Assembly (NCBI GenBank): GCA_945860945.1
Contig: CAMASG010000020.1
Location: 1-37,638 of the forward strand
Reading direction: 5' to 3'
Length of the DNA stretch: 37,638 nucleotides
Source of the DNA: Akkermansia muciniphila
Lineage (GTDB): Bacteria > Verrucomicrobiota > Verrucomicrobiia > Limisphaerales > SIAT01
The position numbers were made by a program, and so were the translations under genes. Under the pieces are notes generated by a model. That model did not search any database. It was not told the origin of the DNA and saw only the letters and a list, made by a program, of their open reading frames with translations. Shown here in pieces: positions 1-37,638 of the stretch (its first letter is position 1; each line of letters begins with the position of its first letter).

Positions 1-2576
1 CATCCACCGGCTGTGTAACTAATCAATTTATCCTGACGGAAAAGCTGATAACGATTGTTGTTTGGATACGGATTCAATGATCCCCAGTTGTACCCCGGAT
101 GCTGGCTAAGATCGAACAGTACGTAGTCCCGCGTGCCGGGCGTGATCCAATCCTCCGGCTCCGTCCGCATGGAAACGCCGGAGAGCACCGCAGCCCAAGT
201 GGCGTCGTTCATGTTGTTCACCGAAGGCAGGCCGGTGGCCGCGGCCGCGCTCGCCGCCGCCGTGAATAGATCCGGCAAGCGCCAGTCGTTGGTGGCGTGC
301 GTCTCTGGAATTCTTTTCACAGTGGCATCCCACGGGATTGCCGGTTGAGGGTAAGATTTGAAAAACACCGTCTGCCAAGGCGTTCCGCGATGTATGTGCC
401 CCAACTGACCGACATTACCAAAGTTACCGCTATGAAAGGTGAACGCGTATTGCGCGTTCGGCCGAACCAACTCGCGGTCAGTGTAAGCGTAAGAAGGACT
501 AGGCTGCGTACTCGATGTTGGGTTCTGCCGGCCAATGTTAAGCGTTGTCAGAGTAGTGGTGGTGACATAGTTAGCTTGACTGGACGTCTGAAACTCCTCG
601 ATGGAATTGTTGACCAGCGGGTCGTCAACCTGACTACTTGTCTCGCTGACCGATGCGCCGTTCAGCGGGAATCCCACAGCCGAAGCACTCATCTGCACGA
701 TGCTGGCATACTCCACCACCTTTGAGCTATGGATCAGTGCATGGCGTACCCAGTTGGTCATCTGAAGAGATGCGATTGGGCGAGGGGGCCCGTACGCGAA
801 GGAAATACTCGGGATGTTTGTGTGCGTCGTGCCAATCGTGTGGAAATTTGATGAAGGCGGCCCAGTCAATGTGATGGTTAGATTCGTCGCCTTCGTGCTT
901 GCAAAGGATTGGATAACCGCCGGCCATTGCACACTGCCAGATAGAGAATTCACGATATTCAGCCCGAAGGTGATAGGCGTTTGGGTTGTTCCACTCATCA
1001 GATACGACGGGTACCCAGTCGAATTCCATGTCTCCAGATAAACATTCGCTGCGACATTAAGCGTCAAGGTTGTTGGAGAATTGGTGACCGTATTTCCAAC
1101 TGTCAGCAGCGAAATCTCATTCAAATTCGGAAAGACGTGAGTTGAAGATGAATTGTAGAGGTAGCCGAGAGGGTCTGGCGGACTCGGATTCGATAATCCC
1201 AGCGATGGATCCGGCCGCGGCCAGCTCTTCTTGCTGGCAATCAGAATAGGCAAGCTCGAGACGCCGCTCGAGTGCTGGATTATTCCCGCCAGAGATGCGG
1301 CGTTCACGCTGGCGATTCCGCTGGGAAGATGCACCGTCGGATTTCCGAGAAAGTTGGCATCAATTTCTTGGACAAAACCACTGATGAACACCTGCCCGCC
1401 GGAGGCCGCCAAAACCGGCCTAAAAACGAGCGGGTGATAATCAACGGTGTTCAATCTGGCATCGGTGATATTCGCCGCCAACTGCAACAACCGGTGCACC
1501 TCCGGCGTGTATTGATACTCGGGGTAAACCAGGATGCCCGTGGAAGTGGGAGGAAAACTGAGCAGCGCTCCCGCGTTCAGCGTGCCCACTTGATATTTCA
1601 CGACACCTCCGCTGACCACTGGGAGAGCGCTCGCCGCGAGAAGGCGATCGGCCACTTCCTTGAAATAGACCGCCGGAGCCAACCCGGTATTGTTCAGGTT
1701 GAACTTGTTTGTGATATACGGCGGCACAGGCAAAAGGCACTTGTCCGCCAACCCACCATCCGGCGAGAAACTACCCGCCAGTTTGTAAAAAGTGTATGGA
1801 TCCACGACGGCCGCATTGGTCAATCTTCCGACGAAGTTGGCTCCAACTTTGATTGTGGATGGATTGAACACATCGGCATTGGGTTCCAGAAGCCGACTCC
1901 GGTTCGCCAGCCACACGGTGGCATCGTTAAAAGCCAATCCGCTCCTCGCGGCCCACGGACCTGATGGGTAATAGTGGTCGTAAGGCCAGTTGACTCGTGA
2001 AGCGCTGGACACAGCACTGGGGTCCAGTTGGTGGAACATCGCGGCCGCGTGGTGAGTCGAGTTCATCCACTCCAACCCTGTCGCCTTACTAGCCGGCACA
2101 ACCATGTAGGCATAGCGTCCCGTGAAACGGTTATCAGGCCCGTGAGGTTGCGTCGGATCCTCCAACATACCGATCCATTGTGGATCACCCGTCTTGGTTG
2201 TGGTTGTGGACTCCGAAAGTCCGCTCAGACCGGAATTCCGGTTTAAATCCAAAAATGTGCGGTCAACTGGCGCTCCATTCACGGTGTAACTGACGGGCAC
2301 GACTGGATCAACTGTGGGTGCTGCAGGGGGCACCCCATTGGTCGAGGTGATCAATTGGAAATTGATGTTGTTGCGGAGGCGCTCCATCACCTCGACTTGC
2401 GCGCGCGCCAGCGAGGCATCGGCCATCATCTTGGCTTCGGTGGTTTTCTTGGTGACCTCGACAGAATGCCTTTCCCGACGGGAGAGTCCGATGAAGGCAA
2501 TGGCCAGCAACGTCACCAACCCGAGCATGATGAGCGAGGTGACCAATGCCATCCCGCGTTGCGAGCTCATTTTCAT
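1..2576 (-). CDS. Large prepilin-like N-terminus protein, Verru_Chthon cassette protein A-like; partial, runs off left edge
   Basis: Not in the ORF track because no stop lies in the window. Reverse-strand reading from ATG at 2576 gives MKMSSQRGMALVTSLIMLGLVTLLAIAFIGLSRRERHSVEVTKKTTEAKMMADASLARAQVE... Frame checked at about 1716, 1026, 750, 375 and 3-47 (…NNNRYQLFRQDKLISYTAGG); same frame each time. Confidence 0.8.
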   Translation of the reverse strand, partial: MKMSSQRGMALVTSLIMLGLVTLLAIAFIGLSRRERHSVEVTKKTTEAKMMADASLARAQVEVMERLRNNINFQLITSTNGVPPAAPTVDPVVPVSYTVNGAPVDRTFLDLNRNSGLSGLSESTTTTKTGDPQWIGMLEDPTQPHGPDNRFTGRYAYMVVPASKATGLEWMNSTHHAAAMFHQLDPSAVSSASRVNWPYDHYYPSGPWAARSGLAFNDATVWLANRSRLLEPNADVFNPSTIKVGANFVGRLTNAAVVDPYTFYKLAGSFSPDGGLADKCLLPVPPYITNKFNLNNTGLAPAVYFKEVADRLLAASALPVVSGGVVKYQVGTLNAGALLSFPPTSTGILVYPEYQYTPEVHRLLQLAANITDARLNTVDYHPLVFRPVLAASGGQVFISGFVQEIDANFLGNPTVHLPSGIASVNAASLAGIIQHSSGVSSLPILIASKKSWPRPDPSLGLSNPSPPDPLGYLYNSSSTHVFPNLNEISLLTVGNTVTNSPTTLTLNVAANVYLETWNSTGYPSYLMSGTTQTPITFGLNIVNSLSGSVQWPAVIQSFASTKATNLTITLTGPPSSNFHTIGTTHTNIPSISFAYGPPRPIASLQMTNWVRHALIHSSKVVEYASIVQMSASAVGFPLNGASVSETSSQVDDPLVNNSIEEFQTSSQANYVTTTTLTTLNIGRQNPTSSTQPSPSYAYTDRELVRPNAQYAFTFHSGNFGNVGQLGHIHRGTPWQTVFFKSYPQPAIPWDATVKRIPETHATNDWRLPDLFTAAASAAAATGLPSVNNMNDATWAAVLSGVSMRTEPEDWITPGTRDYVLFDLSQHPGYNWGSLNPYPNNNRYQLFRQDKLISYTAGG

Positions 2577-2583
2577 AGGCGCC

Positions 2584-3333
2584 TCATTTGTGTGCGTTCT
2601 TGATGGGGACCAGTTGCCGGAAGAGATAAACCTTGTTCAGATTGGCAGTGAGCAGTGCGGTCTGTTCGGCAAGCGGGCGGCCGGAAAGGTTTTCGGCAAA
2701 ACGGCTCTCCACCACGCCCAACTCGATCTCGACATGCGTGGGCAGGCTGTTGGAAATAAATCGAACGGTCGGCGCAGCGAGCACGCCGCCGGCGATGGGT
2801 TGGACGCGAAAGTGAACGACCCCATCCACGACCGGCGAGTAGTTCGCCGAAGTGAGGCCCGTGTAGGCAGTCCAAAAGTTGGCCGGTGTAACCGCACTGG
2901 CCCGCCAGCGGTAGAGCTTGCCTGTCACGTTGTTGGCCAGATTGCTGAAGGCGCCGGCGCGATCGTAAAAACCGTAAGCTGTCGCGTACCAATTTGTATC
3001 GTACGTCGTGCAGAAAAACTCGTTGCCTTGATAAAGGCTGTTCGTCCCCGCAGTACGAACCGTTCCGGCGGAGGCGATGAAGTTGTCGAAAGCGGCGTTG
3101 GAAGCGGCCATCTGCTCCACGTCGCGCACGATCATATCCATCGCCGCACGGCCGTTCTCGAGAACGTCGGCCTGGCCGCGGCCTCCACGGAACATTTTCT
3201 GGATGCCCGAAACCAGCGTGGACATCACCAGAAACATGATCAGCAGGACGCCCATGGCCACCATCAACTCAGTCAGCGTGGTGCCACACGCAGAGGTGCG
3301 GCGGGCGTCACAGGTTTTCAGGCGCAAGTTCAT
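2584..3333 (-). CDS. Prepilin-type N-terminal methylation domain protein, Verru_Chthon cassette C-like
   Basis: MNLRLKTCDARRTSACGTTLTELMVAMGVLLIMFLVMSTLVSGIQKMFRGGRGQADVLENGRAAMDMIVRDVEQMA; the ATG at 3333 overlaps the upstream stop (ATGA), so it is preferred to the longer ORF start at 3420. Confidence 0.75.
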   Translation of the reverse strand: MNLRLKTCDARRTSACGTTLTELMVAMGVLLIMFLVMSTLVSGIQKMFRGGRGQADVLENGRAAMDMIVRDVEQMAASNAAFDNFIASAGTVRTAGTNSLYQGNEFFCTTYDTNWYATAYGFYDRAGAFSNLANNVTGKLYRWRASAVTPANFWTAYTGLTSANYSPVVDGVVHFRVQPIAGGVLAAPTVRFISNSLPTHVEIELGVVESRFAENLSGRPLAEQTALLTANLNKVYLFRQLVPIKNAHK

Positions 3334-4160
3334 CACTTGAATGTCCCGAACATCGTCGGGCGAAAATAATAGAGACGATTGGTGTCCCCAGTGACAGGGG
3401 CGGGAGTCTGACGGATCCAATCCTCACCCACCTTCCGTGCCGGATTGTTATTGCGATAACCACCAAACAAAGTACCGCTCACTTGCGTGACAAAGGTTTT
3501 GTAACCAGTACCCGCCGTCTCATTGCCAGCGGCGTCTTGGATGATCGGCCACCTGAAGACAAGACGGAGGTGATAAAGATTGGTTCCAATATAAGGCGAA
3601 CTCGAAGATGAGGCCGCAGACGCAATACTGGTTTCCAAAATGTAGTAGAATCCTGCATCGACACCGGATGCCGCGTCCCCCATCCGGCCGGTGAGCGACC
3701 GCACCTTGGCGAATTTTTTTACACCATCTTCCAAAGGGGTGGCATCCTCAAGCTTGTCCGGAAAAGAAAGCCAGCCGATAACCGACTCGGGCCAATCGGA
3801 CTGGTTGGCATAGCGAAAAGTGGTGGTGGTGCCATTCGGGGCCGGACGCTCCACCCGCACCCAGTACACGTGGTTGGTCAGCGCGCTGTGGCTGACCGCC
3901 TGCCATTCCTTGACCGAGCCGTCGGCGTCAAAACTCAACGGCATCTGGCCCGAGCGGATCGCCTCCATCCAATAGCGGGCATCGTAGTTGATGATCACCT
4001 CGGCGCGATTATCGCGTTGGACATTCACGCCGGCGGGCAGGACACCAAAGATGGCCGTGAGCGCGAAGGATACAAGCGCGAGCGCCAACGCGACCTCCAC
4101 GAGATTGAAGGCGGCCTGAGGCTGGGCCGGAATCGGAACATTGTTGGCGCGCAGTTTCAC
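3333..4160 (-). CDS. Prepilin-like protein, Verru_Chthon cassette B-like
   Basis: N-terminus AAFNLVEVALALALVSFALTAIFGVLPAGVNVQRDNRAEVIINYDARYWMEAIRSG; overlaps neighbouring genes by a few bases on both sides. Confidence 0.72.
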   Translation of the reverse strand: MKLRANNVPIPAQPQAAFNLVEVALALALVSFALTAIFGVLPAGVNVQRDNRAEVIINYDARYWMEAIRSGQMPLSFDADGSVKEWQAVSHSALTNHVYWVRVERPAPNGTTTTFRYANQSDWPESVIGWLSFPDKLEDATPLEDGVKKFAKVRSLTGRMGDAASGVDAGFYYILETSIASAASSSSSPYIGTNLYHLRLVFRWPIIQDAAGNETAGTGYKTFVTQVSGTLFGGYRNNNPARKVGEDWIRQTPAPVTGDTNRLYYFRPTMFGTFK

Positions 4161-4927
4161 GGCGAGATGGAAATGAGTTTCGGTCGACCGGTCAGCGCCG
4201 ATATTTCGATCTCTGCCTGACGCGGGTTTGGCACGGCTGGCGACACTATCACATCGGCAGGTGCATACACGCCGGCCCCGGCGGTGGAATAAACAAGGTT
4301 GGGCCCGTAGTATTGCAGCTTCAGAATGGGCGCGCCCGTGAGCGGCGGGTTCAAATCGCCTTTTCCGTGGAACCGAATGGAGGGCAGGCTGAGCAGGCCA
4401 AAGCCCACCGGCATCACCTCGTCATTGGCCAGACGGGGGAGTTTGGCGTCGTTGGCGGCAGGGAAAAGCGCGGGGGTATTGAAGTCGCTGGCTGGGACCA
4501 CCACTCCCATCGGCAACCGGCGCCACTTGCTCAGGAAGGTCTGCTCGACCACCGGCTGGCCGGGTTGTTCGCCGGCGCTCCCTTCCGCGAAAATCGCGTA
4601 GCTGGCAAGCTGGCCTCCGAGCAGCGCGTTCGCCGTGCTCGAAGTGCTGAAATAGCTGCTCTGAACGGGCGTTGCGCTGACTTGGCTCCAGGTCGGGAAA
4701 AACACCAAGCTGACATCCGCGCCGCGCGACATCGCGTAGATGCGGGCCCACTCCAAGTCGTCCAAAAGCTGCTGCGCACCGAGCGCGAGCGGATCTTTTC
4801 GGAAGAGTTTTTTGAAACCGGGGATGGCGATGGACATCAGCACGCCCATGATGGCCACGACCACCAACAGCTCCACGAGAGTGAAGGCGCGGACTTTCGG
4901 GCGCGTGTTGTTCATCGGTGGTTTCAT
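4157..4927 (-). CDS. Prepilin-like protein (GspH/FimT-like), Verru_Chthon cassette D-like
   Basis: MKPPMNNTRPKVRAFTLVELLVVVAIMGVLMSIAIPGFKKLFRKDPLALGAQQLLDDLEWARIYAMSRGADVSLVFFPTW; ATG at 4927 overlaps the upstream stop. Confidence 0.75.
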   Translation of the reverse strand: MKPPMNNTRPKVRAFTLVELLVVVAIMGVLMSIAIPGFKKLFRKDPLALGAQQLLDDLEWARIYAMSRGADVSLVFFPTWSQVSATPVQSSYFSTSSTANALLGGQLASYAIFAEGSAGEQPGQPVVEQTFLSKWRRLPMGVVVPASDFNTPALFPAANDAKLPRLANDEVMPVGFGLLSLPSIRFHGKGDLNPPLTGAPILKLQYYGPNLVYSTAGAGVYAPADVIVSPAVPNPRQAEIEISALTGRPKLISISP

Positions 4928-5568
4928 TTTCCGTTGCTGATAATGATGGGTTTGAGGGTGCCGCGTTCGGCGTACTCGGCCCAGAGATCGTATCCAGCAA
5001 GTGTGTTCATCGGCGAAACGGAGTTGTAGTTCCAAAAGTTAACCGAAACACCAAGAGAAACGGGCAGAGCCGGCACCACGAGGTATCTTGTCGGCTCCGG
5101 CACCGGCAGTGGCATATTATTGATGACGTTGAACAGGGGAGTGGGCGGAGCCGGCACGAAAAGACCTGTTGCGGGGTCCACCACCACGGCCTCATCTGCT
5201 TTTAGGCTTGGCAGGTAATCTTTGGCGTGGCGGGCGGGATTGGACGAACCGGGTTTGTTCAAAATGCCATTACCGCGCAATTCATTGTAAAGCCCCCCAT
5301 CATAAATAGCCGGATTAGAGGGCGGATACGTACCAAAGCGCAGTTTGTAATCCTCAATCACCAGCTTCAGGCGCTCGAGTTGGGTTTCGACACGCGAATA
5401 ATCGCGCTTGCGCGCGGCGATTTTGGCGCCTTGCGTGCCCAACGCGGCCAGCACCGAAATGATGGCAATGACCACCAAGATTTCGACCAAGGTGAACGCC
5501 CTCTGCGCTTTGCTGCCGTTTCGGCGCATGGGTTTTTCAGACGGCGTTTCCATTCGGCTAAACTTCAT
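4924..5568 (-). CDS. Type II secretion/type IV pilin-like major pseudopilin (GspG-like)
   Basis: MKFSRMETPSEKPMRRNGSKAQRAFTLVEILVVIAIISVLAALGTQGAKIAARKRDYSRVETQLERLKLVIEDYKLRFGTYPPSNPAIYDGGLYNELRG. Confidence 0.75.
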   Translation of the reverse strand: MKFSRMETPSEKPMRRNGSKAQRAFTLVEILVVIAIISVLAALGTQGAKIAARKRDYSRVETQLERLKLVIEDYKLRFGTYPPSNPAIYDGGLYNELRGNGILNKPGSSNPARHAKDYLPSLKADEAVVVDPATGLFVPAPPTPLFNVINNMPLPVPEPTRYLVVPALPVSLGVSVNFWNYNSVSPMNTLAGYDLWAEYAERGTLKPIIISNGK

Positions 5569-5597
5569 AAACAGTATTTTTGCTTTTAAGGTTCGAA

Positions 5598-5873
5598 TCA
5601 GCGGTTGCGCAGCTCGTTCTCCATCCGTTCGCTGAGCCACTGCTTAATCATGCTTTGATAATTCAAAAATCGCGAGCGGGCCAGACGCTTGATGCGCGCC
5701 AGCATCCGCGGATCCATCCGCAGGGTGATGGTGATCGACTCGGAGGACTCGGCGCTGGCGGCCACGGAGGATTCCATCAGGCGCACATCGAGGCGATGCT
5801 CGCGCCAGAAAGCGAGCTCAGCTTCATCGCCAGCGAACTCGGGAACTTCTTCCCAATTGATGATGGCCTTCAT
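5598..5873 (-). CDS. BrnA/CopG-like antitoxin
   Basis: 91 aa with GDEAELAFWREHRL and a C-terminal ribbon-helix-helix-like segment ITITLRMDPRMLARIKRLARSRFLNYQSMIKQWLSERM; overlaps the upstream BrnT-like ORF by 4 nt. Confidence 0.65.
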   Translation of the reverse strand: MKAIINWEEVPEFAGDEAELAFWREHRLDVRLMESSVAASAESSESITITLRMDPRMLARIKRLARSRFLNYQSMIKQWLSERMENELRNR

Positions 5874-6160
5874 AGTTCCTTCTGGGTGAGGGTTCGGGTC
5901 TGCTGCCGTTCGTAAAAGAAAGAGTCCTCGGACTCGAATACCCGCGCGAGCAGCACGCGAACCAGTTTCCCGTTGGTGCGATAGACACTGAAGACGCCCG
6001 TTCCCTGCGCCGTTTTGCCCAGATTGAAATACCGAGCTTGGGCGGCGAAGCGCGCCGAGTCAGGCAGCAACCGCACGGCGAACGGATCCTCAAAGGATTC
6101 CTCCACCTCCTGCGTTTTCAAAGAGCCGCCGATCGGATGGCCAATCCACTCAAATTCCAT
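5870..6160 (-). CDS. BrnT-like toxin
   Basis: 96 aa MEFEWIGHP...SFEDPFAVRLLPDS...ARYFNLGKTAQGTGVFSVYRTNGKLVRVLLARVFESEDSFFYE; size, pattern and toxin-first order fit BrnT/BrnA modules. Confidence 0.65.
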   Translation of the reverse strand: MEFEWIGHPIGGSLKTQEVEESFEDPFAVRLLPDSARFAAQARYFNLGKTAQGTGVFSVYRTNGKLVRVLLARVFESEDSFFYERQQTRTLTQKEL

Positions 6161-6299
6161 AGCGTGCTAAACCTGCGTTCGTATGGTCATAGCCCATTTC
6201 AAGTCGTTACAAAGTAAATACGCTGGTTTTCAGAAAAAGCAAGGGGCGGACTTGTTTTTAGAGAATATTCCTTCGGTCGCTTCGAATCTGCGCTTGCTA

Positions 6300-7583
6300 C
6301 TAGTCCGACCCCATCTTGTCCATCATCGCGATGAGCGGCATGAACATCGCGATGACGATGCCGCCGACAATCACGGCCAAAAAGACGATCATGATCGGCT
6401 CAATCAACGAGGTTAGCGCGCCGACGGCGTTGTCCACTTCTTCATCGTAGTTGTTCGAAATACGAATCATCATCTCGGGTAGCGCACCAGTCTGCTCGCC
6501 GACGTCAATCATGCTGATGACCATGGGCGGGAAGATGCCCGACGCCTCGAGGGGCCGAGTGATGGTGTCTCCCTCCTTCACGCTGTCGTATACGGACACG
6601 ATGGCGTTGGAGACAATGACGTTTCCGGCGGTCTCACGAACAATGTTGAGCGCCTGAAGAATGGGCACGCCCGAAGAGACGAGCGTGCCGAGGGTGCGAG
6701 TGAAGCGTGAGATGCAAACCTTGGTGACGAGCGGCCCAACGGCGGGTGATCGGAGGATGAACCAATCCCACCAGTAACGACCGACCTTGGTTTTATTGAT
6801 GGTCTGCTTGAAGGCGATCCACAGTGCAATTGCTACCCCGGCCACGATAATAAAATGGTGCTGAATACCGCGACTGATGGCTAGAACGAACACGGTGAAA
6901 GCAGGCATCGATGCTCCATCGAGCATCTCGGCGAAGATTTTCTCGAAACTGGGCACCACGACAACCATCAACAGAACGACGATGCCGCCAGCCACAACAA
7001 GCACAGCAACGGGATAAAACATCGCGGCCTTGACCTTGGCTTTGATCTTCTCCGCTTTCTCCATGAATTCGGAGAGACGGTTCAAGGTGACCTCGAGCAC
7101 GCCGCCGAGCTCGCCGGCCTTCACCATGTTGATGAAGAGTTTGTCGAAAATCTTTGGGTGCTGCGCCAGAGATTCGGAGAAGGTGCTGCCGCCCTCGATG
7201 CTCGCGGACAATTTGCCAATGATCTCCCGCAGCATGGGGTTCTTCTCTTGCTTTCCAAGCACCTGCATGCCGCGCAGAAGTGGCAGGCCGGCATCCACCA
7301 GCGTAGCGAGCTGGCGGGTGAAGGTGCAGAGACTCTTGGTGTCCACCGAGCCGCCAAAGCCAGGGATTTTGATCTGGATGTCTTTGGCGCTTTTTTTCTT
7401 CTTCGCGCCAGTGGCGATACCTTTGGCGGGCGCGCCCGCGCCAGCCTTGATTTCGATTACCTTCGTCGGGAAGAAGCCCATCTCCTTGAGGCGCGTGATG
7501 GCCTCATTTTGATTGGCACCCTCGAGAGTGCCCTCCTTCTCTTTGCCCTTCGAATCGAGAGCGGTGTAGTTATAAAGCGGCAT
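6300..7583 (-). CDS. Type II secretion system F / PilC family inner membrane protein
   Basis: MPLYNYTALDSKGKEKEGTLEGANQNEAITRLKEMGFFPTKV... FTRQLATLVDAGLPLLRGMQVL ... SSGVPILQALNIV ... IDVGEQTGALPEMM; typical duplicated GspF domains. Confidence 0.93.
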   Translation of the reverse strand: MPLYNYTALDSKGKEKEGTLEGANQNEAITRLKEMGFFPTKVIEIKAGAGAPAKGIATGAKKKKSAKDIQIKIPGFGGSVDTKSLCTFTRQLATLVDAGLPLLRGMQVLGKQEKNPMLREIIGKLSASIEGGSTFSESLAQHPKIFDKLFINMVKAGELGGVLEVTLNRLSEFMEKAEKIKAKVKAAMFYPVAVLVVAGGIVVLLMVVVVPSFEKIFAEMLDGASMPAFTVFVLAISRGIQHHFIIVAGVAIALWIAFKQTINKTKVGRYWWDWFILRSPAVGPLVTKVCISRFTRTLGTLVSSGVPILQALNIVRETAGNVIVSNAIVSVYDSVKEGDTITRPLEASGIFPPMVISMIDVGEQTGALPEMMIRISNNYDEEVDNAVGALTSLIEPIMIVFLAVIVGGIVIAMFMPLIAMMDKMGSD

Positions 7584-7595
7584 TGGTGGCTGAAA

Positions 7596-9293
7596 TTAGG
7601 TGCACCGCATCACTTCTTCAAAGGTCGTGGTGCCATTGTACATCAAGCTAAGCCCGTCGTCGCGCAACGTTTTCATCCCGAACTCACGAGCTTTCTCACG
7701 CAGCACGATACCGGGCGCGCGCTCGCTAATCAAGTTGCGGATGGGATCGCTCATCATCAGCAGTTCGTAAATGCCCCGGCGGCCTTTGTATCCGGTCTTG
7801 TTGCACGTCTCGCAGCCGGTGCCATAGCAGAAGGATTTGCCCGCGACGTCGTGCGGCGAAAGCTCGAGCATCTTAATCTGGCTCTCGGTCGGTTCGAAGG
7901 AGGCGCGGCATTTTGGACAGATGGTTTTGCTCAACCGCTGGGCGAGCACGCCGTTGAGCGAGGAGACGATGAGGAACGGCTCCACTCCCATATCCAGAAG
8001 ACGAGTGATCGCTTCGGTGGCGTTGTTCGTGTGCAACGTGCTTACCACCATGTGGCCGGTGAGCGATGCCTGAATACCGATGGACGCGGTCTCGAGATCG
8101 CGCATCTCACCAATCATGATGATGTCGGGATCTTGACGAAGGAACGCTTTGAGCGCTTTGGCGAAGGTCATCCCCGCCGCCTCGCTCATCGGCACTTGAA
8201 TAAGGCCTTCGATGTCGAACTCGACTGGGTCCTCGGCGGTGACGATCTTTGTGTCCTCTTGGTTGAGCCGCCGAAGGGCCGCGTAAAGCGTTGTGGTTTT
8301 TCCGGAACCGGTCGGCCCAGTGACCGCGAAAATCCCGCTGGGCTGCTCGATGCAGTGAATGATGCCGTCGTAAACGTGCTTCGGGATGTTCAGGATTTCG
8401 AGCGAGAGCAGGTTCGAGTTGCGATCGAGCACGCGGAGCACCACCGATTCACCAAAGCGCGTGGGCAGACACGACACGCGAAGATCGATGTGCAACCCAG
8501 CCACCGTCGTTGCGATACGGCCATCCTGCGGCAAACGTCGCTCGGCGATGTTCAAGTTAGCCATGATCTTGATACGCGAGGCGATGGCCGAAGCCAGTTC
8601 GCGCGGCGGCGGCGTCAACTCCACCATCGTGCCATCCACCTTCATCCGAATGCGGTAATCATCCTCGAACGGCTCGAAGTGAATGTCCGCCGCTTTGGAT
8701 TTCACCGCTTGATACAGGCAGAGGTTGACGAAGCGCGTGATGGGCGTGGCGTCGCCCACTTCCTCGAGCATCATCGAGGGGCCATCATCGTCATTCGCTC
8801 CGTCTTTTGCCAACTCGTGACCACCAAGCTCTGCAATGAGGTCGGCGAAGGAATCCTCATCCGAATACAGTTTATCGATGAGCGGAAGAATCTTGGCTGG
8901 GTCGGTGATGACAACCTGAATCTCTTTGCCGAGCTGGTAGGCGAGATCGTCGAGTTGCGTGGGGTTGAGCGGATCGACCAGCACCAGACGGATGGCATTA
9001 TCGTAAAGACCGACAGGCAGACACTGATACATCCGTACTGTAGCGGCGGGAATAGCTTCGAGCAGCTCGGGTGTAAATTCGACATCCTCAAGGGCAATCA
9101 CCTCCGTGCCCATGTATTCCGCCATCAAATCGAGCTGGCTGCCGGTATCGAGCACATTCATCTCGTGTAAAAGCGAGCTGACGGCTTTGCCGGAAAGCGT
9201 GTGTTCGTCCTGCACTTTCTCTAGCACAGCGTCCTCCGCCAATCCACGCTCCTTGAGGAGGTGCAACAACGGGTGTGAGAGAATCGTCGCCAT
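7596..9293 (-). CDS. GspE/PilB family ATPase
   Basis: Walker A TGPTGSGKTTTLYAAL, VTAEDPVEF, DIIMIGEMRDLETASIGIQASLTGHMVVSTLHTN, CPKC...CETCNKTGYKGRRGIYELL tetracysteine motif. Confidence 0.94.
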   Translation of the reverse strand: MATILSHPLLHLLKERGLAEDAVLEKVQDEHTLSGKAVSSLLHEMNVLDTGSQLDLMAEYMGTEVIALEDVEFTPELLEAIPAATVRMYQCLPVGLYDNAIRLVLVDPLNPTQLDDLAYQLGKEIQVVITDPAKILPLIDKLYSDEDSFADLIAELGGHELAKDGANDDDGPSMMLEEVGDATPITRFVNLCLYQAVKSKAADIHFEPFEDDYRIRMKVDGTMVELTPPPRELASAIASRIKIMANLNIAERRLPQDGRIATTVAGLHIDLRVSCLPTRFGESVVLRVLDRNSNLLSLEILNIPKHVYDGIIHCIEQPSGIFAVTGPTGSGKTTTLYAALRRLNQEDTKIVTAEDPVEFDIEGLIQVPMSEAAGMTFAKALKAFLRQDPDIIMIGEMRDLETASIGIQASLTGHMVVSTLHTNNATEAITRLLDMGVEPFLIVSSLNGVLAQRLSKTICPKCRASFEPTESQIKMLELSPHDVAGKSFCYGTGCETCNKTGYKGRRGIYELLMMSDPIRNLISERAPGIVLREKAREFGMKTLRDDGLSLMYNGTTTFEEVMRCT

Positions 9294-9304
9294 AAAACGT
9301 TAGC

Positions 9305-10450
9305 TCAATGCCCGCGATTCGCCCCGGTCGGCTGGTTGAGACCTTCCGGCACTTTTCCTTGGGAGGCCATCTCAGCGTCGTACTCGGATAACTTCTCCAT
9401 CATGCCGCGGTCGTCCGAAGCCTTGTTCATACAATCTGCGCGGGTGATGATTCCTTCGACATATTTTTCGTAGAGCGTGCCATCGAGAGTCTTCATGCCA
9501 TACTTCGCGCCAGTCTGCATATCCGACGGGATGCGGAAGGTCTTGTTATCGCGGATGAGCGCAGCGATGGAAGGCGTGTTGACCATGATGTCGTGGATGG
9601 CGAGGCGCCCCTTGCCGTCCGCGCGCTTGAGCAGAATCTGCGAAATCACCACCATCAACACCGTCGAGAGCTGGATGCGAATCGTCTCCTGCTGGTTCAT
9701 CGGGAAGGCGTTCACAAGACGGTCAATCGTCTTCGCCGCGCCGGTGGTGTGCAGCGTGCCGTACACCAAGTGACCGGTTTCAGCGGCGGACACGGCCATT
9801 TCAATCGTCTCCAAATCGCGCAACTCGCCGACCAGAATCACTTCGGGATCTTGACGGAGAGCGCGGCGTAACGCCTCGCCGAAGCTCGGCACATCCGAGA
9901 ACACCTCGCGTTGCGTCACGATCGCTTTCTTGTGCGGGTGATAGAACTCGATCGGATCCTCGATGGTGAGGATGTGCGCGTCATCGTGGTTCTCATTGAT
10001 GAGGTTAATGAGCGAGGCGAGCGTGGTGGATTTGCCTGAACCGGTCGGGCCGGTGACAAGAATCATCCCGCGCGGGGAGTTCATGCACTTATCGACAATC
10101 ATCTGGCTGAGGCCGATTTGATCGATTGTGAGCAACGCGGCGGGAATCTGGCGCAACACGAGAGCGAGGTTGCCGCGCTCTTTAAAAGCGCTCACGCGGA
10201 AACGCGCTTTGGTGCCGAACGCGAACCCGAAATCCGCACCGCCCTTGGAGCGGATTGCGGTCAGGTGATCATCGTTCGCGATGCTCTTGACCAAATCCTC
10301 GAGGTCATCCTGTTTGCAGTCCGGCCCCGCGATGCGCTTGAGCGTTCCCTTGTGCCGGTAGCACGGCGGGATGCCGACGCGCACGTGCAAGTCAGCAGCG
10401 CCGGTATCCACCATCAGGTTCAACAGGTCTGGCATCGCGTAGGCGGGCAT
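9305..10450 (-). CDS. pilT: Type IV pilus twitching motility ATPase PilT
   Basis: Walker A TGPTGSGKSTTLASLINLIN, LTIEDPIEFYHPHKKAIVTQREV, LVGELRDLETIEMAVSAAETGHLVYGTLHTTGAAKTIDRLVNAFP; no tetracysteine motif. Confidence 0.92.
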   Translation of the reverse strand: MPAYAMPDLLNLMVDTGAADLHVRVGIPPCYRHKGTLKRIAGPDCKQDDLEDLVKSIANDDHLTAIRSKGGADFGFAFGTKARFRVSAFKERGNLALVLRQIPAALLTIDQIGLSQMIVDKCMNSPRGMILVTGPTGSGKSTTLASLINLINENHDDAHILTIEDPIEFYHPHKKAIVTQREVFSDVPSFGEALRRALRQDPEVILVGELRDLETIEMAVSAAETGHLVYGTLHTTGAAKTIDRLVNAFPMNQQETIRIQLSTVLMVVISQILLKRADGKGRLAIHDIMVNTPSIAALIRDNKTFRIPSDMQTGAKYGMKTLDGTLYEKYVEGIITRADCMNKASDDRGMMEKLSEYDAEMASQGKVPEGLNQPTGANRGH

Positions 10451-10489
10451 AGTCTTTTCGTCGTTCCCTTTTTCTTTTCGTTGTCTCGA

Positions 10490-12226
<1,737 letters not shown>

Positions 12227-12405
12227 CTGAGATTTAACAAACTCTATTCATCGAACCACACAAAGTCAAATTTCCCACCGCACCTTTTCACCTCCGAGAA
12301 GCGGCTGCCCTCGAATAGGTTGTGCGCGATAAACGCCGGTCTTTTCTCGGCACGGTTTTCCACGCCTGAGCTGTCTTTAGACGACTAATCCACGCGCGAC
12401 AAGCT

Positions 12406-12449
12406 CCGTGTCATCCGTGCACGACAACCGTGTCATCCGTGCACGACAA
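12406..12449. repeat. Perfect 22-bp tandem duplication ccgtgtcatccgtgcacgacaa x2
   Basis: Direct reading: units 12406-12427 and 12428-12449 are identical; a related cgcgacaag occurs just upstream at about 12395. Confidence 0.9.
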
Positions 12450-12511
12450 GAACCTGATGGAAAAACTCGCCCGCCGCGTCCAAGCACGATAGGCTACGGC
12501 GTTCAACGAAA

Positions 12512-15334
12512 ATGAAACTCTGTACGACACAACGACGAGCTACCCGGGGGCATATTGGACGCGCATTGTACGTAGCGTTGTTTGCCAGCTTCATCACCGT
12601 TCACGCCGCCGCGCCTTCGAGTGAACAGGCCGAGTTCTTCGAAAGCAAAATCCGCCCCATCCTCGTCGACCACTGTTACGAGTGCCACAGTGCCAAAAGC
12701 AAATCCATCAAAGGCGGCCTGCGCATGGACACACGCGACGCTCTGCTCAAAGGCGGCGACAGCGGTCCCGCCATCATCCCGCACGACGCGGAAAAGAGCC
12801 TGCTCATCAAAGCCGTGCGCTACACGAACGCCGACTTGCAGATGCCACCGAAGAACAAGCGGCTCGCGCCGGAGCAGATCGCCGCGCTCGAGGCGTGGGT
12901 GAAACTGGGCGCACCCGATCCGCGCAGCGCCACCGCATCCACCACCCCTTCGCCAACCACCGGAAAACACTGGGCCTTCCAACCGGTGCAATCCCCCGCC
13001 CTGCCCGCCGTGAAAAACAAGCGGTGGGTACAAAATCCGATCGACACTTTCGTGCTGGCGAAACTGGAATCTGCGAAGATCACCCCATCGCCCGTCGCTG
13101 ATAAACGCACGCTCATCCGCCGCGCCACGTTCGATCTCACTGGCCTGCCTCCCACGTCTGCAGAAACCGAAGCTTTCCTCGCCGACAAATCTACCGACGC
13201 CTTCGCGAAGCTGATCGACCGCCTGCTCGCGAGTCCGCGTTACGGCGAACGCTGGGCACGCCACTGGCTCGACGTCGCGCGTTACGGCGACGTGAAAGGC
13301 TACATCGGCGTCGGCGTCGAGCGGCGTTATCCGTATTCGTACACCTACCGCGATTACGTGATTCGCGCGTTCAACGAAGATCTTCCGTTCGACCGCTTCA
13401 TCCACGAACAAATTGCCGCTGACCAACTCGATCTCGGCGAAGACAAACGGCCGCTCGCCGCGATGGGCTTTCTCACGCTCGGCCGCCGCTTCATCAACAA
13501 TCAGCAGGAGATCATCGATGACCGCATCGACGTGGCGACCCGCGGATTGATGGGCCTCACCGTCACTTGCGCCCGCTGCCACGACCACAAGTTCGACCCG
13601 ATTCCGACGAAGGATTACTACTCGCTCTACGGCGTGTTCGCCTCATCCGTCGAACCGAACGATCTGCCGCTCATCGCCAAGCCGTCCGAGAACGCAGCCT
13701 ATCAAGCTTTCGAAAAGGAACTGAAAGTGCGCGAGGCGGTGGTGACCAAATTCCGCGACGATCGCGCCGCGCAAATCACTGGCGAACTACGCGCGCCAGC
13801 CAAAATCGCCGACTACCTGCTCGCCGCGCGCGATGCCGCAAAACTCGATGACGGCGCGCTCCGCGGTTTCGCACAGCAGCGCGACCTTCATCCCTACTTC
13901 GTCGAACGCTGGCGCACCTTCTCGCGCGACACAGCCAAGACGCATCATCCCATCTTCGCTGCGTGGCACGCGCTCGCTGCCTTGTCAGCCGGCGACTTCA
14001 CGAATAAAGCGGCTGCTGCACTCGCGCCATTCACTAATGCCCCGTCGGCGAAGCCGGTGAACGTACTCATCGCGCGTGCTTTCACCACCCCGCCAGCGTC
14101 GCTCAAAGAAGCCGCGCAACGTTACGGCGATTTGCTCGGCAAGTCCGCAGCCCCCGAACCGCTTGCCGACAAGGATGAGGAATCGCTGCGACAGGTGCTC
14201 CGCGCCAAGAGTAATCCACTCGATGCGCCCATCGCTGACTTCGAGAAATTCATGGGCCGCGACGACCGCAACAAACTCGTCGCGCTTCAGAAAAAGGTCG
14301 AGGAATGGAAGATCAACAGTACGGATGCCCCAGCCCGCGCGCATTCGCTGGCGGACGCGCCGACGCCCACGACGCCGGTCGTCTTCATCCGCGGCAACGC
14401 CGGCAACCACGGGCCGCAGGTACCGCGCCAGTTTCTCGAGGTCATCGCGGGCGCGGACCGCAAGCCGTTCGTCAAAGGAAGCGGCCGACTCGAGTTCGCG
14501 CAGGCCATCGCCAGCACGAACAACCCACTCACCGCGCGCGTCATCGTGAACCGTGTTTGGCTCCACCATTTCGGACAAGGATTCGTCCGCACACCGAGCG
14601 ATTTCGGCGTGCGTGCCGATCCACCGAGCCATCCCGAACTGCTCGATCACCTCGCGCGTAATTTCATGGCCGAAGGTTGGTCGCTCAAGAAATTGCACCG
14701 CACCATCATGCTTTCAGCCACGTACCAACAAATCGGCGACGACAGCGCTGACGCGTTGCAGAAGGATCCGAACAATCTGCTGCTCTGGAAAAAGAACCGG
14801 CAGCGGCTGGAGTTCGAAGCGATGCGCGATTCTCTGCTCTTCGTCTCCGGCCAGCTCGACCAAACGATGGGCGGCAAACCGGTCGAACTAACGAAGGAAC
14901 CGTTCCCGCTGCGTCGCGCGGTCTACGCGTACATCGACCGGCAGAACTTGCCGGGCCTGTTCCGCACGTTCGATTTCGCCAATCCCGACACGCACAGCCC
15001 GATGCGTTTCAGCACCACCGTGCCGCAGCAGGCTCTCTTCTGGATGAACAGCGCTTTCACTACGCAGCAAACAAAGCACCTCGCTTCGCGACCGGAGCTG
15101 ACCTCTCTCCCAAACGACGATGCGAAAGTGCGCTGGCTCTTCGCCACGCTTTATCAGCGCGCACCGACGGCGGATGAACTGAAGGACGCACGGCAATTTC
15201 TGCAAGCCGCGCCGATCACAGCCGCCGCCGCCACAAGCGGGACAGCGGCAACCACGGTTCCTTCCATTCCCAGCGCCTTGGAACAACTCGTTCAAGTGCT
15301 GCTGATGGCGAACGAATTCGCTTTTGTGGATTAA
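12512..15334 (+). CDS. Secreted PSCyt1 + DUF1549 + DUF1553 (PSD1-type) protein
   Basis: Signal peptide; VDHCYECHSAKSKSIKGGLRMDTRDALLKGGDSGPAIIP; TLIRRATFDLTGLPPTSAETEAFL; CARCHDHKFDPI; RLEFAQAIASTNNPLTARVIVNRVWLHHFGQGFVRTPSDFG. Confidence 0.9.
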   Translation: MKLCTTQRRATRGHIGRALYVALFASFITVHAAAPSSEQAEFFESKIRPILVDHCYECHSAKSKSIKGGLRMDTRDALLKGGDSGPAIIPHDAEKSLLIKAVRYTNADLQMPPKNKRLAPEQIAALEAWVKLGAPDPRSATASTTPSPTTGKHWAFQPVQSPALPAVKNKRWVQNPIDTFVLAKLESAKITPSPVADKRTLIRRATFDLTGLPPTSAETEAFLADKSTDAFAKLIDRLLASPRYGERWARHWLDVARYGDVKGYIGVGVERRYPYSYTYRDYVIRAFNEDLPFDRFIHEQIAADQLDLGEDKRPLAAMGFLTLGRRFINNQQEIIDDRIDVATRGLMGLTVTCARCHDHKFDPIPTKDYYSLYGVFASSVEPNDLPLIAKPSENAAYQAFEKELKVREAVVTKFRDDRAAQITGELRAPAKIADYLLAARDAAKLDDGALRGFAQQRDLHPYFVERWRTFSRDTAKTHHPIFAAWHALAALSAGDFTNKAAAALAPFTNAPSAKPVNVLIARAFTTPPASLKEAAQRYGDLLGKSAAPEPLADKDEESLRQVLRAKSNPLDAPIADFEKFMGRDDRNKLVALQKKVEEWKINSTDAPARAHSLADAPTPTTPVVFIRGNAGNHGPQVPRQFLEVIAGADRKPFVKGSGRLEFAQAIASTNNPLTARVIVNRVWLHHFGQGFVRTPSDFGVRADPPSHPELLDHLARNFMAEGWSLKKLHRTIMLSATYQQIGDDSADALQKDPNNLLLWKKNRQRLEFEAMRDSLLFVSGQLDQTMGGKPVELTKEPFPLRRAVYAYIDRQNLPGLFRTFDFANPDTHSPMRFSTTVPQQALFWMNSAFTTQQTKHLASRPELTSLPNDDAKVRWLFATLYQRAPTADELKDARQFLQAAPITAAAATSGTAATTVPSIPSALEQLVQVLLMANEFAFVD

Positions 15335-15368
15335 CGCGTTCAGCGCGACCGCGAGACTGATGGTTTTT

Positions 15369-15417
15369 GCCTTCGCGGAAATCGCATAAACCGCTTGAGG
15401 GAGCCGCACGCGAAGGC
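15369..15417 (+). other. Intercistronic inverted repeat GCCTTCGCG...CGCGAAGGC
   Basis: 9-bp perfect arms at 15369-15377 and 15409-15417, 31-nt spacer, between two cotranscribed-looking genes. Confidence 0.6.
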
Positions 15418-15445
15418 TACGCTTGGAATCAACAGCAACAGACTT

Positions 15446-16825
15446 ATGCTCAAGTTCACCGGCTCAGGATCAATCACCACTTGCGACGGCGTCACTCGCC
15501 GGGATTTCCTTGAAGTCGGCGCGCTCAGCGCACTCGGCCTCACGATGGCCGATCTCGCCAAACTCGAAGCCGCGCAACCGAAGCCAGACGGCGGACGCGA
15601 TGATCGTTCGGTGATCATGATCTTCAACCTCGGTGCGCCGAGCCAGCTCGACACGTTTGATCCCAAGCCCGACGCGCCGCGCGAGGTCCGCGGGCCGTTC
15701 AAGCCGATTCGGACCAAAGGCGATTTTCAGATCAGCGAGATTTTACCGAAGCACGCGGAGTTGGCGGACAAGTTCAGCCTCGTCCGCTCCTGTTATCACA
15801 CCGCCGCAGCCGTGCATGACACCGGCCACCAGATGATGCAGACCGGCCGGCTCTTCACCGGCGGCACCATCACGCCGCACGCCGGCTGCGCGCTCGAGTT
15901 TCTCAAAGGCCGCCGCGGCGATCTGCCCGCGCACGTCATCCTACCCGAGCCGATGGGCGCGACGGGCGGCAACATGCCGCACGGTCAGGAGGCCGGTTTT
16001 CTCGGCAAGAATTACGATCCGTTCGTGCTGAACGCCGATCCGTCGAAAGCGAATTTCAAAGTACCCGATCTCCTGCCGCCGCAGGAAATCGGCGAGGCGC
16101 GCCTCGATCGCCGTCGCAAGATGCGCGAAGTGGTGGATAGCGCGGTGAAAGGTTTTGAATCGAGCGAGAACGCGAAGTTGATGGACGGAAATTTCGCCGC
16201 CGCCTATCGCCTGATGACCAGCACGAAGGCTCGCGAAGCGTTTGATCTCACCAAGGAGCCGCTGAAAGTTCGCGAGCGTTACGGGCTGAATCGCTTCGGC
16301 CAGTGCTGCCTTCTCGCGCGACGACTCGTCGAGGCCGGTGTGCGTTTCGTCACCGTCAATACCTTCATCACCGTCTTCAACGAGATCACGTGGGACATCC
16401 ACGGTTCGAAGCCGTTCACCTCCATCGCCGGAATGAAGGAGATCGTCGCGCCGATGTATGACCAAGGTTACAGCGCGCTCATCGAAGACCTGCACCAGCG
16501 CGGGATGCTCGACAACACGCTCGTCTGCAACCTCGCTGAATTTGGACGCACGCCGAAGGTCAATCCCGCCGGTGGCCGCGACCACTGGCCGCAATGTTGG
16601 ACGATGTATTTCGCCGGCGGCGGCGTGAAGGGCGGCCGCGCCATCGGCAAGAGCGACGAAATCGGTGGCTATCCGACCGAACGGCCGACGAAGCCGAACG
16701 AGATCGTCGCGAGCATTTACCACAGCCTCGGACTCGACCTCACCACTCACCTGCCCGGCCCGCAGCAGCGCCCTTTTCCGCTCGTCGATTTCGGCACACA
16801 GCCGATCAAGGAGCTCTTCGCGTAA
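15446..16825 (+). CDS. DUF1501 domain-containing protein
   Basis: TRRDFLEVGALSALGLTMADL Tat-like N-terminus; VIMIFNLGAPSQLDTFDPKPDAPREVRGPFKPIRT; NTLVCNLAEFGRTPKVNPAGGRDHWPQCWTMYFAGGGVKGG. Confidence 0.92.
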   Translation: MLKFTGSGSITTCDGVTRRDFLEVGALSALGLTMADLAKLEAAQPKPDGGRDDRSVIMIFNLGAPSQLDTFDPKPDAPREVRGPFKPIRTKGDFQISEILPKHAELADKFSLVRSCYHTAAAVHDTGHQMMQTGRLFTGGTITPHAGCALEFLKGRRGDLPAHVILPEPMGATGGNMPHGQEAGFLGKNYDPFVLNADPSKANFKVPDLLPPQEIGEARLDRRRKMREVVDSAVKGFESSENAKLMDGNFAAAYRLMTSTKAREAFDLTKEPLKVRERYGLNRFGQCCLLARRLVEAGVRFVTVNTFITVFNEITWDIHGSKPFTSIAGMKEIVAPMYDQGYSALIEDLHQRGMLDNTLVCNLAEFGRTPKVNPAGGRDHWPQCWTMYFAGGGVKGGRAIGKSDEIGGYPTERPTKPNEIVASIYHSLGLDLTTHLPGPQQRPFPLVDFGTQPIKELFA

Positions 16826-16847
16826 AGGTGTTGTTCGATTCCGCCCA

Positions 16848-19049
16848 ATGAGAATTTCGTTCCCCGTTCTCCTCGTCTCGCTGCTAGCCGGCCAACTCGC
16901 CGCCGGTGCTGCCAGCGCGACGAGTTTCCGCAATCAAGTCCAACCGATCCTCGCCAAATATGGTTGCAGCTCCGGCGCGTGCCACGGTGCTGCTGCCGGC
17001 CAGAACGGTTTCAAACTTTCACTGCGCGGCTACGACAACGAGGCCGATCACCTCGCCATCACTCGCCACGCGCTCGGTCGGCGTATCAACCCCACCGATC
17101 CCGCTCGCAGCCTGCTGTTGCTCAAGCCCACCGGTGCGGTGCCGCACAAGGGCGGCGTGAAATTCGAAACGAATTCCGAGGAATATAAAATCCTCGCCGA
17201 GTGGATCGCATCGGACGCGCCCGGGCCGCAAAACAACGACACGCGTATCACGCGCCTCGAGATCACGCCGGCGCAAGCGACCCTCAAACTCGGCGCCGAA
17301 CAGGCGCTTCGCGTACGCGCGCACTTCGACAACGGTCGCAGCGAAGATGTGACGCGCTGGGTGAAATACACCTCCGCCAACGAGTCGGTCGCGAACGTCG
17401 GCGAGGACGGCCGACTGCGCGTCATCGGCCACGGTGAAGGCGCAATTACCGCGTGGTATTTGAGCCGCATCGCCATCGCGAACGTCTCCGTGCCGTTCAC
17501 GAACAAGCTCGCCGCAGCCGTGTTCAGCAAAGCGCCGCGCCGCAACTTCATCGACGATCTCGTGTTGGAAAAGTTGAAAGCACTGAACCTCCCGCCGTCG
17601 CCGCGTTGCACGGACGCCGAGTTTCTCCGTCGCGCCTTTCTCGACACGACCGGCACGTTGCCCACAGTGGAAGAAACGCGGGCCTTTCTCGCTGACACGT
17701 CACCGAGCAAACGCGACGCGCTCATCGAGCGGTTGCTGGCCAAATCGGAGTTCGTTGATTACTGGAGTTACAAGTGGAGCGACCTGCTGCTCGTCAGCAG
17801 CCGTCGCCTGCCTCAGAACGCGATGTGGTCCTACTACGCGTGGATCCGCGCGGCGGTCGAAGCAAACACGCCGTGGGATGAGTTCGCGCGGCGGATCGTC
17901 ACCGCCACTGGCAGCACGCTCGAGAATGGCGCGGCGAATTTCTTCGTGTTGCACGACGACCCCGCGGTGATGGCCGAGACCACCACGCAGGCTTTCCTCG
18001 CGATGTCGGTGAACTGCGCCAAGTGCCACAACCATCCGATGGAGAAATGGACGAACGACGAATACTTCGGTTTCGCGAATCTCTTCGCCCGTGTTCGCGC
18101 AAAGAATGGCGCTGGCGAAGGCGACCGCATCATCTTCGCCGCCACCGAGGGTGACCTCATCCAACCGCGCACCGGCCGACCGCAACCGCCGCGTCCGCTC
18201 GAAGGCAAAGTGTTGCCGATGGATTCGCCCGTTGATCGGCGGACCGCCCTCGCCGATTGGCTCACCTCGCGGGAGAATCCATATTTCACACGCGCGATCG
18301 TCAACCGCATTTGGGCGAACTTCTTCGGCGTTGGGATTGTCGAAGCAGCGGACGATCTGCGCGTGACCAATCCCGCGAGCAACGAGAAACTTCTTTCCGC
18401 CACCTCGAAATTCCTCGCTGACCAGCGTTTCGATCTCAAGGCGTTGATGCGCGCGATGCTCCAGTCCGAGACGTATCAACGCTCCAGTCAGACCGTCGCC
18501 GGCAACGAAGGCGACATGCGTTTCTACTCCCGTTACTTCCCGCGCCGCCTGATGGCCGAGGTCATCCTCGACGCCGCCAGCCAAGTCACCGCCGTGCCGA
18601 CGGAGTTCCGGCAAGATCTCCGCAACGCCAATCGTGGTACCGGCCCCGCTTATCCTGCTGGCTTACGCGCTCTGCAGTTACCCGACGCGAACATCGCGTC
18701 GTATTTCCTGAAAACCTTCGGTCACGCCGATCGCACGCAAACCTGCGAATGCGAGCGCACTAGTCAACCGAGCGTCGCGCAGATGCTCCACATCTCTAAC
18801 GGCGACACGCTCAATGAGAAACTCAAGTCGCCCAACAACCGTTTCGCGAAACTCCTCGGGGCGAAAATGACGAATGAACAACTCGTCGAGGAAGCCTTCC
18901 TGATCTCGTTGTCGCGACTCCCTTCCGCCGATGAATTAAAACGTTCCACCGAACTTCTCGCCAGCGCCGGAACCGCCAGTCGACGTGAAGCCGTCGAGGA
19001 TTTATTCTGGGCGCTGCTCAGCACGAAAGAGTTTTTGTTCAACCACTGA
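16848..19049 (+). CDS. Secreted cytochrome-like + Ig-like + DUF1549 + DUF1553 protein
   Basis: MRISFPVLLVSLLAGQ signal; YGCSSGACHGAAAGQNGFKLSLRGYDNEADH; ARVTRW/VKYTSANESVANVGEDGRLRVIGHGEGAITAWY Ig-like segment; CAKCHNHPMEKWTNDEYFGFANLFARV; NPYFTRAIVNRIWANFFGVGIVEAADDLR. Confidence 0.88.
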   Translation: MRISFPVLLVSLLAGQLAAGAASATSFRNQVQPILAKYGCSSGACHGAAAGQNGFKLSLRGYDNEADHLAITRHALGRRINPTDPARSLLLLKPTGAVPHKGGVKFETNSEEYKILAEWIASDAPGPQNNDTRITRLEITPAQATLKLGAEQALRVRAHFDNGRSEDVTRWVKYTSANESVANVGEDGRLRVIGHGEGAITAWYLSRIAIANVSVPFTNKLAAAVFSKAPRRNFIDDLVLEKLKALNLPPSPRCTDAEFLRRAFLDTTGTLPTVEETRAFLADTSPSKRDALIERLLAKSEFVDYWSYKWSDLLLVSSRRLPQNAMWSYYAWIRAAVEANTPWDEFARRIVTATGSTLENGAANFFVLHDDPAVMAETTTQAFLAMSVNCAKCHNHPMEKWTNDEYFGFANLFARVRAKNGAGEGDRIIFAATEGDLIQPRTGRPQPPRPLEGKVLPMDSPVDRRTALADWLTSRENPYFTRAIVNRIWANFFGVGIVEAADDLRVTNPASNEKLLSATSKFLADQRFDLKALMRAMLQSETYQRSSQTVAGNEGDMRFYSRYFPRRLMAEVILDAASQVTAVPTEFRQDLRNANRGTGPAYPAGLRALQLPDANIASYFLKTFGHADRTQTCECERTSQPSVAQMLHISNGDTLNEKLKSPNNRFAKLLGAKMTNEQLVEEAFLISLSRLPSADELKRSTELLASAGTASRREAVEDLFWALLSTKEFLFNH

Positions 19050-19052
19050 ACC

Positions 19053-20378
19053 ATGCGTCACGCCCTCTCATTGCTATTCCTTCTTCCGCTGGCCGCGTTC
19101 GACACGCTGGCCGCGCCAAAAGCGGACTACGCCGCTGCAGCCGCGATCTTCACCAAGCATTGTCTCGATTGCCACGCGCAGCAGGATCCCGAAGGCGGCT
19201 TGGTTCTCGAATCGTTCGCCGCGTTGATGAAAGGCGGCGAGAACGGTGCGATTATCGTTCCCGGAAAAAGTAGCGAAAGTTTGATGGTGAAGTTTCTCGA
19301 TGGCACCTCGGGACGGAAGGGTAAGAACCAGTTCATGCCGCCCGGCAATCGCAAGCATCTCGCCGCAGACGAAATCGCCATCATCCGCGCGTGGATTGAT
19401 GCCGGTGCGCCCGCGCCTACAGCCGGTCAGGAAATCGGGCGACTCGCGAATCTGCCGAAGATCGCGCCACGTGGCACGCCACGTTCGCCGATTAACGCCC
19501 TCGCCTACGCCCCGAAACCGAACCTCGTCGCCGTCGCGCGTCACGGCGTGGTCGAGTTACGCGATGGGATTACGCACGCGCTACTCCGCACACTCACCGG
19601 TCTGCATGGACAAGTGAACGCCCTCGCTTTCACCACCGATGGCGCGCACCTCTTCGCCGCCGCCGGTGAAGCCGGACTCGCTGGTGAAATCCGCCAGTTC
19701 AAAACTGCCGACGCCACCCTTGTTCGCGTGTTCGATGGCCATCGCGACGCCATCTATTCCCTCGCCCTTTCGCCCGACAACTCAACGCTCGCCAGCGGCA
19801 GTTACGATCAGAAAATTATTCTGTGGAACGCCGCGACTGCCGGGCAAATCAAGACGTTGAACGGCCACAACGGCGCGGTATTCGCACTCGATTTTCGGCC
19901 GGACGGCAAACTTCTCGCCAGCGCCAGCGCCGATCGCACGGTGAAACTTTGGGATGTCGCGAGCGGTGAGCGGCGCGACACGCTCGCGCAATCACTCAAG
20001 GAACTTTACACCATCGCCTTCAGTCCTGACGGTAAACGTCTCCTCGCCGGTGGCGTGGACAACCGCATCCGCGTCTGGGCCATCAGCGAGAAGGCCGCCG
20101 AGACGACGAACCCGCTGCTCGAATCCCGCTTCGCCCACGAAGGCGCGATTCTCAAACTCGCCTTCTCGCGCGACGGACGTCATCTCCTCTCCGCCGCCAA
20201 CGACCGCACCGTGAAACTCTGGGACGCGGGCGATTTGAAGGAGAAACATCTTCTCACCGGACAGCCCGATTGGTCCCCTGCCGTCACTTTCCTGAAGGAC
20301 GAATCTCATTTCGCCATCGGCCGACTCGATGGCTCGCTCGAATTTCACGACCTCAATCCTCCGCGCAAAAATAACTGA
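19053..20378 (+). CDS. Planctomycete-type cytochrome c domain fused to WD40 repeats
   Basis: CLDCHAQQDPEGGLVLESFAALMKGGENGAIIVPGKSSESLMVKFL; repeats such as GHRDAIYSLALSPDNSTLASGSYDQKIILWNAATAGQIKTLNGHNGAVFALDFRPDGKLLASASADRTVKLWDVASGE. Confidence 0.92.
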   Translation: MRHALSLLFLLPLAAFDTLAAPKADYAAAAAIFTKHCLDCHAQQDPEGGLVLESFAALMKGGENGAIIVPGKSSESLMVKFLDGTSGRKGKNQFMPPGNRKHLAADEIAIIRAWIDAGAPAPTAGQEIGRLANLPKIAPRGTPRSPINALAYAPKPNLVAVARHGVVELRDGITHALLRTLTGLHGQVNALAFTTDGAHLFAAAGEAGLAGEIRQFKTADATLVRVFDGHRDAIYSLALSPDNSTLASGSYDQKIILWNAATAGQIKTLNGHNGAVFALDFRPDGKLLASASADRTVKLWDVASGERRDTLAQSLKELYTIAFSPDGKRLLAGGVDNRIRVWAISEKAAETTNPLLESRFAHEGAILKLAFSRDGRHLLSAANDRTVKLWDAGDLKEKHLLTGQPDWSPAVTFLKDESHFAIGRLDGSLEFHDLNPPRKNN

Positions 20379-20380
20379 CC

Positions 20381-22693
20381 ATGCGCCCACTGCTCCTGCT
20401 TCTCCTCCTGTTGTCCAGCCTGCCGCTTCGTGCCGCTGAAACAAAAACCGCTCCGGCTAAGCCCGCCGCACCCGTGCTCGCCACCTCTGAACCGCGCGGC
20501 ATCCAACGCGGCGTGATGACGAAGCTGAAACTCACAGGCGACAACCTCACTGGCTCGCTCGAGTTGAAACTTCATCACCCCAAGCTTTCCGGGAAAATCC
20601 TGCACGACGCACGCAACGGCAAAAATGCTGCGTTCGCCGAGATCACATCGACGACCGATTTGCCGCGTGGTGGTTACGAAATTTCCATCGCGAGCACCAA
20701 CGGCGAAAGCGCGCGACTCAAGCTCTTCGTAGACGACCTTCCACAAGTCACTGAAACCGCGACGCCCAGCGCGTTGCCCGCTAGCGCGTGGGGTGCATTG
20801 TTGAAGCCGGGCGAGGTGGATGAATTCCGTTTCACCGTAAAATCCGGCCAGACGATTGTGTTCGACCTCGCCGCCAAGCCGCTCGGATCGAAGGCCGCGA
20901 ATCTCGCACTCACGATCCTCGACGACGACGGCGCGGTTCTCGCCGTCAGTAATGGTTTCGAGGGCGGCGAACCGCTCCTCGCTCACACCTTCGCGCGCGC
21001 GGACGGTTATCGTGTGCGTGTCACCGACCAGCAATTCGCCGCGTCGCCGGAGCATTTCTATCGGCTCACGATGGGCGGGTTCGCTTTCGTCACCAGTGTT
21101 TATCCGCTCACCGTTTCCACTGGCACGAACCGCACCGTGGAATTGATCGGCGTGAACCTCCCCGTCAACGCACGTGCCATCGTGAAAGCGAGCGCCGCCG
21201 GCGAGGCCGACGTGCCGCTCGATGCGGAGAAGTTCCGCGCACGCGCTGGTTTTAAAGTGATGGTCACCACCGACACGGAGACGCTCGAAGCCGAACCGAA
21301 CGATACGCCTGCTCGCGCCACGGCGATGAGCGCCCCCGGCGCGGCTCACGGACGCATCCGCTCCGCAGGCAACTCGCCCGACGCCGACCTCTTTCGCTTC
21401 GCCGCCAAATCTGGCGAGACGTGGTTGGTGGAGACGCTCGCCGCGCGGCGCGGTTCGCCGGTGGATACGAAGGTTGAGATTTTGCACGACGACGGACGCC
21501 CTGTGCCGCGCGTGCTGTTGCAGGCCGTGCGCGATTCCGCCGTCACTTTCCGCGGCGTGGACGCGAACAACGCCGACATCCGTCTCGAGAAATGGGAAGA
21601 GATGGAGTTGAACGAGTTGGTCTATTTTCAAGGCGAGGTCTGCAAGATTTTCCGCATGCCGCGCGGCCCTGATGGCGGTTTTCTTTTCTACAGCAGCGCC
21701 GGCAAACGTAGAGGTTTCTTCGACACCAGCGCCACTGCGCTCGCGCTCGAAACGCCTTCCTACACCGTTGTGCCGCGACCGCTCGGATCGAAATCCGCGC
21801 CCACCGGTCTGCCGATTTTCACCGTGAACTACGCGAACGATGATGATGCCGAGCGGCGGCTCGGTGCGGACTCGCGTCTGTTCTTCACCGCGCCAGCCGA
21901 TGGAAACTATCTCGCGCGCGTCACCGACAGCCGCGGACTTTCCGGCGACCGCTTCGCTTATCGTCTCAGCCTGCGCCGCGCCGCGCCCGATTTCACTATC
22001 ACGCTCTCCGGCAACACTCCGAATCTGGCGCGTGATTCCGGCAAGGGTTTCAATATCCGTGCGGAGCGGCATGACGGTTTCGATGGTGCGATTCGCGTCG
22101 AGTTCACCGGCGTCCCCGCGGGCTTCGTCGTCTCCACGCCGCTCATCATCGAGGCCGGCCATGATGACGCCGATGGCACGCTTTACGCGTTGCCCGCCAC
22201 GGATGAAAAAGCCGCTGACTGGTCGAAGTTAAAAGCTGTCGCCTCCGCGCAAATCGCCGGTCAAATGGCCACCCGTGGCTTCAATGCGTTCACTTCTGTG
22301 AAGCTCGCCGCGCCCTCGCCGAAGCTGCTCCTCGACCTCGCGAATTTCCCAGCGCGCGCCGATCGCCAACCCGTCGTCATCGCTCCCGGCCAGACCGTCT
22401 CCGTGCTGCTCAAAGTGCGGCGCAATGGCAACAACGACATCGTGAGCCTCAATGTGGACAACCTTCCGCACGGCGTCATCGTCGATAACATCGGCCTCAA
22501 CGGCGTGCAGATCGCCGCCGGCGAAACCGAGCGCGAGATCTTCCTCTCCTGTTCCAAGTGGGTTCAGGAACAGGACCGCCCGTTCCACGCCGTGCTCGGC
22601 AATGCCCGCTCCACCTCCGGCAACGAAGGCGCGCAAACTTCCCTGCCTCTGCTGTTGCAGGTCCGCCAACCAGCATCGGCCGCCAATCGCTGA
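20381..22693 (+). CDS. Secreted PPC (bacterial pre-peptidase C-terminal)-like domain protein
   Basis: Signal peptide; repeated segments like ALLKPGEVDEFRFTVKSGQTIVFDLAAKPLGSKAANLALTILDDDGAVLA and SAGNSPDADLFRFAAKSGETWLVETLAARRGSPVDTKVEILHDDGRPV. Confidence 0.75.
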   Translation: MRPLLLLLLLLSSLPLRAAETKTAPAKPAAPVLATSEPRGIQRGVMTKLKLTGDNLTGSLELKLHHPKLSGKILHDARNGKNAAFAEITSTTDLPRGGYEISIASTNGESARLKLFVDDLPQVTETATPSALPASAWGALLKPGEVDEFRFTVKSGQTIVFDLAAKPLGSKAANLALTILDDDGAVLAVSNGFEGGEPLLAHTFARADGYRVRVTDQQFAASPEHFYRLTMGGFAFVTSVYPLTVSTGTNRTVELIGVNLPVNARAIVKASAAGEADVPLDAEKFRARAGFKVMVTTDTETLEAEPNDTPARATAMSAPGAAHGRIRSAGNSPDADLFRFAAKSGETWLVETLAARRGSPVDTKVEILHDDGRPVPRVLLQAVRDSAVTFRGVDANNADIRLEKWEEMELNELVYFQGEVCKIFRMPRGPDGGFLFYSSAGKRRGFFDTSATALALETPSYTVVPRPLGSKSAPTGLPIFTVNYANDDDAERRLGADSRLFFTAPADGNYLARVTDSRGLSGDRFAYRLSLRRAAPDFTITLSGNTPNLARDSGKGFNIRAERHDGFDGAIRVEFTGVPAGFVVSTPLIIEAGHDDADGTLYALPATDEKAADWSKLKAVASAQIAGQMATRGFNAFTSVKLAAPSPKLLLDLANFPARADRQPVVIAPGQTVSVLLKVRRNGNNDIVSLNVDNLPHGVIVDNIGLNGVQIAAGETEREIFLSCSKWVQEQDRPFHAVLGNARSTSGNEGAQTSLPLLLQVRQPASAANR

Positions 22694-22753
22694 CCGTGTC
22701 TCTTCGCACGCCTTGCCAGCCCCATTTTTCTCAGTGACACTCCCTCTCCATTT

Positions 22754-24514
<1,761 letters not shown>

Positions 24515-24634
24515 ACGGTATCGCAAACAACCTCTGGTGCGGATCAGTCACACAAGACTCTCTCCTTGCCAAGCCGGCGACGCTGCTATTACGTCTGCAA
24601 CGTCTTTAATAGAACATTGAACGCCCAGATCACC

Positions 24635-25036
24635 ATGAATAACGCATCCCTCCTCCGTCTCCTCGCCATTACCCTGTTGTCGGTCGTTTTCTTTACTGGC
24701 TGTGCCAAGGCCAAACATGAAAAAATCATCAAGCAGCGTTACACCGATGGCGCCACCGCCATCTGCAAAGATGACTTCGCAGCCTTCGCCAAGATTATTG
24801 ATCCCGACTCGGCGAAGAACGAGGCCAAGGCAAAAATCACATGGGGCGTGATTCGCCTGCTGGTGGGATTAGGGAAGTTGACGCCGGAAGACTTCCGCAT
24901 CGACAAGATTGAGTTCTCGGACGATTTCAAGATCGCAACCCTCTCCACCAGCCACCGTGAGAAGGACGTATGGAAGAAGGACGAAAAACCAACGGTCTGG
25001 ATTCTCGTCAACGGTCAGTGGCACTGGAAACTTTGA
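24635..25036 (+). CDS. Small predicted lipoprotein, unknown function
   Basis: MNNASLLRLLAITLLSVVFFTGCAKAKHEKIIKQRYTDGATAICKDDFAAFAKIIDPDS...NGQWHWKL; lipobox FTGC. Confidence 0.7.
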   Translation: MNNASLLRLLAITLLSVVFFTGCAKAKHEKIIKQRYTDGATAICKDDFAAFAKIIDPDSAKNEAKAKITWGVIRLLVGLGKLTPEDFRIDKIEFSDDFKIATLSTSHREKDVWKKDEKPTVWILVNGQWHWKL

Positions 25037-25182
25037 GATTCCCCCCAGACACATCCTCGCTGGCAGTGATGCCCGCGCAACCATCGGGTTAATCGTCAAA
25101 GCCACCCTTCGGATGGCTCCTTAAATTGGGGATTGCGAATATTTTGATGATGTTTAGGCTCACCGCCGTCTCAAATACCGAT

Positions 25183-25269
25183 GCCTAGCCATGTAAATCG
25201 GTTTCTGATGGATGCTGCCGCCACAGTGCGGTGCTTCTAACCTAAAGAATCGGTCTGCCGCGGCTAGGC
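25183..25269 (+). promoter_or_regulatory. Candidate structured 5' leader upstream of the rhodanese gene
   Basis: Perfect 8-bp inverted repeat GCCTAGCC (25183-25190) / GGCTAGGC (25262-25269) enclosing a smaller CCGC/GCGG hairpin; ends 26 nt before the ATG at 25296. Confidence 0.35.
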
Positions 25270-25295
25270 GACCAACAACAAACCCCCCAACACAA

Positions 25296-25682
25296 ATGAA
25301 GAAACTCCTCGCACTCATCGCCACCACTGTCATCGCCGCGTCCGGATATGCCGGTGAATTCCCGGACATCAGCATCGCCGACCTCAAGAAGGCCATCGCT
25401 GACAAGAAGGTCACCATCATCGACGTGATGGGCTCGGCCTCCTTCAAGAAGGGCCACGTCCCGACCGCCGTTGATTTCACGGCCGTCAAGGCGAAGTTCG
25501 CCGAGTCCCTCCCGGCCGACAAGAACGCCCTCGTCGTTGCCTACTGCGGCGGCCCGTCCTGCAGCGCCTACAAAGCGGCTGCCAACGCCGCTGAGAAGCT
25601 CGGCTACAAGAACATCAAGCACATGTCCGCCGGCATCTCCGGTTGGCTTCAGGCTGGTGAGAAGACCGAGAAGGCGAACTAA
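25296..25682 (+). CDS. Secreted rhodanese-like domain protein
   Basis: MKKLLALIATTVIAASGYAG signal; DVMGSASFKKGHVPTAVDF...VVAYCGGPSCSAYKAAANAAEKLGYKNIKHMSAGISGWLQAG. Confidence 0.88.
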   Translation: MKKLLALIATTVIAASGYAGEFPDISIADLKKAIADKKVTIIDVMGSASFKKGHVPTAVDFTAVKAKFAESLPADKNALVVAYCGGPSCSAYKAAANAAEKLGYKNIKHMSAGISGWLQAGEKTEKAN

Positions 25683-25702
25683 GCCTTCGACCGTTTAACA
25701 CG

Positions 25703-25736
25703 ACGGGCGCCTAGCAATAGGCGCCCGTTTTTGTTT
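25703..25736 (+). terminator. Rho-independent terminator after the rhodanese gene
   Basis: Perfect 11-bp stem ACGGGCGCCTA / TAGGCGCCCGT with GCAA tetraloop followed by ttttgtttt. Confidence 0.93.
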
Positions 25737-25759
25737 TCCATCACTCAGATGGAAAGGTG

Positions 25760-27004
25760 TCACCAACCCTTCGGCAAATCGGTCAACGTCTCGCGCAGGA
25801 TTTGGCGGATGGCCTGTTTTTCGAGCGCGGGCAGATAGGTGTATTCGGCAACGGGCTTCGCGGTATCCAGCGCCTCGGCAAGCCGACGCCACACGCGCTG
25901 TTTCATCTCCGGCGGCAACCCTTGAAAGGCCGCGCTGTAGATCATGTAACTGCAGCGGTACTTGAAGATGCGCGTGCGCAAATCAAGATCCTTCAGCGAT
26001 GCCCCGGCATGTGTCGCGCGACGGCTCTTCAGGAAATCCGCCTTCAACTCCACGTCCCCTGCCACGCCGCCGGACGGCAGCGAAACTTCATCGGCGAAGA
26101 GAATGTAGCGCGTGAGTGCGTGCGCCTGCTTGTCGAGGTCCGCCGCGTGCGCTGCGCTGAGTTGGCCTTTGTCCGCATCGAGATATCCGCGCGTGCGGTA
26201 GGTCGCTTCGACGGCGCGGTTCACGAATCCGGCCTGATGCTCGTGCAGCAGATGCGCGAGCAGATCGCTCGTCGCCACGGGATACCGCGCGTAGCTGAAC
26301 TGCGTTCCCGGCTGGATGGGAATCTTGACCATGCCCGGCGGCGTCGAACGGCCGATGAGGTTGCCCCAGTGGTTCGTGAAACTGCCCGCGCCCGTCACGT
26401 GCCACCCGCCGAAACGCTCGGCCAGCGGCACCGCGTGCCCCATCAATTCCTGCCGGAACGACTCGAGGCTGCCTCCCGATGGACCCGGCACGACGGACTT
26501 AATCAGCACACCCGGCACGCGACCCGTCTCTTCCCCCGCGTGGCAATTCATGCAACGCGTCGCGCGCTCGATTCGCGGCACACCGCCGCCGCGCGGAATA
26601 TCGAAGAGGTAGAAGACGCCGCCGAGGTCGGGATCCACCGACACCACTTCAATCTTTCCGCCGGGGATGAAACCGATATAGACGTCCTCGTTGAAATAAA
26701 TCGCACGCGGGTTGCGCGGCGAGATGAGGCTGAGCTGCAAACTCGTGGTGGAGAAAACGAGCGTCTGCGTCGCCGCCGAAATACCGAGCGCACGCAGCAG
26801 ACTCACGAGATAGGTTTTCTCACTGGTCGCATCGAGCACGACGCGGCCCGCCTCGAGATCAGCGCGGAACTTCGCGAAGCGATCGCTCGGCGTGCGCTTC
26901 CAGTAATTATGCGGCGGATCGCCAAGCTCATACTGGAGCGGTTGCGCGTGCAGAGCGATCGCACCCGAGCAGAGAAGAGCCACTATCCAGAAACGGCGCA
27001 TCAT
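25760..27004 (-). CDS. Secreted single CXXCH (cytochrome c-like) protein of unknown function
   Basis: MMRRFWIVALLCSGAIALHAQ signal; IERATRCMNCHAGEETGRVPG. Start at ATG 27004 or 27001 is preferred to the TTG at 27013. Confidence 0.75.
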   Translation of the reverse strand: MMRRFWIVALLCSGAIALHAQPLQYELGDPPHNYWKRTPSDRFAKFRADLEAGRVVLDATSEKTYLVSLLRALGISAATQTLVFSTTSLQLSLISPRNPRAIYFNEDVYIGFIPGGKIEVVSVDPDLGGVFYLFDIPRGGGVPRIERATRCMNCHAGEETGRVPGVLIKSVVPGPSGGSLESFRQELMGHAVPLAERFGGWHVTGAGSFTNHWGNLIGRSTPPGMVKIPIQPGTQFSYARYPVATSDLLAHLLHEHQAGFVNRAVEATYRTRGYLDADKGQLSAAHAADLDKQAHALTRYILFADEVSLPSGGVAGDVELKADFLKSRRATHAGASLKDLDLRTRIFKYRCSYMIYSAAFQGLPPEMKQRVWRRLAEALDTAKPVAEYTYLPALEKQAIRQILRETLTDLPKGW

Positions 27005-27066
27005 GATTTTCAAGATTACGACCCTTCGGACGCCGCGGACAAGCCTGCGCTTCAGTGCGCCCGCAC
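27001..27066. repeat. Dispersed repeat copy A
   Basis: 27026-27066 matches 36992-37032 at 36 of 41 positions without gaps; similarity continues leftward to 27001 with one gap. Confidence 0.7.
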
Positions 27067-27135
27067 CGAATATTTTAACGTCGCCACCTTGATTGAAACA
27101 ATTTGAGCTGAACTGAATACCGCCTCAGCAGTCAT

Positions 27136-27639
27136 TCAATGGTCGCAGGTACATGCGTATTCCTTGAGCTTGCAGCCGCCGCAGTCGTGGAGATCGAACG
27201 TGATGCGGAAGTTCTGTGGGGCGGCCTCCGCGGTGGCTTTCACTTGGACGGCGAGGTTGTAGCCCTCGCCCTCGGGCAGTGCTTCTTTGGAGACGAACGC
27301 GCCGTCTTTGGCTTCCATCGTCAAGGCCACCTTGCCGGACTTCGGCTCGGCGGAGACGGTGATGACTTGGCCGGTGGCGGGGACGGGTTTGAGTTGGGCA
27401 TCGTAGAAGCCGACGGTGACGCGGCGGTCCGCGCCGATGAGGAACTCAGCGCGTGGGGCGGCGTTATCGAACAATTTTCCGCCCTTCGGTCCAGCGATGG
27501 GCTTGACGGCTTTGGCTGGGCCGTGGCCTTCGCCGGGGCCATGGTTATGGCCGGCATGTTCGTCCTTCTTGCAGGCAGTGAGGGCGGCAGCGGCGATGAG
27601 CGCGATTGTGAGGGAGAGCAGTTTCAATGAGGTTTTCAT
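27136..27639 (-). CDS. His/Cys-rich predicted lipoprotein, probably metal-associated
   Basis: LTACKKDEHAGHNHGPGEGHGPAK N-terminus and HDCGGCKLKEYACTCDH C-terminus; in the efflux cluster. Confidence 0.75.
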   Translation of the reverse strand: MKTSLKLLSLTIALIAAAALTACKKDEHAGHNHGPGEGHGPAKAVKPIAGPKGGKLFDNAAPRAEFLIGADRRVTVGFYDAQLKPVPATGQVITVSAEPKSGKVALTMEAKDGAFVSKEALPEGEGYNLAVQVKATAEAAPQNFRITFDLHDCGGCKLKEYACTCDH

Positions 27640-27660
27640 GCGAATTCTGATTTGAGGCTG

Positions 27661-28116
27661 TTACTTTTTGAGTTCGGAGGTCTGAAGTTTAGTTTGGAGA
27701 GCAAGGATGGCCTCGCCCATTTTCTTTACGTTCGCTTCGGTGGCTTTCTGCGCGCCCGCCGCGCCGGACTTGTCGATGTCGGCGGAGAGTTTCGTGATTT
27801 CCTTGGCCCCGGCTGCGGCGTTGGTTTTGTGCTCGGCGGAAACTTTGGCCGGCAGAGCCTTCACGAGGTCGCGAATGGCGAAGGCGTGATCGTGGGCCTC
27901 GCCTAAATCTTTCTTGGCCACAGTGTCGACCAATCCCGCCTGCTGCTTCTGAATCGCCTTCCAAATCCCCTCCACGGTCGCGGGGATTTTGGTGAAGTGA
28001 CTGTGGCCGCCTCCCTCCGTGGCGGGAGCGGATTTCTTTTCCTGGGGTAGAAGAGGAGTGGCGGTGAAGGCGAGGCAGGCCAAAAAGATCATCGCGACGA
28101 GTGTTATTTTTTCCAT
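27661..28116 (-). CDS. Small secreted helical protein of unknown function
   Basis: MEKITLVAMIFLACLAFTATPLLPQEKKSAPATEGGGHSHFTKIPATVEGIWKAIQKQQAGLVDTVAKKD...; in the efflux cluster. Confidence 0.7.
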   Translation of the reverse strand: MEKITLVAMIFLACLAFTATPLLPQEKKSAPATEGGGHSHFTKIPATVEGIWKAIQKQQAGLVDTVAKKDLGEAHDHAFAIRDLVKALPAKVSAEHKTNAAAGAKEITKLSADIDKSGAAGAQKATEANVKKMGEAILALQTKLQTSELKK

Positions 28117-28148
28117 AGGTCAGTTTTTGTTTTGCCGGTCGGTTATGC

Positions 28149-28946
28149 TTACTGGTTTGGTGGTGAAGTTTTTTCGACCATGTTGGTCCTCGCGTCCGTT
28201 CCCCGATCGCGGTTGCCCTCCATCTTCTGGTGCAACTCGAAGTGTTCGTCCTTGTTCAACGGAAATTCTTCCGGGAAGCGGGTGTGCTGGTAGCCGTGCA
28301 ATTGCATGAGGAGCAGGAGCAACCCGGCGAACATCAGTGCGGCATTCGCTACCTGGCTGAACTTGGCGAACGAGGCCGTGCGCCGCCAACCGGAGAGGAA
28401 CAGCCCCATGCCAGCGAGCGCCGCGATCTGGCCCAGTTCCACGCCGACATTGAACGAGAGGATGCGCAGCACGAGGCCGTCCTGGCCGAGCGGCAGCGTT
28501 TGCAGACGGGTGGAAAGTCCGAAGCCGTGGATTAAGCCAAAGCCGAACACCGCCGCGAGCAGGTTCGGCGGCTGAACCCCGATATATTTTCTGAACCCGT
28601 CGAGATTGTCGAACGCCTTGTAACAGATGGTCAGGGCGATCACGGCATCCACGAGGTAGTAGTTCGCTTGGATGCGCAGGAGCGTGGCAAAGACCAGCGT
28701 GAGGCAATGGCCCACGGTGAACGCCGTGATGAATTTCACCACATCCCGGAACCGCGTCAGAAAGAACATCACGCCGAACAGAAACAGCAGGTGATCGTAG
28801 CCCGTCAGCATGTGGGTCGCGCCGAGCTTGAGGTACTCGATGTTCCCGCCTTCCAGAATGCGCTGCTTGTCCGCGTCCGAGATGCCGTGGGCGGAAGCCG
28901 ACGACGTGGTCATCAGACAAGCGGCGATGAGGGCGAGGGGTTTCAC
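28149..28946 (-). CDS. HupE/UreJ family protein
   Basis: YLKLGATHMLTGYDHLLFLFGVMFFLTRFRDVVKFITAFTVGHCLTLVFAT...VFGFGLIHGFGLSTRLQTL...NVGVELGQIAAL. Confidence 0.87.
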   Translation of the reverse strand: MKPLALIAACLMTTSSASAHGISDADKQRILEGGNIEYLKLGATHMLTGYDHLLFLFGVMFFLTRFRDVVKFITAFTVGHCLTLVFATLLRIQANYYLVDAVIALTICYKAFDNLDGFRKYIGVQPPNLLAAVFGFGLIHGFGLSTRLQTLPLGQDGLVLRILSFNVGVELGQIAALAGMGLFLSGWRRTASFAKFSQVANAALMFAGLLLLLMQLHGYQHTRFPEEFPLNKDEHFELHQKMEGNRDRGTDARTNMVEKTSPPNQ

Positions 28947-31900
28947 GCGATTGGTTTATCGGCGTCCGGGATTTTGTTTGAGCTTTGAACTTTTCTCTCC
29001 ATCCACTCGTAGAGGACGGGCAGCAGTACGAGGGTGAGAAAGGTGGAGGTGATGATGCCGCCGATAACGACGGTGGCGAGGGGCTTCTGCACCTCTGCGC
29101 CTGCGCCGGTCGCAATCGCCATCGGGACGAAGCCGAAGCTGGCGACGAGCGCGGTCATCAGCTTCGGGCGCAAGCGCGTGAGTGTGCCTTCCACCACGGC
29201 GTCGCGGAGAGTGCGGCCTTGCTCGCGCAATTGGTTGATGAAGCTGATGAGCATGATGCCGTTGAGCACAGCGATGCCGGAAAGCGCGATGAACCCGACG
29301 GCGGCGCTGATGGTGAAAGGCATTTCGCGCACCCACAGCGCGAAGACGCCGCCGGTCACAGCCAGCGGGACGCACACGAAAATGAGCGCGGCCTGCCGCA
29401 CGGAGCCGAAGCTGAGAAAGAGCAGCACGAAGATGAACGCCAGCGCCAGTGGCACGACAATCATCAAGCGTTCCTTCGCCTTCACCAGATTGCGAAACTG
29501 TCCACCAAACTCGTGATAGTAGCCCTCGGGAAATTTCACATTGGCGCGCACGGCAGTTTCGGCTTCGGCGACGAAGCTGGAAGTATCGCGTCCGCGCACG
29601 TTGATGAGGATGGTCACGAGGCGCTGAGCATTCTCGCGTTTGATCATGCCGATTTGGTTGAGGTTGGTAACGGTGGCGAGTTGGCCGAGTGCGAGCAGTC
29701 CGCCGTTGTCGGTGCCGACAGGAAGGCGGCGGATGACGTCGAGGTCGGAGCGCTGTTCCTCGGCAAGGCGGACCACGATGGGGAAACGGCGATTGCCTTC
29801 CTGAATGGCGCCGACAGACGCGCCTGCGAGCGCGGTTTCCACGACCTTGTTCACGTCGTCGGCGTGGAGGTTGTAACGGCGCAACGCAGCGCGGTCGGGC
29901 GTGATTTCGATTTGGGGGACGCGGCCAATCTTGTCGAACTCCACGTCGCCCGCGCCGGGGATTTTCCGGAGCGTATCGCGGATTTCCTCGGCGAGGCCTT
30001 CGAGCGTGGCGTAATCGTCGCCGAAGATTTTGCAGGATAGCTCGGCACGCGCGCCGGCCATGATTTCGTCGAAGCGCATCTGGATGGGTTGATTCGGGAG
30101 GATGGCTTGAACGGGGACTTTTTGGGCGAGAGTCTGCTGCATCAGTTCCATCAGCCGCTCCTTGGTGATGGTGCGGCCGTTTTCTTTACGCCACATCTCG
30201 CGCGGCTGGAACATGAGGTACGTGTCGGCGTCGCTCGGATCCATCGGGTCGGTGGCGATCTCGGCCGCGCCCATGCGGGAGAAGACGACTTTGATCTCGG
30301 GGAACTCGGCGCGGAGGATGCGCTCGGATTGTTTCTGGATTTCCAGACAGCTTTGGAGGCCGGCACTCTGGGATTTGACGAGCTGGAAGACGCCGTCGCC
30401 TTCGTCGAGTTGCGGAATGAACTCCGCACCGAGCTTTTGGAAGACCAGTCCGGCGGCAACGCAGAGAGCGATGGACGGCAGCACGATGTAGGCGCGCCGC
30501 CGTAGGCCGAAGTCGAGCAACGGTGTGTAAAAGCGCTTGGTCTGGCGGACGAGCCAGTTGTCTTCCTCGTGGATTTTTCCGTTGAGCAGGAAGGAGCAGA
30601 GCACCGGCATCAGCGTCACGGCGAGCACGAGCGCTCCACCGAGCGCGAGCATGACGACGAGGGCCATCGGTTTGAACATCTTCCCCTCGATGCCTTCCAG
30701 CGCGAGAATCGGGACATAGACCACGGTGATGATGAGCACACCGAAGAACATCGGGCTCGCGACTTCCTTCGCGGAGGTCAGCACGCCCTCCAACCGTTCC
30801 TTCGGCGTCAGCATACGGCCGAGTTGATGCTGTTTCTCTCCCAGTCGCCGCAGGATATTTTCCACCATCACCACCGCGCCATCAATGATGAGGCCGAAAT
30901 CAATCGCGCCGAGGCTCATCAGATTGCCGGGGATGTGCAGCTCGACCATACCCACCATCGCAAACAACATGGAAAGCGGGATGGCCAGCGCGACGATGAT
31001 CGCGCCGCGAATGTTGCCGAGCAACAGGAAGAGCACGCCCACCACGAGCAGCGCGCCTTCAGCCAGATTGGTCTCCACTGTGCGAATGGTACGGTTCACC
31101 AGTTCGCTGCGGTCGTAGAGGGTATGAATCTCGACATCGGGCGGGAGCTTCGCCTGGATTTCCTTGAGCTTCTCGCGAACGGCGACGGAGACGAGCCTCG
31201 AGTTCTCGCCCGCCGTCATGATGGCCGCGCCGAGCAACGATTCCTCCCCGTTCTCCGTGCTCGCGCCGATGCGGAAGCTGGTGCCGATGCCGACGGTGGC
31301 GACATCGCGCACGAGAATGGGCCGGACACCCGCGCCGAATTTGAGCGGCAGCTCGCCCAGTTCCTCGCTGCGCATGACACGGCTGTTGGCGCGGATGGTG
31401 ATTTGTTCGCCGCCGAGTTCCACAAGCCCGCCGCCGGCATTGCGCGTGTTCTCCGCGACTTTACTAGCCAGCTCGGTCAACGTCATTCCAACGCTGATGA
31501 GTCGCGCAGGATCGGGCTGAATGACGAACACTTTTTCGTAGCCGCCGCTCGTGTTGACCTCGGCGACGCCGGGGGTCTGGCGCAGGAGCGGTTTGATTTG
31601 GTAATCCTGAATGAGCTTGAGCGCCATCAACTGATCGCGGCGCGTGGCCGGTTTATTTGTGGCGTTAGCGCGGTAATCCACGCCGTAGTAAAAGATTTCG
31701 CCGAGGCCGGTGGCGATGGGGGCGAGCTTGGGCGTGAGACCCGGAGGCAAATCTTGCGTCACTTGCTGGAGACGCTCGCTCACGAGCTGGCGGGCGCGAT
31801 ACAGGTCGGTGCCATCCTCGAAAATCATGGTGACTTGCGAGAGGCCGGACTTGGAAAGCGAGCGCAGCTCAATCATGCCGGGGATGCCGCTCATCTGGTT

Positions 31901-32110
31901 TTCGAGCGGGAAAGTGACTTGCATCTCAATCTCCTCCGGCGCGAGCGCGGCGACGGTGACGTTGATCTGCACCTGCGGATTCGTGATGTCCGGCACGGCG
32001 TCCAGCGGCAGCCGCAGCGCGGACCAGATGCCCACGGCGGCGAGGACGGCGGCGGCGAGCAGGACGACCGGCCGCTGGCGCAGGGAGCCTTCGAGAAGTC
32101 GATTCAACAT
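28943..32110 (-). CDS. CusA/CzcA family heavy-metal RND efflux transporter
   Basis: 1055 aa; LRLPLDAVPDITNPQVQINVTVAALAPEEIEMQVTFPLENQMSGIPGMIELRSLSKSGLSQVTMIFEDGTDLYRARQLVSERLQ; IDGAVVMVENILRRL. Confidence 0.95.
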   Translation of the reverse strand: MLNRLLEGSLRQRPVVLLAAAVLAAVGIWSALRLPLDAVPDITNPQVQINVTVAALAPEEIEMQVTFPLENQMSGIPGMIELRSLSKSGLSQVTMIFEDGTDLYRARQLVSERLQQVTQDLPPGLTPKLAPIATGLGEIFYYGVDYRANATNKPATRRDQLMALKLIQDYQIKPLLRQTPGVAEVNTSGGYEKVFVIQPDPARLISVGMTLTELASKVAENTRNAGGGLVELGGEQITIRANSRVMRSEELGELPLKFGAGVRPILVRDVATVGIGTSFRIGASTENGEESLLGAAIMTAGENSRLVSVAVREKLKEIQAKLPPDVEIHTLYDRSELVNRTIRTVETNLAEGALLVVGVLFLLLGNIRGAIIVALAIPLSMLFAMVGMVELHIPGNLMSLGAIDFGLIIDGAVVMVENILRRLGEKQHQLGRMLTPKERLEGVLTSAKEVASPMFFGVLIITVVYVPILALEGIEGKMFKPMALVVMLALGGALVLAVTLMPVLCSFLLNGKIHEEDNWLVRQTKRFYTPLLDFGLRRRAYIVLPSIALCVAAGLVFQKLGAEFIPQLDEGDGVFQLVKSQSAGLQSCLEIQKQSERILRAEFPEIKVVFSRMGAAEIATDPMDPSDADTYLMFQPREMWRKENGRTITKERLMELMQQTLAQKVPVQAILPNQPIQMRFDEIMAGARAELSCKIFGDDYATLEGLAEEIRDTLRKIPGAGDVEFDKIGRVPQIEITPDRAALRRYNLHADDVNKVVETALAGASVGAIQEGNRRFPIVVRLAEEQRSDLDVIRRLPVGTDNGGLLALGQLATVTNLNQIGMIKRENAQRLVTILINVRGRDTSSFVAEAETAVRANVKFPEGYYHEFGGQFRNLVKAKERLMIVVPLALAFIFVLLFLSFGSVRQAALIFVCVPLAVTGGVFALWVREMPFTISAAVGFIALSGIAVLNGIMLISFINQLREQGRTLRDAVVEGTLTRLRPKLMTALVASFGFVPMAIATGAGAEVQKPLATVVIGGIITSTFLTLVLLPVLYEWMERKVQSSNKIPDADKPIA

Positions 32111-32113
32111 AGG

Positions 32114-32860
32114 TTAGCGCGGGACACAGCAGGCGTCGCCGCCGTTGGTGTGATGCAATTCGGCGAGCCGCAACATCGCCACACCGGCCACGGCGATTTT
32201 GTCACCGGCCAGCAGACCGCTTTTGATTTCCACGAAGCCGTCTTGGGCGCCGCCCACTTTCACGGCGGCACGGATGATGTGTTTGCCGTTGAGGATGTAA
32301 ATAAAATGGCCCTCGGTGGTGTGCAGCACTGCGGCGCGAGGCACCGCCATCACGGCTTCTCTGCCCGTTGTAGCGACGGTGACGCGCGCAAAGTCGCCGA
32401 TCTTGAGTTCGCTCTGCTCGGCGCGGAGTTCGATTAGAACCTCGGCGAGGGAGTTGGTGTTGGCCGCGAGTAAAACACGAGTGACAACGCCGGTGATGGA
32501 GTGGCCGCCGGTGGTGGCGACAATGTCCGCACCACTCCGCAGGGACTTGGCGAGCGTCGAGTCCACCCACGCGCTGGCGACGATGACACGCTGGGCTCGA
32601 GGCTCCGCCTCGGCATACACTTGCGCGGTGAAGCTGAGCTGGTCGTTGACCTTGCGCTTCATCACGTCGTCGAGCTTCAGGCCGATATGCCGAGCAATGT
32701 CATCGGGGACGGAGAGTCCTTCCTTGGGCTTGAAGGTGATGCCGCCCGCGTCCCCGGGATCCGTTTCGCCAACGGCGGATTTCACCGGCTTGCCATCGCA
32801 ACCAGCGAGACAGGCGTAAATTGCCAGCAGGGCAAATGCGATCAAGCGGCTCGGTTTCAT
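32114..32860 (-). CDS. Short periplasmic adaptor (RND membrane-fusion family-like)
   Basis: Lipobox LAGC; QRVIVASAWVDSTLAKSLRSGADIVATTGGHSITGVVTRVLLAANTNSLAEVLIEL...FARVTVATTGREAVMAVPRAAVLHTTEGHFIYIL...VEIKSGLLAGDKIAVAGVAMLRLAEL. Confidence 0.8.
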   Translation of the reverse strand: MKPSRLIAFALLAIYACLAGCDGKPVKSAVGETDPGDAGGITFKPKEGLSVPDDIARHIGLKLDDVMKRKVNDQLSFTAQVYAEAEPRAQRVIVASAWVDSTLAKSLRSGADIVATTGGHSITGVVTRVLLAANTNSLAEVLIELRAEQSELKIGDFARVTVATTGREAVMAVPRAAVLHTTEGHFIYILNGKHIIRAAVKVGGAQDGFVEIKSGLLAGDKIAVAGVAMLRLAELHHTNGGDACCVPR

Positions 32861-34197
32861 TTCTCCTTCTCAACCGTGTTCGCGTTGACCAGAAGCAGCG
32901 ACAAGCCGGTGAGCTGTTCCAGTTGAGCGGCCGCTTCGAGCGCTTCCCTTTTTGTGTTGAGCAACCCCTCCGCCGCTTCGAGGCACTGCTTCTGCAGTTC
33001 GATGTAGGTGGCGATGGGGACGGCGCCCAACCGGTAATGCCGGTCGGCGACTTCCGCGGCTTCCTTGAAATGTTGCACGGCATCCGGCCGGAGCTTCGCC
33101 ATCTCGCGGAGCTTCGTCTCGTAAGCCAGCGCCGACTCGATGACCTTCCGTTGAATCTCGCGCTCCGTGACGGCGAACGAAACCTCCGCCTGCATCCGGC
33201 GCGCCGCAGCGGCTTCGATGTTTCCCTTGTTCTGATTCCACAGCGGTATCGGCACCGAGACGCCCACGCCGATGATGCGCTCGCGGCTGTTGCCGTTGCG
33301 TTCCTCGGAGAGAATCGGCCCGATGCTGATGGCGGGATAACGCTCGTTCTTCGCCAAATCCACGCGGAACCCCTGCTGCGCCAGCTCCACCGCACGCACG
33401 CGGAGCTCGAAGTTATTCGTCCGCGCGAGCGCGCTCAGCGCCTCGATCTTTTCCGCGGGACGGAAAAGGAGATCGGTTTGAGCGACGGACAGGCGCGCCC
33501 CCGGCACGACACCGCGCAGTTGATTCAATTCCAGCAAGGCCACCTGCACCGCCAGCAGCGACTCGCTCGCCTTCCGTTGCGCGTTCAATTCCGTCGCCTC
33601 GATGATACGCATCTCGAGCAACGGCGTCAGCCCCGCCGGATCACGCTGCACGAGCACCTCACGCAAGGCATGAAACCGAGCGGCCACTTCGCTTGCGGCG
33701 GCGGCCTTCTCTTGCGCAGCGAACAATCCGTAGGCCAACGTCCGCACACGGCCGGCGAGCACGAGCTTGAACCGCGCGTAGCCCAGCTCGGCCAGCTCGA
33801 TATCGTGGTTCGCGATGGCCTTGCGCAAGCCGATGCGCCCCGGCCACTCGAATGGCTGCACGACGGAGACCGACCACGCGACCCCTTCGCTGCGCAAGCC
33901 GGCATCACGCACGGTCTTCTGACCGACATTGCTGCTCACCTCCGGATTGGGAAGCAGCCCTGCCGTCTTGCGCCCGGCTTTCGCGGCGATGATCTCAGCC
34001 TCGTAAAACTTGAGCTCAAGATTCTTCGCCAACGCCTCGAACACGAGCGCGTCAATCGAGATCGCGGTGTTCGTGGCAACAGTGGCGGCGGGTGTTTCCT
34101 GTCCGTGCGCGATGGGCACGGTCAGGGTGGCTAGTGAAAGGGCGAGCGCCGCCACGGCCAATGGGCGGCAGCAGTTCAAAGGACTTGGCTGTTTCAT
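32857..34197 (-). CDS. TolC family outer membrane efflux protein
   Basis: MKQPSPLNCCRPLAVAALALSLATLTVPIAHGQ signal; EIIAAKAGRKTAGLLPNPEVSSNVGQK; VGVSVPIPLWNQNKGNIEAAAARRMQAEVSFAVTEREI. Confidence 0.9.
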   Translation of the reverse strand: MKQPSPLNCCRPLAVAALALSLATLTVPIAHGQETPAATVATNTAISIDALVFEALAKNLELKFYEAEIIAAKAGRKTAGLLPNPEVSSNVGQKTVRDAGLRSEGVAWSVSVVQPFEWPGRIGLRKAIANHDIELAELGYARFKLVLAGRVRTLAYGLFAAQEKAAAASEVAARFHALREVLVQRDPAGLTPLLEMRIIEATELNAQRKASESLLAVQVALLELNQLRGVVPGARLSVAQTDLLFRPAEKIEALSALARTNNFELRVRAVELAQQGFRVDLAKNERYPAISIGPILSEERNGNSRERIIGVGVSVPIPLWNQNKGNIEAAAARRMQAEVSFAVTEREIQRKVIESALAYETKLREMAKLRPDAVQHFKEAAEVADRHYRLGAVPIATYIELQKQCLEAAEGLLNTKREALEAAAQLEQLTGLSLLLVNANTVEKEK

Positions 34198-34321
34198 AAA
34201 TTTTAAAACGGTCACAACACGGACACGACGGACATAACGAACAGACTTTAGCGAACAGGATTTGCAGGCGCGGCGATGCGCCCGATGGAAAGGAAAAGCC
34301 CTCGGCAAAGCCGAAGACTAC

Positions 34322-34705
34322 TTACGAAACGTGGGAAGGCGCGCGCGGGGAAAGCGCGGCACGAGAGGAAAATTGCCAAGACGATGGGAACCCCAGCGGA
34401 ACTGAAGTGTGCGCGCGAAGGATGAGTTCCTCCGGCAAAGTGTCGCTCACGACCAGCACCGGGGAGGACAAGATCGGCAGCAATCTGGGCGCTGGCAATG
34501 TCTGCTGCTGGTGCTCGCTTCTGTAAGCCGCATGCTCTACCGAGCAGCATGTGTCGTCACAATGCGAATCCGATTCGCTGGAAGAATCTTCAGCGTGGCA
34601 CACGAGAAATTCGAGACCGGGCAAGGTTTCAAGCTGGCAATGCAACGTCGCCGACAGCCAAACAAAGGCTGTAAGAATGAGGAAGAAGTTTCTCAAACGA
34701 CCCAC
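34322..34705 (-). CDS. Small Cys/His-containing secreted protein at the head of the efflux cluster
   Basis: GTG start; LPGLEFLVCHAEDSSSESDSHCDDTCCSVEHAAYRSEHQQQTLPAP; same strand, just upstream of tolC-like gene. Confidence 0.6.
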   Translation of the reverse strand: MGRLRNFFLILTAFVWLSATLHCQLETLPGLEFLVCHAEDSSSESDSHCDDTCCSVEHAAYRSEHQQQTLPAPRLLPILSSPVLVVSDTLPEELILRAHTSVPLGFPSSWQFSSRAALSPRAPSHVS

Positions 34706-34765
34706 ACCGTATTAATGCCTGAAGCGGGGAAATATTCAATCCCCATCTGCGCCTTCACGGAAACC

Positions 34766-36004
34766 TCATCGTCCGATATGGGCCGCCATTGCGCGGCCGG
34801 CGATCCAGCCGGTCGTCCAGCACGCCTGAAAATTGAACCCGCCCGTGATGCCGTCGATGTCCAACAGCTCGCCCGCGAAATGCAGTCCGGGACAGACGCG
34901 GCTCTCCATCGTCTTGAAATCCACCTCGCCCAGTCGCACGCCGCCGCACGTCACGAACTCGTCCTTGTTCAGGCTCTTGCCGGTGACGGGAAATTCCGAG
35001 CGCGTGAACTGCTGCACCAGCTGATGCAACGCCGATGATGAAAGCTCCGCCCACCGCGTGACCGGCTTGATTCCTGAGGCGAGAACCAGCTGTTCCCAGA
35101 GCCGTGATGGCAGCGGCGACAAGGACGCGTTCACGATGCTCCGCGCCGGGTTCGCTTGTTTCTGGCGCTGAAGTTCCGCCGTCAACGCTTCCACGGTGAG
35201 ATGCGGCAACCAATTAATCTGCAGCGGGAATCGATACTCGCGTGCCGCCAGCTCGCGCGCGCCCCACGCCGAGAGCCGCAGCACTACCGGGCCGCTCAGA
35301 CCCCAGTGTGTGACCATCACCGGCCCGCGCTCGCGCAGCCCCGCACTCGGCACGCTCGCCTCGATCATCGCGACGGAGACGCCGGGCAATTCGCGCAACC
35401 ATGGCGTGTCGATGTGGAATGTGAACAGCGACGGCACCGGTGGTTCCAAAGTGTGCCCCAGCGACGCGGCCAACTGCCCCGCCACCGCCGCACGGCAACC
35501 GCCCGTCGCGAGCAGCAACCGGTCGCACGCGAGCGTTTCGCCATTCGACAACGTCACATCGAACCCGCCGCCATCTCGGCGCTTTGCTGAATCCATACCG
35601 CAGTTCGTGCGCAGCTCCACGCCCGATGCGTGTGCCGCGTTCACCAGACAATCGATGATCGTCTGCGAGTTGTCCGTCGTCGGGAACATCCGCCCGTCCG
35701 CCTCAAGCTTCAGAGCGACGCCGCGCGCGGCGAACCACTCGATGGTGTCGCGCGGCTGGAACCGCTGAAAAATGCTGATGAGCGCCCGCGCCCCCCGCGG
35801 ATACCGCGTCGAGAGCTCGCGCGCATCGAAGCAGGAATGCGTCACATTACAGCGGCCGCCGCCGGAGATGCGGACCTTCGTGAGAAAATGCGTCCCCTTC
35901 TCGAGCAACATCACCGTGGCCTTCGGCGACGCCTCCGCACATGCGATGGCGGCGAAGAAACCGGCCGCCCCGCCTCCGACAATGATGATGCGCTGTGAAC
36001 TCAC
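34766..36004 (-). CDS. HI0933/YhiN family NAD(P)/FAD-dependent oxidoreductase
   Basis: GTG start; IIIVGGGAAGFFAAIACAEASPKATVMLLEKGTHFLTKVRISGGGRCNVTHSC; LLLATGG; VCPGLHFAGELLDIDGITGGFNFQACWTTGWIAGRAMA. Confidence 0.95.
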   Translation of the reverse strand: MSSQRIIIVGGGAAGFFAAIACAEASPKATVMLLEKGTHFLTKVRISGGGRCNVTHSCFDARELSTRYPRGARALISIFQRFQPRDTIEWFAARGVALKLEADGRMFPTTDNSQTIIDCLVNAAHASGVELRTNCGMDSAKRRDGGGFDVTLSNGETLACDRLLLATGGCRAAVAGQLAASLGHTLEPPVPSLFTFHIDTPWLRELPGVSVAMIEASVPSAGLRERGPVMVTHWGLSGPVVLRLSAWGARELAAREYRFPLQINWLPHLTVEALTAELQRQKQANPARSIVNASLSPLPSRLWEQLVLASGIKPVTRWAELSSSALHQLVQQFTRSEFPVTGKSLNKDEFVTCGGVRLGEVDFKTMESRVCPGLHFAGELLDIDGITGGFNFQACWTTGWIAGRAMAAHIGR

Positions 36005-36072
36005 TGGACGAAGATTAACAAAACCTCACGACGGTTGGGATATTCAAAATGCCGACGCCGATGAAGATGATG

Positions 36073-36303
36073 ATTCCTGCGCGGGGGAAGAGGAATCCCG
36101 CGCGATGGAACGTCTCACCGACGTTCAGGACGAACGTTCCGACGCGATGGATTGACGTTCCCCTGCTCTGGAAGAGCGTGCCGACGGAGAGGAACGACGT
36201 TCCGGGACAGCAGCACAGCATTCCCGACCTCGGGCACGCCGTTTCCACGCTCAGGGTTGTCGTTCCGACACATCGGAAAGCCGTTCCTACGCCCCGGAAA
36301 TCA
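36073..36303. repeat. Array of 11 contiguous degenerate 21-bp repeats with internal dyad symmetry
   Basis: Units start at 36073, 36094, 36115, 36136, 36157, 36178, 36199, 36220, 36241, 36262 and 36283, with no indel. Approximate consensus GTTCCGACgcnnnGGAAcgaC. Confidence 0.88.
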
Positions 36304-36507
36304 GAAAAACACGGCGTTTTAGTCTGTTTCTGCACCAGTTAAAAAAAGTGGCTGAGAAAGTTCCCATCACGGATTTCCCTGTGTATTAATATATGTAGGG
36401 AGAGATAGGTTTCCAATTTGAAGCCTGTTTCTCGCTCGGGCAACCACTATGTGGGCGCCTAAGCCAAAGTCTCGTCTGCGTTGAGCATACAAACAAAAGG
36501 CCAAAAT

Positions 36508-36882
36508 ATGCCCACTAACCACATCGCAGAAACCGCAGACAACATCAACCTCGGCTGGTCAGGCTGCTGCCCTGACACGATCTTCGGCGGGGTCACGTTC
36601 CAATACCATCAGAGCGGCCTCATGGCCTATCGCGATACGGAAACGGAGGTGGCTTGGCACGAAAATCAACTTGCCGGTGCGCGAGCGCGTCGCGATTTGC
36701 AACGCGACGAACTGAACGGCGTCAACCAACGCTGTGTCCATGGACTGCTCTGCCATCCTGAACATGGCGATGACTCGCCGCTCTATGGTCAATGGGGCTA
36801 CACGCGCCGCTCCGACCGCTCCAGCGGTCTGACCCGTCCGGACAATGAACCGCCCGTCACTGGCGACGGTTCAAACACCTAG
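36508..36882 (+). CDS. Hypothetical protein
   Basis: MPTNHIAETADNINLGWSGCCPDTIFGGVTFQYHQSGLMAYRDTETEVAWHENQLAGARARRDLQRDELNG...; no overlapping better candidate; family not recognised. Confidence 0.5.
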   Translation: MPTNHIAETADNINLGWSGCCPDTIFGGVTFQYHQSGLMAYRDTETEVAWHENQLAGARARRDLQRDELNGVNQRCVHGLLCHPEHGDDSPLYGQWGYTRRSDRSSGLTRPDNEPPVTGDGSNT

Positions 36883-36900
36883 AGCGCATCACAAAACAAT

Positions 36901-36933
36901 ACCGGCCTTGCGATTCATCACCGCTGGGCCGGT
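36901..36933 (+). terminator. Possible weak terminator/hairpin
   Basis: ACCGGCC (36901-36907) / GGCCGGT (36927-36933), 19-nt loop, followed by tcttt; just downstream of the hypothetical CDS. Confidence 0.35.
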
Positions 36934-36967
36934 TCTTTGCCTGTTTCGAAACGATGCAGCCAACGCA

Positions 36968-37032
36968 TCATGGCTGTAAGAATACGCCCCATCGGACGCC
37001 GCGAACAAGCATTGGCTTCACTGCGCCCGCAC
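36968..37032. repeat. Dispersed repeat copy B
   Basis: Matches 27001-27066 (see copy A). Confidence 0.7.
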
Positions 37033-37122
37033 GCATCTTCACTTTCCAACCATGACGATGCGCTTGATCGGTTTCATTGGTATCAGTTGAAGGGGCCGTT
37101 GCAATCTGGGTGGGCACGCATA

Positions 37123-37515
37123 TCAGGAATTGGTGTCAGTCGGCGTCTCGGCCTCAGTGGGTTTGCGAGCCTGCAGCAAACACAGCAGCATCAGCACGGA
37201 ACCTACCAACATCACCGTAATCAAAATCGCAGCGAAAAGTTTCTCCGACTTCCCCTCACTCACCGCTTGCCAACTCTTGGTCGATCGCCATGCGAAGACC
37301 AAGGACAGCAGGCCGGTGGTCACCGTGGCCGCGAGCTGGCTCCACTGGACGCCGCGCGCGCCGAGCACGCCCCACAAAATCGAAAGCACACCGAAGGTGC
37401 CGCCGGACATCAGCGCCGTCTTTGCTTTTTCCGGGTTCGACAAGTAGCCGAGCAGCCCCATGAAAATGAGGAATGCCCCGTAAAAAATCAGGTAGCCTGC
37501 GGTTTTGCTGTTCAT
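37123..37515 (-). CDS. Small four-helix membrane protein, TMEM14-like
   Basis: MNSKTAGYLIFYGAFLIFMGLLGYLSNPEKAKTALMSGGTFGVLSILWGVLGARGVQWSQLAATVTTGLLSLVFAWR...; TMEM14-like Gly-rich TM pattern. Confidence 0.65.
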   Translation of the reverse strand: MNSKTAGYLIFYGAFLIFMGLLGYLSNPEKAKTALMSGGTFGVLSILWGVLGARGVQWSQLAATVTTGLLSLVFAWRSTKSWQAVSEGKSEKLFAAILITVMLVGSVLMLLCLLQARKPTEAETPTDTNS

Positions 37516-37573
37516 GGTGGGAAGTGGTTTCTTGATTGGTTTCTCGCGCGCTGGTTAGTTCGTTCGAGCAACC

Positions 37574-37638
37574 TTAAAAGTCCGTCTTTGCGTCTTTCAG
37601 ATCGAGTTCCTTGATCCACGCGTTCCGATAGCGCACGT
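37574..37638 (-). CDS. C-terminus of a probable DUF1080 (3-keto-disaccharide hydrolase-like) protein; partial
   Basis: Reverse-strand reading gives VRYRNAWIKELDLKDAKTDF* ; the RYRNAWI motif is typical of DUF1080 C-termini. Not in the ORF track. Confidence 0.55.
   Translation of the reverse strand, partial: VRYRNAWIKELDLKDAKTDF

Follow-up and report, generated by a model that had tools for sequence, protein, structure and literature searches.

Tandem arrays of 21-bp units with locus-specific half-sites lie upstream of small-protein gene families in several bacterial phyla

We find that genes of three small-protein families, here termed W, S and F, are preceded by a tandem array with a period of 21 or 42 (in a few cases 20) at 114 of 152 upstream regions, against 4 of 157 downstream regions, and that the array thus pairs with the gene in an upstream-only placement. 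Carriers of this unit include Verrucomicrobiota, Bacteroidota, Acidobacteriota and Spirochaetes. The analysis started from an array in a 37,638-nucleotide stretch of DNA (hereafter the window; it forms contig C20 of the draft genome G000, which is 2.63 Mb in size); an earlier note on this DNA had recognised the array itself, which is real, but missed its link to small-protein gene families. On the best reading of these sequences, the array would be the cis-acting member of a recurring pair, whose other member is a small-protein gene.

Unit alignment bears out the description of the window array as eleven units in an exact, indel-free 21-bp register at 36073-36303, in which C occupies position 5, and G position 15, of 11/11 units; in addition, positions 4 and 14 are kept in 10/11 units, and average identity among the units is 52%. 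Inverted half-sites, GTTCC and GGAAC, alternate in orientation and occur once per about 10-11 bp, and the example singled out previously, GGAACGACGTTCC, is indeed found at 36191-36203. Self-match at lags 21, 42 and 63 averages 0.53, whereas 2000 dinucleotide shuffles reach at most 0.354 at the best of periods 15-30, and the 21-bp periodicity is far beyond chance. The array is also the strongest period-21 segment of the window (score 27.5; runner-up 9.7), and its dyad symmetry reaches a z of 3.75 (locus L331). The autocorrelation segment extends from about 36058 to 36304, so that the array edges are soft, by less than one unit. Tandem Repeats Finder did not report the array, because its units are too diverged. 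Elsewhere in the window, positions 12406-12449 hold a perfect tandem duplication of 22 bp, CCGTGTCATCCGTGCACGACAA.

Table 1 Features of the window locus and of the two further arrays of the host genome that carry the same word
Feature	Position	Strand	Description
Array, eleven degenerate 21-bp units	36073..36303	.	Consensus GTTCCNACGCNNNGGAANGNC
Spacer, array to gene	36304..36507	+	204 bp; no intrinsic terminator found
Family W gene	36508..36882	+	124 aa, predicted mostly helical, array upstream
Sister array, contig C6	624-917		14 units; 126-bp higher-order repeat
Sister array, contig C62			11 units

The gene downstream of the window array, whose reading frame is cut off from the array by an in-frame stop at 36460, defines family W through its homology to the ORF that follows an Akkermansia array, L150 (BLASTP E 1e-10). 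Family W is present in 29/196 genomes of the order, with six paralogues in the host genome. Family S, of about 220 aa, turns its start codon towards the array in 10/10 array-first loci at a distance of 27-301 bp, and is present in 8/41 genomes of one Bacteroidales family, with up to 30 matches per genome. Family F, found adjoining array L181, combines a helical N-terminus with FnIII-like sequence. The predicted structure of W is long and helical (pLDDT 91, pTM 0.63) and found no match in the PDB; that of S consists of a helical domain and an FnIII-like domain (pLDDT 91, pTM 0.50). Searches of Pfam and NCBIfam returned no convincing family for W or S, PADLOC matched no family to W, and no recognised DNA-binding domain was found in W, S or F. 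Homology between W and S was rejected (hhalign probability 0.3%), as was a phage or plasmid origin of W, which had no tblastn match in phage and plasmid collections. Within S, several contig-end gene fragments in genomes G587 and G596 cover the same C-terminal or N-terminal stretch with identical scores, as though identical segments had come to be common to these paralogues by gene conversion or shuffling.

The pairing was assessed gene-first, by scoring periods 8-63 across the 800 bp that precede W, S and F genes and taking the best one, with the downstream side as a control, in draft genomes and with uncertain start codons. Upstream of W genes the best period is 21, 42, 63 or 43 in 26/46 cases, whereas it is so in 0/42 downstream; for S genes the figures are 38/42 upstream (periods 21, 42, 20 in four and 41 in one) and 3/49 downstream, and for F genes 14/23 and 0/24. 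A second set of W and S genes from other genomes, which were chosen for holding at least one array and include Spirochaetia, Oscillospiraceae and Acidobacteriota, gave an upstream array in 36/41 and a downstream one in 1/42. Neighbouring control genes score in 20/157 cases, all of them in W or S loci or in the window, where the array can be counted from the other side.

A second feature of these loci is that array spacing is kept while the sequence is replaced. Among the W paralogues of the host genome, array words range from GTTCC/GGAAC through GTTC/GAAC, GGTT/AACC and a CTTTT/AAAAG-like form to TTG/CAA arms, and the paralogue on contig C9 has no clear array. Likewise, S paralogues that are 91-93% identical have different array words (L376/L381 and L414/L415), although the words of L376 and L381 look related. 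The orthologous arrays L342 and L343 differ by a sole indel, of one 21-bp unit. Period 20 is largely limited to one clade of S paralogues whose words differ, and consequently the period seems to follow the protein clade; the clade comprises G584:C415, C374, C317, C552 and C106 (L414, L415, L419, L421 and L422). Two other pairs of loci are of note in their own right. Related W genes of two congeneric species, at G002:C50 (L356) and G000:C9 (L395), are about 80% identical over their shared block, with an eight-unit upstream array in one and none in the other. At L345 and L396 (G174 and G160) the array and gene are about 95% identical while the sequence past the outer end of the array is unrelated, and the array border is here a rearrangement breakpoint.

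An array-first search for TTCC-N8-GGAA recurring every 21 bp, a gapped pattern of 20 bases, matched at least 118 stretches in species genomes, where about one is expected by chance under equal base frequencies. The matches come from Bacteroidota, Verrucomicrobiota, Acidobacteriota, Spirochaetes, Cyanobacteria, Bacillota and others, and a few single ones in GC-rich Streptomyces resemble chance or coding sequence. Outside the search seed, 463 of 492 spacings in the 118 arrays are multiples of 21 and the remainder are mostly off by one; with free gaps of 0-14, essentially all of the matches listed are spaced by 21, and a reversed-pattern control gave none. The helical phasing proposed earlier is supported, in that arrays hold to 21 bp (a few to 20 or 22) under changing sequence, and the suggestion that the window array is a local accident is excluded. 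In viral contigs, TTCC arrays of period 21 number 20 stretches (13 of them on both strands), compared to 12 (5 on both strands) at period 22 and 0 at period 20; a loop one shorter or longer gives 5 (3) and 9 (3), and a CCTT/AAGG control 9 (1). TTCC-type arrays of 21-bp units occur on both strands in some of the IMG/VR contigs L245-L264. Across 37 dereplicated consensuses, covariation between free positions is strongest at 7-12 (z 4.8) and 6-13 (z 3.8), pairs that extend the dyad inward. We reject a universal TTCC/GGAA motif as largely an effect of the search pattern, because the arrays found gene-first carry other words; GTTCC/GGAAC is the motif of the window locus and is not general. A W or S gene adjoins the array in only 14 of the 118 array-first loci, meaning that most arrays are solo, or that partner families are still unrecognised. 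At L174, L203 and L207, other uncharacterised, helical-looking proteins start 160-260 bp from arrays, and these are possible further partner families.

The word of the window array recurs in two further arrays of the host genome, on contigs C6 and C62. These two have one flank in common (77% over 264 bp including the array), which the window array does not share. The flank itself (G000:C6:400-620 and its C62 counterpart) contains CTGTTTCCTCTAAAAATCACC together with GCACCTTGGCGTCTTGGCGGTTTAGC, the latter being a short repeat-like motif. Of the order's 196 genomes, 10 gave matches to a covariance model built on sequence only, some being arrays with other words that keep the same CC-N8-GG skeleton. 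No orthologue of the window locus was found in the two other genomes of the genus.

Inverted half-sites, which the earlier note had seen in the window, are real across loci: by column frequencies with column permutation, 45 of 60 gene-linked arrays are dyad-symmetric at P<0.05, and 15 lack a significant dyad. Within units, however, the two arms show no compensation, since arms from the same unit are no more complementary than arms paired across units (104 tests, Stouffer 0.29; nearly perfect arrays leave the test little power), and compensation is also absent from the host genome's own arrays. This favours half-sites read in duplex DNA over RNA hairpins, and a hairpin per unit was rejected. 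As expected of a dyad repeat, each strand of the window array folds better than shuffled sequence (z -3.25 and -3.77). An array-wide giant palindrome was also rejected (unit-order permutation, P 0.43-0.99). Between the array and the gene of S loci, a Bacteroidota -7 box is found in 10/38 cases in sense orientation, against 1 in antisense (1.8 expected), which places the array upstream of the promoter in those loci; at some S loci only 1-30 bp remain between the end of the array and the called start, too little for a promoter if that start is called correctly.

The explanation that we favour, with a probability a little below even, is that of a cooperative protein-binding array, phased at two helical turns and acting in cis on the downstream gene. 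Here, tandem inverted half-sites every two turns (21 bp, rarely 20) would precede, typically by 20-300 bp, a gene whose small protein product has a helical N-terminal part (W at the window, S or F elsewhere). The array would act as duplex DNA, and its half-sites, recurring every 10-11 bp or so in alternating orientation, would all lie on one face of the helix, such that a dimeric or polymerising protein could load cooperatively along it and then control the downstream gene, or nucleate a complex beside it. As half-site words are particular to their loci, the simplest reader would be the locus's own protein, acting autogenously; from sequence, the encoded protein is a candidate reader, and a dedicated regulator is possible instead. 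Near-identical paralogues with different words (L376/L381, L414/L415) are a poor fit to tight co-evolution of protein and word. The solo arrays of the same word on C6 and C62 could represent extra binding sites. A more tentative proposal, which we regard as possible rather than probable, is that these loci form an undescribed, multi-phylum class of units whose small proteins each recognise the array beside their own gene, phased at two turns and specific to that locus. Such recognition might take the form of a self-nucleating nucleoprotein filament, an orthogonal autoregulator, or a selfish or defence module, with words diversifying fast and the protein setting the spacing.

Helically phased sites adjoining the gene of their binding protein are familiar from iteron and centromere arrays (plasmid Rep iterons, ParR/parC, TubR/tubC), in which cooperative loading is combined with autoregulation, and the genes are replication or partition genes with known DNA-binding folds. 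The present arrays are comparable, judged by how they would work, in that helically phased repeats lie beside a gene. However, W, S and F genes are mostly on large contigs, reach about 30 paralogues and have no such fold. REP and BIME elements are intergenic palindromic repeats present in many copies, with one sequence per family. These elements, treated in PMC3733652, are not known to form phased 21-bp tandem arrays with locus-specific words. TIGR-Tas systems (PMC12045711) similarly place short tandem units next to a small-protein gene, yet TIGR units consist of 8-12-nt edge and loop repeats split by two variable 9-nt spacers, with 36-nt guides and Nop-domain proteins, whereas the present units are 21 bp throughout and have no spacers.

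Several alternative hypotheses may account for the pairing. One is an RNA-level unit, in which the array is transcribed as a repetitive RNA (an antitoxin like that of type III systems, or a hairpin array) and the protein is a toxin or an RNA-binding partner. Type III toxin-antitoxin loci (ToxIN, CptIN, TenpIN; PMC5086642) also have a tandem array directly upstream of a small gene and a sporadic distribution; locus-specific words, the occurrence in several copies, the folding of both array strands and the 7-12 and 6-13 covariation between arrays, which suits hairpins too, point the same way. However, type III loci combine a pseudoknotted RNA antitoxin with a Rho-independent terminator that separates the array from the toxin gene (PMC5086642), whereas an intrinsic terminator lies between array and gene in only 2/23 W and 0/41 S loci, not above antisense. 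Dyad half-sites without within-unit compensation, the promoter-like box that follows the array in S loci, and predicted structures that are helical (W) or helical plus FnIII (S) in place of the ToxN endoribonuclease fold, with no type III toxin family matched, all argue against it, and we consider an RNA unit unlikely. A contingency promoter, whose unit number would tune downstream expression in two-turn steps while holding the helical face constant, could draw on the position of the array upstream of that box, on the whole-unit indel between L342 and L343, and on higher-order repeats of 126 bp and 42 bp that show duplication of units. It appears improbable, given that, in contrast to fast-slipping loci, the arrays of the window, of C6 and C62 and of several W genes are old and degenerate, with units 52% alike.

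A mobile or neutral minisatellite, that is, a dispersed repeat without a function of its own, has its closest model in BrickBuilt of Porphyromonas gingivalis, a minisatellite/MITE of imperfect 21-23-bp tandem repeats (Klein et al. 2015, PMC4596501). Both have many intergenic copies per genome, leader and tail flanks and limited indels, and further points in its favour are the many copies without a W or S gene, the extended flank common to C6 and C62, and the different upstream contexts of the L345 and L396 array-plus-gene blocks. BrickBuilt, however, has a 23-bp unit, one sequence shared genome-wide, IS5-type terminal inverted repeats and no linked gene family (PMC4596501), while our arrays precede W, S or F genes and change word from locus to locus, with the W paralogue words differing even though three arrays share one. 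An upstream-only link to three gene families across several phyla, words unlike those of one element's copies, and a window copy lacking the flank of C6 and C62 make this explanation doubtful. Finally, a repetitive heptad peptide encoded by the array, as the earlier note had considered, would agree with 21 being a multiple of 3, and the open frames reported across the window array do exist on both strands (97 aa on the plus, 106 aa on the minus). Yet no frame is common to the arrays: those of the window are not kept in the sister arrays, open frames vary between arrays of the same motif, and the L147 and L196 arrays are closed in all six frames. Moreover, periods 20 and 22 occur whereas 18 or 24 lead in no gene-first locus, and neither window ORF matches Pfam, leaving a peptide very improbable.

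The array-gene pairing fits none of the known kinds tested. Intergenic tandem-repeat variation is reported to be frequent in Planctomycetota (PMC9426551), and this may concern related arrays. In the open-access literature we found no description of the array-plus-gene unit, and its novelty is provisional. Standard annotation splits the unit into an 'intergenic repeat' and a 'hypothetical protein', although it is recognisable as one unit in several phyla. If the protein does not read its own array, the conserved spacing still needs explaining; if it does, the natural pairs of word and protein would constitute a data set on how recognition diversifies under a fixed geometry.
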